A stretch of 64,000 bases of DNA from assembly GCF_030547245.1 (NCBI RefSeq), contig NZ_JAUOQT010000001.1:620001-684000 (forward strand). Direction: 5' to 3'. Both the position numbers and the translations under genes were made by a program. This document shows positions 1 to 64,000 of this stretch, one piece after another. The stretch comes from Oceanihabitans sp. 2_MG-2023. Lineage in GTDB: Bacteria > Bacteroidota > Bacteroidia > Flavobacteriales > Flavobacteriaceae. Every line of letters begins with the position of its first letter. Position 1 is the stretch's first letter. The notes under the pieces are model-generated. The model had not been told where the DNA came from. It did no database searches and saw only the letters and a program-made list of their open reading frames with translations.

Positions 1-1
1 T

Positions 2-1216
2 TATTTAGTCACAAATTTAAATGCTCCGAACCAAAAAATAGTAACAGTGGATGCCTCGAATCCAACTCCAGAAAACTGGGTGGATTTTATTCCAGAAACA
101 GAATATGTTTTAAGCCCTTCAAAAGGAGGCGGGTATTTCTTTACAGAATATATGGTAGATGCTATTTCAAAAATAAAACAATACGATTATGACGGAAAAT
201 TCGTAAGAGATATACAACTTCCAGGAGTAGGAAATGCAGGAGGATTTGGTGGTAAAAAAGAAGAGAAAATAGATTATTATTCCTTTACAAATTATAATAC
301 ACCATCAAGCATCTATAAATACGATATGGTAACTGGTACTTCAGAATTATACTGGAAACCAAACATAGATTTTAACCCAGAAAATTATACCAGCAAACAA
401 GTATTTTACAACTCTAAAGATGGTACAAAAGTACCTATGATAATTACACACAAAAAAGGTGTTGAACTAAACGGAAAAAACCCAACTATTCTTTATGGTT
501 ATGGCGGTTTCAATGTAAGCCTTAACCCTTCTTTTAGTATTGCTAATGCAGTTTGGATGGAACAAGGCGGCATTTATGCAGTTCCAAATCTTCGTGGTGG
601 TGGAGAGTATGGAAAAGAATGGCACAAAGCAGGAACCCAACTAAAAAAACAAAATGTATTCGACGATTTTATTGCCGCAGCAGAATACCTAATAGCAAAC
701 CATTATACTTCTAGTGATTATTTAGCAATTAGAGGTGGTTCTAATGGTGGGTTATTAGTTGGTGCAACCATGACGCAAAGACCAGATTTAATGAAGGTAG
801 CACTACCAGCAGTTGGTGTTTTAGATATGTTACGTTACCACACATTTACAGCAGGAGCTGGCTGGGCTTACGATTATGGTACAGCTGAAGATAATAAAGA
901 AATGTTTCAATACCTTAAAAATTACTCACCAGTACACAACGTAAAAAAAGGCGTGCAATACCCAGCAACACTAGTAACCACTGGAGATCATGACGATCGC
1001 GTTGTACCAGCACACAGTTTTAAATTTGCTGCAGAATTACAAGACAAACAAACAGGAAATAACCCAACCCTTATACGCATTGAAACAGATGCTGGACATG
1101 GCGCTGGAACTCCTGTAAGTAAAACGATAGAACAATATGCAGATATTTTTGGTTTTACATTATATAATATGGGCTATGATATGCTTCCAAGTAAAATAAA
1201 AGAATTTAAAGACTAA
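2..1216 (+). CDS. Prolyl oligopeptidase (S9A family), C-terminal part
   Basis: This is the 3' part of a serine peptidase that cleaves after proline in short peptides. The frame is open from base 2, so the gene begins before the window; the GTG at 47 is only an internal codon. The visible part holds the end of the beta-propeller and the whole alpha/beta-hydrolase domain. The nucleophile lies in RGGSNGG (codons near 736-756), the acid in [12 protein letters not shown], and the base in DAGHGAG near the C-terminus, so the catalytic triad is complete. A hairpin terminator follows. The family assignment is firm; whether the protein is periplasmic cannot be told without the N-terminus. Confidence 0.93.
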
Positions 1217-1239
1217 CTAAGAAATCTAATACTTTATTT

Positions 1240-1276
1240 AGACCTGTCTAGTTTTAAAAAACGGACAGGTCTTTTC
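1240..1276 (+). terminator. Rho-independent terminator after the peptidase gene
   Basis: A 9-bp perfect stem (1240-1248 AGACCTGTC pairing with 1264-1272 GACAGGTCT) with a 15-base AT-rich loop is followed by Ts. It sits 23 bases after the peptidase stop and just before the ABC ATPase start, so it separates the two transcription units. Confidence 0.7.
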
Positions 1277-1287
1277 TAAATTTACAC

Positions 1288-2199
1288 ATGCTTCAAGTAA
1301 AAAATCTCACCTTTTCCTATAACAAAACACCAGTCTTAAAAGATGTTTCTTTTGCTGTAAAACCAGGAGAACACCTTTCTATTATTGGAGAAAGTGGTTC
1401 TGGAAAAAGCACCTTACTAAAAGTTTTATATGGAGAATATGATACCTTAAAAGGGAGTGTTTTCTGGAAAAATGAAGCAATTCTTGGCCCAGAACACAAT
1501 CTCGTTATTGGTTATGATTTTATGAAATACGTAGCACAAGAATTCGACTTGATGCCTTTTATTTCTGTAGAAGAAAACATAGGGAAATTCTTATCTCGTT
1601 TTTATCCAGAAGAAAAACAAAAACGTGTAGCAGAGTTAATGAAGGTAGTAGAACTTACCAACGTTGCAAAAACCAAAGTAAAATTGCTTAGTGGCGGACA
1701 AAAACAGCGCGTGGCACTTGCAAGAGCTTTAGCAAAAGAACCTGAAATTATTTTACTAGATGAACCCTTTAGTCATATCGATAATTTTAAAAAACAATCC
1801 CTGCGTAGAAGCGTTTTTAAATATTTAAAAAAAAATAACATTGCTTGTATTGTTGCTACACATGATAAAGAAGATGTTTTGGGTTTTGCCGATAAAATGA
1901 TTGTTTTAAATAACCACAAAATAGCCGTTCACGATACTCCAGAAAATTTATACAAAAACCCAAAAACCGCTTTAACAGCTTCGTTTTTTGGTGAATTTAA
2001 TGTGATAAATAATGCAATAGTTTATGCGCATCAATTACAAGTAGTTGATAAATCTAATTTAAAAGCAACTGTTATTAAAAGTTATTTTAAAGGAAATTAT
2101 TATTTGGTGGAGGCAGGTTTAGAAGATAAAACTGTTTTATTCGAGTCTCCAAAACCACTTCCTATAGATTCTAATGTATACCTGAAAACATCAAAATAA
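1288..2199 (+). CDS. ABC transporter ATP-binding protein
   Basis: This is an ATPase subunit of an ABC transporter. Walker A is GESGSGKST at residues 34-42, the signature is LSGGQKQR near residue 134, and Walker B is EIILLDEP near 153, followed by a D-loop and the switch histidine in VATHDKED. About 90 residues after the ATPase fold resemble the TOBE-type regulatory tail of importers such as the polyamine, spermidine or molybdate type. No permease or binding protein is next to it. The only partner in the operon is the unrecognised membrane protein 25 bases downstream, so the substrate is unknown. Confidence 0.88.
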   Translation: MLQVKNLTFSYNKTPVLKDVSFAVKPGEHLSIIGESGSGKSTLLKVLYGEYDTLKGSVFWKNEAILGPEHNLVIGYDFMKYVAQEFDLMPFISVEENIGKFLSRFYPEEKQKRVAELMKVVELTNVAKTKVKLLSGGQKQRVALARALAKEPEIILLDEPFSHIDNFKKQSLRRSVFKYLKKNNIACIVATHDKEDVLGFADKMIVLNNHKIAVHDTPENLYKNPKTALTASFFGEFNVINNAIVYAHQLQVVDKSNLKATVIKSYFKGNYYLVEAGLEDKTVLFESPKPLPIDSNVYLKTSK

Positions 2200-2224
2200 C
2201 AGCTCTTAAAAAAGTAAGTGAAAG

Positions 2225-3586
2225 ATGTTTAATTTTAGATATTTAAAGGATAATGAAATTACTTTTATTTCTAACCGAATAAATAGAACAAAAAAAGCGC
2301 TTTTAGGTTTATTTATCTTAGTTTTTATAATCATTACTATTGTTGCCTTTTTTGTATACAGCGAACTAGACGCAACAAACTACGCAATTAATGTAATATT
2401 TGGTGTTTTAATATTACTTCTTTATTTTCTAAATTGGTTTGTCAAAGGTTATAAAGAGCATGTTATAGACAGAAAAGTGCAAAAATCGGAAGGCTTTTAC
2501 AAACGTATCTACGAACAACATGGTAAAAACGGAAGATACTACGACACTATAAATGGTATAAAAATTAAAATCCCTTGGCATTGGAGAAGCTATCTTAAAG
2601 CTCAGAAAGAAAAAGTTACTTTCGAGTTTATTGTTAGGGATGGAGCTGTTGCTTTTAATGAAGGCGCTTCACTATATTTAATTTCAGTAAACGATACATT
2701 ATCCTTGGATTATGAATTGAAAAACGGACTTAAAAAAACAAAGCCAATTTCTTTTATAAATATGGCAAGTATCGTGTTAATTATTCCTATTAGTGTAATT
2801 TTATACATGAATCGCGATATAAACACTATTCAAAATTTTCTTCAATTAACAAAAACAGAAAAAGACATCCTTACGCTTAATGCTTCTGAAGACATCCTCC
2901 AGATACAAGCTCCTAATTACATTACAATAAAAAATGCTTGGGTCTATCAATATAAGCGTCCTTATGATTTATATGGGGAAAACTATGTCATCACAAAAGC
3001 AGAAAGAGACCGTATTTATTACAACCCTTCTTCGCATGCAAATTATCAATATTACTTGCCAGCTAAAGCGTTTACAAAACCAGAAAAAGAAAGCTTTAAA
3101 AAGCAATTAAAAGAAAACATGGAACAGTTTGGTTTTCAACAAAAAATGGACTCTAGCTTATGGGAAAAATCGATAAGTATTGCTTTTAAAAGTCAAATGT
3201 CAGACTATAAAAAACGTATATTTAGAGCAAAAAGGATGGATTCTGTTTTTAACGAGTTAAAACCAAAAACAAGTCTTCTTAAACTTTATGACAATTGTTT
3301 TAATCCTTCTGAAAAAAAAACCTATTCTATTAAAAGCAGTTTAGAAAAAACATATGTTATTCGTGGTTTTTACTACCCAAAAAAGAATACCATTATCAGT
3401 TTTGAAGAACAAGAAAACAAAAGAAAAGAAATTAAAAATGCTTGCTTATTATTTTGTTTTTGTGCTATAATTGCAGCCCTTTTTATTGTTTCCATTTTTA
3501 AAATAGCTTCTAATTCTATCCTTAAAAAAAGACTTGTAGAAGCACAATTAAATATTAATACTGGAGATCCTAGGATACAAAAATGA
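2225..3586 (+). CDS. Unrecognised integral membrane protein
   Basis: I do not recognise a family. The 453-residue protein has two hydrophobic helices near the N-terminus (about residues 25-47 and 54-73), a third near 182-200 and a fourth near 410-430. Between the third and fourth lies a soluble charged domain of roughly 200 residues. It follows the ABC ATPase gene by 25 bases on the same strand and they are probably co-transcribed. It does not look like a standard ABC permease (no repeated 5-6 helix bundle and no clear EAA loop), so it may be a separate envelope protein. It converges on the Gre-like gene with only 7 bases between. Confidence 0.7.
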   Translation: MFNFRYLKDNEITFISNRINRTKKALLGLFILVFIIITIVAFFVYSELDATNYAINVIFGVLILLLYFLNWFVKGYKEHVIDRKVQKSEGFYKRIYEQHGKNGRYYDTINGIKIKIPWHWRSYLKAQKEKVTFEFIVRDGAVAFNEGASLYLISVNDTLSLDYELKNGLKKTKPISFINMASIVLIIPISVILYMNRDINTIQNFLQLTKTEKDILTLNASEDILQIQAPNYITIKNAWVYQYKRPYDLYGENYVITKAERDRIYYNPSSHANYQYYLPAKAFTKPEKESFKKQLKENMEQFGFQQKMDSSLWEKSISIAFKSQMSDYKKRIFRAKRMDSVFNELKPKTSLLKLYDNCFNPSEKKTYSIKSSLEKTYVIRGFYYPKKNTIISFEEQENKRKEIKNACLLFCFCAIIAALFIVSIFKIASNSILKKRLVEAQLNINTGDPRIQK

Positions 3587-3593
3587 TTTTATT

Positions 3594-4043
3594 TTAAAAT
3601 ACTTTTTTTATTTTAATCGCTTGCTCCCTAAAACTAAAAACATCCCCAACCGTTTTTCCTAATAACAATTTACCAATTGGTGTATTGGCAGAAATAGCAT
3701 AAAAAGAAATATTATCTATTTTTAATTCCCCAGCACTAATAGCAACAAAATAATTGTTTTGAGTGGTATAAATAACAGATCCTAAACTTATGGTTTTTGA
3801 AGTTTTTGAGGCATCTACTTTAGAAAGGACTTCTTTTAACTTTTGAGTTCCGGCAAGTTGTTGCCCAATTTTTTCGCGCTCTAATTGTAACATAGCACGA
3901 CCTGTTTCGTGCTTATCGCCTGCACTACTTTTAGTTTCACTAGTTAAAGATTCTTGGATTTCTTGGATTTTATTTTTTATTGTTTGTAGTTTCTCTTCTA
4001 CAAACAATGCGCATTGGTTATATAATTGTTCTTTTATTTTCAA
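3594..4043 (-). CDS. GreA/GreB-like elongation factor family protein
   Basis: The N-terminal half (about residues 1-75) is a predicted helical hairpin with the pattern SSAGDKHETGRAMLQLEREK that is typical of a Bacteroidota Gre-like family. The C-terminal half ends in ISANTPIGKLLLGKTVGDVF, the hallmark of the GreA/GreB FKBP-like domain that binds RNA polymerase. At 149 residues it is about Gre length. Bacteroidota databases sometimes call this family '3-oxoacyl-ACP synthase', which the sequence does not support. It is the last gene of a leftward run with mtgA and the FAD oxidoreductase. Whether it rescues backtracked polymerase like GreA is inferred. Confidence 0.72.
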   Translation of the reverse strand: MKIKEQLYNQCALFVEEKLQTIKNKIQEIQESLTSETKSSAGDKHETGRAMLQLEREKIGQQLAGTQKLKEVLSKVDASKTSKTISLGSVIYTTQNNYFVAISAGELKIDNISFYAISANTPIGKLLLGKTVGDVFSFREQAIKIKKVF

Positions 4044-4048
4044 TCTGT

Positions 4049-4774
4049 TTACTTGCTTTTATTATAATCTAAAACTCCAATATAACGCATTTGATTTATA
4101 GTCCATTTTTTTCGTGATTCGATATAACTTGAAGCTGGATTTGCTTTATATTTTCTTGGATTTGGTAAAATAGCAGCAATAGCAGCCGCTTCTTGTTGCG
4201 ATAATTGAGAAGCCGATTTATTAAACCAATATTGAGAAGCAGCTTCTACACCATAAATACCATTTCCCATTTCAATACTATTTAAATAGACTTCCATAAT
4301 GCGTTCTTTAGACCATATTTTCTCAATTAAAAATGTGAAATAGGTTTCTAAACCTTTGCGCAACCAACTGCGTTCTGGCCAAAGAAAAACATTTTTTGCG
4401 GTTTGCTGACTTATCGTACTTCCTCCCTTTATGCGTTTGCCTTTTTTATTGTACTGAAAAGCTTTTTCAATAGCCTTAAAATCGAAACCATTATGTTTTA
4501 AAAAGTTTTGATCTTCATTGCATATTACGGCAAGTTGTATTTTTTTTGAAATTTTATCTATAGAAACCCAATCGTGTTTCCAAACGATGTCTTTACCTTC
4601 TTGATTTTGTTGAAACCCTCTAATTACCATTAAAGGTGTAGCAGGAACAGGGGCTTTTTTATACACAAAAACCATTACAATAGACAATACGAACAACCAA
4701 AAAATACATTTTAATATAAATCTAAAAAGTCTTTGCAACAGATTGTCTTGCTTATTTTTTCTTCGCAACGCCAT
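4049..4774 (-). CDS. mtgA: Monofunctional peptidoglycan glycosyltransferase
   Basis: This enzyme polymerises lipid II into glycan strands at the inner membrane. One N-terminal helix (about residues 16-40) anchors a single GT51 domain. The family motifs are present: a first catalytic glutamate in CNEDQNF, then KGGSTISQQTAKN, then the second catalytic region around SKERIMEVYLNSIEMGNGIYG. There is no transpeptidase domain, and 241 residues is the usual length of MtgA. The start codon overlaps the stop of the upstream oxidoreductase (TAATG), which implies translational coupling. Confidence 0.93.
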   Translation of the reverse strand: MALRRKNKQDNLLQRLFRFILKCIFWLFVLSIVMVFVYKKAPVPATPLMVIRGFQQNQEGKDIVWKHDWVSIDKISKKIQLAVICNEDQNFLKHNGFDFKAIEKAFQYNKKGKRIKGGSTISQQTAKNVFLWPERSWLRKGLETYFTFLIEKIWSKERIMEVYLNSIEMGNGIYGVEAASQYWFNKSASQLSQQEAAAIAAILPNPRKYKANPASSYIESRKKWTINQMRYIGVLDYNKSK

Positions 4775-5886
4775 TATACTAAATCTGCTAATTCTTTACC
4801 CACTAAACTACCAATAGCAACTCCCATTCCGCCTAAACGTACACCACAAAACACATTATTGCTAAGTTGTTTTACTATGGCTTTTTTCTGGCTTCCAACT
4901 CCCATAATACCACTCCATCGATGCTCGATTTCAAAGCTTGTATTTGGCAAAATAGTAGTTTTTAAAAGCATTTCAAGTTGGTTTTGAATTATAGCTGTTT
5001 GTTCTAAAACTGTAGTTTCTTCGGTTTTAAAATCTAGGTTTCTTCCACCTCCAAATAAAATACGATCCTCAATATTTCTGAAATAATAATAGCCCTTATC
5101 TAAATGAAAAGTTCCTTTTATATTAAGATTTTTTATTGGTTTGGTAATTAATACTTGTGCTCTTGCAGGTTTTACTTCAGAAATATCCAATTGCGAAGCA
5201 AAACCGTTTGTTGCTATTAATAGTTTGGATGTTATAAATGAGAATTGATCTGTTTCTAGTTTTACCGAATTAATGTCTTCTGAAAAATTAGTAACCGATA
5301 TATTATTCCATATTTTAATGCCCTTTGAAAGTACTTTCTGAAGTAAGGCATGCATCATTTTTCCGGTATCTATTTGTCCTTCAAACTTGTTAAAAATATA
5401 AGTCTCTTGTATATTTTTAAAATGGAAACTATTATTTTTTAAACTAAAAACATCGTTTTTAAATATGGGTTTCAATAATGTATTAATGGTTTGTTTTTTT
5501 GAAATACAATCTTCAAACAATTTAGAATCTTCTTTTGTAAACAGCTCGTAACCTCCAAATTGTTTATAGTTAATTGTTTTATCTCCAAGCGTTTTTCTTA
5601 ATAGCTTTAGGCCATTAACGCGTTTTTTAATGAGCTGTATCACTTCTTCTTCGGAGTGTGTGTTTAAATCGTCTAGAATTTCACTTAGACTGCCAAAACA
5701 TGCAAATCCAGCATTTTTGGTGCTTGCTCCTTGTGGTAGGGTTCCTTTTTCAAGTATAAGAATATTTGCTTTTGGGTATTTTTCTTTTAGTTGCAATGCA
5801 CAATTTAAGCCAACAATTCCGCTACCAACAATGGTATAATCTATATTCGTGAGCCATGTTTTTATTTCCCAGTAACTTAAGTTCAT
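4774..5886 (-). CDS. FAD-dependent amino-acid-oxidase-type oxidoreductase
   Basis: The protein belongs to the DAO superfamily. A Rossmann dinucleotide-binding motif, VGSGIVGLNCAL, lies near residues 20-31, and an acidic residue at the end of the second strand (ILILEKG) would bind the adenosine ribose. The DAO-type KNAGFACFG segment and the C-terminal GVRLGGMGVAIG segment that closes over FAD are both present. The 370-residue length fits glycine/D-amino-acid oxidases. The substrate is not predictable. It is first in the leftward group with mtgA, sharing one base with its start. This arrangement with mtgA has no obvious functional logic. Confidence 0.82.
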   Translation of the reverse strand: MNLSYWEIKTWLTNIDYTIVGSGIVGLNCALQLKEKYPKANILILEKGTLPQGASTKNAGFACFGSLSEILDDLNTHSEEEVIQLIKKRVNGLKLLRKTLGDKTINYKQFGGYELFTKEDSKLFEDCISKKQTINTLLKPIFKNDVFSLKNNSFHFKNIQETYIFNKFEGQIDTGKMMHALLQKVLSKGIKIWNNISVTNFSEDINSVKLETDQFSFITSKLLIATNGFASQLDISEVKPARAQVLITKPIKNLNIKGTFHLDKGYYYFRNIEDRILFGGGRNLDFKTEETTVLEQTAIIQNQLEMLLKTTILPNTSFEIEHRWSGIMGVGSQKKAIVKQLSNNVFCGVRLGGMGVAIGSLVGKELADLV

Positions 5887-5923
5887 GAGGTAAAGTTAGG
5901 GTTTTAATTTGAAGTTACGCTTT

Positions 5924-6012
5924 GTGTTAAGGATAGTAGCGGCATCCTTTTTGTTTTTACAAAAAGATATAGCGAATAGCCTGACTTTTGCTTTTGGGGC
6001 AAAAGTAACACC
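5924..6012 (+). repeat. Dispersed palindromic repeat, copy A
   Basis: The segment reads GTTAAGGATAGTAGCGGCAT, then CCTTTTTG, a short inverted repeat, CAAAAAGATATAGCGAATAG and CCTGACTTTT, ending in AAAAGTAAC. The same order of blocks recurs at 14425-14510 (minus) and 17000-17166 (plus), and in weaker form at 43900-44018 (minus). It lies in the gap between accC and the oxidoreductase gene and contains no gene. Confidence 0.7.
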
Positions 6013-6045
6013 AAAAAAAACTCCGAAATTGCTTTCGGAGTTCTT
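6012..6045 (-). terminator. Terminator of the DUF177-rpmF-fabH-accBC cluster
   Basis: Read leftward, AACTCCGAAA pairs with TTTCGGAGTT across a 4-base loop (6019-6028 with 6033-6042) and is followed by a run of eight Ts. It begins a few bases after the accC stop, as expected for the end of this operon. Confidence 0.85.
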
Positions 6046-6050
6046 TGTAT

Positions 6051-7406
6051 TTATTCTTCTTCTGTTGGTGGTTGCATTTCAAAATCTTCCATGAATTTAG
6101 TAGTATAATTTCCTGCTAAATAGTCTGGATGATCCATTAATTGTCTGTGAAAAGGAATGGTTGTTTTTATTCCTTCAATAACGAACTCGTCTAGAGCACG
6201 TTTCATTTTATTAATGGCTTCTTCTCTAGTTTGCGCTGTGGTAATTAACTTTGCAATCATAGAATCGTAATTTGGAGGAATGCTATACCCTGCGTACACA
6301 TGCGTATCTAAACGCACTCCATGTCCTCCTGGAGCGTGTAATGTTGTTATTTTTCCTGGTGAAGGTCTAAAGTTGTTAAATGGATCTTCTGCGTTAATAC
6401 GGCATTCTATAGAGTGTAATTGTGGTAAATAGTTTTTACCAGAAATTGGCACTCCTGCTGCTACAAGGATTTGCTCACGAATAAGATCGAAATCGATTAC
6501 TTGTTCTGTAATTGGGTGTTCAACTTGTATACGTGTATTCATTTCCATGAAGTAGAAATTTCGGTGTTTATCTACTAGAAATTCTACGGTTCCTGCACCT
6601 TCGTATTTAATGTATTCTGCTGCTTTAACTGCTGCTTCTCCCATTTTTTTACGTAATGCTGTAGTCATAAAAGGAGAAGGAACTTCTTCTGTTAATTTTT
6701 GGTGACGACGTTGAACAGAGCAATCTCTTTCGGATAGGTGACATGCACGACCTGTAGAGTCTCCAACGATTTGAATTTCGATATGGCGAGGCTCTTCGAT
6801 AAGCTTTTCCATATACATATCATCGTTACCAAATGCAGCTTTAGATTCTTGTCTTGCAGAATGCCAAGCGTCTTTAAGGTCTTCTTTTTTCCAAACGGCA
6901 CGCATACCTTTTCCACCACCACCAGCAGATGCTTTAAGCATAACTGGATAACCGGTTTCTTCGGCTGTTTTTTCGCAAGTTTCATAGTCTTCAATAACAC
7001 CTTCACTTCCTGGTACTACTGGTACTCCTGCGGCTATCATGGTTGCTTTGGCATTGGCCTTGTCTCCCATTCTGTCTATCATCTCTTCAGATGCACCAAT
7101 AAATTTTATATTGTGTTCTTCGCAAATTTTAGAAAATTTAGCGTTTTCAGATAAGAATCCATATCCAGGATGTATTGCATCTGCATTGGTAATTTCTGCA
7201 GCCGCAATAACATTAGACATTTTTAAGTACGATTCGCTACTTGCTGCAGGACCAATACATACTGCTTCGTCGGCAAATTTAACATGTAGGCTATCTGCAT
7301 CTGCTGTAGAATATACAGCAACTGTTTTAATGCCCATTTCTTTACAGGTTCTAATGACACGTAGTGCTATTTCCCCTCTATTGGCAATTAGTATTTTTTT
7401 AAACAT
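6051..7406 (-). CDS. accC: Acetyl-CoA carboxylase, biotin carboxylase subunit
   Basis: AccC carboxylates the biotin carried by AccB using bicarbonate and ATP, the first committed step of fatty-acid synthesis. I start at [20 protein letters not shown] (ATG at 7404-7406); an open frame extends 15 codons further but runs into a degenerate repeat. The protein is 451 residues, close to the usual 449. The ATP-grasp glycine-rich loop [12 protein letters not shown], the catalytic [14 protein letters not shown] segment and the C-terminal domain with [15 protein letters not shown] are all intact. It is last in the cluster, 86 bases after accB. Confidence 0.96.
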
Positions 7407-7426
7407 AACTTTTTGTATTAAAAATT

Positions 7427-7487
7427 TCAAATTCCAAGCTCCAAATTCCAAATATTGGATTTTAAGATTTGTTTATTGGAATTTTTA
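7427..7487 (-). repeat. Degenerate AT-rich short repeat between accB and accC
   Basis: The 86-base gap between accB and accC contains several imperfect copies of the word CAAATTCCAAGCTC/CCAAATTCCAAATA (as read on the plus strand) with related TTGGAATTT words on the other strand. They can fold into weak hairpins. The repeat explains the spurious N-terminal extension of the open frame of accC. Confidence 0.5.
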
Positions 7488-7492
7488 AAGGG

Positions 7493-7981
7493 TTATGATG
7501 GATCTACTAAAAATAATGGTTGATCAAATTCTACTGGAGAAGAATCATCGACTAAAACTTTTACAATTTTACCAGATACTTCTGATTCGATTTCGTTGAA
7601 AAGTTTCATTGCTTCGATAATACATAAAACATCTCCTTCTTTAATGGTTTGTCCTACCTCAACAAAAACAGGTTTGTCTGGAGATGGTTTTCTATATAAA
7701 GTTCCAATGATTGGAGACTTGATAGTGATGTATTTTGAATTTTCATCGGCAGCAACCGCTTGTACTGGAGCTGCATCTGAAACTGGTTGTGGTGCAGCAA
7801 CAACTGGAGCTTGTGCCATTTGCGTTGCCATTGGTATTTGTTGTACAAATGTTTGCGTTTCCGTTTTGTCGTCTCCACCAGTTTTTATAGTGATTTTAAC
7901 ATCATCGGTTTCTAATTTTACTTCACTTGCGCCAGATTTAGCTACAAATTTAATTAGGTTTTGAATGTCTTTTAAATCCAT
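7493..7981 (-). CDS. accB: Acetyl-CoA carboxylase, biotin carboxyl carrier protein
   Basis: AccB carries the biotin that shuttles carboxyl groups between AccC and the AccAD transferase. The N-terminal 35 residues form the conserved MDLKDIQNLIKFVAKSG dimer region. An Ala/Pro/Gln-rich linker (about 45-80) leads into a biotinyl domain at 85-160, with the biotinylated lysine K126 in EAMKLFNE. At 162 residues it is of normal length. It lies 38 bases after fabH and before accC on the same strand, the usual order in this phylum. Confidence 0.96.
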   Translation of the reverse strand: MDLKDIQNLIKFVAKSGASEVKLETDDVKITIKTGGDDKTETQTFVQQIPMATQMAQAPVVAAPQPVSDAAPVQAVAADENSKYITIKSPIIGTLYRKPSPDKPVFVEVGQTIKEGDVLCIIEAMKLFNEIESEVSGKIVKVLVDDSSPVEFDQPLFLVDPS

Positions 7982-8019
7982 AATATTTAGATTTTAATTA
8001 TGATTGTTTGTTAGTTAGT

Positions 8020-9015
8020 TTAAGAATTGTAGGCCCATTTTAAATATATAGAGCCCCAAGTAAATCCACCTCCAAAAGCAGCAAGTATTACTGTATCTCC
8101 TTTTTTTAGTTTAGATTCATAATCGTTTAATAGTAAAGGTATGGTTGCAGAAGTAGTGTTTCCATATTTTTCAATATTCATCATTACTTTGCTAGAGTCT
8201 AAATTCATTCGGTTTGCAGTAGCATCAATAATTCTTTTATTTGCTTGATGAGCTGCTAACCAATCTACATTGTCATTTGTAAGGTTATTATTTTCTAGAA
8301 CCTTTACAGAAGCATCTGCCATATTAGATACCGCCCATTTAAAAACGGTTTTACCGTCTTGAAAAACGAAATGTTTTTTAGCTTTAACTGTTTCTTCTGT
8401 TGCTGGGTTTATAGAACCTCCTGCTGGTACTTGAAGAAACTCTCTTCCTGCGCCATCACTTCTTAAATATTCGTCTAAGATACCTAAACCTTCCGTATTT
8501 GGTTCAAAAAGTACTGCTCCTGCTCCATCGCCAAAAATAATACACGTAGTTCTATCTGTATAATCTATCATAGAAGAGTTCATATCTGCTCCTATAACTA
8601 ATACTTTTGTGTATTTTCCTGATTCTATAAAACTAGCGGCTGTGGATGCTGCATATAAAAAGCTTGAGCATGCTGCATCTAAATCGTAAGCAAAAGCATT
8701 TGTGGCTCCAATTTGAGAGGCTACAAAAACTGCTGTTGCAGATGCTTGCATATCTCTTGTTGCTGTAGCTACTATTACTAGTTCTATTTCTTTAGGGTCT
8801 AGATTTGATTTATTTATCAAATCTTTGGCTGCTTCTGATGCTAAAAAAGAGGTGCCTTTGCCTTTTTCTTTTAATATTCTACGTTCCTTGATTCCTGTTC
8901 TTGAAGTTATCCATTCATCATTAGTATCAACTAAGGTTTCCAATATTTGGTTAGTTAATATATATTCTGGAACATATTTACCTACAGCTGTTATTGCTGC
9001 TGAGATTTTACTCAT
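8020..9015 (-). CDS. fabH: 3-oxoacyl-ACP synthase III
   Basis: FabH starts fatty-acid synthesis by condensing acetyl- or branched acyl-CoA with malonyl-ACP. The catalytic triad is present: Cys116 in DAACSSF, His in AAHQANKRI and Asn in YGNTTSAT. The C-terminal GGGFTWGS loop is also intact, and 331 residues is typical. It sits after rpmF and before accB/accC. A TAnnTTTG-like element at 9068-9075 and a hairpin upstream suggest that it may have its own promoter in addition to read-through from rpmF. Flavobacteria make branched fatty acids, so a preference for branched primers is plausible but not shown here. Confidence 0.95.
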   Translation of the reverse strand: MSKISAAITAVGKYVPEYILTNQILETLVDTNDEWITSRTGIKERRILKEKGKGTSFLASEAAKDLINKSNLDPKEIELVIVATATRDMQASATAVFVASQIGATNAFAYDLDAACSSFLYAASTAASFIESGKYTKVLVIGADMNSSMIDYTDRTTCIIFGDGAGAVLFEPNTEGLGILDEYLRSDGAGREFLQVPAGGSINPATEETVKAKKHFVFQDGKTVFKWAVSNMADASVKVLENNNLTNDNVDWLAAHQANKRIIDATANRMNLDSSKVMMNIEKYGNTTSATIPLLLNDYESKLKKGDTVILAAFGGGFTWGSIYLKWAYNS

Positions 9016-9067
9016 AATTTTGGTGTTAATTTGACCTAAAATCGTTCAAAATTGGCTAAAACGAATC

Positions 9068-9075
9068 CAAATTTA
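9068..9075 (-). promoter_or_regulatory. Possible fabH promoter -7 element
   Basis: On the minus strand the bases read TAAATTTG, which fits the Bacteroidota -7 consensus TAnnTTTG, about 55 bases before the fabH start. I see no TTG at the ideal distance upstream, so this is tentative. Confidence 0.35.
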
Positions 9076-9144
9076 ATCAATTTGAAGTGTTTATGCTTAT
9101 TTAATGCAAATTAAGTTGTTTTTAACGTAAAGAAAAATATATAA

Positions 9145-9175
9145 CAAAAAAAACGCTCACAAAGGAGCGTTTTAT
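9145..9175 (-). terminator. Hairpin between rpmF and fabH
   Basis: Leftward, AAACGCTC pairs with GAGCGTTT (9151-9172 region) over a short loop and is followed by a T-run, the form of an intrinsic terminator. It lies inside an otherwise co-directional cluster, so it either ends the DUF177-rpmF message or acts as a partial attenuator before fabH. Confidence 0.75.
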
Positions 9176-9193
9176 TGTATGCACGCATAGTAA

Positions 9194-9397
9194 CTATGCT
9201 AAATTTTCTTCTACTTGCGAGTTGTCTATTAAAACTTGTCCTCTGTGGTATAATTTACCTTCAAACCAGTGTGCTCTGTGGTATAAGTGAGCTTCACCTG
9301 TTGTTGGACATGTAGCAACTTGTGGCGCAACTGCTTTATAATGTGTTCTTCTTTTATCTCTTCTTGTTTTTGAGATTTTTCTTTTAGGATGTGCCAT
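9194..9397 (-). CDS. rpmF: 50S ribosomal protein L32
   Basis: This is a 67-residue basic ribosomal protein. The N-terminus [20 protein letters not shown] is diagnostic for L32. Only one cysteine is present (in [11 protein letters not shown]), so this is the zinc-free C-minus form; its histidines are family features. It follows the DUF177 gene by 8 bases, the arrangement found in most bacteria. Confidence 0.97.
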
Positions 9398-9405
9398 TTT
9401 TTATA

Positions 9406-9945
9406 TTATTTATCCGTTAATAGTTTCTTTAATGTATTCCAACGAGGGTCAATTTCCTCTTGGTTTTCTTTATCTTCAGCCGTTTTAGGGCTAAGTTCTT
9501 CTAGTTTTTTAAGTATTTCAGAATCTAATGTTCCATCCACTACACCTGGATGAATTAATTTATTTGGAACTGCTAAAACAATGAGTTCATATATATACTG
9601 TTGTATATTTATTTCATACTCACCATGTGGAATGATTAATATGTCAATATTTTCGTCATTATACTCTTCACCAAAATTAACTACCAAATCGAAATTGTTT
9701 TCAATTTCTTGATTATATGGCTCATTGGTAAGATCACAATTTACGTTTATTGTTCCATAAATTTTAAAATTCAATTCTAGTAATGTTGCTTTTTTATTTA
9801 AAACAAGATTTACTTTTATATTTGAACTATTAAAATCTTCATACTCAAAATGTTCAAAGAACGATTGTTCAATATCATACTCAAAAAGGTGTTCTCCTAC
9901 TTTTAAACCTACAAAAGGTATTGTAAATGCTTTCAAAAGCTTCAT
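9406..9945 (-). CDS. DUF177 / YceD family protein
   Basis: The family is found next to rpmF in most bacteria and is linked to 23S rRNA accumulation or processing (known for E. coli YceD and plant homologues). I start at MKLLKAFTIPFVGLKVGEH (ATG at 9943-9945) because the 16 codons upstream cover a TAnnTTTG promoter element. The 179-residue protein has an acidic C-terminus and the family pattern GTINVNCDLTNEPY near the middle, where one of the family's cysteines is visible. Confidence 0.85.
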   Translation of the reverse strand: MKLLKAFTIPFVGLKVGEHLFEYDIEQSFFEHFEYEDFNSSNIKVNLVLNKKATLLELNFKIYGTINVNCDLTNEPYNQEIENNFDLVVNFGEEYNDENIDILIIPHGEYEINIQQYIYELIVLAVPNKLIHPGVVDGTLDSEILKKLEELSPKTAEDKENQEEIDPRWNTLKKLLTDK

Positions 9946-9967
9946 TTCCACATCTATTTTGAGCCTG

Positions 9968-9993
9968 CAAATATACAAATTTTTATTTACCAA
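9968..9993 (-). promoter_or_regulatory. Promoter of the DUF177-rpmF operon
   Basis: Minus-strand TATATTTG at 9968-9975 matches the -7 element TAnnTTTG and lies 23 bases before the DUF177 start. A TTG at 9991-9993 lies 15 bases further upstream, slightly closer than the usual 19-21. Confidence 0.45.
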
Positions 9994-10017
9994 GCACAGT
10001 TATAAACATTTTTTTGT

Positions 10018-11064
10018 TTATATCTTTTTTTGATTGAATTTTAAAGGGTTTTTACTAATCTCTTCAAATTCTAATCTATTCTTAAATATCTCCATTGCTT
10101 TATAAACTGCTTCTTTAAAAGAACTATTGTCTGCAAGATTTTTTCCTGCTATTTCAAAAGCGGTTCCGTGATCTGGAGAAGTTCGTATCTTATTTAGTCC
10201 TGCTGTATAATTTACACCTTGACCAAAAGAAAGAGTTTTAAATGGAATTAAACCTTGATCATGATACGAAGCTATTATAGCGTCAAAATTTGTGTAGTTG
10301 TTAGAACCAAAAAAGCTATCTGCTGCATAAGGACCATAGACTAACTTGCCTGTTTTTTTTATTTCATGTAATGTTGGTCTTAAAACGGTATCGTCTTCCT
10401 TACCAATTACACCATTATCCCCTGTATGTGGATTAATACCTAAGACTGCTATTTTTGGTTTTCTTATTTTAAAATCTTTTTGAAGTGAGTTATAAATGGT
10501 TTCTATTTTTTCTTTAATTCGTTCTGGTGTAATTTGTGCAGCTATGTCTTTTACAGGTACATGATCTGTTAACAAACCAACACGCAGTTTGTTAGCAACC
10601 ATTAACATTAAGCTATTACCTTCTAATTCTTGTTCTAAATAATTAGTGTGCCCAGGAAATTTAAAAGTATCTGATTGAATATTGTGCTTGTTAATTGGTG
10701 CGGTTACCAATACATCTATGCTTCCCTCTTTTAAAGCTTTTGTTGCAGCCTCTAAAGATTTTATTGCAAATTCGCCTATTTTAAAATCTTCTTTACCAAA
10801 ATCTATTTTTACATGTTCATTCCAAACGTTTAAAACATTTATTTTTTGTGGAAGGTTTTGTTTTATGTCATTTATTCCATTTAAATTCACATCTATTTTA
10901 AAATGATTTTTTAAAAAAGTCATTGTTTTTACGGATGCAAAAATCACTGGAGTACAAAACTCTAGGGTTCTAGAATCTTCAAAAGTTTTTAGTACTATTT
11001 CTGCTCCAATACCATTTAAGTCTCCAATAGATATACCTACTATTATATTTTCTTCTTTCTTCAT
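10018..11064 (-). CDS. pdxA: 4-hydroxythreonine-4-phosphate dehydrogenase
   Basis: PdxA oxidises 4-phosphohydroxy-threonine with NAD in the DXP-dependent vitamin B6 pathway. Family motifs are present in order: GISIGDLNGIGAEI at the N-terminus, TAPINKHNI, the PGHTNYLE metal/substrate region, GINPHTGDNG, SYHDQGLIPFK and TSPDHGTAFEIAG. The histidines of these motifs bind the divalent metal. The 348-residue length is slightly above the E. coli enzyme. It is divergent from ribE. Confidence 0.96.
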   Translation of the reverse strand: MKKEENIIVGISIGDLNGIGAEIVLKTFEDSRTLEFCTPVIFASVKTMTFLKNHFKIDVNLNGINDIKQNLPQKINVLNVWNEHVKIDFGKEDFKIGEFAIKSLEAATKALKEGSIDVLVTAPINKHNIQSDTFKFPGHTNYLEQELEGNSLMLMVANKLRVGLLTDHVPVKDIAAQITPERIKEKIETIYNSLQKDFKIRKPKIAVLGINPHTGDNGVIGKEDDTVLRPTLHEIKKTGKLVYGPYAADSFFGSNNYTNFDAIIASYHDQGLIPFKTLSFGQGVNYTAGLNKIRTSPDHGTAFEIAGKNLADNSSFKEAVYKAMEIFKNRLEFEEISKNPLKFNQKKI

Positions 11065-11100
11065 TAATAATGCTAACTTTTGTTTGTAATTTTACTGCTA

Positions 11101-11108
11101 CAAATTTA
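11101..11108 (-). promoter_or_regulatory. pdxA promoter -7 element
   Basis: The minus strand reads TAAATTTG (TAnnTTTG consensus) 37 bases before the pdxA start, inside the 62-base divergent gap with ribE. Confidence 0.45.
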
Positions 11109-11126
11109 ACTAAATAATCGACAATA

Positions 11127-11720
11127 ATGTTTACTGGAATCATTGAGGAATTAGGAGAAGTAAAACAGCTGAATCAAGAGCTTGATAATTTGCACATTAC
11201 AGTTAAAAGTAATTTTACTCAAGAACTAAAAATAGATCAAAGTGTAGCGCATAATGGGGTGTGTTTAACTGTTGTTGCAATCAATAATACGGAGTATAAA
11301 GTAACAGCGATAAAAGAAACATTAGAAAAAACAAACCTAAACACAATTAAGGTTGGCGATTTAGTAAATCTTGAAAGAGCGATGCAACTTGGCGAAAGAC
11401 TAGATGGTCATATTGTACAAGGTCATGTGGACCAAACTGCAATTTGTACTCATATTGAAAATACTTCTGGAAGTTGGCTTTTTACTTTTAAGTACAATAG
11501 CGAATTAAATAATATTACCATTGAAAAAGGATCTATTACTATTAACGGTGTAAGTCTAACGGTTGTAAACTCTAAAAAAGATGCGTTTAGTGTGGCAATA
11601 ATACCATTTACTTTCGATCATACAAATTTTAAAAACTTTAAAATTGGCACGTTAGTAAATTTAGAATTTGATGTAATTGGTAAATATGTTGCTAGACTAG
11701 TAAACTTAAATAAACTTTAA
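11127..11720 (+). CDS. ribE: Riboflavin synthase, alpha chain
   Basis: The enzyme dismutates two 6,7-dimethyl-8-ribityllumazine molecules to riboflavin and the pyrimidinedione. Two lumazine-binding repeats are visible: MFTGIIEELGEV with SVAHNGVCLTVV in the first, and GHIVQGHVDQ with GSITINGVSLTVV in the second. The length of 197 residues is typical. No FMN riboswitch fits into the 62-base upstream gap. Its stop overlaps the convergent PID-CTERM gene. Confidence 0.95.
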   Translation: MFTGIIEELGEVKQLNQELDNLHITVKSNFTQELKIDQSVAHNGVCLTVVAINNTEYKVTAIKETLEKTNLNTIKVGDLVNLERAMQLGERLDGHIVQGHVDQTAICTHIENTSGSWLFTFKYNSELNNITIEKGSITINGVSLTVVNSKKDAFSVAIIPFTFDHTNFKNFKIGTLVNLEFDVIGKYVARLVNLNKL

Positions 11721-11914
11721 GCTTTAGCACGAATCGTTTTCACAACACCATAAATTAATCCAATAGCTAGTAGGAAATATATACCAGCATCTACAGGAAG
11801 TCCTGGAGGTGGTGGTGGAGCTGGAGGTGGTGGCCCACTCATTGTCTGTGCTGTACTAACAAAACTTATTAATAAAAATAAGATTGAGGCAATTATTTTT
11901 TTGTTTTGTATCAT
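11717..11914 (-). CDS. PID-CTERM-like sorting-signal mini-protein
   Basis: The 65-residue protein has a signal peptide (about residues 1-22, ending FVSTAQ), a proline-rich stretch with nearly all residues P, A or G, and then LPVDAGIYFLLAIGLIYGVV followed by KTIRAKA. That tail (P-x-D, a hydrophobic helix, then basic residues) matches the PID-CTERM sorting domain described in Bacteroidota. There is no other domain, so the mature chain would be little more than a proline linker on a sorting helix. It converges on ribE with a 4-base overlap. Function unknown. Confidence 0.7.
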   Translation of the reverse strand: MIQNKKIIASILFLLISFVSTAQTMSGPPPPAPPPPPGLPVDAGIYFLLAIGLIYGVVKTIRAKA

Positions 11915-12051
11915 TCAGTTGTAAATGTATAAAAAAAAGCGAATTAACAAAAAGAATCTATTTCTTTTTAAGGTAAAAATCTCTTTTAATTGCAAAAAAC
12001 ATCGGTAAACTGTTAAAATTTAACACTTTTTCTATAATTAAATAAAAAAAG

Positions 12052-12125
12052 TGGTCCCACTTGGGCTCGAACCAAGGACCACCTGATTATGAGTCAGGTG
12101 CTCTAACCAACTGAGCTATGGGACC
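12052..12125 (-). tRNA. tRNA with CAT anticodon (Met, or Ile2 if modified)
   Basis: A full cloverleaf reads leftward from GGTCCCA at 12125 to its partner TGGGACC at 12053, with discriminator A at 12052. The D arm AGCTCAGTTGGTTAGAGC, anticodon stem CCTGA/TCAGG with loop CTCATAA, and T arm with GGTTCGAGCC are canonical. CAT can be elongator Met or the lysidine-modified Ile2; the sequence alone does not settle this. The 3' CCA is not encoded, and a T-run follows. Confidence 0.93.
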
Positions 12126-12180
12126 AAAATTTTAGAGTGCAAACTTAATATTATTTTTAAAACTCTACAAACAATTTATT

Positions 12181-12585
12181 TTAAATAATTTCTTGACAAA
12201 GTTCTATTAAAACTCCATTAGTACTTTTGGGGTGTAAAAAAGCAACTAACTTATTGTCTGCTCCTTGTTTAGGTGTTTCGTTAATTATTTTAAAGCCTTC
12301 CGATTTTAATCTTAAAATTTCTTTTTCAATATCATCCACATCAAAAGCAATGTGATGAATTCCTTCTCCTTTCTTCTCTATAAACTTCGCAATAGCGCTA
12401 TTATTGTTTGTAGCTTCTAATAATTCTATTTTATTTTCACCTACTTTAAAAAAAGACGTATTTACACCTTCACTTGCAACCTCTTCTACCTTATAATGAG
12501 GTTCTCCAAAAAGTTGTGCGTATAATTTATTTGCTTTTTTAAGGTCTTTTACGGCAATACCTATATGTTCTATTTTATTCATCAA
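12181..12585 (-). CDS. mce: Methylmalonyl-CoA epimerase
   Basis: The enzyme interconverts (R)- and (S)-methylmalonyl-CoA in propionate and odd-chain or branched-chain catabolism. It is a small vicinal-oxygen-chelate (glyoxalase fold) protein with the motif MNKIEHIGIAVKDL carrying the first metal histidine. GEGIHHIAFDVDD follows with the second, and a C-terminal glutamate lies in GVLIELCQ. At 134 residues it matches the family. The gene stands alone between tRNA(CAT) and rbfA. Confidence 0.93.
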   Translation of the reverse strand: MMNKIEHIGIAVKDLKKANKLYAQLFGEPHYKVEEVASEGVNTSFFKVGENKIELLEATNNNSAIAKFIEKKGEGIHHIAFDVDDIEKEILRLKSEGFKIINETPKQGADNKLVAFLHPKSTNGVLIELCQEII

Positions 12586-12599
12586 AAACTAGTTTTATG

Positions 12600-12620
12600 T
12601 TTCCGTGAAAACGGAAATCT
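12600..12620. repeat. Short palindrome related to one at 60428
   Basis: TTTCCGTGAAAACGGAAATC forms a 7-bp stem. A similar palindrome with compensating differences (TTTCCATGAAGGTGGAAATC) occurs at 60430-60449, just upstream of alkB, as this one is just upstream of mce. The remaining intergenic bases to rbfA show only a TAnnTTTG-like word at 12731-12738 (TATTTTTG). Confidence 0.45.
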
Positions 12621-12730
12621 AATTACTTTCTATATCATTAAGTAGATATAATCATCCTGTTATCAAGCCCAAGCAATTCTGTAAGGCACGAATTTTGTCT
12701 ATAAATGTAAGATAATCTTTAAATATCAAC

Positions 12731-12738
12731 TATTTTTG
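12731..12738 (+). promoter_or_regulatory. Possible rbfA promoter -7 element
   Basis: TATTTTTG fits TAnnTTTG and lies 73 bases before the GTG start of rbfA. No matching upstream TTG is evident at the normal distance. Confidence 0.35.
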
Positions 12739-12811
12739 CAGTGTAGAAGATAAAGTTTATCTTTTATGTAAATTAAGATCTAATATTAAATAGGTCTAAA
12801 ATAAAATTAAA

Positions 12812-13207
12812 GTGGAAGAAACACAAAGACAAAAAAAAATAGGTTCTGTATTACAACGTGACATCGTAGATGTATTACAAAAAGCAGCATCACAAGGTGG
12901 TATGCGAGGAATACTTATATCTGTTAGTAAAGTAAAAGTAACTGTAGATCTTTCTGTTGCTAAAGTGTATTTAAGTATTTTTCCTAACGCTAAAGGGAAA
13001 GAATTATTAGACGGTATTAAATCGAACACTCCTTTAATACGTCATGAATTAGCACAACGTACTAGACACCAATTAAGACGTATGCCAAATTTAGAGTTTT
13101 TTATAGATGATTCTTTAGAGTATATTGACAAAATTGAACAATCCTTAAAAGGTAAAGAAGACCCAATTAACGATCCAGAACTTTTAGGAAAACGTAAAAA
13201 ACAATAA
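12812..13207 (+). CDS. rbfA: Ribosome-binding factor A
   Basis: RbfA binds the 30S subunit late in assembly and is needed for 16S 5'-end processing. The 131-residue protein has the KH-like fold pattern: RQKKIGSVLQRDIVDVL at the N-terminus, then VSKVKVTVDLSVAKVYLSIF, then RHELAQRTRHQLRRMPNLEF with the family's RxxPxLxF motif. The start is GTG at 12812; no ATG lies upstream in frame. The stop codon is immediately followed by the GTG of the permease gene, so the two are coupled. Confidence 0.93.
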   Translation: MEETQRQKKIGSVLQRDIVDVLQKAASQGGMRGILISVSKVKVTVDLSVAKVYLSIFPNAKGKELLDGIKSNTPLIRHELAQRTRHQLRRMPNLEFFIDDSLEYIDKIEQSLKGKEDPINDPELLGKRKKQ

Positions 13208-14413
13208 GTGAACTTCGCGCTTTACATAGCCAAACGTTATTTGCATTCTAAAAGTAGTAACAATGCTATAAATTTTATTACCATTATTGCAGCTGTTGGA
13301 ATAATTGTTGGAGCTGCTTCGCTATTTATTGTACTTTCTGGTTTTGCAGGTTTAAAAGATTTTACACTTCAGTTTACTTCTATAATAGATCCAGATTTAA
13401 AAGCAGAAACTGCAGAAGGCAAATCTTTTTTTATTACAAATCAAGAATTAGAAAAACTAGATCGTCTAGATGACATTGTTTCTTATTCAAAAATTATTGA
13501 AGATCGCGTTTTTATTGCTTTCGATAATAAAAATTACCCAAACGCATATATAAAAGGAGTAGACGAAAATTACGAAAAAGTAAACACCATAGACTCCGTA
13601 ATCCCTTTAGGAAGCTGGCTCTCTCAAAACACGAACCAAATTGTTGTTGGTTGGGGAATTTCTAGTAACCTATCTTTTGGCGTTTTAGATTATGGGAAAC
13701 GTGTAAGTCTATATGTACCTAAACCAGGAAAAGGACAAATAACAGCTACCAACCAAATATACAATACTTTTCAAGCCATAAATGTTGGTATATTTGATAT
13801 CAACGAAGAACTAAATGATAAGTACGTTTACGCGCCTTTTCATTTTGCAAAAGATCTTTTAGGCTACCAAGACAATCAAATTTCTGCTATTGAATTTAAA
13901 CTAAATGAAGGAATTAAAGAAGACCAAGCAAAAACCAACATTCAAAATATTTTAGGAAATAAAGTGGTTATAAAAAACAGAGCACAGCTTAACGATGCGT
14001 TATATAAAATGCTAAATACCGAATATCTAGCTGTATACCTCATCTTCACGCTAGTACTAATTATTGCGTTATTTAATGTTATTGGCTCTATCATTATGAT
14101 GATTTTAGACAAAAAGAAAAACCTAAATACCTTATTCAATCTTGGTGCAACACAAAAAGACATCCAGAAAATATTTTTTTATCAAGGCGTTTTAATGACA
14201 CTTTTAGGCGGAATTATTGGTTTAATAATTGGTGTAGTTTTAATCTTTTTACAAAAAACATTCGCATTAGTAATGATAACACCATCGCTACCATACCCTG
14301 TTGCATTAAAAGCGATCAACATCCTTATTGTGTTTTTAACCATAACTATTTTAGGTGTTATTGCCTCTAAAATAGCATCTACACGAATTACTAAAAATCT
14401 AGTTTCTAATTAA
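13208..14413 (+). CDS. LolC/LolE-type ABC permease
   Basis: The protein has one N-terminal helix (around residues 22-45, AAVGIIVGAASLFIVLSG), a periplasmic MacB-like domain of about 220 residues, and three helices at the C-terminus (FtsX domain, from about residue 270). This is the topology of the lipoprotein-releasing LolC/LolE permeases. The opening FALYIAKRYLHSKSSNNAIN fits that family. The GTG start abuts the rbfA stop. The ATPase partner (LolD) is not in the window. Role in lipoprotein release is inferred from the family. Confidence 0.85.
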   Translation: MNFALYIAKRYLHSKSSNNAINFITIIAAVGIIVGAASLFIVLSGFAGLKDFTLQFTSIIDPDLKAETAEGKSFFITNQELEKLDRLDDIVSYSKIIEDRVFIAFDNKNYPNAYIKGVDENYEKVNTIDSVIPLGSWLSQNTNQIVVGWGISSNLSFGVLDYGKRVSLYVPKPGKGQITATNQIYNTFQAINVGIFDINEELNDKYVYAPFHFAKDLLGYQDNQISAIEFKLNEGIKEDQAKTNIQNILGNKVVIKNRAQLNDALYKMLNTEYLAVYLIFTLVLIIALFNVIGSIIMMILDKKKNLNTLFNLGATQKDIQKIFFYQGVLMTLLGGIIGLIIGVVLIFLQKTFALVMITPSLPYPVALKAINILIVFLTITILGVIASKIASTRITKNLVSN

Positions 14414-14424
14414 GATTATTTGGG

Positions 14425-14510
14425 CAAGTTGCCTGAAAAAGGCAAACAGGCTTTTCACTATATCTTTTTTTAAAGAAAAAAAGGATGTCGTTTCAATCCT
14501 TCTTGCGTGT
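14425..14510 (-). repeat. Dispersed palindromic repeat, copy B
   Basis: Read leftward it gives AAGGATTGAAACGACATCC, a T-run, an inverted repeat, AAAAAAAGATATAGTGAAAA and GCCTGTT, the same block order as copies A and C. It fills the gap between the permease and dusB genes, which contains no other feature. Confidence 0.7.
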
Positions 14511-14545
14511 ACTTGTAGAGGTTTTGTTTTATGTAAAAGGGAATT

Positions 14546-15562
14546 CTATTCCATAAACTGAAAATCGCCAAACTTCTCTAATACTTCATCAAAAGCAGCA
14601 AAAACATCTGCAGATGCATCGCTAGTTACCATTTTCATTCTATATTCCTTAAAGTGAGGAATGCCTTTAAAATAATTAGTATAGTGCCTTCTCGTTTCAA
14701 AAACACCTAAAATTTCTCCTTTCCAATCAATAGCCATTTGTAAATGTCTACGTGCTGCCTCAACACGTTCTTGCATAGTAATGGGTCTATAATGTTCTCC
14801 CGTTTCAAAAAAGTATTTTACTTGTTTAAAAAACCAAGGATTCCCTATGGTTGCACGACCAATCATTGCACCATCTAACCCATACTCATCACGCATAAGC
14901 ATTGCTTTTTCAGGAGAGTCTACATCACCATTTCCAAAGACAGGAATATGCATTCTTGGATTATTCTTTACAGCTGCAATTGGTTTCCAATCGGCTTCCC
15001 CTTTATACATTTGTGCTCTAGTACGACCATGAATAGAAATAGCAGCACAACCAACATCTTGCAGTCTTTCGGCAACCTCCACTATTTTAATAGAGTCATG
15101 ATCCCAACCCAATCGGGTTTTTACAGTAACTGGTAAATTGGTACGTTTCACCATTTCGGCAGTAAGCTGTTCCATTAAACAGATATCTTTTAAAATTCCT
15201 GCTCCTGCTCCTTTACTTACTACTTTTTTTACAGGACAACCAAAATTAATGTCTATAATATCTGGTTTCGATTTTTCTACAATATCAATGGTTTGCAACA
15301 TGCTTTCCATATTGGCTCCAAATATTTGAATGCCAACAGGTCGTTCCTTCTCGTAGATATCTAACTTCATGACGCTTTTTGCTGCATCGCGAATTAAACC
15401 TTCACTCGAAATAAATTCTGTATACACTACATCTGCACCTTGTTCTTTACATAATGCTCTAAAAGGTGGATCACTAACATCTTCCATTGGAGCTAATAAT
15501 AAAGGAAAATCTGGAAGTTCTATGTTGCCTATTTTAACCAATTCTGTTTTATTTTGTGGCAA
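14546..15562 (-). CDS. dusB: tRNA-dihydrouridine synthase B
   Basis: Dus enzymes reduce uridines in the tRNA D loop with FMN and NADPH. The TIM-barrel has the flavin motif LLAPMEDVSDPPFRALC, the catalytic cysteine in INFGCPVKKV, SIHGRTRAQMYKG and GRATIGNPWFFKQ. The longest frame starts at TTG 15562. A TAnnTTTG element (TAATTTTG, 15560-15567 minus strand) overlaps that codon, so the second TTG at 15541 (giving VKIGNIELPDFPL at the N-terminus) may be the real start. The exact N-terminus is unresolved; the function is firm. Confidence 0.94.
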   Translation of the reverse strand: MPQNKTELVKIGNIELPDFPLLLAPMEDVSDPPFRALCKEQGADVVYTEFISSEGLIRDAAKSVMKLDIYEKERPVGIQIFGANMESMLQTIDIVEKSKPDIIDINFGCPVKKVVSKGAGAGILKDICLMEQLTAEMVKRTNLPVTVKTRLGWDHDSIKIVEVAERLQDVGCAAISIHGRTRAQMYKGEADWKPIAAVKNNPRMHIPVFGNGDVDSPEKAMLMRDEYGLDGAMIGRATIGNPWFFKQVKYFFETGEHYRPITMQERVEAARRHLQMAIDWKGEILGVFETRRHYTNYFKGIPHFKEYRMKMVTSDASADVFAAFDEVLEKFGDFQFME

Positions 15563-15567
15563 AATTA
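15560..15567 (-). promoter_or_regulatory. Possible dusB promoter -7 element
   Basis: Minus-strand TAATTTTG matches TAnnTTTG but overlaps the most upstream TTG start candidate of dusB. If it is real, translation must begin further in, at about 15541. Confidence 0.35.
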
Positions 15568-15677
15568 CACCTTTTTATTCAATAGACCTTTCCTGTTTTA
15601 AAAACCTAACAAGGCTAGGCTATAATTTATTAGCATTTATACTAAAACACGGAAAAAAGCGGTTATATGTAAATATG

Positions 15678-15685
15678 TATATTTG
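15678..15685 (+). promoter_or_regulatory. Promoter -7 element of the lipoprotein gene
   Basis: TATATTTG is an exact TAnnTTTG match, 17 bases before the ATG at 15703. No clear TTG is found upstream at the usual distance. Confidence 0.45.
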
Positions 15686-15702
15686 CTTCAAAAAAAAACA
15701 AA

Positions 15703-16236
15703 ATGAAAAAGAGCCTAATTACACTTTTCATCTCTTTTGCACTACTTTTAAATTGTAGTGTTGTAGATGAATTAACCAAATTCGATTTAGAGTATCAGAC
15801 AAGTTATTCTGTACCATCTTCTACATTATTAAATACACCTTTCGATTTTCAAACTCCAGATATGACAACAGAATCGGAGTCTACTTTTGAAAACAATGAT
15901 ACACGTAAAGATTTAATTGAAAGTATTAAACTAAAAACAATTAAACTTACTATTGAAACTCCTGAAGATGGAAATTTTAACTTTTTAAAAGAAATTCACA
16001 TTTATATTAATGCTGAAGATGTTGAGGAAATAGAAATTGCCAATGCTTTTGATTTAGAAAATATAGGTGCTACTACGTTAGAATTAGAAGTTACAGACGA
16101 AGAATTAAAAGAGTTTATTAAAAAAGACAGTTTTAACTTACGTGTACAAACAGTTACAGACGAAACTATTAATGAAACACACGATATTACCATTGACACA
16201 AAATTTAGAGTTGATGCTAAAATTTTAGGCGTGTAA
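15703..16236 (+). CDS. Small periplasmic or outer-membrane lipoprotein, unknown function
   Basis: I do not recognise the family. The 177-residue protein starts with a lipoprotein signal (MKKSLITLFISFALLLNC, lipid-modified Cys18). The rest is acidic, rich in Glu, Asp, Thr and Ile, with alternating hydrophobic residues that suggest beta strands; there is no catalytic motif. It is 20 bases upstream of the Lgt-like gene on the same strand, and the promoter element lies just before it. It may therefore head a unit that includes the Lgt-like and radical SAM genes. Confidence 0.75.
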   Translation: MKKSLITLFISFALLLNCSVVDELTKFDLEYQTSYSVPSSTLLNTPFDFQTPDMTTESESTFENNDTRKDLIESIKLKTIKLTIETPEDGNFNFLKEIHIYINAEDVEEIEIANAFDLENIGATTLELEVTDEELKEFIKKDSFNLRVQTVTDETINETHDITIDTKFRVDAKILGV

Positions 16237-16255
16237 TCTATTAACAACATAAAAT

Positions 16256-17005
16256 TTGCATATACCATTTGAACCCATTCTATTTGGTTACACTATAAAT
16301 ATTCACCTTGTTTTAGAGTATTTAGCATTTTTTATTGCCTTTAGGTATTATCTTTTTTTAAGACGAAAAAGCACAGATAGTATTACTTCTAATAACAGAT
16401 TATCTATTATTCTTGGTGCTGCTTTAGGTGCTTTAATTGGTTCTAGGTGGATAGGTTTTTTAGAAAACCCGCTAATAGAATATACACAACAAAACCTTAT
16501 ACAATTACTAAACACCAAAACCATTATGGGTGGTTTATTTGGTGGTTTAATTGGTGTAGAATTAGCAAAAAAGATTATTGGAGAGAAACATTCTTCTGGA
16601 GACTTGTTTGTGTTCCCTATACTATTAGGGATCTTTATTGGTAGAATTGGTTGTTTCTTATCTGGTGTAAATGAATTTACCTATGGTAAAGAAACCTATT
16701 CTGTTTTTGGTATGGATTTAGGAGATGGTTTGCTACGACATCCTACTTCACTTTACGAACTATTTTTTTTAATTTTCTTGTTTCTTTTTTTACAACAGAT
16801 TAAAAATAAGATGGTTTTAAAAAATGGTGATTTATTTAAAATCTTCATGCTAAGCTATTTTGGTTTCCGATTTTGTATCGAGTTTTTAAAGCCAAATGTG
16901 TTTTATGTTTTTGGTTTTAGTACTATTCAACTATTATGTGTAATTTGTTGGTTGTATTACAGTACGTTTATTGCTAATCTATTAGTACGTTGGAAAGCGC
17001 GTTAA
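16256..17005 (+). CDS. Divergent Lgt-like membrane protein (COG0682 relative)
   Basis: About seven hydrophobic helices and the segments KTIMGGLFGG (residues 88-97), GRIGCFLSG (129-137) and RHPTSLYE near 164 place it in the prolipoprotein diacylglyceryl transferase superfamily. In true Lgt the first segment carries an essential histidine and the second reads R-x-G-N. Here these are Met91 and Cys133, while Arg130 and the HPxxLYE motif remain. It is therefore probably a paralogue with a changed reaction rather than the housekeeping Lgt. It starts at TTG 16256, 20 bases after the lipoprotein gene. Its last codons and stop lie inside a dispersed repeat. Confidence 0.75.
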   Translation: MHIPFEPILFGYTINIHLVLEYLAFFIAFRYYLFLRRKSTDSITSNNRLSIILGAALGALIGSRWIGFLENPLIEYTQQNLIQLLNTKTIMGGLFGGLIGVELAKKIIGEKHSSGDLFVFPILLGIFIGRIGCFLSGVNEFTYGKETYSVFGMDLGDGLLRHPTSLYELFFLIFLFLFLQQIKNKMVLKNGDLFKIFMLSYFGFRFCIEFLKPNVFYVFGFSTIQLLCVICWLYYSTFIANLLVRWKAR

Positions 17006-17166
17006 GGATTGTAGTGAAAATCCTTTTTCTTGTCTGTTCGAGTGTTTTAAGAAGTATGAGTAAAATGTATCGAGAACACAAGCAAAAAGATTGCAACGTA
17101 AAGCCTGACTTTTTTTGATCCTGTAAGTTCTTAAAAACTTGACAGGATTGAAAAAAGTAACGCTAT
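17000..17166 (+). repeat. Dispersed palindromic repeat, copy C
   Basis: GTTAAGGATTGTAGTGAAAA, TCCTTTTTCTTG, a longer central insert, AAAAAGATTGCAACGTAAAG and CCTGACTTTTTTT reproduce copy A, and it also ends in AAAAAAGTAAC. A second hairpin (TCCTGTAAG with CTTGACAGGA, about 17118-17149) sits at its right side. The left edge supplies the stop codon of the Lgt-like gene at 17003-17005. Confidence 0.7.
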
Positions 17167-17188
17167 AAAAACATTTAAAAAACAAAAA

Positions 17189-18580
17189 ATGCCAGTTAGA
17201 AAATATACCTATTATGATTTTACCTTAAGTCTGTGTCCAGACTGTTTAAAGCGTGTAGATGCAAAAATTGTGTTTGAAGATGGTAATGTGTATATGCTGA
17301 AACGCTGCAAAGAACATGGTAATTCTAAGGTGCTTATTGCAGACGATATTGAATATTATAAAAACATACGAAACTATAATAAACCTAGCGAAACACCATA
17401 TACGTTTAATACAAAAACCGATTATGGTTGTCCGTACGATTGTGGTTTGTGTCCAGACCATGAACAACATTCTTGTTTAACCGTTGTAGAGGTTACAGAT
17501 CGTTGTAATTTAACCTGCCCTACTTGTTACGCTGGCTCTTCGCCAACCTATGGAAGACATCGTACTTTAGACGAAGTTAAAGCCATGTTAGATACTATTG
17601 TTAGGAATGAAAAAGAACCTGATGTGGTTCAAATTTCGGGAGGTGAACCTACAATTCATCCGCAGTTTTGGGAAATTATGGATTATGCCAAATCTTTGCC
17701 TATTCGCCATCTAATGCTAAATACCAATGGAATTAAAATTGCTAAAGATTTCGCTTTCGCGGAAAGGCTAAAAACTTATGCTCCAGATTTTGAAATTTAT
17801 TTACAATTCGATTCGTTTGAGAATAGCGTTTTACAAGAACTTCGTGGTGCAGATTTAAATGACATTAGAAAAAAAGCAATTGAAAATTTGAATAAATTAA
17901 ACCTATCGACCACTTTAGTAGTTACCCTTCAAAAAGGTTTAAATGATAGCGAAATTGGGAAGATTATTGATTATGCTTTAAAGCAAAAATGTGTTCGTGG
18001 TGTAACTTTACAACCAACACAAATTGCAGGAAGATTAGAGCATTTTAATCCAGAAACCGATAGAATGACATTAACAGAAGTGCGAAGAAAAATCTTAGAA
18101 CAAACTTCTGTTTTTAATCCTGACGATTTGCTTCCTGTGCCTTGTAATCCAGATGCTTTGGTTATGGGCTATGCATTAAAATTAGGAGATGAAGTTTTAC
18201 CGTTAACGCGTTATATTAATCCGAATGACTTATTAGATAATAGTAAAAATACTATTATTTACGAGCAGGATGAACAGTTACAAGATAAAATGATCGAACT
18301 TTTTAGCACAGGTAATTCGGTAGAAGTTGCCGAAGAAAATTTAAAATCTATTATGTGTTGTTTACCAGATATTGATGCGCCAAATTTGGGTTACGACAAT
18401 TTATTTCGCGTAATTATTATGCAGTTTATTGACGCCTATAATTTTGATGTTCGCGCCATTAAAAAATCTTGTGTACATATTGTAGACAAAGACAATAAAA
18501 TTATTCCTTTTGAAACCATGAATTTGTTTTATCGGGATGATAAAAAAGCACGATTAGAAGCACTTAGAAATGAAATATAA
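17189..18580 (+). CDS. Radical SAM protein, COG1964/Tes-like, with two cysteine triads
   Basis: The SAM-binding cluster motif is C106-x3-C110-x2-C113 (VTDRCNLTCPTCYAG). Just before it, at C81-x3-C85-x2-C88 with H91, H94 and C96, lies a second triad for an auxiliary Fe-S cluster. The N-terminus has CPDC (16-19) and CKEHG (40-44), a zinc-ribbon or rubredoxin-like unit. More cysteines occur at IMCCLPD near residue 388. This arrangement is that of COG1964, which includes the archaeal tetraether lipid synthase (MJ0619). GGEP (about 151-154) is the usual SAM-binding glycine motif. The bacterial substrate is unknown; the neighbouring Lgt-like protein suggests a lipid or lipidated partner (inference). 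Confidence 0.8.
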   Translation: MPVRKYTYYDFTLSLCPDCLKRVDAKIVFEDGNVYMLKRCKEHGNSKVLIADDIEYYKNIRNYNKPSETPYTFNTKTDYGCPYDCGLCPDHEQHSCLTVVEVTDRCNLTCPTCYAGSSPTYGRHRTLDEVKAMLDTIVRNEKEPDVVQISGGEPTIHPQFWEIMDYAKSLPIRHLMLNTNGIKIAKDFAFAERLKTYAPDFEIYLQFDSFENSVLQELRGADLNDIRKKAIENLNKLNLSTTLVVTLQKGLNDSEIGKIIDYALKQKCVRGVTLQPTQIAGRLEHFNPETDRMTLTEVRRKILEQTSVFNPDDLLPVPCNPDALVMGYALKLGDEVLPLTRYINPNDLLDNSKNTIIYEQDEQLQDKMIELFSTGNSVEVAEENLKSIMCCLPDIDAPNLGYDNLFRVIIMQFIDAYNFDVRAIKKSCVHIVDKDNKIIPFETMNLFYRDDKKARLEALRNEI

Positions 18581-18582
18581 GG

Positions 18583-18753
18583 ATGTGGTTTATTCTAATT
18601 CTTGTGATGTTTTTGCCTGCAGCAATATTCGCTATTTATGGTAAAGAAGCAGAAAAAGGAAGTGCTAAACAAAAACAATACTATCAATTAGCAATAGTGT
18701 GTTTGGTTGCTAGTTTTGTTATTTATAGCGTTGTAGTATTAACTAATTTATAA
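18583..18753 (+). CDS. Tiny two-helix membrane protein
   Basis: The 56-residue frame starts with ATG two bases after the radical SAM stop. It begins MWFILILVMFLPAAIFAIYG, then has a short Lys/Glu/Gln-rich loop, and ends with a second helix (LAIVCLVASFVIYSVVVL). Spacing and direction make translation with the radical SAM gene likely. I do not recognise a family. Confidence 0.6.
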   Translation: MWFILILVMFLPAAIFAIYGKEAEKGSAKQKQYYQLAIVCLVASFVIYSVVVLTNL

Positions 18754-18758
18754 AATAT

Positions 18759-18971
18759 ATGAGTACCTTATTATTGGAAGCAACAGGAGGAATGAATTTA
18801 GATGGTCTATTTATAATCATTGGTTTGATTATGTTTGGTCCAGCTATTTTACTTGCTATAATAGGTGCTTTTGTGTTTAAAAAAAATAAAACAGCAGCTA
18901 AAGTACTATTTATTTTAGCTGCTGTTTATTTGATAATTAGTTTAGGTGTTTGCGGAAGTATGATGCTTTAA
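18759..18971 (+). CDS. Small two-helix membrane protein
   Basis: This is a 70-residue protein with helices at about 17-41 and 48-66 separated by KKNKTAAK. It starts 5 bases after the stop of the 56-residue protein, so it is the end of the radical SAM operon. The stop overlaps the convergent M28 peptidase gene by 4 bases. No family recognised. Confidence 0.6.
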   Translation: MSTLLLEATGGMNLDGLFIIIGLIMFGPAILLAIIGAFVFKKNKTAAKVLFILAAVYLIISLGVCGSMML

Positions 18972-20194
18972 AACTGTATTTCAGCTTCTACTTCTTTACC
19001 ATTTCTTTCCACAACCACTTTAGTAGTATCTCCTTTTTCAAACTTAGATAATCCCATCATATATGTTTTCATATCTATAACATCAATATCCCCAAGTTTG
19101 ATAACCACATCTCCCTTTTGTAATCCTGCTTTTTGTGCAGGTTTTTCTTCGCTAATACCATCAATTCGCATGCCTTTTCCGTCGTATAAATAATCAGGAA
19201 TTACTCCTAATCCTACTTTAAATCTTGGCACATCTTCGCTTTCATTTTTGGTTTTTCTAAATGGAAGTTTTCCGTTATTATCTAAATCGGAAACAATTTC
19301 ATAAATATAGTTTGAAATCACTTGCATACCATTAAAGTGCAAACGCTCTGTATCGTCGCTTGGTTTGTGGTAATCTTCATGCTGCCCTGTAAAAAAATGT
19401 AATACTGGAATATCTGCATTATAAAAACTAGTGTGATCGCTTGGGCCAACCCCAGATTCTTTTTGTACTAATTTAAATCTGTTATTATTCGCTTTTAATG
19501 TTTGTTTAAATATTGGTGAAGTACCAACACCATAAACAGCTAATGTGCTATCCTTTTTAAGTCTACCAACCATATCCATATTAATCATATAGTTTGCTTT
19601 TTTGGTATCTATAGTTGGGTTTTTTACAAAATAATTAGAACCTAATAATCCCATTTCTTCTCCAGAAAAAGTAATAAATAGGTAATTATTATTAATGTTT
19701 CCTTTCATTAATCGTTTTGCTAAGTTTAATAATACAGCTACGCCGCTTGCATTATCATCTGCTCCATTATGAATAGCTTTTTCTCCTCTATATAAAGAAC
19801 CTTCAGCGCCATATCCTAAGTGATCATAATGCGCACCAATAATCACTGTGTTTTCTGCTTTATTATCTATATAAGCAACGACATTTGTTCCTGTAATGGT
19901 GCTATCACCATCTTTTACAGTATAGTTTACTTCCTGGTGTGGGTCTGTTTTTGGTTTAAAAGAAAACGTTTGAAAGTAACCATCTGTACCTTTAGCATGT
20001 AGACCTAAATCTTGAAAACGTTTTGCAATATATGCTGCTGCTTTTTGCTCTCCAACGGTTCCTGTTTGTCTACCCTCTAGAGCATCGTCGGCTAAAAATG
20101 TTACGTCTTCTTCAATAGATACTTCTGGTTTTGCAATATCCTTATTACAAGAACTTAATAGAATTAAAAAAATGACAAGAATGCTATATTTCAT
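18968..20194 (-). CDS. M28 family metallopeptidase lipoprotein with PDZ domain
   Basis: This is a secreted zinc aminopeptidase-like enzyme. The signal ends in a lipobox (ILLSSC, Cys16). Zinc ligands are seen in IIGAHYDHLG, NGADDNASGVAVLL, FSGEEMGLLGS (catalytic Glu-Glu pair), MDMVG and FFTGQHEDYHKPSDD. A PDZ domain occupies the last 90 residues or so (GISEEKPAQKAGLQKGDVVI), with a possible linker of 30 residues in between. The 408-residue length fits M28-PDZ proteins of Bacteroidota. Likely periplasmic peptide degradation. Confidence 0.92.
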   Translation of the reverse strand: MKYSILVIFLILLSSCNKDIAKPEVSIEEDVTFLADDALEGRQTGTVGEQKAAAYIAKRFQDLGLHAKGTDGYFQTFSFKPKTDPHQEVNYTVKDGDSTITGTNVVAYIDNKAENTVIIGAHYDHLGYGAEGSLYRGEKAIHNGADDNASGVAVLLNLAKRLMKGNINNNYLFITFSGEEMGLLGSNYFVKNPTIDTKKANYMINMDMVGRLKKDSTLAVYGVGTSPIFKQTLKANNNRFKLVQKESGVGPSDHTSFYNADIPVLHFFTGQHEDYHKPSDDTERLHFNGMQVISNYIYEIVSDLDNNGKLPFRKTKNESEDVPRFKVGLGVIPDYLYDGKGMRIDGISEEKPAQKAGLQKGDVVIKLGDIDVIDMKTYMMGLSKFEKGDTTKVVVERNGKEVEAEIQF

Positions 20195-20253
20195 AATGAT
20201 AAATATTAATTTTACACAAAATTAGGTATTAAATGCCATTTAAGTAAAAAATC

Positions 20254-21357
20254 ATGACTAAAAACTATACGCTATTTATAGTACTACTTTTATCGATTGT
20301 TTCTTGTAAAAAAAATGCTTCTAAAACAGAAGACGCTAGAACTGGAGCAACTAAATGGGTAGATTCTTTAATTTATCCAGAAGAAACGCATTTTAAAAAC
20401 ATTCGTCAAATTACTTTTGGTGGAGATAATGCGGAAGCGTATTGGAGTTTTGATGACAAGCAATTAGTATTTCAATCCAATAACAAAGATTGGAATGTAA
20501 ACTGTGATCAAATGTTTTTAATGGATGTAGATGAAACGTTTAAAGATAAAATACCACCAATGATTAGCACAGGAAAAGGAAGAACTACTTGTGCTTATTT
20601 TTTACCAGATAATAAACATATTATTTATGCGTCCACACATTTAGGAGCAGATGCCTGTCCAGAGACACCATTACGTAAAAACGGAAAATACATCTGGCCA
20701 ATTTATGATACTTACGATATTTTTGTAGCAGATTTAGAAGGCAATATTACATCGCAATTAACCAATGAAAAAGGTTATGATGCAGAACCAACGGTTTCCC
20801 CTAAAGGAGATAAAATTGTATTTACCTCAACCAGAAACGGAGATATTGATTTGTATACTATGAATTTAGACGGAAGTGATGTAAAGCAAATCACTTTCGA
20901 ATTGGGTTATGATGGTGGTGCTTTCTTTTCTCCAGATGGCACAAAAATTATCTTCCGTTCTTCAAGACCAAAAACCGAAGAAGAAATTAAAGAATACAAA
21001 GATTTGTTAGCGGAAGGTTTAGTACAACCAACAGAAATGGAGCTGTATATATGTAATGCTGATGGAAGCGATTTAAAGCAATTAACCGACCTAGGGAATG
21101 CTAATTGGAGTCCGTTTTTTCATCCTAGTGGAAAGAAAATTTTATTCTCTTCAAACTTTGAATCCGAACGTGGTTTCCCTTTTAATTTATATTTAATAGA
21201 TATTGACGGGAAAAACTTAGAACGCGTTACACATAGCACCACTTTTGATGCATTTCCTGTATTTTCTAATGATGGTAAATATTTAATATTCTCTTCGAAT
21301 AGAAATAATGGTGGAGGACATGATACCAACTTGTTTATTGCAGAATGGCAGGACTAA
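20254..21357 (+). CDS. TolB-like beta-propeller lipoprotein
   Basis: The signal with lipobox IVSC (Cys18) is followed by repeated PD40/WD40-like blades, for example AEPTVSPKGDKIVFTSTRNG, GAFFSPDGTKIIFRSSR, WSPFFHPSGKKILFSSN and AFPVFSNDGKYLIFSSNRN. This is the sheet pattern of a six-bladed TolB-type propeller. There is no catalytic domain. The gene is divergent from the M28 peptidase. Binding of a protein or peptide at the outer membrane is a reasonable guess; the substrate is not visible. Confidence 0.85.
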   Translation: MTKNYTLFIVLLLSIVSCKKNASKTEDARTGATKWVDSLIYPEETHFKNIRQITFGGDNAEAYWSFDDKQLVFQSNNKDWNVNCDQMFLMDVDETFKDKIPPMISTGKGRTTCAYFLPDNKHIIYASTHLGADACPETPLRKNGKYIWPIYDTYDIFVADLEGNITSQLTNEKGYDAEPTVSPKGDKIVFTSTRNGDIDLYTMNLDGSDVKQITFELGYDGGAFFSPDGTKIIFRSSRPKTEEEIKEYKDLLAEGLVQPTEMELYICNADGSDLKQLTDLGNANWSPFFHPSGKKILFSSNFESERGFPFNLYLIDIDGKNLERVTHSTTFDAFPVFSNDGKYLIFSSNRNNGGGHDTNLFIAEWQD

Positions 21358-21369
21358 TAAGATTCTTTG

Positions 21370-23775
21370 TTACTCCTTTTCTAAACGATCTCTTTCTTTA
21401 CGAGATTTAGTACGTGCATTGGTTTCTAAAGTAGTATTGCCAAACTTATAGCTAAAACCAAGTTTTATATACCTATTATCTTGATTATAGAATCTAGAAT
21501 TATTTTGACTTTGATATTTAGAAGTTACTGTAAAGTCTTGTGTGTTAAACAAATCGGAAGCAGATAACGACAGAGTTGCTTTTTTGTTTAAAATGGTTTT
21601 CTTAATTGCTAAATCTGTTGCTAATCTAGCATCTACTATTTGAAATCCTTGTTGGTTTTTACCAACGTAAATAAAGGTTAAATTAGCGGATAAACTCTTG
21701 TCTTTTAAAAAAGAAAAGTCATTACTTAATACAGAGTAGTTAGACCAAGTATCTGTTTTTATTAGCTCCTCATTAAATATCGCTTGTTCTTCAACATTAT
21801 AAAAGGACGTTACAAAATATACAAACCAGTTCTTATTAACATTAAAAAAGGTAGTAAAATCAAAACCATATTCTACAGTATTACTTAAATTAATTGGTGT
21901 GTGAACAATTATGTTTTCTTCATTATTTTGAATTGGTAATTCTAAAAAATTAGCATCGGTATACTTGTAATAGGCTTCAAAAATATACTTATCATCTAGA
22001 GTTGTTCCTAGAGTAATAAAGTCTGCAAATGCAGGTTGTAAATTGGGGTTACCTGTAACGATAGTATTATCATTTAAATAATACTTAAAGGAGTTTAAAT
22101 CTTGATAGTTTGGTCTTTCAACACTTCGCTTATAATTAACATAAGTATTTACTTTCTCTGTTATTTGATATGCTAAATTTAAAGTAGGAAAACCCTTAAA
22201 ATAATCTTGTTTGTTTTCTTCGTTTGTAATTGGAGATTGGCCTTCTATATTTGTTTGTTCTATTCTAAAACCTGAATATAAACTCCATTTTTCCCAGTTT
22301 TTCTCATAGCTAAAATATGCAGCTAAAATAGCTTCGTTATAATTAAAAGCATCCGAATTGTCTGTATTAACTGTTTCATTACCTCCTACTACATCAAACT
22401 GTTTTATATCACTTTCTGTTTTTATAAAAGAAGATTTAATTCCTACAGAAAAGGAAGAAGATTCGTTAATAGTAGAAGAATAGTCTAATTGCGAAGTATA
22501 AATATCTGTATCTTGGTTTGCATTTGTATTAAAAGCATTTGTAAAATTATTCAGATTCTCTTGAAAAAAATACCTGCTTAAAACATCTTGTTTTCTGTTG
22601 TAGTTATAAACGGTGTAGTGTGTATTAAAGGATAGTTTGGAAGCGTTTTTAAATAGATGAACATAATCTAGGTCAAATCCTAAGTTGTGCTTTGTATCTC
22701 TTGATAAATTATTAGAATCAAAACGATACGAATTGTTTTCTCCATTAGCATTTACCTCTGTATTACTTAGAATTTTATATTTATAATAAGGTATAAATAA
22801 TAGATTTGTAGAAAAACTTAAAGTATTAGCATTATCGAAGAAATAATCTAAATTAAAATTAAAATTATGTGTTTTAGTCCATGTATTTCGATCTATGTTC
22901 GTATTCCATTCTTCAGAAATATTATCATTTTCTAAAAAATTAATCTTTTCATTACTCTCTCTATTTAACTTATTCTGTGTGTAACTATAATTGGCAAAAA
23001 CATTAATTTTTTCGGTTTTATAAAAGTTTGTGGTTCCTACATTTGTTCTTGGAAAAACACCTTGTGTATAATTGGCAAAAACAGAACCTCTATAGCCCGT
23101 TATTAAATTTTTATCCATAACAATGTTTAAAACAGCACCACTAGATGCATCATATTTTGCTGGAGGATTTGTAATAACTTCAATAGATTTTATACTATTT
23201 GCTGGTGAGCCTTCTAATAATTGTGCTAGCTCTTCTCCAGAAAGATGTACTTTTTTATCGTTTATATAAACTGTTGGAGTTGTACTTTTTATTTGAATAT
23301 TATTATCTATTACTAAAACACCAGGAGTACTTTGTAAAACTTCCATCATGTTACCTTCGCTTAACGCTGTATTTGCAACATTAAAAATCAAACGGTCTAC
23401 TTCCTTTTTTACTGTTGGTTTTTTTACAACAATAGCCACTTCGTCTAAATGTTCATTAGATTCGGTTAAAGTAATTGTAGAAAGGTTCTTGTTTTTAGCG
23501 ACTTGAATTTCTTTACTATAGGTATTAAAACCAACAAAAGAAACTTTTAAAATGTAGGTGTTTGCCTGGATATTATTTAAAAAAAAATCACCTAAATCAT
23601 TACTACTCGTTCCAGATACAATCGTAGAATCTTGTTTATTTAAAATTATAATATTTGCATAAGAAATAGGAATATTCTCAGCATCTTGAATTTTTCCACT
23701 TAAAGAAAAGTCTTGGCTAAATAGACTTAAAGGAATTAAAACAAATAATAATATGTGGATTATTTTTAGATTCAA
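21370..23775 (-). CDS. TonB-dependent receptor, outer-membrane beta-barrel family
   Basis: A signal peptide is followed by a carboxypeptidase-regulatory-like Ig domain (about residues 22-108, SGKIQDAENIPISYANI), then a plug-like region (about 125-225 with TPTVYINDKKVHLSGEEL). A long barrel with many aromatic-alternating strands runs to the C-terminus, where a basic tail (KSRKERDRLEKE) follows the last strand. The 801-residue length fits the OMP_b-brl_3 group. No SusD partner is adjacent, so glycan import is unlikely; the ligand is not predictable. It converges on the propeller gene. Confidence 0.88.
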   Translation of the reverse strand: MNLKIIHILLFVLIPLSLFSQDFSLSGKIQDAENIPISYANIIILNKQDSTIVSGTSSNDLGDFFLNNIQANTYILKVSFVGFNTYSKEIQVAKNKNLSTITLTESNEHLDEVAIVVKKPTVKKEVDRLIFNVANTALSEGNMMEVLQSTPGVLVIDNNIQIKSTTPTVYINDKKVHLSGEELAQLLEGSPANSIKSIEVITNPPAKYDASSGAVLNIVMDKNLITGYRGSVFANYTQGVFPRTNVGTTNFYKTEKINVFANYSYTQNKLNRESNEKINFLENDNISEEWNTNIDRNTWTKTHNFNFNLDYFFDNANTLSFSTNLLFIPYYKYKILSNTEVNANGENNSYRFDSNNLSRDTKHNLGFDLDYVHLFKNASKLSFNTHYTVYNYNRKQDVLSRYFFQENLNNFTNAFNTNANQDTDIYTSQLDYSSTINESSSFSVGIKSSFIKTESDIKQFDVVGGNETVNTDNSDAFNYNEAILAAYFSYEKNWEKWSLYSGFRIEQTNIEGQSPITNEENKQDYFKGFPTLNLAYQITEKVNTYVNYKRSVERPNYQDLNSFKYYLNDNTIVTGNPNLQPAFADFITLGTTLDDKYIFEAYYKYTDANFLELPIQNNEENIIVHTPINLSNTVEYGFDFTTFFNVNKNWFVYFVTSFYNVEEQAIFNEELIKTDTWSNYSVLSNDFSFLKDKSLSANLTFIYVGKNQQGFQIVDARLATDLAIKKTILNKKATLSLSASDLFNTQDFTVTSKYQSQNNSRFYNQDNRYIKLGFSYKFGNTTLETNARTKSRKERDRLEKE

Positions 23776-23896
23776 GATATTTTAGAATTTAAAACGCAAT
23801 ATACCAATACTTTCACAGTTTCATTTACGGTTTAGCCATAAATTTCAGGTTATTTTTCCTACAAAATAAAAGTGTGTAAAAGCGTAATAAATGCAC

Positions 23897-23904
23897 TATA
23901 TTTG
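23897..23904 (+). promoter_or_regulatory. lepA promoter -7 element
   Basis: TATATTTG matches TAnnTTTG exactly, 30 bases before the lepA ATG at 23935. It also lies inside the upstream open frame, supporting the later start. Confidence 0.5.
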
Positions 23905-23934
23905 CCAAATCTCTATAGAGAAGAGAAAAGGATT

Positions 23935-25731
23935 ATGAAGCACATTAGAAATTTTTGCATTATTGCACATATAGATCACGGAAAAAGTACACTTGCAGAT
24001 CGTTTACTAGACGTAACTGGTTCTGTAACTGCTCGTGAACAACAAGCGCAACTTTTAGATAGTATGGATTTAGAACGCGAACGTGGTATTACCATTAAAT
24101 CGCATGCCATACAAATGGATTATACTTACGAGGGGCAAGATTATATATTAAACCTCATTGATACACCTGGTCACGTAGATTTCTCTTATGAGGTTTCTCG
24201 TTCTATTGCTGCTTGCGAAGGCGCTTTACTTATTGTAGATGCAGCGCAAAGTATACAAGCGCAAACCATTTCAAATTTATATTTAGCACTAGAGAATGAT
24301 TTAGAAATTATTCCGGTACTTAATAAAGTAGATTTACCAAGTGCAAATCCAGAAGAAGTAACCGATGATATTGTAGATCTTTTAGGTTGTGATCCAGAAG
24401 AAGTTATTCATGCAAGTGGTAAAACAGGTTTTGGAGTTGAAAATATTTTAAAAGCAATTATTGAACGTGTTCCTGCTCCGCAAGGAGATCCTGACGCTCC
24501 TTTACAAGCATTAATTTTCGATTCGGTTTATAATACTTTTAGAGGTATTGAAACGTATTTTCGAGTTTTTAATGGAGAAATAAAAAAGGGACAAAAAATA
24601 AAATTTGTTGCTACAGATAAAGAGTATAATGCAGACGAAGTTGGTACATTAAAACTAACACAGATTGCTAAACAAAGTGTAAAAACCGGGGATGTTGGTT
24701 ATTTAATTACTGGAATTAAAACGGCAAAAGAAGTAAAAGTAGGAGATACAATTACAGATTTTGCAAACCCTACAACTAATATTGTTGCAGGTTTTGAGGA
24801 TGTAAAACCAATGGTATTTGCTGGTATTTATCCTGTAGATACCGAAGATTATGAAGAGCTTAGAAACTCTATGGAAAAATTACAATTAAATGACGCTTCT
24901 TTAGTTTTTGCACCAGAAAGTTCTGCAGCGTTAGGTTTTGGTTTTCGTTGTGGTTTCTTAGGAATGCTTCATATGGAAATTATTCAGGAACGTTTAGAAC
25001 GTGAGTTTGATATGACTGTTATTACAACAGTTCCCAATGTATCTTATAACGCTTATACTAACAAAAACCCAGAAACACCTTTTATAGTAAATAACCCTTC
25101 CGATTTACCAGATCCTTCCACAGTAAATCGTGTAGAAGAACCATATATAAAAGCAACTATAATTACAAAATCGGACTTTGTTGGTAACGTCATGTCGCTT
25201 TGTATTGAAAAGCGTGGGATGATTATTAATCAAACATACTTAACTCCTGTTCGTGTAGAATTAACTTTTGAAATGCCTTTAGCAGAAATTGTTTTCGATT
25301 TTTATGATCGTTTAAAAACGGTTTCTAAAGGATATGCTTCTTTCGATTATCATCCAATAGGAATGAAGGTTTCTAAGTTAGTACGTTTAGATGTATTACT
25401 AAATGGGCAACCTGTGGATGCGCTATCTGCTTTAATTCATGCAGATAATGCACACAACATTGGTAAGAAAATGTGTGAAAAGTTAAAAGAGCTTATTCCG
25501 AGACAACAATTTGATATTCCAATTCAAGCAGCTATTGGAGCAAAAATTATTGCTAGAGAAACAGTAAAGGCCTTACGTAAAGATGTAACTGCAAAATGTT
25601 ATGGTGGAGATATTTCGCGTAAACGTAAACTACTTGAAAAGCAGAAAAAAGGTAAAAAACGTATGCGTCAAGTTGGTAATGTAGAAATACCACAACAAGC
25701 ATTTATGGCTGTTTTAAAGTTAAATGATTAA
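23935..25731 (+). CDS. lepA: Elongation factor 4 (LepA)
   Basis: This is a ribosomal GTPase that back-translocates or remodels stalled ribosomes. The G1 motif AHIDHGKST is at residues 11-19, switch [10 protein letters not shown] and G4 NKVDLPSA follow, and the C-terminal LepA domain with [20 protein letters not shown] is intact. I start at [16 protein letters not shown], giving 598 residues, the standard length. An upstream frame of 21 codons is open but overlaps the promoter element. A strong terminator follows. Confidence 0.97.
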
Positions 25732-25733
25732 AT

Positions 25734-25767
25734 AAAAAAAGCGTTGTGATTTACAACGCTTTTTTTA
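25734..25767. terminator. Bidirectional terminator between lepA and the antiporter
   Basis: AAAAAAAGCGTTGT pairs perfectly with ACAACGCTTTTTTT over a 5-base loop (25748-25752). The run of A on one side and T on the other lets it serve both convergent genes. Confidence 0.9.
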
Positions 25768-25780
25768 TTTCTAATTTATT

Positions 25781-27622
25781 TTAAACCGTATCTATTTTTT
25801 CTACATCTAAAGGTTTTCCTAAGTAAACTAAAGCAAACCCTTCTCCTACTTCAATTTCTGTATTGTAAGAAGATATAATATGAAGCTCTCCTTCATCATC
25901 TTTTATAAATAAAGGAATAATATCTTTGTCTTGGTTGGTCGCTTTTATTAAGTCTAGTAAATGTTCTTTATCTATTATTTCTATTTCTTGAATACTCGGA
26001 AACTTTCTAGTAACATCAGATAATGTACTAAAATCATCTGTATGCGAAAATAGTCCTTCATGCGGATTATTGTTTTGATCTAGCATTTCTTCTGTAGAAA
26101 CCAATCTAAAAGCACCATTTTCTCCAAACTGATTGGTAAACTTATTAATTGCATACTTATTAATTTCTGTGTTTCCTGTTAAGGCCATCAAATAACCAAC
26201 ATCATTAAGCTCAATATTATCGGTTAAGTTTTCAGAATATATATTGGTATTAATAGCCTCTAGGCCTAATTCTTTAGCCTTATTTATATTACTTTGATTG
26301 CTGTCTATTAAAACAACATGTCTGCCATGCGTCTCTAAATAATGCCCTATTAACCTAGAAACTTTAGATGCACCAACAATTAAAATTCCATTAGATTTCT
26401 TTAAAAACACACCTACTAATTTTGCAAATAGTCTTGCTGTTGTAGCGTTTAAAAGAACGGTTCCTAAAACGATTACAAAAACTAATGGTGTTATGTATTC
26501 TGCACCTGTAATTCCTTTACTTGCTAGTTTTAAACCGAATAACGAAGCAATACCTGCTGCTACAATACCGCGAGGACCAACCCAACTAATAAATAATTTT
26601 TCGTTTAATTTAAGTTTAGAACCATGTGTACTAATAAACACACCAATAGGTCTAACAATAAATACAATTACAGCAAATAAAGCAGCTGTTTCCCAATTGA
26701 AAATTAACAATAACTCACTATAATTAATGTTTGCGGCAAGTAGAATAAATAAAATAGAAATAAGTAGCACACTTAAAGATTCTTTAAAATAAAGAAGATC
26801 TTTTAAATAAGGAGAATTTGAGTTTCCTAAAACCATTCCCATCACTACAACTGCTAATAAACCTGATTCATGTGCAAATGCATCCGATAAAACAAAAACG
26901 CCTAAGACAGCTGCTAATGCAAATACATTTAGTAAATAATGTGGTACCCATTTTTTATTAATAATAAAGTTTAAAGCATGTGCAAAAGTAAATCCGAAGG
27001 TAGCTCCAAATAACACAATTTTTCCAAATTCTATTAATGCCGTTTTTGTAAACTCTCCTCCTGCATCTACACTTATAAATTCAAAAACCAATACAGCAAC
27101 TAATGCGCCTATTGGATCAATTAGGATTCCTTCCCATTTTAAAACCGCTGAGACATCTTTCTTTAATGGAATATTTCTTAAAATTGGTGTAATAACTGTT
27201 GGTCCAGTAACGATTATTAATCCTGAAAACAGAAAAGAAATTTCCCAGCTTAGTCCAAAAATATAATAAGCAGCTACTCCTGCTCCAAAAAAAGTAACTA
27301 AAGACCCTAGAGAGATAAGTTTGGTTATCACTGGTCCTACATTTTTTATTTCGCTTAATTTAAGGGTTAATCCACCTTCAAAAAGAATAATACTTATTGC
27401 TAACGAAACAAAGTAAAATAAACTTTCTCCAGGAAATAAGCCTTCGGTTTCATTCCAAATGGGTTCAATCCATTTTGTACCATCTTCAGATAAAAACTCT
27501 GCAGCAATTGGTCCAACAAGTAAACCAATTAGAATTAAAGGTAAAATTGCAGGAATTTTAAATTTCCAGGCAACCCATTGTGCTAATATTCCTAAAATAA
27601 TAATTCCTGCTAATTCTAACAT
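25781..27622 (-). CDS. Monovalent cation:proton antiporter with TrkA-N domain
   Basis: The first about 395 residues have the 12-13 helix CPA-type fold. Residues from about 408 (NGILIVGASKVSRLIGHYLE) form a Rossmann nucleotide-binding TrkA-N domain with the acidic residue VLIDSN at the ribose. A C-terminal domain with the TrkA-C look ends the 613-residue chain. Such fusions regulate Na+/K+-H+ exchange by nucleotide binding. It is divergent from the UspA-SulP operon, and a joint role in ion or pH homeostasis is inferred. The exact ion is not decided by the sequence. Confidence 0.88.
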   Translation of the reverse strand: MLELAGIIILGILAQWVAWKFKIPAILPLILIGLLVGPIAAEFLSEDGTKWIEPIWNETEGLFPGESLFYFVSLAISIILFEGGLTLKLSEIKNVGPVITKLISLGSLVTFFGAGVAAYYIFGLSWEISFLFSGLIIVTGPTVITPILRNIPLKKDVSAVLKWEGILIDPIGALVAVLVFEFISVDAGGEFTKTALIEFGKIVLFGATFGFTFAHALNFIINKKWVPHYLLNVFALAAVLGVFVLSDAFAHESGLLAVVVMGMVLGNSNSPYLKDLLYFKESLSVLLISILFILLAANINYSELLLIFNWETAALFAVIVFIVRPIGVFISTHGSKLKLNEKLFISWVGPRGIVAAGIASLFGLKLASKGITGAEYITPLVFVIVLGTVLLNATTARLFAKLVGVFLKKSNGILIVGASKVSRLIGHYLETHGRHVVLIDSNQSNINKAKELGLEAINTNIYSENLTDNIELNDVGYLMALTGNTEINKYAINKFTNQFGENGAFRLVSTEEMLDQNNNPHEGLFSHTDDFSTLSDVTRKFPSIQEIEIIDKEHLLDLIKATNQDKDIIPLFIKDDEGELHIISSYNTEIEVGEGFALVYLGKPLDVEKIDTV

Positions 27623-27742
27623 CTAGTTGTTTTTGTGTGTGAAAATACTAAATAATTATAATTATTAAAGATATCTATACGTAATAAGACTCTTGAGTTT
27701 TTAAAAAAATACTATCTTTCAATCTTAATTGATTTAATAGCC

Positions 27743-28591
27743 TTGTCATTAAACCCTTTTCATACTATAGGAATTGGTGTAACCTTTTCTCCAAATTTAA
27801 AAGCAAATGTTTTTGAAGCATCTCGTTTAGCTATACTGTTTAAAAGTAAACTAATACTTATTCATGTTGGCGAGAAGTCTTCTGAAAAAACAAAAAAGTT
27901 TAAAAATCTTTTAGAACCCTTTGTTACACAGTCTTTAGATTATGAAATTGTATTTAAAACAGGAGATCCTGTAAATGTTATTTTATCTGTTTCCGAAGAA
28001 AAAAAAGTAGACCTATTAATTTTAGGAGCTTTAAAACAAGAAAATTTTCTTAAATATTATGTAGGCTCTATTGCTAGAAAAATAACACGAAAAGCAAAAT
28101 GTTCTGTTTTATTACATATTAATCCTTCTGTAGAAAGAATACCTTGCAATCATGTCGTTGTAAATGGATTAAAAGACCCAAAAACAGAAAAAACGATTGC
28201 TTCTGCATTTTATGTCGCAAATTGTTTGGGTTCTGAAAAAATTACTATTGTAGAAGAAATAACACAAGACAAAAGAACGGTTAAGGTAGATGATGATAAG
28301 TCTTTAAGAAAAGCAACTATTGTAAAAGAACGTTTAAAACTACGAGAAACTTCTAGAGTAAATAATATTATTAAAAATATACCTGAAGAACATACACAAA
28401 ACATTGCTATAAAATCGCAACCTATTTTTGGTACAAAAGGGTATTCTATTGGTCATTACGCACAAATAGCTAGAGCAGATTTATTAATTATGAATGCGCC
28501 CAGTAAAATGACTTTTTGGGATCGTTTATTTCCACACGATATAGAACATATATTAACCGAATTACCAACCGACGTACTTATTATTCAATGA
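27743..28591 (+). CDS. Universal stress protein (two Usp repeats)
   Basis: The protein has two UspA-like halves (about residues 8-125 and 130-282). The first contains the G-x2-G-x9-GS-type segment LLILGALKQENFLKYYVGSIARKITR, close to the ATP-binding loop of Usp proteins. The second half repeats the fold, with a longer charged insert near residues 165-220. The likely start is TTG at 27743, as no in-frame ATG is near. The stop overlaps the SulP ATG (ATGA), so the two are translationally coupled. Confidence 0.82.
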   Translation: MSLNPFHTIGIGVTFSPNLKANVFEASRLAILFKSKLILIHVGEKSSEKTKKFKNLLEPFVTQSLDYEIVFKTGDPVNVILSVSEEKKVDLLILGALKQENFLKYYVGSIARKITRKAKCSVLLHINPSVERIPCNHVVVNGLKDPKTEKTIASAFYVANCLGSEKITIVEEITQDKRTVKVDDDKSLRKATIVKERLKLRETSRVNNIIKNIPEEHTQNIAIKSQPIFGTKGYSIGHYAQIARADLLIMNAPSKMTFWDRLFPHDIEHILTELPTDVLIIQ

Positions 28592-30783
28592 TAAAAAAAG
28601 AAAAAAAAATAGTGTCTTTTTTTAAAGCATTGCCTAAAAATATTTTTTCTGGTTTTGTGGTAAGTCTTATTGCTTTACCATTAGGTTTGGGGTTAGCAAT
28701 GGCTAGCGATGCGCCTCCAATTGCAGGAATAATTGCTGCTGTTATTGGTGGTTTATTAGTTTCTATTTTAGGGGGAAGTAATGTTACCATTTCTGGCCCT
28801 GGAAACGGTTTAGTTGGCGTGCTTTTAGTTGCTATTACTACTTTAGGTTTAGAAAGCGCTTATGCTGCAATTATTTGCTCTGGAGTACTTTTACTCGTTT
28901 TAGGCTTCTTACGTTTAGGTAAATTGGCAGATTTTTTCCCTTCTTCGGCAATTCAAGGAATGCTTGCTGCTATTGGTCTAATTATTCTTGGTAAGCAATT
29001 TCACATCATGTTGGCTCATAAAATTAAACGTGAAGACACGATAGATTATTTAATAGAAATACCTGTTACTATAAACGATGCCATTCACTATGATAAATCT
29101 GGTCTTGTGTTTGCTGCTTTGGCTGGTGTGCTTAGTCTTTTAATTATGGCTTTTTATGGTAAAATTAGAAATAAATATTTTCAGCTAATTCCTGCACCAA
29201 TGTGGATTGTTATTCTATCTATTGGATTTAGTTATTATTTTGAATTGATTGCACATGAAAACAACCCAATCGCTTCCGAATATATGATTTCAGGCATACC
29301 TTCGTTTCCAGAAATTATATCACAGTTACCAACTATTAATTTTAGTAAAATTGGAACCTTCCCTTTTTGGTCTAGTGTTTTAGCATTAACACTTATTTCT
29401 AGTATCGAATCGCTTTTAAGTATTAAAGCGGTAGATAAACTAGACCCTGAAAAAAGACGATCTAATGTAAATAAAGATTTAAAAGCATTAGGCTTAGCAA
29501 CTATTGGTTCTGGTTTTCTTGGAGGTTTAAATGTAGTTACGGTTATAGCTAGAAGTTCTGTAAACGTTAATAATGGAGGAACTAACCGTTCTTCTAACTT
29601 TTTTCATGCTACTTTTTTAGTTGTTTTTATCTTACTTTTTAGCACACAATTAACCAGAATACCGCTTCCTGCTTTAATGGCAATTTTGGTTTTTACTGGA
29701 TATAAATTAGCTTCTCCAGAAAATATTAAAAAAATATTTTCTATTGGTAAAGAACAGCTTATCATCTTTTTTGTAACCTTAATATTAACGCTTAAAGTTG
29801 GGTTAATTACAGGTATTATCTCTGGTGTGGTAGTTACTTTTTTAATACACATTTTTATAAATAAGAGTTTCTCTTTATTTGCAAGAAATGTATTAAAACC
29901 AAATGTTTTAATGTACAAAGAAGAAGAAGGTAATGGCAACTACTATGTAAGTGTGAAGCATTTTTGTAGCTTCCTAAATTATTACAGATTAAAAGAAAAA
30001 CTAAATGCTGTCCCAGAAAATCAAGATGTTATTGTAGATTTTTCGCTTTGCGATTTTGTAGACCATACTGTTATGGAAAACCTTAATAACTATCAAGAAA
30101 TTTTCACTAAAAGGGGTGGTCATTTTGAAGTGGTTGGTTTAGATCTTCACGATACAGATTCTAAACATCCTTTCGCTTTAAGACGTTTACTTCCTGTACC
30201 TAATGTTATTAAAAACAGCTTAACAAAAAGACAAACCAATATTGAAACATTGGCTAAAGATTATACTTTAAACTATGTCTCTAAAAAAGAAAAAAACGTT
30301 TCTTTTTTAAATCGTTTTTTATTTTTTAAAACCAAACAAATAAATCACATAAACAATCAGCTTTGCTCAGATAACAAAAAGTTAACCATGTTTGATATCG
30401 AATTTTCTGAAGGAGAATTCATTGCAAAAGAAGTTGTAAGATCTACCATGTTACATATACAATTAGATACAAAAATTCCAGAATTCACTTTAGATAGAGA
30501 GGGTTTTCTAGAAAAAGTATATGCTTTTGCTGGTTTTAAAGATATTCCTATTCAAAACCACGACGATTTTTCAAAACGTTTTTATTTACTTGGTGAAGAC
30601 GAGCAAGCAATAAAACAGTATTTTAATGATGCTATTACACACTTTTTTGAAAGCAATCCATATTATCATGTAGAGTCTAATGGTAAAGCCCTTTTAGTTT
30701 TTAGTAAAGAAAGACATGCTAGTATTAAAGAAATTAAAGCCCTTTTCGATTTTGGAAAACGTTTAAAACAAGTTATTTCTTAA
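28588..30783 (+). CDS. SulP-family inorganic anion transporter with C-terminal extension
   Basis: The transporter domain (about residues 1-430) has the SulP signature near the first helices (ALPLGLGLAMASDAPPIAGI) and ISGPGNGLVGVLLV. A STAS-like domain follows (about 455-545, DVIVDFSLCDFVDHTVMENL), then about 180 further residues of unclear type. I start at ATG 28588, which overlaps the USP stop; the frame upstream is inside the USP gene. The protein is 731 residues. Bacterial SulP members move sulfate, bicarbonate or dicarboxylates. The pairing with USP and the antiporter hints at bicarbonate/sodium homeostasis, but this is inference. Confidence 0.86.
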   Translation: MIKKEKKIVSFFKALPKNIFSGFVVSLIALPLGLGLAMASDAPPIAGIIAAVIGGLLVSILGGSNVTISGPGNGLVGVLLVAITTLGLESAYAAIICSGVLLLVLGFLRLGKLADFFPSSAIQGMLAAIGLIILGKQFHIMLAHKIKREDTIDYLIEIPVTINDAIHYDKSGLVFAALAGVLSLLIMAFYGKIRNKYFQLIPAPMWIVILSIGFSYYFELIAHENNPIASEYMISGIPSFPEIISQLPTINFSKIGTFPFWSSVLALTLISSIESLLSIKAVDKLDPEKRRSNVNKDLKALGLATIGSGFLGGLNVVTVIARSSVNVNNGGTNRSSNFFHATFLVVFILLFSTQLTRIPLPALMAILVFTGYKLASPENIKKIFSIGKEQLIIFFVTLILTLKVGLITGIISGVVVTFLIHIFINKSFSLFARNVLKPNVLMYKEEEGNGNYYVSVKHFCSFLNYYRLKEKLNAVPENQDVIVDFSLCDFVDHTVMENLNNYQEIFTKRGGHFEVVGLDLHDTDSKHPFALRRLLPVPNVIKNSLTKRQTNIETLAKDYTLNYVSKKEKNVSFLNRFLFFKTKQINHINNQLCSDNKKLTMFDIEFSEGEFIAKEVVRSTMLHIQLDTKIPEFTLDREGFLEKVYAFAGFKDIPIQNHDDFSKRFYLLGEDEQAIKQYFNDAITHFFESNPYYHVESNGKALLVFSKERHASIKEIKALFDFGKRLKQVIS

Positions 30784-30836
30784 TAAAATCTTAACACTTA
30801 ATAAATTACGCTTCCTATTTAGTAATTTGCACATCT

Positions 30837-31694
30837 ATGAAATTATATCCTATAAACGCAGGGAATTTTAAGTTAGATGGAGGCGCCATGTTTGGCGTAG
30901 TACCAAAATCTTTATGGACCAGAACCAATCCTGCAGATGCAAATAACATGATTGATATCGCTGCAAGGTGCTTATTAATTGAAGACGGTAATCGACTAAT
31001 TTTAATCGATACAGGAATGGGAAACAAACAAAGTGATAAATTTTACGGTTACTACCACCTTTGGGGAAATGACTCTATAGACAAGTCGTTAAAATCACAT
31101 GGTTTTCATCGCGATGATATTACTGATGTTTTTATGACGCATTTACACTTTGATCATTGTGGAGGTAGCGTACAATGGAACAAAGACAAAACAGGCTATG
31201 AGCCAGCATTTAAAAATGCTCATTTTTGGAGTAATCAAAATCATTGGCAGTGGGCAACACAGCCTAATAAACGAGAAAAAGCTTCGTTTTTAAAAGAAAA
31301 TATTCTTCCTATGGAAGAAAGTGGTCAATTAAAATTCACTTCACTTCCACAGAAAACAATTTTAAAAAATTCTGCTTTAGGATTCGACATTTTTTTCGCA
31401 AATGGACATACCGAAAAACAAATGATTCCCATGATTAACTATAAAGGAAAAACCATTTGTTTTATGGCAGATTTACTTCCAACGGTTGGTCATTTACCAA
31501 TTCCATTTGTAATGGGTTATGACACAAGACCTTTGTTAACCCTAGACGAAAAAGAAAACTTCCTCAATCTAGCTGCAAATAATAATTATTACTTATTTTT
31601 GGAACACGATGCAAACAACGAAATTATTACAGTAAAACATACAGAAAAAGGAGTTCGACTAGACAACCTTTTTACTTGTAATGATATTTTTTAA
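30837..31694 (+). CDS. MBL-fold metallo-hydrolase
   Basis: The protein is 285 residues with the metallo-beta-lactamase motif THLHFDHCGG near residues 101-110 (HxHxDH), a second histidine in FANGHTE, an aspartate in FMADLLP and a C-terminal histidine in LFLEHDANNE. These are the zinc ligands of the AHL-lactonase-like branch of the superfamily. No signal peptide is visible, so it is cytoplasmic. The substrate is not determined. It lies between the SulP transporter and the subtilase lipoprotein, both on the same strand. Confidence 0.88.
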   Translation: MKLYPINAGNFKLDGGAMFGVVPKSLWTRTNPADANNMIDIAARCLLIEDGNRLILIDTGMGNKQSDKFYGYYHLWGNDSIDKSLKSHGFHRDDITDVFMTHLHFDHCGGSVQWNKDKTGYEPAFKNAHFWSNQNHWQWATQPNKREKASFLKENILPMEESGQLKFTSLPQKTILKNSALGFDIFFANGHTEKQMIPMINYKGKTICFMADLLPTVGHLPIPFVMGYDTRPLLTLDEKENFLNLAANNNYYLFLEHDANNEIITVKHTEKGVRLDNLFTCNDIF

Positions 31695-31711
31695 AAAACT
31701 AAAACTCAATT

Positions 31712-33322
31712 ATGAAAATTATTAAACCTTTTGTGCTAGTTGGAAGCTTAGCGCTTATTTTAACTAGCTGTGGTGGTGGAGCAGAAATTTTATCTACACC
31801 TCTCGAAAACATTGATACTGTTGCTTTAAAAGAAGCAGAATTAAACGAAAATGAAAAACACACCTGGGGACATTTAGATCTTGTAAAAGATACAATTCCT
31901 GGTATGAGTGTAGATAAAGCTTACGCTGAAATAATAAAAGGAAAAGAAGGAAAAACAGTTATAGTTGCTGTTATAGATTCTGGAATTGATATTAATCATG
32001 AAGATTTAAACGGTGTAATCTGGACCAATAAAAAAGAAATTGCTGGAAACGGAATTGATGATGATAAAAACGGTTATATAGATGATATCCATGGCTGGAA
32101 TTTTCTAGGAGATGCTTATGATGAGCAATTAGAAATGACAAGAATTGTTGCTAATGGCGATACAAGTGCTCCTCGTTTTGCGGAAGCTAAAGCAGATTTA
32201 GAAGAAAATATCGCTCAAATGGGGCCAACAAAAACGCGTTATGAGCAAATTTATGCATCCTTAGTAGAAGCAGACAAAGACTTCACTGCGCATTTTAAAA
32301 CAGCAGACTATACTAATGAGCAAGTATTAAAATTAGAAACTACAGACGAAACACTACTACAACACAAACAAGTTGCAACACAAATGAACGGTTTTGGTTT
32401 ACCGAGCGTTCAAGTAGCAAAAAAAGAATTAAAAGGTGCTTTAGAAGGTTTAACAGGAAGATTAAACACAAACTATAACTTAGATTTTAAAGGAAGAACA
32501 ACAGGTGACAATCCAGATGATTGGAATGACAAACCTGGTTATGGAAATGCAAATGTATTACCTATTGCAGACGATGAAATTCATGGAACTCACGTAACAG
32601 GTATTATTGCTGCTGTTCGTGACAATGGTAAAGGAGCAAATGGAGTTACTAATAATGTTGAGATTATGAGTATTCGTGCAGTACCAAATGGTGATGAGTA
32701 TGATAAAGATGTAGCGAAAGCTATTCGTTATGCTGTAGATAATGGTGCAAAAGTTATTAATGGTAGTTTTGGTAAAAGCTTTTCTCCTCATAGTGATTGG
32801 GTTAGAGATGCTATAAAATATGCTAGTGATAATAATGTGGTTTTTGTACATGCAGCTGGTAACGATAGTAAAGATGTAGATACAGAAGCTAATTTTCCTG
32901 ATGATAACGTAAATTATGTTGAAATTAGTGATACTTACATTCGTGTTGGTGCATTAACTAGTAAATATGGTTCTTCAATGGTTGCTGGTTTTTCTAACTA
33001 CGGAACTAAAAACGTAGATGTTTTTGCTCCTGGAGCTCAAATTTATTCTACATTCCCAAATAATGAATATAAAGCAATTAGTGGAACCTCTATGGCTGCT
33101 CCTGCTGTTGCTGGTGTTGCTGCTTTAATTTGGTCACAATACCCAAAATTAACTGCTGCACAAGTAAAACAAATCATTATGGATTCTGGACTACCAATTC
33201 ATCAAAAAGTTGTTGTTGGTGGTAATTCTGGAGATGTAAGAGACTTTAGTACATTATCAAAATCTGGAAAAATGGTAAATGCTTATAACGCTTTAATTAT
33301 GGCATCGCAATTATCTAAATAA
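31712..33322 (+). CDS. S8 subtilase-type lipoprotein with a long insertion
   Basis: A lipobox LTSC (Cys20) follows the signal peptide. The catalytic residues are D89 in VIDSGID, H291 in IHGTHVTG and S460 in GTSMAAPA. In subtilisin the Asp and His lie about 32 residues apart; here the distance is about 200. The protein therefore has an insertion of about 170 residues (residues 110-285) with no recognisable domain. The gene is followed by a strong terminator. Surface-anchored protease in the outer membrane or periplasm is the likely role. Confidence 0.92.
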   Translation: MKIIKPFVLVGSLALILTSCGGGAEILSTPLENIDTVALKEAELNENEKHTWGHLDLVKDTIPGMSVDKAYAEIIKGKEGKTVIVAVIDSGIDINHEDLNGVIWTNKKEIAGNGIDDDKNGYIDDIHGWNFLGDAYDEQLEMTRIVANGDTSAPRFAEAKADLEENIAQMGPTKTRYEQIYASLVEADKDFTAHFKTADYTNEQVLKLETTDETLLQHKQVATQMNGFGLPSVQVAKKELKGALEGLTGRLNTNYNLDFKGRTTGDNPDDWNDKPGYGNANVLPIADDEIHGTHVTGIIAAVRDNGKGANGVTNNVEIMSIRAVPNGDEYDKDVAKAIRYAVDNGAKVINGSFGKSFSPHSDWVRDAIKYASDNNVVFVHAAGNDSKDVDTEANFPDDNVNYVEISDTYIRVGALTSKYGSSMVAGFSNYGTKNVDVFAPGAQIYSTFPNNEYKAISGTSMAAPAVAGVAALIWSQYPKLTAAQVKQIIMDSGLPIHQKVVVGGNSGDVRDFSTLSKSGKMVNAYNALIMASQLSK

Positions 33323-33333
33323 TAATAACAATC

Positions 33334-33368
33334 AAAAAAAGGCATCAAAATTATTGATGCCTTTTTTT
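33334..33368 (+). terminator. Terminator after the subtilase lipoprotein gene
   Basis: GGCATCAA (33341-33348) pairs with TTGATGCC (33354-33361), flanked by seven As on the left and a run of seven Ts on the right. Confidence 0.88.
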
Positions 33369-33386
33369 ATTCAATAACATATACAA

Positions 33387-35195
33387 ATGAAAAAGTTTTT
33401 TCTTTTTGCTTTAGGTATCACATTGGTTTCTTGTGGTTCTACGAACTCTGTTTCTTCCACTCCAGAAACACCAACCTCACCAATAAATACTTCGATTTCT
33501 AAATCTACATATTGGCAACAACATGTAAATTATAAAATGGATATTGATATGGATGTTAACAACTATCAATACCAAGGAAAACAAAACTTAGTATATACCA
33601 ATAACTCTCCAGATGTATTAACTAGAGTATATTATCATTTATACTTTAATGCTTTTCAACCAGGAAGTGAAATGGATGTACGTTCTCGTACCATTCCAGA
33701 TCCAGATAGTCGCGTAGGAGATAGAATTAGTAAATTAGCTCCAGATGAAATTGGTTACATTAAAGTGTCTTCATTAAAACAAAACGGAACCACATTAAAT
33801 TACGAAACAGTTGGTACTGTTTTAGAAGTAAATTTAGCGAAACCTATTCAACCGGGAGAAAAAGTGACCTTCGATATGGTTTTTAATGCACAAGTTCCTG
33901 TACAAATTCGTCGTTCTGGTAGAAATAATAAAGAAGGTGTAGCACTTTCTATGACACAATGGTATCCTAAATTAGCAGAATATGATTTTGAAGGTTGGCA
34001 TGCAGATCCATACATTGGAAGAGAGTTTCATGGCGTTTGGGGAGATTTTAATGTAAACTTAACTATTGATAAAAACTACATAGTTGGTGGAACTGGTTAT
34101 TTACAAGGAAGCCCAGAAATAAACGGAAACAAAAAAACACTTCGTTTTAAAGCACCAAATGTGCATGATTTTACTTGGGCTGCAGATCCAGATTATATTC
34201 ACGATACTATGCAAGTACCTAATGGACCAATGTTAAACTTCTACTACAAAAAAGATTTACCTGCTGAAAACCTTCAGTTTTGGAAAGACTTTCAACCAAA
34301 AACAGTAGAATTAATGCAGTATTTTTCAGAAAACATAGGAAAATACCCTTACGAGCAATATTCTGTTATACAAGGAGGAGATGGTGGAATGGAATATGCA
34401 ATGTCTACACTTATTACAGGAAAACGTAGTTATGGTAGTCTTGTTGGTGTAACTGCACATGAATTAGCACATACATGGTTTCAGTTTCTACTAGCTACAA
34501 ACGAAGCGAAACACGAGTGGATGGATGAAGGTTTTACAAGCTATATTAGCGATCACGCTATGAATTCTATAATGAATAGTAAAAGAGAAAACCCTGCTTC
34601 CGGAGCCTATAGAAGTTATTTAGGTTTAGCAATGTCTGGTAAAGAACAACCATTAAGTACACATGCAGATCGTTATAATTACAATAGAGCTTATAGTGCT
34701 TCTGCCTATAGCAAAGGTGAGGTTTTTATGGCACAATTAGGATATATTATTGGTGAAGCTAATTTGAAGAAAACCATTAAAAAATACTATACTGATTTTG
34801 CTTTTAAACACCCAAGACCAATAGATATTATTCGTTCTGCCGAAAAAATTTCTGGTTTAGAGTTAGATTGGTATTTAATAGACTTTACACAAACTACAAA
34901 TACGATAGATTATGCGGTAAATACTATAGAAGGAAACAAAGTAACCTTAGAAAGAATTGGCCTTATGCCAATGCCTTTAGATGTCACACTAACATATGTA
35001 GATGGTACAACAGAAGATATTTATATTCCGTTACAAATGATGCGTGGCGAGAAACCAACCACTGCTACCATTAAAGCAGATTGGGCTTGGGCATATCCAA
35101 CCTATACTTTTGATGGCTCTAAAGCTATTCGTAGTGTACAAATAGATCCTAAAGAAATGATGGCTGACATTAATAAAGAAAATAATAAGAAGTAA
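33387..35195 (+). CDS. M1-family metallopeptidase lipoprotein
   Basis: This is a zinc aminopeptidase of the gluzincin type. The lipobox LVSC (Cys16) leads the chain. The zinc motif HELAH is at residues 358-362 and the third ligand is the Glu 19 residues further on in MDEGF. The exopeptidase motif GGMEYAM lies about 30 residues before it. A beta-sandwich domain precedes the catalytic domain. The 602-residue length fits Bacteroidota M1 lipoproteins. It follows the subtilase gene, so two peptidases lie side by side, each with its own terminator. Confidence 0.93.
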   Translation: MKKFFLFALGITLVSCGSTNSVSSTPETPTSPINTSISKSTYWQQHVNYKMDIDMDVNNYQYQGKQNLVYTNNSPDVLTRVYYHLYFNAFQPGSEMDVRSRTIPDPDSRVGDRISKLAPDEIGYIKVSSLKQNGTTLNYETVGTVLEVNLAKPIQPGEKVTFDMVFNAQVPVQIRRSGRNNKEGVALSMTQWYPKLAEYDFEGWHADPYIGREFHGVWGDFNVNLTIDKNYIVGGTGYLQGSPEINGNKKTLRFKAPNVHDFTWAADPDYIHDTMQVPNGPMLNFYYKKDLPAENLQFWKDFQPKTVELMQYFSENIGKYPYEQYSVIQGGDGGMEYAMSTLITGKRSYGSLVGVTAHELAHTWFQFLLATNEAKHEWMDEGFTSYISDHAMNSIMNSKRENPASGAYRSYLGLAMSGKEQPLSTHADRYNYNRAYSASAYSKGEVFMAQLGYIIGEANLKKTIKKYYTDFAFKHPRPIDIIRSAEKISGLELDWYLIDFTQTTNTIDYAVNTIEGNKVTLERIGLMPMPLDVTLTYVDGTTEDIYIPLQMMRGEKPTTATIKADWAWAYPTYTFDGSKAIRSVQIDPKEMMADINKENNKK

Positions 35196-35217
35196 AAATA
35201 AAGTATATTCTTTTTTT

Positions 35218-35252
35218 AAAACCACTAGATAAGTTAACTAGTGGTTTTTTTA
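35218..35252 (+). terminator. Terminator after the M1 peptidase gene
   Basis: AAACCACTAG (35218-35227 region) pairs with CTAGTGGTTT (35238-35247) and is followed by a T-run. It lies 33 bases before rnpA. Confidence 0.8.
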
Positions 35253-35285
35253 TTTCATTACCTTTGAAACATTAAAATAAACCAC

Positions 35286-35669
35286 TTGAAATTTACCTAT
35301 AACAAATCCGAAAAACTGAAAAGCGAAAAGCTTATCACCAAACTTTTTTCTGAAGGAAAGTCTGTTTCGGCATACCCTTTGCGTCTTGTGTATTTAGAAA
35401 GTACGTTTACTGAAGCAGTAAAACTAAAAACTGGCGTTTCAGTTCCTAAAAGGAATTTTAAAAAAGCGGTAGATAGAATTAGTATAAAACGCATGATGCG
35501 TGAAACATACAGACTCCATAAACACATGGTTTATAACAACATAAATTCATCATTTGCGTTTATGATTTTGTATGTTGGTAAAGAAAAACCTACGTACCAT
35601 GAAATGGAATCTGCTACTAAAAAAATATTTAGTAAATTTTTAAACAAAAACATTGAAACAAATAAATAA
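35286..35669 (+). CDS. rnpA: Ribonuclease P protein component
   Basis: This small basic protein assists the RNase P RNA in 5' maturation of tRNAs. The RNR-type motif is FKKAVDRISIKRMMRETYR (about residues 57-75), preceded by GVSVPKRN. At 127 residues it is typical. The start is TTG at 35286; no in-frame ATG lies before the FTYNKSEKLKSEKLI opening. Neither rpmH nor dnaA is beside it, unlike the classical gene order. The DUF4349 lipoprotein gene follows by 5 bases. Confidence 0.9.
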   Translation: MKFTYNKSEKLKSEKLITKLFSEGKSVSAYPLRLVYLESTFTEAVKLKTGVSVPKRNFKKAVDRISIKRMMRETYRLHKHMVYNNINSSFAFMILYVGKEKPTYHEMESATKKIFSKFLNKNIETNK

Positions 35670-35674
35670 GAATC

Positions 35675-36487
35675 ATGAAAATTTTTTCTGCGCTTCTACT
35701 TCTTGTTCTTCCATTAGCTTGCTCTAATTCTAGTAGTAAAGAATCTAATTATGATTATGTAGAGACTTCCGAAATTGTATTAGAAGACATGGAAGCTCCC
35801 ACACAAATATTGAAAACCGTTCCAGAAAATATGGAACAAAAATTAATTAAAGAATCTTATTTACGCTTTCAAACCCAAAATTTAGATAAAACGTATCAAA
35901 AAATTATTGGCTTCGTTAAACAAAATAATGGCTTTGTACAAGACGATAATTCTAGTAAATCCTACAATACAGTAACTAGAAATTTAGTAATTAGAATGCC
36001 TTCTAAAGGTTTTCAAAAAACAATAGATTCTATAAGTAATCATGTTGCTTTTTTTGATTCGAAACGTATTTCTTCCAAAGATGTAACCGAAGAATTTATA
36101 GATATTGAAGCGCGTTTAAAAGCTAAAAAAACACTAGAAAATAGATACTTAGAACTGCTTTCTAAAGCAAAAAATGTAAAAGAAATTTTAGAGATAGAAC
36201 GCGAACTTTCCACTATAAGAGAAGCAATAGAAGCCAAACAAGGACGACTAAAATACTTACAAAGTAAAGTATCGTTAAGTACTTTAAATATTGAGTTTTA
36301 CAAACAAACTGCCGAGAGTGGTGTAACCATTTCTTATGGAACAAAAATGGGTAATGCTATTAAATCTGGTTTTAATGGTATATCTTTATTTTTTCTAGGC
36401 GTATTACATATTTGGCCTTTTATCCTTATCTTAGGAATTGCTATATTTTTCTTTAGAAGATGGCTTAATAAGAAAAACAAAAAATAA
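35675..36487 (+). CDS. DUF4349 lipoprotein
   Basis: The lipobox LPLAC (Cys16) heads a protein with the DUF4349 pattern. Residues 60-230 form a globular unit with GFVQDDNSSKSYNTVTRNLV and a coiled-coil hairpin (EEFIDIEARLKAKKTLENRY ... EIERELSTIREAIEAKQGRL), and one helix lies near the C-terminus (about 240-262), followed by basic residues. It is anchored at both ends, so it probably spans the periplasm or sits on the inner membrane. Its stop overlaps the S41 start (TAATG). Confidence 0.82.
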   Translation: MKIFSALLLLVLPLACSNSSSKESNYDYVETSEIVLEDMEAPTQILKTVPENMEQKLIKESYLRFQTQNLDKTYQKIIGFVKQNNGFVQDDNSSKSYNTVTRNLVIRMPSKGFQKTIDSISNHVAFFDSKRISSKDVTEEFIDIEARLKAKKTLENRYLELLSKAKNVKEILEIERELSTIREAIEAKQGRLKYLQSKVSLSTLNIEFYKQTAESGVTISYGTKMGNAIKSGFNGISLFFLGVLHIWPFILILGIAIFFFRRWLNKKNKK

Positions 36488-38127
36488 TGCAGATGAAAAC
36501 TAGACTTATTAAAAGAATACTAATTCCCGTATTTGCAGCAACTATACTTTTTACAGGATCTGCTTTTAAAAATGATTTTTTTGAAATCGCTAAACAAATT
36601 GAAATCTTTACTACCTTATTTAAAGAACTCAATATGAATTATGTAGATGAAACAAATCCTGGAGATTTAATGGATTCTGCTATTAAAAATATGCTTACAA
36701 ATTTAGATCCTTATACTCGTTTTTATAACGAACAAGATGTAGAAGCAGAACGAATAAAACGTACAGGAGATTATACAGGAATTGGTGCCAACGTACGAAC
36801 CTTAAAAGACAAGTTAATTATTATTGAACCTTATAAAGATTATCCTGCAGATAAAGCAGGATTAAAAGCTGGCGACGAAATAATTAAAATAAACAATGTA
36901 TCTATTGCAGATTATAAAGAAGAAGCAGGAAACTTATTAAAGGGAGCTGCTAATTCTTCGGTAGATGTTACTTATGTACGTCAAGGAAAAGAGAATACAG
37001 CGTCTATAATGCGTTCGGAAATAGAAATTAATGCAGTACCTCATTTTTCAATGATAGATGCTAAAACAGGCTATATTGTACTAAGTAAGTTTAATACAAA
37101 AACTACGAGTCAAACCGCTTTTGCTTTAAAAGATTTAAAAACCCAAGGAGCCGAACGTATTATTTTAGATTTAAGAAATAATCCTGGTGGATTACTACGC
37201 GAGGCTATTAGTATTGTAAATCTTTTTGTGCCTAAAGGACAATTAGTGGTTACCACAAAATCTAAAGTGAAAAAATACAATAAAACCTATTATACTAAAA
37301 ACGATCCTTTAGATACCGAAATTCCGTTAGTGGTTTTAATAAACGGTTCTAGTGCATCTGCAAGTGAAATTGTTTCTGGTTCTTTACAAGACTTAGATAG
37401 AGCTGTAATTGTTGGGTCTAGAAGTTTTGGTAAGGGTTTAGTACAGAGACCTAAGAGTTTAACATATGGAACACAATTAAAGGTTACCATTTCTAGATAT
37501 TATACACCTTCTGGTCGTTGCATACAAGCGTTAGATTACTGGAATAGAGATACCGATGGAAATGCAGTACGCGTAAAACAAGAAAACTATAATGCCTTTA
37601 AAACTAAAAACGGTAGAAATGTTTTTGATGGTGGAGGTGTATATCCAGACGAAGATTTAGCCATTACTAAAAACTCTCCTATTACTAAAGCTATTAATAA
37701 CGATTTCTTGATATTTGATTTTGCTACTGATTATTATTACAAAAATAATATACCAGATATTAATACTTTTAAATTAACTAATGCCGATTTTTCAGACTTT
37801 AAAAACTTTTTAAGCTCTAATAATTTTAGCTTTGAAACCAAAACAGAAAAATCATTATCTAATGTTTTAATTCAAGCAGAAAAAGAAGAATTAGACGATG
37901 ATATTTTAAAAGATTACAACACATTATTAGCTAATTTAAATACATCGAAAAGTAAAGCTATAGATGAAAACAAAGAGCAAATACTTGGATTATTAACAGA
38001 CGAAATTGTAAAACGCCATGCATATAGAGAAGGTTTGTATGAATATTATAAAACTCATAATCTAGAAATTAAAAAAGCTACCGAAATTTTAGCAAATCCT
38101 TCTAAATACCAGAGTTATTTAAAATAA
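36487..38127 (+). CDS. S41 C-terminal processing peptidase
   Basis: This is a periplasmic Ctp-type protease. A signal or anchor helix at 8-27 is followed by a PDZ domain (about 90-180, ADKAGLKAGDEIIKIN) and the S41 catalytic domain with the nucleophile in NGSSASASEIV and the general base lysine in SFGKGLVQ. The C-terminal about 170 residues are a helical extension typical of Bacteroidota. The start shares bases with the DUF4349 stop. The neighbours (DUF4349, OmpA-like) suggest a role in envelope maintenance. Confidence 0.93.
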   Translation: MQMKTRLIKRILIPVFAATILFTGSAFKNDFFEIAKQIEIFTTLFKELNMNYVDETNPGDLMDSAIKNMLTNLDPYTRFYNEQDVEAERIKRTGDYTGIGANVRTLKDKLIIIEPYKDYPADKAGLKAGDEIIKINNVSIADYKEEAGNLLKGAANSSVDVTYVRQGKENTASIMRSEIEINAVPHFSMIDAKTGYIVLSKFNTKTTSQTAFALKDLKTQGAERIILDLRNNPGGLLREAISIVNLFVPKGQLVVTTKSKVKKYNKTYYTKNDPLDTEIPLVVLINGSSASASEIVSGSLQDLDRAVIVGSRSFGKGLVQRPKSLTYGTQLKVTISRYYTPSGRCIQALDYWNRDTDGNAVRVKQENYNAFKTKNGRNVFDGGGVYPDEDLAITKNSPITKAINNDFLIFDFATDYYYKNNIPDINTFKLTNADFSDFKNFLSSNNFSFETKTEKSLSNVLIQAEKEELDDDILKDYNTLLANLNTSKSKAIDENKEQILGLLTDEIVKRHAYREGLYEYYKTHNLEIKKATEILANPSKYQSYLK

Positions 38128-38176
38128 AATCTGGTACATTGAATTTTATATATGCCATTTCTATGGGAAATAAATT

Positions 38177-39052
38177 ATGAAAAAAACAGTTATTTATTTA
38201 TTCTTTTTTATAAATACTTTTTGTGTTTTAGCACAAGAAAAATTAACGCATGAAGTCTATTTTGAAACCGATGATTATCATGTTTTATCTACCGAAGAGA
38301 ATAGATTATTATTATTTATTTCTGGCCTAGACGGAATTGATATAGAAAAGATTTCTATCTATGGATTTTGTGATGACAGAGGAAGCGAGCATTACAATTT
38401 AGCCTTATCACAAAACAGAGCAAATGCAATTAAAACTGTATTTTCTAATAACGAAATAGACGAATCTTTAATTAGTAATGTAGATGGAAAAGGAGAAGTT
38501 TTATTAAAAATTATAAAAGAAGATCAAGTTGATAAAATAAGAGGTTTAAACCGAAAAGTCGAAATTATAGTTACTAAAGAAACTCCGAAACCTAAAGAAA
38601 AGGTTATAGTAGAGAAACCTAAAGACACAGTTCCGAAACCAAAAAATCAAAAAACAACACAAGATATTGCAAACGGTAATGTGGTGGAAGGTGATAAAAT
38701 ACGTTTAGAAAATATTTATTTTAAAACCGGGTATGCTACACTTGCTAAAGACTCTAAGGGTACTCTTGAAGATATTGCTAATATATTAATAGAACAGGAT
38801 AATATTTATTTTTCTATTGAAGGGCATGTATGTTGTACACAAAACTCTAGAGATGCTGTGAATAGAAAAACAAATCAGCGAAATTTATCACTAGCTAGAG
38901 CGAAATTTATTTACGATTACTTAATTAAAAAAGGTGTAAGTAAAAGACGTATGCGTTATATTGGTATGCGAAGAAAATTTCCGCTTGGTGGAGAACCTAA
39001 ATTCGATAGACGTGTAGAAATTTTAATTACACATGTATCTGAAAAACGTTAG
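38177..39052 (+). CDS. Protein with two OmpA-like domains
   Basis: A signal peptide (about residues 1-19, ending CVLA) precedes two peptidoglycan-binding-like units. The first (about 25-134) reads HEVYFETDDYHVLSTEE, then ISIYGFCDDRGSEHYNLALSQNRA and ends RGLNRKVEIIV. A proline/lysine linker follows. The second (about 170-288) reads IYFKTGYATLAKDSKGTLED, FSIEGHVCCTQ and RRMRYIGMRRKFP...FDRRVEILI. Both show the beta-alpha-beta-alpha pattern of OmpA C-terminal domains, although the usual acidic/Arg pair is only partly kept. A single OmpA domain is the norm. Confidence 0.82.
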   Translation: MKKTVIYLFFFINTFCVLAQEKLTHEVYFETDDYHVLSTEENRLLLFISGLDGIDIEKISIYGFCDDRGSEHYNLALSQNRANAIKTVFSNNEIDESLISNVDGKGEVLLKIIKEDQVDKIRGLNRKVEIIVTKETPKPKEKVIVEKPKDTVPKPKNQKTTQDIANGNVVEGDKIRLENIYFKTGYATLAKDSKGTLEDIANILIEQDNIYFSIEGHVCCTQNSRDAVNRKTNQRNLSLARAKFIYDYLIKKGVSKRRMRYIGMRRKFPLGGEPKFDRRVEILITHVSEKR

Positions 39053-39492
39053 TTTTTTAACATAGCAATATGTGGTATACCATCTTCTAAATATTCGGCT
39101 CCTATTTCTTTAAATCCTAAACTATTGTAAAACTTCTTTAAATAACATTGTGCAGAAATTTTTATAATAGTTTCGTTATAATGTTGTTTTATAGCATCTA
39201 TAGAAGCTTCCATAATAGTAAAACCATATTTATGTTTTCTTTGATTTTGTGCAACTACTACTCTACCAATACTTGATGCTTCAAAATATAATCCTGGTCT
39301 AAAAATGCGCGTATATGCAACTATTTTATCTGCTTTAAAACCTATAACATGTAACGCTTTTTCATCTTTTCCGTCAAGGTCTTGATACACACAATCTTGT
39401 TCTACCACAAAAACTTCAGATCGTAATTGTAAGATATTATACAACTCTTGAGTGGTTAATTCTTGAAAGGTTTTGGTTTTAATTTCTAACAT
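39049..39492 (-). CDS. ElaA-type GNAT acetyltransferase
   Basis: The 147-residue protein has the ElaA opening (LTTQELYNILQLRSEVFVVEQ) and a typical GNAT acetyl-CoA loop region around SSIGRVVVAQNQRKHKYGFTI, followed by the helix and beta-strand that end in NSLGFKEIGAEYLEDGIPH. Substrate unknown. It shares one base with the start-stop of the CDF gene upstream (TAATG) and overlaps the convergent OmpA-like stop by 4 bases. Confidence 0.85.
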   Translation of the reverse strand: MLEIKTKTFQELTTQELYNILQLRSEVFVVEQDCVYQDLDGKDEKALHVIGFKADKIVAYTRIFRPGLYFEASSIGRVVVAQNQRKHKYGFTIMEASIDAIKQHYNETIIKISAQCYLKKFYNSLGFKEIGAEYLEDGIPHIAMLKN

Positions 39493-40409
39493 TAGTCTTG
39501 AACTATTACTTCTTTAGGATCTTTTTTATTAAACTCTGGCTGAATGGTTACATGGTTAATATTAAATTGTTCATGTAATACATTTTCAATATCTAAAAGT
39601 AAAGTATTAAATGCTGTTGTTGTAATATCTTCATTTAAATCTAAATGCGCTTCTAAATGTAGTTCATTGTCACTTAAATTCCAGATATGAACATGGTGCA
39701 ATTTTTTTACTTTTGGTAGTTTATTAACAACGCGTACTACTTCTTTAATATTAATATTCTCTGGAGTAAAAAGCATGAGCATTTTGGTCGATGTTTTTAA
39801 TAGATCGTAACCAACCCAAATTAAATACAATGCAATTAAAAGTGTAAGTACACTATCTACCCAAAACACTTGGTAATATTTCATTAAAAAGCCTCCTAGT
39901 AATACTGCTACGCTTGCCAACATATCTGTAAGTAAATGTAAATAAGCAGAGCGCATATTTATATTATTTTTAGAGTCGTTTTTAAGTAATAAAACACTAA
40001 ATCCATTACCAATAATAGCAATAACAGATAACCAAATTACTAATCCTGATGCTACTTCTTGCGGATTTTGAAAACGTTTTACCGCTTCAATTATTAATAG
40101 AATAGCCACAATAACTAAGGTGGAAGCATTAATAAAAGCAGCAAGAATTTCAGCACGTTTATAGCCAAAAGTTCTGTTAATAGATGCTTTTTGTTTCGAT
40201 AATTTAGAAGCTATATAACTTACTATTAATGAAATAACATCGCTAAAATTGTGTAATGCATCACTTAATAAAGATAAACTTCCCGAAAGTAATCCTCCAA
40301 TAACCTGAGCTGCAGTAATTATTATATTTAAAAATATAGTAATTAACAGTTTCTGCCCTTTTAAATCTTTTTGATTAGGAGAGAGGTTATGTACGTGAGA
40401 ATGACTCAT
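39492..40409 (-). CDS. Cation diffusion facilitator (CzcD-like)
   Basis: This is a zinc/cobalt-type efflux exchanger. It has six membrane helices with the metal-binding motif LSDALHNFSDV (Asp/His pair) in helix 2, LLTDMLASV in helix 5, and a cytoplasmic tail with HHVHIWNLSDNELHLEAHL. The opening MSHSHVHNLS is histidine-rich. At 305 residues it is normal for CzcD. It is second in the rpiB-CDF-GNAT run, 1 base after rpiB. Confidence 0.93.
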   Translation of the reverse strand: MSHSHVHNLSPNQKDLKGQKLLITIFLNIIITAAQVIGGLLSGSLSLLSDALHNFSDVISLIVSYIASKLSKQKASINRTFGYKRAEILAAFINASTLVIVAILLIIEAVKRFQNPQEVASGLVIWLSVIAIIGNGFSVLLLKNDSKNNINMRSAYLHLLTDMLASVAVLLGGFLMKYYQVFWVDSVLTLLIALYLIWVGYDLLKTSTKMLMLFTPENINIKEVVRVVNKLPKVKKLHHVHIWNLSDNELHLEAHLDLNEDITTTAFNTLLLDIENVLHEQFNINHVTIQPEFNKKDPKEVIVQD

Positions 40410-40410
40410 T

Positions 40411-40845
40411 TTAGCAACTAATTGGTATTTTATCTACTCTATTTTGATGACGTCCACCTTCAAATTTAGTTTCTAAAAAAGTATCTACCATTGCAATAGC
40501 TTGTTGTACGGCTGTATAACGTGCAGGTATACAAATAATATTAGCATTATTATGTTGTCTAGTAAGTTGAGTTATTTCTTTGGTCCAACAAATACCAGCT
40601 CTAACTTTTTGATGTTTATTAGCAGTTATAGCAACACCATTTGCGCTTCCACAAATTAAGATACCAAAATCTACTTTTTCATTTGCTACATCATCTGCAA
40701 CAGGATGTACAAAATCTGGATAATCTACACTTGTATTATTATCTGTTCCATAGTTATTAACAATATATCCTTTTGCTTCTAAATGCTTCAGTATAGCAAA
40801 TTTGTAATCTGTTCCTGCGTGATCGTTCCCTATTGAGATTTTCAT
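40411..40845 (-). CDS. rpiB: Ribose-5-phosphate isomerase B
   Basis: RpiB interconverts ribose-5-phosphate and ribulose-5-phosphate. The opening MKISIGNDHAGTDYKFAI and the cysteine-containing active-site loop LICGSANGVAITANKH are typical for this family. The 144-residue length is normal. It heads the leftward run; a promoter-like element lies upstream in the origin-like gap. Confidence 0.94.
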   Translation of the reverse strand: MKISIGNDHAGTDYKFAILKHLEAKGYIVNNYGTDNNTSVDYPDFVHPVADDVANEKVDFGILICGSANGVAITANKHQKVRAGICWTKEITQLTRQHNNANIICIPARYTAVQQAIAMVDTFLETKFEGGRHQNRVDKIPISC

Positions 40846-40907
40846 TTTTTTTAAATTTTAAAATAATTTACGTTTTAAAGAAAATAAATATTTATTGTTT
40901 ATAACCT

Positions 40908-40915
40908 CAAAGTTA
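40908..40915 (-). promoter_or_regulatory. rpiB promoter -7 element
   Basis: Minus-strand TAACTTTG matches TAnnTTTG, about 63 bases before the rpiB start. Confidence 0.4.
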
Positions 40916-41559
40916 ATAATAGATAATAAGTATACAGCATATATAGAGTTTTACTTATTCATATTTTTTAGTTTTAAAAATTATATATAAATAATAGTGT
41001 CAATAATTACCTGTTAACAACTGCACTTGTTAATTAGAATAACTTGTTAATATCTTCGTATTGTTTTTTAAAACTTTAATTAGGATTATCCAGTTAATTT
41101 TTCAAACCAAAACTTAAAATAAACCACCAAAAAAGTTAGGATGTTTTTTTGGATAAGTTTTCAGACTAAAAAGAACAGATACCAACACAAAAAAATGAAA
41201 TACTTATTAAAAATTGTATGTCAATAACACTTATTAACAACTGTTAATAGTAAAACTAAATCCTTTAAAAATAAAGCTTTTAAATAACTAATAACTTGTT
41301 AATAGAGTGTTTTATTAAAACCATCAAACAAAAAACTAATAAAGTTATACCGTTATTAACAAGCTATAATAACAAACATTATTTTTTTAAATTTTTAAAA
41401 GAAAAAGATGATTATATATATATATGTGGATAACTACAATAATTTTAAAATTTAAAATAGTTTTAAGAGAAGGATATATTTCTTCCTTTATTTAAAAAGA
41501 ACACTTGTCTCTTTTTTATCAATTAATACCTCCTTAACATCCATTTAATATTAAAAACG

Positions 41560-41567
41560 TAACTTTG
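41560..41567 (+). promoter_or_regulatory. rnr promoter -7 element
   Basis: TAACTTTG matches TAnnTTTG and lies 92 bases before the rnr ATG. The intervening 5' leader carries no obvious RNA switch. Confidence 0.4.
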
Positions 41568-41658
41568 TAAAAACAAATAGCGAAATTTCTCCACGTAAAA
41601 CGCTATATAATAACAGAATTTCACATAACTTAGAAATTCAAAAGATTACAAAAATTAA

Positions 41659-43854
41659 ATGAGTAAAAAGAAACACAGGAAACCTTCACATAATAAGATT
41701 TCCAACCTTACAAATACTATTCTTAGTATTTTAAAAAAAGACAGAAACCAAACATTCAATTATAAACAAATAGCTGCTAAGCTTGGTGTTAACGATGCTA
41801 GTAGTAGAAACCAAATCATTAAAAAATTACAACAACTTAAAGCGAAAGAAGAAATTAAAGAAATCGATCGTGGCAAGTTTCAAATAATTAATAATACCGA
41901 ATATCATACTGGAATTTTTGATGCTGCACAACGTGGTAACGGATACGTAATTTGTGACGATTTTGAAGACGATATCTACATAGCTTCTAATAATGTAAAC
42001 AAAGCATTAAATGGTGATGAAGTAGAACTTTATGTGTACAAACGTAGAAAACGCGGTAAATTAGAAGGAGAAATTACCAACATTATCAAACGTGCAAAAA
42101 CCGAATACGTTGGTATTATTCAAATTCATGCTAAAAAGAATTTTGCCTTTGTAGTAGTAGATGGTAACAAAATGAAAACAGATATTTTTGTGCCAATCAA
42201 TAAAACCATGAAAGCTGAAGATGGAGATAAAGTACTAGTCTCTATGGAAGATTGGCCAGAAAAAGCAGATTCTCCAAACGGAAAAGTATTAAAAGTTCTA
42301 GGAAAAGCTGGGGAACACAATACCGAAATTCACGCTATTTTAGCAGATTATGGCTTGCCTTATGAGTTCCCAAAAGAAGTAGAAGACTATGCTAATAACA
42401 TAGATTTAAACATCCAACCAGATGAAATAGCAAAACGTCGTGATATGCGTAAAGATTTAACCTTTACTATAGATCCAAAAGATGCTAAAGATTTTGATGA
42501 TGCACTTTCTTTTACCGTTTTAGAAAATGGTAATTATGAAATAGGAATTCATATAGCAGATGTTTCACATTATTTAAAAGAAGGAACCGTTTTAGACGAT
42601 GAGGCTTACGAACGTGCAACCTCTGTATATTTAGTAGATAGAGTAGTACCAATGCTACCAGAAATATTAAGTAATGGCGCTTGTTCGCTTCGTCCTCATG
42701 AAGAAAAATATACCTTCTCTGCTGTATTTGAATTAAATGCTAAAGCAGAAATAAAAAACGAATGGTTTGGTAGAACAGTAACCTACTCAGATGCTCGTTT
42801 TGCTTATGAAGAAGCACAAGCGATTATTGAAAATAAAAACAATACCATTCCACAAGAAGTTTCCCTTACTGGTACAGCATATAAAACAGACCAAGCCATA
42901 GCAGATGCTGTTTTAAAAATGGATGAACTCGCAAAAATTATGCGTGGAAAACGCATGCGTTCTGGAGCAATTTCTTTCGATAAAGTAGAAGTAAAATTCG
43001 ATTTAGATGCAGCCGCTAATCCCGTTGGCGTTTTCTTTAAAACTAGTAAAGATGCTAATAAACTAATTGAAGAATTTATGTTATTAGCAAACCGAAAGGT
43101 TTCCGAATTTGTAGGTAAGCAAAAACCAGAAAAAACATTTGTTTATCGTGTGCATGACGAACCAAACGAAGAAAAACTTATGGCTTTACAAGGCGTAGTT
43201 GCTAAGTTTGGACATAAATTAAACTTTAATAATAAAGAAGGAATAGCATCTTCTTTAAATAAATTATTAAGTGATGTTCAAGGTAAAAAAGAACAAAATT
43301 TAGTAGATACTTTAGCTATAAGAACCATGTCTAAAGCAGAATATACTACCAAAAATATTGGTCATTACGGACTCGCTTTCGACTATTATAGTCACTTTAC
43401 TTCACCAATTCGTCGTTATCCAGATGTCATGGCACATCGCCTATTACAACGCTATTTAGATGGTGAAAAATCTGCCAGTGCAGATGTATATCAAGAGCGT
43501 TGTAAACATTCTAGTGATATGGAATATCTAGCTACAAAAGCCGAAAGAGATTCTATTAAATACATGCAAATTCGTTTTATGCAAGACCATCAAGACGAAG
43601 AATTTTTAGGTGTTATTTCAGGTGCTACAGATTGGGGAATTTATATAGAAATTATCTCTAATAAATGCGAAGGAATGGTAAGAACTCGCGATATTAAAGG
43701 CGATTATTATGAGTTCGACCAAGAACAATTTGCCTTAATTGGTCGCGATACAAAAACCATGTACCAACTTGGTGATGAGGTAATTGTAAAAGTTAAAAAT
43801 GCAGATTTAGTTAAAAAACATCTAGATTTTACACTTATAGGAAAACCAGAATAA
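41659..43854 (+). CDS. rnr: Ribonuclease R
   Basis: This is a 3'-to-5' exoribonuclease that degrades structured RNA. An N-terminal helix-turn-helix region (about 15-75) and cold-shock/OB domains (about 80-220) precede the RNB catalytic domain with TIDPKDAKDFDDALSF, whose aspartates bind magnesium. A C-terminal S1 domain ends the 731-residue chain (about 645-725). The RNB segment HYGLAFDYYSHFTSPIRRYPD is canonical. Start ATG at 41659. The gene stands alone, divergent from rpiB across the origin-like gap. Confidence 0.95.
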   Translation: MSKKKHRKPSHNKISNLTNTILSILKKDRNQTFNYKQIAAKLGVNDASSRNQIIKKLQQLKAKEEIKEIDRGKFQIINNTEYHTGIFDAAQRGNGYVICDDFEDDIYIASNNVNKALNGDEVELYVYKRRKRGKLEGEITNIIKRAKTEYVGIIQIHAKKNFAFVVVDGNKMKTDIFVPINKTMKAEDGDKVLVSMEDWPEKADSPNGKVLKVLGKAGEHNTEIHAILADYGLPYEFPKEVEDYANNIDLNIQPDEIAKRRDMRKDLTFTIDPKDAKDFDDALSFTVLENGNYEIGIHIADVSHYLKEGTVLDDEAYERATSVYLVDRVVPMLPEILSNGACSLRPHEEKYTFSAVFELNAKAEIKNEWFGRTVTYSDARFAYEEAQAIIENKNNTIPQEVSLTGTAYKTDQAIADAVLKMDELAKIMRGKRMRSGAISFDKVEVKFDLDAAANPVGVFFKTSKDANKLIEEFMLLANRKVSEFVGKQKPEKTFVYRVHDEPNEEKLMALQGVVAKFGHKLNFNNKEGIASSLNKLLSDVQGKKEQNLVDTLAIRTMSKAEYTTKNIGHYGLAFDYYSHFTSPIRRYPDVMAHRLLQRYLDGEKSASADVYQERCKHSSDMEYLATKAERDSIKYMQIRFMQDHQDEEFLGVISGATDWGIYIEIISNKCEGMVRTRDIKGDYYEFDQEQFALIGRDTKTMYQLGDEVIVKVKNADLVKKHLDFTLIGKPE

Positions 43855-43899
43855 CACAAGTATAATTAGTATATTTAAGTAATTAATTTTTCAAATTTT

Positions 43900-44018
43900 T
43901 TATAGCGTTTACTACTTCGTAAAAACTACGTAGTACCACGCTTTCAGCAGTCGCTTTTTTTACAGCTTTTTTAAGAAGCTGTAAAAAAGAGCTTCAACAA
44001 AGCCTCAATCGCTAACGC
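43900..44018 (-). repeat. Dispersed palindromic repeat, copy D (divergent)
   Basis: Read leftward: GCGTTAGCGATTGAGGC, GAAGCTCTTTTTT, a perfect stem ACAGCTTCTTAAAAAAGCTGT, AAAAAAAGCGACTGCTGAAA, GCGTGGTACTACG. The order matches copies A-C, but most block sequences differ. It fills most of the 213-bp gap between rnr and the YbjQ gene. Confidence 0.5.
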
Positions 44019-44067
44019 AAATGGTAACAAATAGAGAAAAAGTACTACTAATTAGAAAACATAAAAA

Positions 44068-44367
44068 ATGATTCTAACCACAACAAACACAATCGAAGGA
44101 CATAAAATTCATGACTATTTAGGTATTATTACTGGTGTAGCAGTAAATAGAAAACAAACCGGAATGTCTTTTAGTATGAAAAAATACTTTGATGCTTTAG
44201 AAAGTAATATTGAATCTGTAAAAGAAATAGCCTTTCAAGATCTTAAAAAAAATGCCACCGCATTAAATGCTAATGCTGTTGTAGGTATTACTATAGATGT
44301 AGAAACTATTGCAACTTCCGGAATTCTAATGGTATCTATTACAGGAACAGCTGTTAAAGTTGCCTAA
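44068..44367 (+). CDS. YbjQ / UPF0145 family protein
   Basis: The 99-residue protein has the YbjQ pattern: TTTNTIEGHKIHDYLGIITG at the N-terminus and NANAVVGITID near residue 71, in a small pentamer-forming alpha/beta fold. Sometimes annotated as heavy-metal-binding, which is unproven. The copy-D repeat lies directly upstream. Confidence 0.85.
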   Translation: MILTTTNTIEGHKIHDYLGIITGVAVNRKQTGMSFSMKKYFDALESNIESVKEIAFQDLKKNATALNANAVVGITIDVETIATSGILMVSITGTAVKVA

Positions 44368-44429
44368 AAGTCAAGGAACTAAATATTTATTTTTATTAAA
44401 TTTACTTAATAATTTATTATTTATTTATC

Positions 44430-45107
44430 ATGAAAAAGCTTCTATACTTTCTTTTTTTAATAACCACAATTACAACCTTTGCACAAGAATCTCAAAAAAC
44501 AACAATTGGAGAGTTTAGTGAAATTAAAGTCTACGATCGTATAGAGGTAGAACTTATAAAAGCAGACGAAAATAAAGTTGTTGTTTCTGGTAAAAACACC
44601 GAAGATCTTGTAATTGTTCACAAAAAAGATATTCTTAAAATTAGAATGACATTACAAAAAGCATTTAATGGAGACGAAACAACAGTTCAGGTCTATTATA
44701 CTTCTTTAGATGTTATTGATGCGAACGAAGGTACTTTTATAGGCTCTAACGATGTTATAGAACAGTTTGATTTAAACGTTAAAGCACAAGAAGGAGGAAC
44801 CGTTACCTTACAAGTTAAAGATCTTAATTACTTAGATATTAAATCGGTTTCTGGAGCAAATATCAATATCTCTGGTACTACTACTAATCAGAACATAGAT
44901 ATTAACACAGGAGGATCTTATAAAGCAAAAGATTTAATTTCAGAAAATGCTACTGTAACTATTAAAGCTGCTGGAGTTGCACATATTCATACTACTAAAA
45001 AAGTAGAAGCTAAAGTTAGAGCAGGAGGAAGTGTTTATATTTATGGAAATCCAGAAATAGTAGATGAAAATACTATTTTAGGAGGAAAAATTATTATTAA
45101 AGAATAA
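44430..45107 (+). CDS. Head GIN-domain (DUF2807) protein
   Basis: A signal peptide (about 1-18, ending TTFAQ) is followed by the GIN/DUF2807 beta-solenoid. It contains FSEIKVYDRIEVELIKADEN, then repeated short turns such as YLDIKSVSGANINISGTT, AGVAHIHTTKKVEAKVRAG and a C-terminal GGKIIIKE. Such proteins are exported and of unknown function, often in Bacteroidota. Length is 225 residues. Confidence 0.85.
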   Translation: MKKLLYFLFLITTITTFAQESQKTTIGEFSEIKVYDRIEVELIKADENKVVVSGKNTEDLVIVHKKDILKIRMTLQKAFNGDETTVQVYYTSLDVIDANEGTFIGSNDVIEQFDLNVKAQEGGTVTLQVKDLNYLDIKSVSGANINISGTTTNQNIDINTGGSYKAKDLISENATVTIKAAGVAHIHTTKKVEAKVRAGGSVYIYGNPEIVDENTILGGKIIIKE

Positions 45108-45146
45108 TCCTATCCTTTTTCTTAAATTTGTAAGAAATAATCTCTT

Positions 45147-45824
45147 ATGCTCGATGCAATTTTAACAGCAATTCCTTTCGGAATCATCCTATCTTTTACC
45201 ATAGGACCTGTTTTTTTTGTACTACTCGAAACTAGTGCTACCAAAGGAATAAAAAGTGCTTTAATATTTGATTCTGGAGTAATTTTAGCAGACATTTTCT
45301 TCATTATTGTTGCTTTTTATAGTACCAATAAACTTCTAGAGAAAGTAAAAGACGATCCTAGCTTTCTTATTTTTGGAGGTGTTTTATTAACAGCTTATGG
45401 TTTAATTTCATTTATTAAAACCTCAAAATCTTTTCGTGAAATTGTTAGAGAATATCATAGAGTAGAATTTAAAAAAGATTATGGTAAACTATTTATTAAA
45501 GGTTTCTTACTTAACTTTATAAACATTGGTGTGCTACTTGGTTGGCTTGGTTTTATTGTAATTGGTAACTCTTTAACAGAAAATACAAAACAACTGCAAA
45601 TATTTTTAGGAACTATTTTATTGGTTTATTTTTTAGTAGATTTATTAAAGATTGTTGCTGCAAAAACACTTAAAAATAAATTAACACCAAGACGTATTTT
45701 TAAGACAAAAAAAATAGTAGCTCTTGTAATTTTAGGTTTTGGCATTTTACTTTTAGTACAAGGTTTTTTTCCTAAAGAAAAAGAACTTATTAAAGATAAG
45801 TTAGAGCAGATCAGCCCTATTTAA
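45147..45824 (+). CDS. LysE-family translocator
   Basis: The 225-residue membrane protein has about six hydrophobic helices and the LysE signature near the N-terminus (PFGIILSFTIGPVFFVLLETS). The family exports amino acids or other small solutes. The substrate cannot be told. It follows the GIN-domain gene by 39 bases on the same strand. Confidence 0.85.
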   Translation: MLDAILTAIPFGIILSFTIGPVFFVLLETSATKGIKSALIFDSGVILADIFFIIVAFYSTNKLLEKVKDDPSFLIFGGVLLTAYGLISFIKTSKSFREIVREYHRVEFKKDYGKLFIKGFLLNFINIGVLLGWLGFIVIGNSLTENTKQLQIFLGTILLVYFLVDLLKIVAAKTLKNKLTPRRIFKTKKIVALVILGFGILLLVQGFFPKEKELIKDKLEQISPI

Positions 45825-45859
45825 TAGTACTCTTAATGAGTAGTTGTTATTTATAAATA

Positions 45860-46278
45860 TCAAAAATCTAGTCCTTTTTCTAATTTGGGATCCACAATAA
45901 TATTTCCTTTTAAATAGATTTTTTCCTCTATTAATACCCCTTTTTTAGAATCCATATATTGTGAATAAACCTTCATTTTATATTTACTAATAGAATTAAT
46001 TAGAAAGCTTAAATCTACAGTATCCAGATAAATCCATCTGTTTCTTTTCCACTTTCCAATTTTTACACTATTGGATAAAATCAACCCATTCTTATTTAAA
46101 CGAAAATTTTTATAAAAAGTCAAAGCTACCTTTGACTTTTATACAATAAACAATGTTTCAGTCAATATTGTAATTTCTTCATTATTTAGTCTAACAATTT
46201 TTGAAGACTCTATTACTCGATGCTTACAGCCACACGATAATAAAGTGTAAAAAACAAGATTGAAAATAAGAATTTCAT
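45860..46278 (-). pseudogene. Broken lipoprotein gene (frameshift and in-frame stop)
   Basis: An ATG at 46278 gives MKFLFSILFF. A missing base in a T6 run (46249-46254, minus strand) breaks the frame; adding one T restores a lipobox (YTLLSC) and 30 further residues. The restored frame then meets TAA at 46139-46141, and the same frame stays open after it (KSKVALTFYKNF...) to a TGA at 45860. The last 87 codons alone would need a TTG start inside a hairpin (46111-46142), so I read the whole as one decayed gene of about 138 codons. I do not recognise the family. Programmed frameshift or sequencing error in the T-run are alternatives. Confidence 0.6.
46111..46142. terminator. Perfect inverted repeat inside the pseudogene
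   Basis: AAAAGTCAAAG pairs with CTTTGACTTTT across a 4-base loop (TATAAAAAGTCAAAG on the left side and CTTTGACTTTTATA on the right). It has the form of an intrinsic terminator but lies within the decayed lipoprotein frame, so its role is unclear. Confidence 0.45.
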
Positions 46279-46305
46279 TAAGTTTTAATATTTGTTTAGT
46301 TGTAA

Positions 46306-46997
46306 ATTAAAAAACTCCATTCATGTTGAAATTTTCTTTGGTGTCTATCGGATTCGAACCGCTGTATTAATCTTACTATAAATTTTCTTAAAATTTAAAA
46401 TAAAAAACCCCTCCACTTTTGTTGAAGGTTTTTTGAGGTGTCGTTTCTTTCTTTCGAACTACTGTACAAACCTTACTCTAAATTTCTTAAATTAAAAAAC
46501 TCCATTCATATCGAAATTTTCTTTGGTGTCTATCGGATTCGAACCGCTGTATCAATCTTACTATAAATTTTCTTAAAATTTAAAATAAAAAAAACCTCAA
46601 CTTTTGTTGAAGGTTTCTTGAGGTGTCGTTTCTTTCTTTCGAACTACTGTACAAACCTTACTCTAAATTTCTTAAATTAAAAAACTCCATTCATGTTGAA
46701 ATTTTCTTTGGTGTCTATCGGATTCGAACCGCTGTATCAATCTTACTATAAATTTTCTTAAAATTTAAAATAAAAAAAACCCTCAACTTTTGTTGAAGGT
46801 TTCTTGAGGTGTCGTTTCTTTCTTTCGAACTACTGTACAAACCTTACTCTATTTTTTTTAAATTTCTTAAATTAAAAAACTCCATTCATATTGAAATTTT
46901 CTTTGGTGTCTATCGGATTCGAACCGCTGTATTAATCTTACTATAAATTTTCTTAAAATTTAAAATAAAAAAAACCTTCAACTTTTGTTGAAGGTTT
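46306..46997 (-). repeat. Tandem array of tRNA-Cys 3' halves with terminators
   Basis: Four tandem units of 185, 185, 195 and about 130 bp start at 46306, 46491, 46676 and 46871. Each carries a type-1 fragment matching 25 of 27 bases of the tRNA-Cys T-arm and acceptor end (46340-46366, 46525-46551, 46710-46736, 46905-46931). The first three also carry a diverged type-2 fragment (about 46437, 46622, 46808); in the fourth the corresponding place is the intact tRNA. A hairpin and AT-rich spacer separate the fragments. Type-1 and type-2 halves align with each other, so the base unit is about 90 bp arranged as dimers. Confidence 0.85.
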
Positions 46998-46999
46998 CT
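46970..46999 (-). terminator. tRNA-Cys terminator
   Basis: Leftward, AAACCTTCAAC pairs with GTTGAAGGTTT over a 4-base loop (46972-46982 with 46987-46997) and is followed by eight Ts, right after the tRNA-Cys 3' end. The same hairpin is repeated with one or two mismatches in the other units. Confidence 0.8.
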
Positions 47000-47001
47000 T
47001 G

Positions 47002-47072
47002 AGGTGTCGAGCGGATTCGAACCGCTGTAGATGGTGTTGCAGACCACTGCCTAGCCACTCGGCCACGACACC
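47002..47072 (-). tRNA. tRNA-Cys (GCA anticodon)
   Basis: Leftward from 47072, GGTGTCG pairs with CGACACC at 47009-47003, with discriminator T at 47002 as expected for Cys. The D arm (GGCCGAGTGGCTAGGC), anticodon stem GTGGT/ACCAT with loop CTGCAAC, and T arm AGCGG/CCGCT with TTCGAAT are intact. CCA is not encoded. The neighbouring array is made from its 3' half. Confidence 0.94.
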
Positions 47073-47168
47073 TTTTGTTCTCATAAAAAAGGTGATTTTA
47101 TACTTTTAATGTAGAAAACCCATTATTTATAACGAGAAGGCAAATATAAAAATAATTCCCTTTTTACG

Positions 47169-47540
47169 CTATTTAGATGTACTTTTTCTTTTTTCGGTAA
47201 TTTCAATCGTTACCATTTCTACATCTCCACCAATTGGAGGGTTAATTTTACTCACTGCAACTGTAGCAATAGTAACTAATTTATCTTCATTAAAAACACG
47301 AGTTAAAATACGTTTTGCAACGGTTTCTAATAAATGAGAAGGTTTTGCCATTTCTTCACGAATCACTTTATTTAAAAACACATAATCCACAGTATCTTTT
47401 AAATCGTCTGTGTTTGCACTTTTTTGTAAATCGGCTTTTACCTTAATATCTACACGATAATCGCTACCAATTTTTGTCTCTTCGGTTAAGCAACCATGAT
47501 GTGCAAAAACACGAATATTTTCTACTTTAATTATTCCCAT
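47169..47540 (-). CDS. folB: Dihydroneopterin aldolase
   Basis: FolB cleaves 7,8-dihydroneopterin to 6-hydroxymethyl-dihydropterin and glycolaldehyde in folate synthesis. The opening IKVENIRVFAHHGCLTEETKIG contains the conserved FYGxHG-like segment, followed by DTVDYVFLNKVIREEM with the active-site lysine region and HLLETVAKRI. Length 123 is normal. Confidence 0.93.
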   Translation of the reverse strand: MGIIKVENIRVFAHHGCLTEETKIGSDYRVDIKVKADLQKSANTDDLKDTVDYVFLNKVIREEMAKPSHLLETVAKRILTRVFNEDKLVTIATVAVSKINPPIGGDVEMVTIEITEKRKSTSK

Positions 47541-47606
47541 AGCGCAAAAGTAGTATAATACATTACACTAAAGATAAAATATGTAATGTATTTTAAAATA
47601 GAATTA

Positions 47607-47816
47607 TTAGTTTGTAAATAAATCAAATATATTACTTATAGCACTTGTTTTTGCTTTGTAAAACTCAGTATAAGTACAGTTATTACAGGTTACCGAAGTG
47701 TATTTTTGCGATTGTACATCAAATATTTTTGACCAAGTTCCTCCTGTTGCTCGCATTTGCCCAGTAGTATAAGAATTGTTATTACATTTTGGACAATGAT
47801 AGTTAATGTGTTCCAT
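47607..47816 (-). CDS. Zinc-ribbon protein (DUF2082-like)
   Basis: The start is ATG 47814-47816, giving MEHINYHCPKCNNNSY; the frame upstream has no sign of coding. Two CxxC pairs (HCPKC and TCNNC) with GGTWSKIFDVQSQKYTSVTC between fit the single zinc-ribbon family of 65-70 residues that is thought to bind nucleic acid. It is divergent from glnS. Confidence 0.75.
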   Translation of the reverse strand: MEHINYHCPKCNNNSYTTGQMRATGGTWSKIFDVQSQKYTSVTCNNCTYTEFYKAKTSAISNIFDLFTN

Positions 47817-47877
47817 AATTTTTGTTGATTTACTGATAAGTCTAAATTCCTCAAAAAAGTTACAAAATTTATACTTA

Positions 47878-47906
47878 TTTGTAAATACATAGTTACTATA
47901 AATTTG
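47878..47906 (+). promoter_or_regulatory. glnS promoter
   Basis: TTTG at 47878-47881 (-33 like) is 17 bases before TAAATTTG at 47899-47906 (TAnnTTTG). The ATG follows after 37 bases. A second TAGTTTTG at 47909-47916 also fits the -7 consensus. Confidence 0.5.
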
Positions 47907-47943
47907 ACTAGTTTTGTATTTCAGTTTATAAAGCAAAATAATT

Positions 47944-49944
47944 ATGTCTGAAGAAGCTAAAGCGCTCCATTTTATTGAGCATATTGTAGAAGAAGATTTA
48001 CAAAACGGAATGCCAAAAGAGCATCTACGTTTTCGTTTTCCACCAGAACCAAATGGCTATTTACATATTGGTCATACCAAAGCAATTGGTATTAGTTTTG
48101 GTTTAGGTGAAAAATACAATGCACCTGTAAACCTTCGTTTTGATGATACCAATCCAGCAAAAGAAGAACAAGAATATGTAGACGCTATTAAGCGTGATAT
48201 TGCTTGGTTAGGGTATCAATGGGCAAATGAAGTATATTCATCAGATTATTTTAAACAGTTATATGATTGGGCTATACAACTAATAAAAGAAGGTAAAGCT
48301 TATGTAGACTCGCAATCTAGCGAAGCCATGGCAGAACAAAAAGGAACACCTACACAAGTTGGTACAAATAGCCCGTTTAGAGATAGAAGTGTAGATGAAA
48401 ATTTAGACTTATTTCTTCGTATGAAAAACGGAGAATTTAAAGCAGGTGAGCATATTTTACGTGCAAAAATAGACATGGAAGATCCAAACATGCTTATGCG
48501 AGATCCTATCATGTATCGCGTTATGCATGCACATCACCATAGAACAGGAAACGATTGGTGTATTTACCCAATGTACGATTGGACGCATGGTGAGAGTGAT
48601 TATATCGAGCAAATTTCACATTCCCTATGTTCATTAGAGTTTAAACCGCATCGTAAATTATACGATTGGTTTAAAGAACAAGTATATCCATTAAGCGCTA
48701 GCAAATATCCATTGTTACCAAAACAAAGAGAATTTGCGCGTTTAAATTTAAGTTATACCATTATGAGTAAGCGAAAGCTTCTTAAATTGGTGGAAGAAGG
48801 AATTGTTTCTGGTTGGGACGATCCTAGAATGCCAACTATTTCTGGTTTACGAAGAAGAGGTTATACGCCAAATTCTATAAGAAATTTTATAGAAAAAGTA
48901 GGAGTAGCAAAACGTGAAAATGTTATTGATGTTTCGCTTTTAGAATTTTGTATTCGTGAAGATTTAAATAAAGTAGCACCCAGAGTAATGGCTGTTTTAG
49001 ATCCATTAAAAGTGGTAATAACTAATTATCCTGAAGATAAAGAAGAATGGTTTGAAGCAGAAAACAACCCCGAAGATGCTACAGCTGGTAGCCGAAAAGT
49101 GCCTTTTTCAAAAGAAATTTATATTGAAAAAAATGACTTTAAAGAAGAAGCTAGTACTAAGTTTTTTAGATTAAAACTGGGAGGTGAGGTACGACTTAAA
49201 AATGCCTATATCATTAAAGCTGAAAGTGTAGCTAAAGATGCTAATGGAAACATCACGGAAGTACATTGTACCTATTCTAAGGATACTACTAAAAAAGTTA
49301 AAGGAACACTACATTGGGTTTCTGTAAAACATGCGGTGCAAGCAGAAGTTAGAGAATATGATCGATTGTTTATTAATGAAGCTCCAGATAACCAAGAAGG
49401 TAAAGATTTTATGGAGTTTATTAACCCTAATTCTTTAAAAGTCACAACCGCATTTGTTGAACCAAGTTTAACTGAAGCTAAAGTTGGGGAGCAGTTTCAA
49501 TTTCAACGTTTGGGTTATTTTAATGTAGATAATGATACTACTTCAAATAAACTAGTATTTAATAAAACTGTAGGTTTAAGAGATTCTTGGGCAAAAGTAA
49601 AGCCTAAAGAAAATAATAACCAACAAAAACCACAACAACAAAACCAAAGAAAAGCAATTAGCGTAATTCAACAATTTGGTAAGAAATACACCAATCTTCC
49701 TGAAGAAAAACAACTAAAAGTAAGAGCAGAAATACTAGAATTAGCCAAAGATGTTTCTTATGAAGAATTAGAACCTCTTTTTGCAACAGCAGTAAAAAAA
49801 GCTGGAACTAGAATAGGAGTCATGTTAACTTTAAGTGTTTTATTAGAAAAAGGTTTAGAAAAAAATGATGTTATAAACGATTTTATAACGAAAGCACTAG
49901 AGGACAAAAATGAGTTGTTAGTTGCAGAAGCTTCTAAACTTTAA
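47944..49944 (+). CDS. glnS: Glutaminyl-tRNA synthetase with C-terminal extension
   Basis: GlnS charges tRNA-Gln directly. The HIGH-type motif is PPEPNGYLHIGHTKA, the Gln-specific pocket region is present, and the KMSKS-type loop is TIMSKRKLLKL. The E. coli enzyme has about 554 residues; this one has 666. A Gln/Asn/Lys-rich linker (about 556-572, NNQQKPQQQNQRK) leads to an extra helical domain of about 95 residues (573-666) that I do not recognise with certainty. The presence of gltX at 57.8 kb agrees with separate charging of Glu and Gln. Confidence 0.95.
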   Translation: MSEEAKALHFIEHIVEEDLQNGMPKEHLRFRFPPEPNGYLHIGHTKAIGISFGLGEKYNAPVNLRFDDTNPAKEEQEYVDAIKRDIAWLGYQWANEVYSSDYFKQLYDWAIQLIKEGKAYVDSQSSEAMAEQKGTPTQVGTNSPFRDRSVDENLDLFLRMKNGEFKAGEHILRAKIDMEDPNMLMRDPIMYRVMHAHHHRTGNDWCIYPMYDWTHGESDYIEQISHSLCSLEFKPHRKLYDWFKEQVYPLSASKYPLLPKQREFARLNLSYTIMSKRKLLKLVEEGIVSGWDDPRMPTISGLRRRGYTPNSIRNFIEKVGVAKRENVIDVSLLEFCIREDLNKVAPRVMAVLDPLKVVITNYPEDKEEWFEAENNPEDATAGSRKVPFSKEIYIEKNDFKEEASTKFFRLKLGGEVRLKNAYIIKAESVAKDANGNITEVHCTYSKDTTKKVKGTLHWVSVKHAVQAEVREYDRLFINEAPDNQEGKDFMEFINPNSLKVTTAFVEPSLTEAKVGEQFQFQRLGYFNVDNDTTSNKLVFNKTVGLRDSWAKVKPKENNNQQKPQQQNQRKAISVIQQFGKKYTNLPEEKQLKVRAEILELAKDVSYEELEPLFATAVKKAGTRIGVMLTLSVLLEKGLEKNDVINDFITKALEDKNELLVAEASKL

Positions 49945-50075
49945 TTTTTTTTTTTAATAAATAGGAGAAATAAATTACTACCTTAGTAATCTATTATTTT
50001 ATTTATTAAACGCTATTAATCAACCATTAAATGAGGTATAAAAGAGTTTTACTTTAAGTACCTCTTAAGTACATT

Positions 50076-53000
50076 ATGAAAAAACGAAACCAACCTAAAG
50101 GCCTTTTTGGCATGCTTTGTTATGTCTTTATTGCAATAATTTTCTTGAATTGTAATATTACTCAAGCGCAAAATTCAAATTCTATTTACTTCCAAGATGA
50201 GGTAATAAACATGCCAAATAATATAGATTCTTTTAATTGGGTGGATATGCCAGAATCTGCAAAATTTAGAAATGGTTATTTTGGATGGCTGCAATTTAAT
50301 GAAACACCTTCTCAAAATATTCAAGATCAATTTAAAGTTAGAAAACTAAAACTTATCGCTTATTATCCCGATAAAACGTATCTTTTTTATTTCCCAAAGT
50401 ATACCAATATAGATTACTTAAAACTGTCTGGAGTACGTTCTATTATTCCTATTAAAAACAGTTTTAAAAAATCCTTAAATATTAAATCGAATACCATCGA
50501 TGATTATGCTATGCAAGGAAATAAAGTGCTTATTATGTTAGAGCATTATGATTTTATTAATAAGGATTTTGTAATTACAGAATTATCAAAAATAGGAGCA
50601 GTAACCATTCAAGAAAATTATAAAGGGCATCATTTTTTACAAATAGCAGTTCCTTATGCAGAAATAGATGCTGTTGTATCTAAATCTTTTGTAAAATGGG
50701 TAGAACTTATTCCTGCACCTGCAGTTAAAGAAGATGATAGAGGGCGAAATTTACATAGAGCATCTAATCTAGATTCGCAAACATCAATCGGAAGAAATTA
50801 TACAGGAGCTGGTATTGGTGTATTAGTTAGAGATGATGGTGTTGTAGGACCACATATTGATTTTCAAGGAAGAATAGATAACTCAGCAACAACAACAACA
50901 GGAAATACTCATGGAGATGGGGTTGCTGGAATTCTAACAGGAGCAGGGAATTTAGACCCACGAAAAAGAGGAATGGCAGCAGGTGCTAACCTCTATGTAA
51001 CTAATTATGTTGCTTCCTTTTTAGACCCAGAAACTACAACTTTAATTAATAATGGATCGGTTCAAATAACAAACTCTTCTTATGGAGATGGATGTAATGA
51101 TGGATATACTACTATTTCAAATACGGTAGATGCACAAATAAATACCACGCCTTCTTTATTGCATGTATTTTCTACAGGTAATTCTGGAACTAGTAACTGT
51201 GGTTATGGTGCAGGATCTGGTTGGGGAAATATTACAGGAGGGCATAAACAAGGTAAAAATGTTATAGCAACAGCTAACACATACTTTGACGGTACGTTAG
51301 CTACTTCTAGTAGTCATGGACCAGCAACTGACGGTCGTATTAAACCAGATATTACAGCGCATGGACAAGATCAAGAATCTGCAGCAGAAAATAATACCTA
51401 TCAAACTTTTGGTGGTACTTCTGGAGCAGCACCAGGTATCGCTGGAGTATCTGCTCAATTATATGAAGCGTATGCAGACTTAAATGGTGGCGCATTACCA
51501 GAATCTGCTTTAATTAAAGCAACCTTATTAAATACAGCAAATGATTATGGAAATATTGGACCTGATTTTAGTTTTGGTTGGGGTATGGTAAACGGACTGC
51601 AAGCTGTAAAATTAATAGAACAAGGACGTTATATAAATAGTACAGTGACACAAGGAGTAAATAATAACCATTTAATGTATGTACCAGCAAATACTGCACA
51701 AATCCGTTTTATGGTGTATTGGAGTGATGAAGCAGCAGCTCCAGCAGCTTCTCCTGCTTTAGTAAATGACTTAGACCTAGTAGTAACAGCTCCAGGAGGA
51801 GCTACTCATTTACCATGGGTTTTAGATACAACACCAAATGCAGCAGCATTAAGCACACCTGCAACAACAGGAGTAGACCGTTTGAACAATATGGAACAAG
51901 TTTTAATTAATAATCCAACTGCTGGAGCATACAATATTAACATAGCGGGATTTAATGTTCCAATTGGTCCTCAAAAATATTATGTGGTTTATGAAATTGT
52001 TACAAATGGGTTAACACTTACGTATCCAATTGGAGGAGAAAAATTGGAGCCAGGAACCCAAGAGGTAATTCATTGGGATGCCGTAAATACAACAGGATCT
52101 ACAGACCTAGAATACTCTATAGATAATGGGGCAAGTTGGACAGCAATTACATCTGTTGCTGCAACAACAACAAATTATACATGGACTGTACCATCCACTA
52201 TTTCTGGTACTTGTTTAGTTAGAATTTCTAATGGCACTTTATCCGATCAAAGTATAGATAATTTTTCTATTGCAGAAAGAGTATCAGGTGTTAATATTAC
52301 CCAAATTTGTCCTACAGAAGTAACAGTGACCTGGAATGCTGTTACAGATGCCACATCGTATGATGTATATTTTTTAGGGGAAAAGTTTATGGAAGTAGTA
52401 GGAACTACAACAGCAACATCCTTAGCGATTCCTATTACAGACCCTTTTACGCCAATTTGGGTGGCTGTTAGCCCTAAAGGAGGAAATAACTGGGAAGGAT
52501 TAATTAGCAATGCAGTAAATTATGCAGGTGGTGGTTTATTTAATTGCCCGTTAAGTAAAGATTTATCGGTTACAACAATTCATAATACTTCTGCTGATTT
52601 TATCACCATCTGTAATGCCGATCCAGTTATTATTTCTGCAGCTATTAGCAATGAAGGTACAGACCCACAATCTAATTTTATGATTTCTTACCAAATGGGA
52701 GCAAATCCGGTGGTTGATGAAATGTATTTAGGTACTTTGGCATCCGGAGCTTCCGAGACATTTACTTTTACAACACCTGTAAATTTAACAGCTAATGAGG
52801 AAGATACTTTAAAAGTTTGGACGACACTTATTGGGGATGAGTTTATTAATAATAATGAAAAAACCTTAGATTATTTTGCGCAGGTAAGCGGAACAGTACT
52901 AGATATAGAAGAATCTTTTGAAGTAAATGGTTTCGCTCCAACCGGCTGGACAATAAGTAACCCAGATAACGCTAGAACTTGGGTGGAAGCAAGTAATATT

Positions 53001-53702
53001 ATTGGTATCGATGGAAACCTAACAAAAACTGCCTACGTAAATGGAGCTAATTATTCCGGTACAGGACAAGAAGATACTATGACAACGACCTTTTATGATT
53101 TAGATTTTGATGGTACTGCTGAATTAAAATTCGATATAGCAAAAGCACAATGGTCTTCATCTTATAATGATGCTTTTCGTGTGGAAGTTTCTATAGATTG
53201 TGGAGATTCTTTTACGCAAATTTATTTTAAAGATGGCTTGGATTTAGCAACAGTACCTTATACTGATTCTGGATGGTCTCCTGCAAGTGCAGCTAATTGG
53301 CGAACAGAGAATATAGATTTAACACCTTTTATTGGCGAACAAATAGTACTGCGATTTATAAATATAAATAATTACAGTAACAATACTTTTTTAGATAATA
53401 TTAATTTAATTAAAGATGAAAATCCATTATCTATTACAGAAAACACATTAGAGAAAGCAATTTATGTGTATCCAAACCCAGCAAAAGAAATCGTAACTAT
53501 TAGTATTAATACCCAAATAGGTAATTCATATCAATTAGAATTATTTAATAACCTTGGACAAAGCATATCTACTGTTTCTAAAACTCCTTTTAATAATAAT
53601 GCACAACATCGTTTGGATGTTTCAAAATACGCAGCAGGCCTTTATTTTTTAAAAATAAAAGTTAATAATCAAGATATAATTAAGAAATTAATAATAAATT
53701 AA
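50076..53702 (+). CDS. Large subtilase with type IX secretion C-terminal domain
   Basis: A signal-like N-terminus (about 11-30) precedes the S8 domain with Asp in VRDDGVVGPHIDF, His in NTHGDGVAG and Ser in GGTSGAAPGIAG (about residues 254, 279, 449). A beta-sandwich and an Ig/FN3-like region follow. Then comes a CARDB-like segment (about 855-940, IISAAISNEGTDPQSNF) and a MAM/cleaved-adhesin-like unit (about 955-1120). The last about 75 residues (YVYPNPAKEIVTISI ... GLYFLKIKVNNQDIIKKLIIN) are the T9SS type A sorting domain. Secreted by the type IX system and anchored or released outside the cell. Confidence 0.92.
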   Translation: MKKRNQPKGLFGMLCYVFIAIIFLNCNITQAQNSNSIYFQDEVINMPNNIDSFNWVDMPESAKFRNGYFGWLQFNETPSQNIQDQFKVRKLKLIAYYPDKTYLFYFPKYTNIDYLKLSGVRSIIPIKNSFKKSLNIKSNTIDDYAMQGNKVLIMLEHYDFINKDFVITELSKIGAVTIQENYKGHHFLQIAVPYAEIDAVVSKSFVKWVELIPAPAVKEDDRGRNLHRASNLDSQTSIGRNYTGAGIGVLVRDDGVVGPHIDFQGRIDNSATTTTGNTHGDGVAGILTGAGNLDPRKRGMAAGANLYVTNYVASFLDPETTTLINNGSVQITNSSYGDGCNDGYTTISNTVDAQINTTPSLLHVFSTGNSGTSNCGYGAGSGWGNITGGHKQGKNVIATANTYFDGTLATSSSHGPATDGRIKPDITAHGQDQESAAENNTYQTFGGTSGAAPGIAGVSAQLYEAYADLNGGALPESALIKATLLNTANDYGNIGPDFSFGWGMVNGLQAVKLIEQGRYINSTVTQGVNNNHLMYVPANTAQIRFMVYWSDEAAAPAASPALVNDLDLVVTAPGGATHLPWVLDTTPNAAALSTPATTGVDRLNNMEQVLINNPTAGAYNINIAGFNVPIGPQKYYVVYEIVTNGLTLTYPIGGEKLEPGTQEVIHWDAVNTTGSTDLEYSIDNGASWTAITSVAATTTNYTWTVPSTISGTCLVRISNGTLSDQSIDNFSIAERVSGVNITQICPTEVTVTWNAVTDATSYDVYFLGEKFMEVVGTTTATSLAIPITDPFTPIWVAVSPKGGNNWEGLISNAVNYAGGGLFNCPLSKDLSVTTIHNTSADFITICNADPVIISAAISNEGTDPQSNFMISYQMGANPVVDEMYLGTLASGASETFTFTTPVNLTANEEDTLKVWTTLIGDEFINNNEKTLDYFAQVSGTVLDIEESFEVNGFAPTGWTISNPDNARTWVEASNIIGIDGNLTKTAYVNGANYSGTGQEDTMTTTFYDLDFDGTAELKFDIAKAQWSSSYNDAFRVEVSIDCGDSFTQIYFKDGLDLATVPYTDSGWSPASAANWRTENIDLTPFIGEQIVLRFININNYSNNTFLDNINLIKDENPLSITENTLEKAIYVYPNPAKEIVTISINTQIGNSYQLELFNNLGQSISTVSKTPFNNNAQHRLDVSKYAAGLYFLKIKVNNQDIIKKLIIN

Positions 53703-53731
53703 GGTCTTTTAACTAACTAAAAACTTAAAAA

Positions 53732-54217
53732 ATGGAACAATTTATTAACCCTTGGGCAATTCCTGTTGCAGCAGTTGCAGCTTTAGTAATAGGAGCAATT
53801 TGGTATAACCCAAAAGTATTTGGAAGTATTTGGATGCGCGAATCTGGTATGACGGAAGAGAAAATGAAGGGTGGAAATATGGCAAAAATCTTTGGATTAT
53901 CTTTAGTTTTTGCAGCTATGTTGGCCGTATTATTAATGAATTTCACCAACCACCAATGGGGAGCTGTTGGTATGATAGGAGGAGACCCAGAAGTGGCACT
54001 ACCATCTTTTGAAGCTTTTATGGCAGATTATGGCAATGCTTTTAGAACTTTTAAACATGGCGCATTGCATGGTACTATGTTTGGTATCTTTGGTGCGTTA
54101 CCAATTATAGGAACAATAGCATTGTTTGAGCGTAAAAGCGCAAAATATATTTTTATTAATTCGGGGTATTGGATTGTTACGCTTGGCGTAATGGGAGCTT
54201 TACTTTGTGGTTTGTAA
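53732..54217 (+). CDS. DUF1761 membrane protein
   Basis: The 161-residue protein has about four helices and the DUF1761 signature (IGAIWYNPKVFGSIWM near residues 21-36). Function unknown. It follows the T9SS subtilase by 29 bases and is followed by its own terminator. Confidence 0.85.
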   Translation: MEQFINPWAIPVAAVAALVIGAIWYNPKVFGSIWMRESGMTEEKMKGGNMAKIFGLSLVFAAMLAVLLMNFTNHQWGAVGMIGGDPEVALPSFEAFMADYGNAFRTFKHGALHGTMFGIFGALPIIGTIALFERKSAKYIFINSGYWIVTLGVMGALLCGL

Positions 54218-54242
54218 AATATTGTAATGATTTTATACCTTT

Positions 54243-54275
54243 AAAGACTGAAATTATTTAATTTCAGTCTTTTTT
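54243..54275 (+). terminator. Terminator after the DUF1761 gene
   Basis: AAAGACTGAAATT pairs with AATTTCAGTCTTT through a short loop, and a T-run follows. Confidence 0.85.
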
Positions 54276-54288
54276 ATTTCTCTTTTAT

Positions 54289-55446
54289 TTGATACACTTT
54301 AAACTTTTTAATACTATTGATACACTTCCAGAATCCTGGGATACACTACCAATACAAGATATATTCTTAAAAACTCCTTTTTTACAAGCATTAGAACAGT
54401 CTTCACCTAGTAATATTACATCTTATTATTTAACCGTTTATAAAGCCGAAAAATTAGTTGGAATAGCCATTTTACAACGTTTAGAAATGTATGCAGATGA
54501 TATTTTTAGAAAAACATCTACTAATACCTTCAAAGTTTTTGCAAAAAAAATGATAGCTCAAATTGTAAAAGGTAACGCCTTAATTGTTGGAAATGTAATG
54601 CATACAGGACAACATGGTTTGTTTTTTTTAACCGAAGAAATTTCGCAACAAGAATTTCTTAATCAAATAGGTGAAGCTATAGTAGAATTAAGAAAAATTA
54701 TAAAAAAAGAGTATAATAAAAAGATTAGAATCATTGCCTTTAAAGATTATTTTGAAACCGATCTTATTCATAATAGTCATGCTTTTTTTAATAAAGAAAA
54801 CCTATATAAAGTACAAGTACAACCCAATATGTTGTTTCCTATTCTTGACGAATGGAATACCAACGAAGATTATATCGCAGCATTCAAAAAAAAATATAGA
54901 GATCGTTTTAAAAGAGCAAGAAAAAAAGGAAATTCACTACAGCTTTTAGAACTTGATTTAGAAAACATAAAGAAGCATGCTAATACACTTTTCGAATTAT
55001 ACGAGTGTGTTTCAGACAACGCAGGAATAAACACGTTTAAACTATCTAAAAATCATTTTTATAGCTTAAAAGAACATTTAAAAAAAGATTTTAAGGTATT
55101 CGGTTTCTTTTTAAATACAGAATTAGTTGGTTTTTATACTTTAATCTTAAATAATAACAACTTAGAAACTTATTTTTTAGGATATAATCCAGACCTTCAA
55201 CATGCACATCAAATGTATTTAAACATGTTGTATAATATGGTTAGTTTTGGTATCGAAAATAATTTTGAGACTATTGTTTTTGCAAGAACAGCAATGGAAA
55301 TTAAAAGCTCTATAGGAGCAAAACCAAACAAGATGTTTTTGTATTTAAAACACACGAATAATTTTATTGCTAATACGGTTTTAAAGTTAATTGTTAAATA
55401 CATGAACCCAATAAGAGAGTGGCAAGAACGGCATCCATTTAAATAA
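54289..55446 (+). CDS. GNAT/FemAB-like acyltransferase superfamily protein
   Basis: The 385-residue protein looks like the GNAT-fold 'peptidoglycan recognition/biosynthesis' group with two acyltransferase-like halves. Residues 185-330 contain YIAAFKKKYRDRFKRARKKG and GFYTLILNNNNLETYFLGYNP, which resemble FemAB-type basic-plus-aromatic segments. The start is probably TTG at 54289 (MIHFKLFNTI); no ATG is near. Whether it acts on cell-wall precursors is inferred. Confidence 0.7.
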   Translation: MIHFKLFNTIDTLPESWDTLPIQDIFLKTPFLQALEQSSPSNITSYYLTVYKAEKLVGIAILQRLEMYADDIFRKTSTNTFKVFAKKMIAQIVKGNALIVGNVMHTGQHGLFFLTEEISQQEFLNQIGEAIVELRKIIKKEYNKKIRIIAFKDYFETDLIHNSHAFFNKENLYKVQVQPNMLFPILDEWNTNEDYIAAFKKKYRDRFKRARKKGNSLQLLELDLENIKKHANTLFELYECVSDNAGINTFKLSKNHFYSLKEHLKKDFKVFGFFLNTELVGFYTLILNNNNLETYFLGYNPDLQHAHQMYLNMLYNMVSFGIENNFETIVFARTAMEIKSSIGAKPNKMFLYLKHTNNFIANTVLKLIVKYMNPIREWQERHPFK

Positions 55447-55476
55447 AAAAACCTCAAAGTATCATTTTGAGGTTTT
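55447..55476. terminator. Bidirectional terminator between convergent genes
   Basis: AAAAACCTCAAA pairs with TTTGAGGTTTTT over a 6-8 base loop, serving the GNAT-like gene and the NTF2-like gene. Confidence 0.85.
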
Positions 55477-55496
55477 TCGTTTTTATGTGTTTAAAT

Positions 55497-56027
55497 TTAG
55501 TCTTCTATTTCTTCAGATTCCATCGTATCATTAGGAATTTCCATATTTGTTTCAAATCCAGGAAATAAAGTTTCTGCAACTGTTTGGTTATTCATTTTTT
55601 CGGCTTCAATAAAATACCAAAATTTTTCTTGGGCATTATAAAAACCTAATAAGTGACTTTTAGATTTAATTCGCATTCCAGGCATTTTCATTTGGTTGTA
55701 TCCTTCTACAAGACATCTGTATTCGTCTTGTTCAAAAACCACATCCGAAACGCTAATTACATCTGCTTTTTCAAAAACAATGCCTTGTGCATTTATAGAT
55801 TCAAAAGTAGTCTCCACAAGGTTTAAAGCTTGTTCTTCTCCTCCCATTAATTTAATAACACTAGGGTGAGTATGTTTTAAAACGGTTTTAAAATCCATTT
55901 TTAAAGTTGCTTCACTAGTAATCTTTGCATCTCTTAAAGCTTCTTCTTTAAGAGCTGTTTTATCTTGAGCAAAACTTAAAGAGCAACTAAAAAAAAGAAG
56001 AAATAGCAGTTGTAGTTTATTCTTCAT
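55497..56027 (-). CDS. Secreted NTF2-like protein, unknown function
   Basis: A signal peptide (about 1-20, ending SLSFAQ) is followed by a small alpha+beta domain with WYFIEAEKM and YRCLVEGYNQMKMPG. The pattern resembles the SnoaL/DUF4440 (NTF2-like) fold, but no catalytic residues can be named. The start overlaps the SPFH stop by 11 bases, so the two are co-translated. Confidence 0.65.
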   Translation of the reverse strand: MKNKLQLLFLLFFSCSLSFAQDKTALKEEALRDAKITSEATLKMDFKTVLKHTHPSVIKLMGGEEQALNLVETTFESINAQGIVFEKADVISVSDVVFEQDEYRCLVEGYNQMKMPGMRIKSKSHLLGFYNAQEKFWYFIEAEKMNNQTVAETLFPGFETNMEIPNDTMESEEIED

Positions 56028-56958
56028 CTTTTTTATTTTTCTTATTTAATTTAGCTTGTTTCATTGCTTCACCAATTTCATTACTTGCTGCAAAACTAGC
56101 AACCATGTCGTTTAACATATTACTTCCTGCTTGAGGAGAGTTTGGTAGTAAAATTAGATTACTATTCGTTTCTCCACCAATAGCTTGTAAGGTATCATAA
56201 TGTTGGGTTACTACAATTAGTGCAGATGCTTCTTGACTGTTAATACCAACTTTATTAAGTACTTCAACAGATTCTTCTAAACCTCGAGCAATTTCACGAC
56301 GTTGGTCTGCAATACCTTGTCCTTGTAATCGTTTGCTTTCTGCTTCTGCTTTTGCTTTTTCTACAATTAAAATACGTTGTGCATCTCCTTCATATTGTGC
56401 CGCAGTTTTTTCTCTGTCTGCAGCATTAATTCTATTCATTGCTTCTTTTACTTGCGCATCTGGATCAATATCTGTTACTAAGGTTTTAATAATATCGTAA
56501 CCATAGTCCAGCATTGCTTCGTTAAGCTCCGATTTTACTGCAATAGCAATATCATCTTTCTTTAAAAAGACATCATCTAATATCATTTTTGGTACTTCTG
56601 CACGAACAACATCAAAAACATAACTTGTAATTTGCTCATGTGGATAATCTAATTTATAAAAAGCGTCTTCTACTTTTAATTTAATAACCTTGTATTGTAC
56701 AGAAACTTTTAGTCTTACAAATACATCGTCTTTTGTTTTTGTTTCAATAATTACATCTAATTGCTGAATTTTTAAACTTAAACGACCTGCAATTTTATCA
56801 ATTATTGGAATTTTAAACTGTAATCCAGACTGGCGAATACTTTGAAACCTTCCAAAGCGTTCTATTATAGCAGCTGTTTGTTGTTTTACGGTAAAAATAG
56901 AAGAAATCAAGATGATTATTCCGAAAAAAATAATTGGTATAAAAAGAAATTGTCCCAT
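56017..56958 (-). CDS. SPFH/Band 7 (stomatin-like) membrane protein
   Basis: One N-terminal helix (about 4-24) is followed by the SPFH/PHB domain (about 25-200, with QTAAIIERFGRFQSIRQSGL), and then a coiled-coil (about 195-260) and a tail with a GxxxSNLILLPNS segment as in QmcA/HflC relatives. The 313-residue length fits. It probably forms membrane microdomain rings and scaffolds proteases or other proteins. The NTF2-like gene overlaps its end. Confidence 0.9.
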   Translation of the reverse strand: MGQFLFIPIIFFGIIILISSIFTVKQQTAAIIERFGRFQSIRQSGLQFKIPIIDKIAGRLSLKIQQLDVIIETKTKDDVFVRLKVSVQYKVIKLKVEDAFYKLDYPHEQITSYVFDVVRAEVPKMILDDVFLKKDDIAIAVKSELNEAMLDYGYDIIKTLVTDIDPDAQVKEAMNRINAADREKTAAQYEGDAQRILIVEKAKAEAESKRLQGQGIADQRREIARGLEESVEVLNKVGINSQEASALIVVTQHYDTLQAIGGETNSNLILLPNSPQAGSNMLNDMVASFAASNEIGEAMKQAKLNKKNKKDEE

Positions 56959-57004
56959 AACTTGTTTTTTTAATGGTTAAAATAATATGACTTTAAAATT
57001 AAAC

Positions 57005-57012
57005 TATATTTG
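57005..57012 (+). promoter_or_regulatory. Promoter -7 element of the OM-barrel candidate
   Basis: TATATTTG (TAnnTTTG) lies 19 bases before the ATG at 57032, in the gap divergent from the SPFH gene. Confidence 0.45.
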
Positions 57013-57031
57013 TCCAAACACATAAAGAATT

Positions 57032-57718
57032 ATGAAATTTAAACAATACATCTTATTAGTAGTACTTTCTGTAGGTTTTGTTACAATTAATTTTGCGCAA
57101 CATAGAACGGTTCCTATTAAAAATGGCCTAGGAATTCAAGGGGGTTTAACGCAATTTGATATTATTACAGATAATTTTGAAACTACAGCAGGTAATGGAT
57201 GGATAGGTGGAGGATCTGCTACTGTAGATTTACCTCACAAATTTTATAACATGAGTTATAGCATTCAATTGTCTGAAAACACTATTGGAATAGCTTCTAG
57301 ACCTTTTGCATTAGCAACGGTGGATGAATATGTAGACTATAAATTATTTACAGCGCAAATATCTTTACAAGCACACATAAAAATTATAGAAAGTTATTTA
57401 ACTCTAGACGTTGGACCAATGTTACAATACAATAGTGAACTTGAATTAAAAGACGACGACCAGGAAAATTTTATTATTAATAACTACGATAATTTATTAG
57501 CGAAAGACATAAGTGATATTTCTAAATTTAATGTAGATGGAGCTATTGGTTTATCTGCTGGAGTTAGTCATTTTAGACTTAAAGCACAATATATTTACGG
57601 ATTTACAAACATGTTTGGTAAGCTTAATAAAAATAATCTTGATACCTCCGGAAGTGGTGGTAGTAAGTTTAAAGGAAACCAATCCATGTTGGCTTTTACC
57701 CTTATGATTACATTTTAA
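57032..57718 (+). CDS. Putative small outer-membrane beta-barrel protein
   Basis: A signal peptide (about 1-22, ending TINFAQ) precedes a 205-residue body of alternating polar and hydrophobic stretches rich in Tyr, Phe and Gly, with a C-terminal strand ending in phenylalanine (FTLMITF). This is the mark of an outer-membrane barrel. I do not recognise the family or ligand. Confidence 0.65.
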   Translation: MKFKQYILLVVLSVGFVTINFAQHRTVPIKNGLGIQGGLTQFDIITDNFETTAGNGWIGGGSATVDLPHKFYNMSYSIQLSENTIGIASRPFALATVDEYVDYKLFTAQISLQAHIKIIESYLTLDVGPMLQYNSELELKDDDQENFIINNYDNLLAKDISDISKFNVDGAIGLSAGVSHFRLKAQYIYGFTNMFGKLNKNNLDTSGSGGSKFKGNQSMLAFTLMITF

Positions 57719-57746
57719 ACCTATATATTTTTATATTTATAAAAGT

Positions 57747-57775
57747 AAAAAGCGAGCTGTTAGGCTCGCTTTTGT
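57747..57775. terminator. Bidirectional terminator before gltX end
   Basis: AAAAGCGAGC pairs with GCTCGCTTTT across a 6-base loop, between the OM-barrel candidate and the convergent gltX gene. Confidence 0.88.
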
Positions 57776-57776
57776 A

Positions 57777-59285
57777 TTAAATAGTTTTTGTTAGATTTTC
57801 TATTCGTTCTAAAGATTGGTTTTTACCAATCATGTACATAATATCAAAAACATCTGGTCCTTGTAAAGCACCTACTAGTGCTAATCGCAATGGCATCATT
57901 ACTTTACCAAAACCAATTTCTTTATTGGTAATCCAAGTTTTAATAGTAGTGGTAAGATTTTCTACATTAAATTCTTCTATCGCATTTATTAATAATGAAA
58001 GCTCACCCATTAATTCACGAGTACCTTCTTTCATTGCTTTCTTATATGCTTTTTCGTCGTAAGTTTTTGGACTTGTAAAAAAGAAAGCACTTAAATCCCA
58101 AAAGTCGCTTACAAAAGTTGCACGTTCTTTAATTAAGCCAACAACCATAGCAATATAATTTACGTCTATATCTTTTAATTCATCATGATTTTGTTGAAAC
58201 ATAACCGCTAAAGCATCATTGCTTTGCTCTTGCATATAATGGTGATTAAACCATTTTATTTTGTCTGGATCAAAACGTGCTCCAGATTTATTTACGCGAT
58301 CTAAATCGAAAGCAGCAACCAATTCATCTAGGTTAAAAATCTCTTGTTCTGTTCCTGGATTCCATCCTAAAAACGCTAGAAAATTCACCATTGCATCTGC
58401 AAAATAGCCATCTTCTTTATAACCTCTAGAGATTTCTCCTTCTGGTGATTTCCATTCTAATGGAAACACAGGAAAGCCTAATTTATCACCATCACGTTTG
58501 CTTAGTTTTCCTTTCCCTGTAGGTTTTAAAATAAGAGGTAAATGTGCAAATTCAGGAGCTTCCCAACCAAATGCTTTATATAATTGATAATGTAAAGCCA
58601 AACTTGGTAACCATTCTTCTCCTCGAATTACATGTGTAATTTCCATTAAATGATCATCTACAATATTTGCTAAATGATAGGTTGGCATACCATCACTTTT
58701 AAACAGAACTTTATCATCTAAAATATTAGTATCAATACTAATGTTTCCTCTAATTATATCTGTAAGAGCCAATGTTTCGTCTTGTGGTGATTTGAAACGA
58801 ATTACATAATCTTCGCCAGCATCCAATTTTGTTTGTACTTCTTCTTCCGAAAGCGATAAAGAGTTGCTTAATTTTAAACGATTATGCCAATTATAGATAA
58901 ACGTTTTTTTATTTGCTTCATGTTCTTTTCTGTGTGCATTTAAAGCATCTGCAGTATCAAAAGCGTAATAAGCATTTCCAGACGCAATTAATTGTTCCGC
59001 ATATTGTTTGTATAAATCTTTACGTTCACTTTGTCTATATGGTCCAAATTTTTCGTTTTTACCTGGTCCTTCATCAAAAGGAATAGCACACCAATTTAAG
59101 GCATCTACTATATATTTTTCTGCGCCTTCTACATAACGATTTTGGTCTGTATCTTCTATGCGTAACACAAACGTTCCGTTGTATTTTTTTGCAAATAAAT
59201 AGTTAAATAAAGCAGTACGAACTCCTCCAATATGTAAAGGTCCAGTTGGACTTGGTGCAAAACGCACTCTAACGTTTTTGGTCAT
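57777..59285 (-). CDS. gltX: Glutamyl-tRNA synthetase
   Basis: GltX charges tRNA-Glu. I start at MTKNVRVRFAPSPTGPLHIG (ATG 59283-59285), giving 502 residues; the frame upstream is open for 13 more codons but without homology. The HIGH-type motif is SPTGPLHIGG, the KMSKS-type motif is KLSKRDGD, and the anticodon-binding C-terminal domain (about 340-500) is present. As glnS is also present, this is likely a discriminating type. Confidence 0.95.
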   Translation of the reverse strand: MTKNVRVRFAPSPTGPLHIGGVRTALFNYLFAKKYNGTFVLRIEDTDQNRYVEGAEKYIVDALNWCAIPFDEGPGKNEKFGPYRQSERKDLYKQYAEQLIASGNAYYAFDTADALNAHRKEHEANKKTFIYNWHNRLKLSNSLSLSEEEVQTKLDAGEDYVIRFKSPQDETLALTDIIRGNISIDTNILDDKVLFKSDGMPTYHLANIVDDHLMEITHVIRGEEWLPSLALHYQLYKAFGWEAPEFAHLPLILKPTGKGKLSKRDGDKLGFPVFPLEWKSPEGEISRGYKEDGYFADAMVNFLAFLGWNPGTEQEIFNLDELVAAFDLDRVNKSGARFDPDKIKWFNHHYMQEQSNDALAVMFQQNHDELKDIDVNYIAMVVGLIKERATFVSDFWDLSAFFFTSPKTYDEKAYKKAMKEGTRELMGELSLLINAIEEFNVENLTTTIKTWITNKEIGFGKVMMPLRLALVGALQGPDVFDIMYMIGKNQSLERIENLTKTI

Positions 59286-59368
59286 TTTATTGTATTTTGA
59301 ATGATTGCAAAGATAGACTAGCAAAGAATAAAGAACAAAGAAAATAGAATAAAGAGCAAAAGAGTTTT

Positions 59369-60412
59369 TTAAGATGAAATCATTTCACGTGGAACCCGTT
59401 TATTCATAATTTTAAACCAAAGCGGAGGAAACAAAGAAATAAGCATAGAAGTTGGATATCCATATGGCATTTGTGGACTTTCTTCATGACAATCTAAAAT
59501 CTGATATTTTTTATTTGTTTTATAATGATGGTCGCTATGCCTAGTGAGTTCATATAGTACAATTCGGCCAATTACGTGGTTGGAGTTCCATGAGTGAATT
59601 TGTTTTACACGTTCGTAACGACCAGATTTTGTTTTTAAACGAAGCAAACCATAATGCTCTATATAATTAACTGTTTCTAATAGAATAAAACCAACAATTC
59701 CAGATACTAAAGCAAAAAGTAATCCTGTTGCAGAAAAAAAGAAATACACCAAAACCAAATACGTTATCTGGATAATAGAGTACCAAAACATGTCGTTTTT
59801 TAAAGAGAAAAAAGAAAGGTTTTTATTTTTTAAAAGCGTTTTTTGAATCTTCCAAGACTTGAAATATTGTCTAATAGTTGAGGTAAACCAAAAAGAATAC
59901 ACACTTTGGTTATATCTTGCAGTTGCTGGATCTTCTGGAGTTGCTGCATGTAAATGATGTCCAAAATTATGTTCTATATAAAAGTGCATGTATAACGAAG
60001 GAAGCAGTAAAGCTTTACCAAGAAAACGTTCGTTAGTACTTTGTCTGTGACCAAGTTCGTGAGCTACGTTTATTCCGTTAATTGCTAAAACAATTCCTAA
60101 AGAAATCATTAAACCAATCCATTCATAGGTTTCAATATTTTGTGAAGTAATTGTTTTTAAACTTAAAAAAAGTAAGCTAAAAACAATAGGAATATTTAAA
60201 TATAACAACCAGTCGAAGAAAATATTTTTTAGTTTGTTTTCTACTTCTTCATCTTCTAGATTTTTTTCATCTACAGGAAAAATCATTTCAAAAATAGGCA
60301 ATAAAACAAAAGCATAAGCGGGAACCAAAAACGAATATATTCCTTTAAGATATAAGCCAATAAATGCCATTAAAGGAATCGTAAATGCAAATAAATATTT
60401 AAGGTCTTTCAT
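59369..60412 (-). CDS. alkB: AlkB-type alkane 1-monooxygenase
   Basis: The membrane di-iron hydroxylase has about six helices and the eight-histidine signature: HELGH at 118-122, HNFGHH at 148-153 and LTRHSDHH near residue 300. NYIEHYGL, the alkane-specific motif, lies near 250. At 347 residues it is a little shorter than the Pseudomonas enzyme (about 400). No rubredoxin, rubredoxin reductase or alkane regulator is in the window, so electrons must come from elsewhere. It may act on medium-chain alkanes or on related membrane lipids. Confidence 0.9.
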   Translation of the reverse strand: MKDLKYLFAFTIPLMAFIGLYLKGIYSFLVPAYAFVLLPIFEMIFPVDEKNLEDEEVENKLKNIFFDWLLYLNIPIVFSLLFLSLKTITSQNIETYEWIGLMISLGIVLAINGINVAHELGHRQSTNERFLGKALLLPSLYMHFYIEHNFGHHLHAATPEDPATARYNQSVYSFWFTSTIRQYFKSWKIQKTLLKNKNLSFFSLKNDMFWYSIIQITYLVLVYFFFSATGLLFALVSGIVGFILLETVNYIEHYGLLRLKTKSGRYERVKQIHSWNSNHVIGRIVLYELTRHSDHHYKTNKKYQILDCHEESPQMPYGYPTSMLISLFPPLWFKIMNKRVPREMISS

Positions 60413-60427
60413 TTAAAATTATGTTTT

Positions 60428-60450
60428 TAGTTTCCATGAAGGTGGAAATC
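60428..60450. repeat. Short palindrome related to one at 12600
   Basis: TTTCCATGAAGGTGGAAATC forms a stem similar to the palindrome at 12600-12620 with compensatory changes, and it is again just upstream of a leftward gene (alkB). The rest of the gap to the DUF4175 gene holds no recognisable feature. Confidence 0.4.
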
Positions 60451-60545
60451 TTTTAATTCTAGACTAGAATTAACAGAATGTTACCAAATTTAGGCATTTA
60501 TAGTTTAAATTATTATTGTAGTTTAGTAAGTTAAACGGCTATACA

Positions 60546-63500
60546 TTGAGTAATTTTAAAAATATACAAGCAAAACTAGAAGCGTTTATTAGAAAATACT
60601 ATACTAATGAACTCATTAAAGGTACCATTCTATTTTTTAGTATTGGTATGTTGTATTTTTTATTAACCTTACTTATTGAGCATTTTTTATGGTTAAGCTC
60701 TACAGGAAGAACCGTCTTGTTTTGGTTATTTGTAGTTGTTGAGGCGATGTTGTTTGCTAAATTTATTGCAATTCCTTTATCGAAGTTATTAAAGCTTCAA
60801 AAGGGAATAAACTATGAAGATGCATCCAAAATAATAGGGCAACATTTTCCTGAAGTGAATGATAAACTACTCAATGTACTTCAATTAAATCAAACAACTA
60901 ATCAATCGGAATTACTTTTAGCAAGCATTGAACAAAAATCGGAAACATTACAACCTATTCCATTTAAGTTAGCAGTTAATTTTAAAAAGAATACAAGGTA
61001 TTTAAAATACGCATCTATTCCAGTGCTTATTCTTCTTTTAGCCTTTGTTTCTGGACGTTTGGATTGGTTTAGTGATAGTTATGAGCGTGTTGTAAATTAT
61101 AAAACAGCATACGAACCACCAGCTCCTTTTCAGTTTTTTGTTGTGAATGAGAATTTGCAAGCAATAGAGAATAAAGACTTTAAACTCTTAGTAAAAACAG
61201 CAGGTACAATCCAACCTGAAAATGTACAAATCACATATAATAATGAAACCTATTTTTTACAGCAAAAAGCCATAGGTAGTTTTGAATATAATTTACCAAA
61301 GCCAAAAAAGGATATTACGTTTCAGCTTTCTGCCAATAATGTTACTTCAAAACCCTATACTTTGCGAGTAATTGAAGCGCCAACCTTACTTAGTTTTGAT
61401 ATGATATTAGACTATCCTAGTCATACTAAAAAGCGAGATGAAACATTAAAGAGTACAGGAAATGCTGTGGTTCCTCAAGGAACTAATATTACTTGGAAAT
61501 TAAACACCAATGCTACAGAACAAGTACAATTATATGCAAAAGACACTTTAGTGTTTATCACTAATAAGACTGGTGTTTTCGAAGCTTCTAAACGTATTTT
61601 TAATACTTTAAAATACAATCTAACCACAAGTAATTCTAAACTAAAAGATTACGAAAACTTAGCTTTTAATATAGATGTTATAAAAGACGAATACCCTGAA
61701 CTAAATATCGAAATGCGTGTAGACAGTTTAGACCAGCAAAGTCTATATTTTTATGGTCAAGCTAGTGATGATTATGGGTTAAGTAAATTGCAATTGGTAT
61801 ATTATCCTTCGGAAACAGAGAAGGATAAGAAGCTTGAAATAATTCCTATTTCTAATTCGAACGTGTCGGATTTTATAAGTGCCTTTCCAAATAATTTAGA
61901 AATTACGGAAGGTGTTAGTTACGATATATATTTTGAGGTTTTCGATAACGATGCGATTCAGAAATATAAGCGTACAAAAAGCCAAATTTTTTCCTACAGA
62001 AAATTAACCAAAGAGGAAGAAGAACAAAAACAATTACAAGAACAAAACGAAACCATTCAAGATTTAGATAAATCTTTAGAAAAGTTCGAAGAACGCGAAA
62101 AGGAACTCCGAGAACTTTCTAAAACACAAAAAGAAAAAACAGAACTTAATTTTAATGATAAACGTAAACTGGATAATTTCTTGAAACGCCAAAAAGAGCA
62201 AGAAGAGATGATGCAGAGTTTTAATAAAAAACTGAAAGATAATTTAGAGCAATTTCAGCAAGAAAAGAAAGATGACCAATTTAAAGACGATTTAAAAGAG
62301 CGTTTAAAAGAAAATGAAGAGCAGCTTAAAAAAGACGAGAAACTGCTGGAGGAGCTTGAGAAATTGAGAGAAAAATTAGACAAAGAAGAATTAAGTGAAA
62401 AATTAGAAAAGTTAGCGAAGCAAAATAAAAATCAGAAAAGAAGTTTAGAACAATTACTAGAGCTTACTAAAAAATATTACATAGGAAAGAAATTAGAAAA
62501 GTTACAACAAGAATTAGCAAAATTAGCAGAAAAGCAAGAAAAGTTATCTGAGGAAACTCTAGAAAATAATACCAAAGAAAAACAAGATGAAATAAATAAG
62601 GAGTTTGAAAAATTTCAAAATGAAATGGATGCGCTTGAAAAAGAAAACCAAGAATTAAAACGTCCGGAAAAAATAGATCGAAATAAAAACGAGGAAGATA
62701 ATGTAAAAGAAGATCAACAAGAAGCTTCCGATAAATTAGAAGAAAAAGAACAAAGTCAAGAAGAACAACAAAAACAAAATAGCCAGAATCAAGCAAAGCA
62801 AAAACAAAAGCAAGCAGCTCAGAAAATGAAAAAAATGAGCGAACAAATGCAAGCTGCTATGGCGGCTTCTGGAGGAGAACAAATGGCAGAGGACGCCGAA
62901 ATGTTGCGTCAAATACTAGACAACTTAGTACTTTTTTCTTTTAACCAAGAAGGATTAATGAACCAGTTTGAAAGTATTGAGGTAAACCATAATAAATACG
63001 CATCTTATTTGCGTAAACAACATAATTTAAGAGAACATTTCTCACATATAGATGATAGTTTATTTGCACTATCGCTTCGTCAACCAAAAATTTCTGAGAA
63101 AGTAAATAAAGAAATTGGAGAAGTGTTTTATAATATTGATAAATCTTTAGTGGAATTTTCTGAAAATCAGATATATAAAGGGGTTTCCAATCAACAATAT
63201 ACCATAACTTCAGCAAATAATTTAGCAGATTTTCTAAGTAACGCATTAGATAATATGCAAATGCAAATGAATGGAGAAGGGCAAGGGGGTAAAGGAAACC
63301 CTAAACCAGGTGAAGGTAAGGGAGGAGATGGCGGACTTCCAGACATAATAAAAAGCCAAGAACAACTTGCAAAAGAAATGCAAGAAGGGATGCAAAAAGG
63401 AAAAGAAGGGGAAGAAGGAAAAGAAGGAGAAACTGGCGAAGGAGATAATGGAAAGGAAGGAAAAACAGGTAAAGAAGGTGATGCTAAAGAGGGGAAGGGT

Positions 63501-63959
63501 AAAGAAGGTGGAGATAAGCAAGGTGAAGGAGAAGGTAATAGCGAAGAATTAAATGGAGAGCTATATAGAATTTACCAACAACAACAGCAAATACGTCAAG
63601 CATTGCAAGATAGATTAGCTAAAGAAGGAAAAAATGGTGTTGGTAGTAATCTAGTGAAACAAATGGAACAGATTGAAATGGATCTTTTAAATAAAGGTTT
63701 CACGAATCAAACGATGGAGAAAATGTTAAATTTAAAACATCAATTATTAAAATTAGAACAAGCAACTTTTCAACAAGGTCAAGAAGAAAAGCGTGAATCG
63801 GAAACCAACCAAAAGCAATTTGATAACAAAACAAACAATCAAATTCCAACGGCAAAACAATATTTTAACACTACCGAAATATTAAATAGACAAAGCTTAC
63901 CTTTGCAACCAATTTATAAAAAGAAAGTGCAAGAGTACTTTAAAAAAAACAATGATTAG
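60546..63959 (+). CDS. DUF4175 protein
   Basis: A large (1137-residue) protein known in Bacteroidota and alphaproteobacteria. Two helices lie at about 24-44 and 55-75 and another near 152-170. A soluble beta-rich portion runs to about 480. A highly charged coiled-coil of Lys/Glu/Gln (about 488-770) follows, then a Gly/Glu/Lys-rich low-complexity region (about 905-1000). The start is probably TTG at 60546. Its role is unknown; it may tether the envelope. The ybeY start overlaps its stop, as in related genomes. Confidence 0.85.
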   Translation: MSNFKNIQAKLEAFIRKYYTNELIKGTILFFSIGMLYFLLTLLIEHFLWLSSTGRTVLFWLFVVVEAMLFAKFIAIPLSKLLKLQKGINYEDASKIIGQHFPEVNDKLLNVLQLNQTTNQSELLLASIEQKSETLQPIPFKLAVNFKKNTRYLKYASIPVLILLLAFVSGRLDWFSDSYERVVNYKTAYEPPAPFQFFVVNENLQAIENKDFKLLVKTAGTIQPENVQITYNNETYFLQQKAIGSFEYNLPKPKKDITFQLSANNVTSKPYTLRVIEAPTLLSFDMILDYPSHTKKRDETLKSTGNAVVPQGTNITWKLNTNATEQVQLYAKDTLVFITNKTGVFEASKRIFNTLKYNLTTSNSKLKDYENLAFNIDVIKDEYPELNIEMRVDSLDQQSLYFYGQASDDYGLSKLQLVYYPSETEKDKKLEIIPISNSNVSDFISAFPNNLEITEGVSYDIYFEVFDNDAIQKYKRTKSQIFSYRKLTKEEEEQKQLQEQNETIQDLDKSLEKFEEREKELRELSKTQKEKTELNFNDKRKLDNFLKRQKEQEEMMQSFNKKLKDNLEQFQQEKKDDQFKDDLKERLKENEEQLKKDEKLLEELEKLREKLDKEELSEKLEKLAKQNKNQKRSLEQLLELTKKYYIGKKLEKLQQELAKLAEKQEKLSEETLENNTKEKQDEINKEFEKFQNEMDALEKENQELKRPEKIDRNKNEEDNVKEDQQEASDKLEEKEQSQEEQQKQNSQNQAKQKQKQAAQKMKKMSEQMQAAMAASGGEQMAEDAEMLRQILDNLVLFSFNQEGLMNQFESIEVNHNKYASYLRKQHNLREHFSHIDDSLFALSLRQPKISEKVNKEIGEVFYNIDKSLVEFSENQIYKGVSNQQYTITSANNLADFLSNALDNMQMQMNGEGQGGKGNPKPGEGKGGDGGLPDIIKSQEQLAKEMQEGMQKGKEGEEGKEGETGEGDNGKEGKTGKEGDAKEGKGKEGGDKQGEGEGNSEELNGELYRIYQQQQQIRQALQDRLAKEGKNGVGSNLVKQMEQIEMDLLNKGFTNQTMEKMLNLKHQLLKLEQATFQQGQEEKRESETNQKQFDNKTNNQIPTAKQYFNTTEILNRQSLPLQPIYKKKVQEYFKKNND

Positions 63960-64000
63960 TTTTAATTACGAGAACGATTTTATATTAGAAAATGAAACAA
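63952..64000 (+). CDS. ybeY: Endoribonuclease YbeY, 5' end
   Basis: The last 49 bases begin with ATG and give MISFNYENDFILENET, the opening seen in Bacteroidota YbeY (16S rRNA 3'-end maturation RNase), and the frame runs off the window. It overlaps the DUF4175 stop by 8 bases. The identification rests on the short N-terminus and the gene order. Confidence 0.65.
   Translation, partial: MISFNYENDFILENET

Follow-up and report, generated by a model that had tools for sequence, protein, structure and literature searches.

Gene context and structure of the array

The window analysed here is a stretch of 64,000 nucleotides of the genome of Oceanihabitans sp. 2_MG-2023 (assembly G000). ARAGORN identifies a single intact tRNA-Cys gene with a GCA anticodon in this 64-kb window, together with a tRNA-Met gene at 12051–12125 and no further tRNA genes. 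On the minus strand, folB (47169–47540; Pfam FolB) is followed by tRNA-Cys, a strong terminator and a tandem array, and a LysE-family gene (45147–45824; Pfam) lies beyond the array in the opposite, convergent orientation to tRNA-Cys. A small open reading frame of 87 amino acids with a TTG start and without a Pfam match occupies the minus strand at 45860–46123, between the array and the LysE-family gene.

Seven partial copies of tRNA-Cys, four of type 1 and three of type 2, lie downstream of the intact gene and reach to about position 46303 (Table 1). TRF reports a period of 185 bp with 3.8 copies, 95% matches and a score of 1256, and a repeat search places the starts of the 185-bp copies at 46303, 46488, 46673 and 46868, with spacings of 185, 185 and 195. 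The acceptor-end motif GACACC recurs along the array at spacings of 98, 97, 98, 88, 97, 88 and 97. Each 185-bp dimer consists of one type-1 half and one type-2 half. The type-1 half is composed of a palindrome, a linker and a tRNA copy whose T stem retains 4 of its 5 pairs; all four type-1 copies include an exact run of 18 bases of tRNA-Cys. The type-2 half retains 1 of 5 T-stem pairs, the acceptor end and a terminator-like hairpin. An earlier note on this DNA, made from the sequence alone, had described seven extra copies with alternating spacings of 97 and 88 bases, arranged as 185-bp dimers, and type-1 fragments with 25 of 27 bases and an 18-base run in common with tRNA-Cys. The GACACC spacings and TRF bear out the former, and the latter holds for all four type-1 copies. 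The loss of the T stem, which the note had ascribed to the fragments in general, applies to type 2 but not to type 1.

Table 1 Features of the tRNA-Cys array in the Oceanihabitans window
Feature	Position	Strand	Basis
Intact tRNA-Cys (GCA), seed of the array	47001–47072	-	ARAGORN; Rfam tRNA 61.3 bits
First intrinsic terminator, 14-pair hairpin and T tract	46969–47000	-	Inverted-repeat and terminator scan
AT palindrome TAAATTTT-AAG-AAAATTTA, unit 1	46944–46962	-	Identical copies at 46749–46767, 46564–46582 and 46379–46397
Type-1 copy, 3' part of tRNA-Cys, 25/27 bases	46905–46931	-	Shuffle test and alignment
Type-2 copy, T stem lost, CGACACC kept	46808–46838	-	Alignment
Terminator after type-2 copy, 14 pairs	46774–46805	-	Terminator scan
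Type-1 copy, 25/27 bases	46710–46736	-	Alignment
Type-2 copy	46622–46652	-	Alignment
Terminator-like hairpin after type-2 copy	46588–46619	-	Terminator scan and alignment
Type-1 copy, 25/27 bases	46525–46551	-	Alignment
Type-2 copy	46437–46467	-	Alignment
Terminator-like hairpin after type-2 copy, weakened by mismatches	46403–46434	-	Terminator scan and alignment
Most distal type-1 copy, 25/27 bases	46340–46366	-	Alignment; Rfam tRNA 24.7 bits over 46339–46409
Entire 185-bp tandem array	46303–47009	-	TRF range

Specificity of the array

The existence of the array is confirmed. When the 3' half of tRNA-Cys was compared with the region downstream of it in the window, none of 1000 shuffles matched as well, and the 5' half found no match there (p = 0.96). 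The derivation of the units from the 3' half of tRNA-Cys and its terminator, as had been proposed, is supported. A search of the 3.69-Mb assembly with the 185-bp unit returned the four array matches and, elsewhere, one weak match of 29 bases (E = 5.8e-4). Among the 30 of 36 tRNA genes of G000 that were tested for a copy of their own 3' end behind them (30 genes in two scans and 29 in a third), only tRNA-Cys was positive, and a general phenomenon across the tRNA genes of this genome is therefore rejected; one of these scans also matched intact neighbouring tRNAs.

The array is not a cluster of tRNA genes. The units do not fold as tRNAs, ARAGORN calls the first gene only, and the best Rfam tRNA score among the copies lies below the cut-off of 29 bits, in agreement with the earlier view that the fragments are not tRNAs. 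Between 45800 and 47600, only the tRNA itself reaches its Rfam cut-off, which rejects an RNA known to Rfam. A different tRNA gene in each unit, which would have spoken against the earlier description, is likewise rejected, since the fragments in relatives are those of tRNA-Cys itself. The array is specific to this locus, recurs in relatives, and is of a kind that is known but has seldom been noticed.

Recurrence in the Flavobacteriaceae

A FolB scan produced 80 named loci (L036–L115), all with tRNA-Cys behind folB; the genera represented include Lacinutrix, Winogradskyella, Bizionia, Olleya, Algibacter, Hanstruepera and Flavivirga. Together with the window they make 81 loci, of which 80 were long enough for the copy test; L039 was too short and was dropped. 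Tested against the 300 bases that follow it, the 3' half of the locus's own tRNA-Cys outperformed shuffles at 33 of 80 loci for p ≤ 0.05 and at 20 for p ≤ 0.001, compared with 3 and 0 of 80 for the 5' half used as a control; the test shuffles single letters, and its p values, like those of the permutations, are optimistic because the loci are related. A tRNA-Cys 3' copy is detectable in 28 of the 80 orthologous loci (the window and 79 relatives), and the same locus, to which the earlier note had pointed, thus carries recurring arrays in this family. L042 and L061, whose matches were judged by eye to be chance matches elsewhere, were dropped before the own-tRNA, tree and palindrome counts. The openly accessible literature that was searched yielded no description of such tRNA-Cys tail arrays from this family.

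Arrays with fresh copies occur in further genomes. G248, assembled in one contig, has four units with a spacing of 109–112 bp, the first two copies being perfect; G186, also in one contig, has three units behind tRNA-Cys; and G272, in 20 contigs, has six units spaced by 112–117 bp. L169, L170, L189, L190, L192 (no tRNA called) and L203 were left out of this further-genome comparison, and some records are duplicates: L172 is the L082 locus, L186 is the L048 locus, and L039 and G002 are one genome. In G002 (L039, L151–L152) and G003 (L153), contigs end inside the array, and the assemblies probably understate the number of copies in these genomes.

Two covariance models, built in part from units of some of the genomes that they match, were searched against 249 genomes of the family. 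The R1 model, which represents the S unit (see below), matches 9 of 249 genomes at E ≤ 0.01. In the six with strong matches (E < 1e-6), all matches lie directly behind tRNA-Cys, and the three weak ones (G202, G156 and G021; E from 6.6e-4 to 9.5e-3), two of which are not at tRNA-Cys, are about as many as expected by chance. The R2 model, which represents the L unit, matches 38 of 249 genomes at E ≤ 0.01. Most of the weaker R2 matches (E above 1e-4) fall on the tRNA-Cys gene itself, and in all ten genomes with E < 1e-4 a unit lies behind tRNA-Cys. The strong R1 and R2 matches together cover 14 different genomes of 249, all at tRNA-Cys. Each genus is represented by roughly one genome among the 249, so that the trait clusters in a part of the family.

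On a GlnRS tree of 77 rows, which includes the window and omits L045, L053 and L064 (short GlnRS matches) and one locus without a match, the palindrome state changes at least 15 times and the copy state at least 22 times. These changes represent repeated loss, gain or both.

The interval between tRNA-Cys and the LysE-family gene contains variable ordinary genes in 48 of 80 loci, falling into 39 ORF clusters, and is a mild insertion hotspot in L036–L115. A GIY-YIG nuclease-like protein of about 116 amino acids is encoded in this interval in 7 loci; the Pfam GIY-YIG score is 26.0 bits in L098, above the cut-off, and 19.2 bits in L049, below it.

Unit types, breakpoints and renewal from the tRNA end

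Each unit is laid out as a tRNA-Cys 3' fragment, a terminator or its remnant, and an AT palindrome with a linker. Most units are spaced by about 94–116 bp and carry no cargo. Two types are distinguished by whether the copy starts in the anticodon loop (L) or at the T stem (S). In a set of 47 units with an alignment score of at least 22, 20 of the 21 scored L units begin at tRNA positions 33–37, within the anticodon loop (31–37), and 24 of the 26 scored S units begin at 43–48, at the 5' edge of the T stem; the L count includes the L082 locus a second time, as L172. Neither the units of one array nor those of related species are independent, and related loci are counted separately in these breakpoint counts as well as in the tracking and polarity counts that follow.

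The copies track the tRNA of their own locus. Across the 28 loci, they are closer to the 3' half of their own tRNA than to those of other species, to a degree reached in none of 20,000 label permutations, and among 15 variants the own one takes first place, alone or shared, at 19 of 28 loci. In L052 and L107, rare changes are common to the copy and its own tRNA. Furthermore, in 22 arrays with at least two palindrome units, the copy nearest to the tRNA matches it better than the farthest copy in 19, worse in 1 and equally in 2. The nearest copy is usually the freshest, so that renewal seems to start at the tRNA end, with decay increasing away from it. The Oceanihabitans array is one of the two ties, with no polarity among its four type-1 copies.

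In tRNA-Cys copies of several genera, a part of the T loop after GGTTC is replaced by a TCCCGA..TCGGGA-like hairpin (L043, L073, L077, L063, L082, L014, L208 and L169), with arms that vary in some. Across the 80 named loci (643 kb), exact TCCCGA..TCGGGA arms occur 4 times, of which 3 lie within tRNA-Cys copies, and exact TCCCGATAGCTATCGGGA is present in 5 of 40 genomes; these low counts make an abundant mobile repeat a weak candidate for this hairpin.

Own-tail copies behind other tRNA genes

In G248, a REP-like hairpin stands behind tRNA-Gly, tRNA-Ile (three copies), tRNA-Thr and tRNA-Trp; its sequence is CTGAGCNNAGTCGAAG or, in the case of tRNA-Ile, a variant of it, and behind these hairpins lie 12–18 bases of each tRNA's own 3' end. 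Hairpins of the CTGAGC..GTCGAAG kind go by the name REP. In G186, tRNA-Gly and tRNA-Thr are arranged likewise with diverged hairpins, and behind one tRNA-Tyr (L298) lies a tail whose T loop contains a hairpin; the match at another tRNA-Tyr (L295) resembles a different tRNA-like sequence, with a weak Rfam tRNA there. The loci concerned are L210, L215–L217, L221 and L230 in G248 and L271, L277 and L298 in G186, from scans that covered 30 of the 42 tRNAs of G248, 30 of the 34 of G186 and 30 of the 36 of G000. The tail copies at these other tRNAs begin in or near the T loop. The exact 16-base motif CTGAGCNNAGTCGAAG is dispersed, occurring at 0 to 37 places in ten genomes and at none in Oceanihabitans.

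The association of a hairpin with the tRNA's own tail at several tRNAs favours a copying mechanism linked to hairpins. At tRNA-Ile of G248, only the 3' end is repeated and the linker is not, so that simple tandem template switching does not explain this case.

Similarity to known systems

The closest known case is that of the 178-bp repeats of E. coli tyrT/tyrV. In E. coli K-12, where rttR and tpr are annotated at the tyrV locus, 3.1 repeats of 178 bp lie behind tyrV, each starting with the last 19 bases of tRNA-Tyr and each holding a perfect palindrome CGTTGCC-NNN-GGCAACG, with 7-bp arms and a 3-base loop. Like these, the tRNA-Cys arrays consist of tandem repeats directly behind a tRNA, each with the 3' end of that tRNA and a short palindrome that is perfect and has a loop of 3 bases. 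Thus, this architecture was already known once, and the earlier note, to whose author no named element of this form was known, overlooks it. However, the tRNA and the phylum are different, the tRNA-Cys units contain terminators or their remnants and are mostly about 94–116 bp long, their copies have two start regions, and they occur in many genera. The rtT RNA model (RF00391) has no match in G000 and, among 14 control genomes, matches E. coli only, which rejects an rtT homologue in Oceanihabitans. PMC2965389 assigns conserved rtT-like elements to BIMEs and proposes that rtT could act in the stringent response.

Displaced tRNA 3' fragments are also known from genomic islands, as the Islander principle (PMC4383910), and from partial tRNA genes (PMC9897764). 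There, as here, an intact tRNA has behind it a fragment that begins in the anticodon loop or the T region and includes the 3' end. Unlike island fragments, the tRNA-Cys arrays are associated with no island or integrase that was found, and they contain multiple fragments at a spacing of about 100 bp that track the present tRNA. A short palindrome tied to repeat units is common to the arrays and to REP/BIME elements, but the palindrome of the tRNA-Cys array is not dispersed in G000. A pattern of palindrome plus linker has 4 exact matches in this genome, all within the array, and, with 3 mismatches allowed, 5 matches elsewhere compared with 3 for a control pattern; a dispersed REP/BIME repeat is rejected, because the exact matches are confined to the array.

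The AT palindrome and a possible function

The palindrome lies just behind the terminator in the units, as TAAATTTT-NNN-AAAATTTA in the S type and as TAATTTTT-NNN-AAAAATTA in the L type, and is the best conserved part of the unit. It raises the possibility that the palindrome and the T-arm-like copy form a functional element, as RNA or as a protein-binding DNA site, that is kept by selection. Candidate variants of this explanation would be a by-product RNA similar to that of tyrT/rtT or a decoy for tRNA-modifying or tRNA-processing enzymes. In 36 of 80 loci, a 19-bp AT palindrome (at least 17 of 19 positions) occurs at a fixed place, 28–51 bases behind tRNA-Cys, where the background rate predicts 0.16. 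Palindrome and copy are associated (both in 23 loci, neither in 39, palindrome only in 13, copy only in 5; Fisher p = 1e-6), and the 13 loci in which the palindrome stands without a detected copy speak for a function. On the other hand, the same test does not find the palindrome at this site in 44 of 80 loci, and its repeated changes of state on the 77-row tree speak against a conserved element.

The arms of the palindrome covary: 95.6% of cells are paired, 12 are changed on both sides, and none of 500 shuffles gives pairing as high. Such covariation is as compatible with a DNA dyad as with an RNA stem. In 43 sister-group pairs, which were chosen for having the palindrome, arm identity is 94.9% compared with 64% for the terminator. 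The arms are thus conserved beyond a purely neutral spacer, which points to some selection. The array also folds better than 20 shuffles (z = -7), but tandem repeats inflate the z-scores of folds. The TCCCGA..TCGGGA-like hairpin at the same T-loop place in copies of several genera is in line with a function, and the wide variation of the copies in the T arm is not. The promoter scan used a model of the sigma-70 type and not one made for this phylum. Taken together, a functional element is possible but on the improbable side.

Integration at tRNA-Cys

According to the Islander paper (PMC4383910), the anticodon loop, the T loop and the junction between T and acceptor stems are the crossover subsites of tRNA islands. 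The tRNA-Cys copies run from such places toward the 3' end of the tRNA, which is suggestive of an integrase origin; the same places are also the loops and edges of hairpins. It can be supposed that integrative elements took tRNA-Cys as their attB and displaced its 3' half, and that what is left of them, or a non-autonomous unit of about 100 bp that an integrase moved in trans, built up the array from the tRNA side. The position of the freshest units on the tRNA side and the perfect copies in the first two G248 units are consistent with this. In addition, a viral contig of 74 kb (IMGVR_UViG_2905984197_000003; L209:10050–10145) carries a displaced 3' half of tRNA-Cys that starts with the anticodon arm and is complete from there on, followed by a hairpin that looks terminator-like by eye; the 12 kb of this contig that were examined contain no full tRNA. 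Judging from this arrangement, the 3' half is probably an attachment site and tRNA-Cys probably the attB of some phage of the order.

The integrase gene that would mark an att scar beside the tRNA was not found among representative ORFs from 48 loci. A Pfam search (E ≤ 0.001) of one representative for each of the 39 ORF clusters (ORFs of at least 90 amino acids with ATG starts), from tRNA-Cys to the LysE-family gene or to the end of the available sequence, revealed no integrase, recombinase or transposase. Exact palindrome patterns have 0 matches in viral contigs and the array stretch of G248 has 0 matches in plasmids, and carriage of the unit by a phage or plasmid is rejected on these searches. 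Three phage records match the first 72–77 or so bases of the query, which are the tRNA part; these are presumably phage-borne tRNA-Cys genes. The near-constant spacing of the units without cargo also argues against integration. Thus, the att-like integration that the earlier note had considered receives indirect support from the copy starts at island subsites and from the viral 3' half, but the integrases for which it had proposed to look beside tRNA-Cys in relatives were not found among the ORFs of at least 90 amino acids in the 48 loci. As no integrase was found beside the array, such scars are no more than a possible starting point: an integration event may have given rise to the first duplication, and the array does not need it. 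As an account of the arrays as a whole, integration is unlikely.

An assembly artefact or chance similarity is refuted for the existence of the array and is highly improbable otherwise: the breakage of contigs at the arrays of G002 and G003 makes collapsed or inflated copy numbers possible, but the 185-bp copies differ from one another by base changes, single-contig relatives (G001, G186 and G248) carry arrays at the same locus, and the shuffle tests speak against chance.

Origin and significance of the arrays

The best reading of the array is a satellite seeded by tRNA-Cys that arose by hairpin-linked duplication together with slippage or unequal exchange, and we give this reading about an even chance of being right. 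Template switching at hairpins and unequal exchange between repeats are general routes of duplication. The tRNA 3' end and terminator would have been duplicated repeatedly beside a conserved hairpin, the palindrome. The simplest route would be template switching during replication, from the palindrome hairpin back to the T arm or the anticodon arm. Later slippage or unequal exchange among the repeats of about 100 bp could then also refresh copies from the tRNA, while selection would preserve the first tRNA and displaced copies would decay outward. In Oceanihabitans, two adjacent units may have diverged and then been amplified as the 185-bp dimer; amplification of a slippage type, as the earlier note had suggested, fits the 185-bp tandem array. 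The effect on the cell would be at most that of serial extra terminators between tRNA-Cys and the convergent LysE-family gene, and the tRNA fragments would be read only on leakage through the first terminator.

The satellite reading is supported by the locus specificity of the array, its recurrence, the tracking of the own tRNA, the polarity, the breakpoints, the association between palindrome and copy, and the parallels at other tRNAs and in E. coli. Against it stand the arms of the palindrome, which are conserved too well for a neutral spacer, the two breakpoint regions, which could equally be integrase subsites, the type-1 copies of Oceanihabitans, which are without polarity, and the unrepeated linker at tRNA-Ile of G248. 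The earlier note had missed that the palindrome is conserved, that such arrays recur in relatives and that they are polar.

A single curiosity, the tyrT repeats of E. coli, thereby becomes a recurrent pattern with measurable rules, namely that the breakpoints fall at preferred places in the tRNA, that the units contain a palindrome and that renewal takes place at the tRNA end. For annotation, this is a warning that tRNA 3' fragments need not signal genomic islands. How tRNA tails duplicate, and whether the products act, becomes directly testable. A more specific proposal, which we consider doubtful but worth stating, is that the palindrome behind the tRNA in Flavobacteriaceae drives repeated outward re-duplication of the 3' end, with the cut lying in the anticodon loop or in the T arm, and that other hairpins do likewise at tRNA-Gly, tRNA-Thr, tRNA-Ile and tRNA-Trp of relatives and made the tyrT repeats of E. 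coli. If such hairpin-driven copying is true, the tRNA-Cys palindrome and tail would be a self-perpetuating, site-specific repeat unit of about 100 bp.
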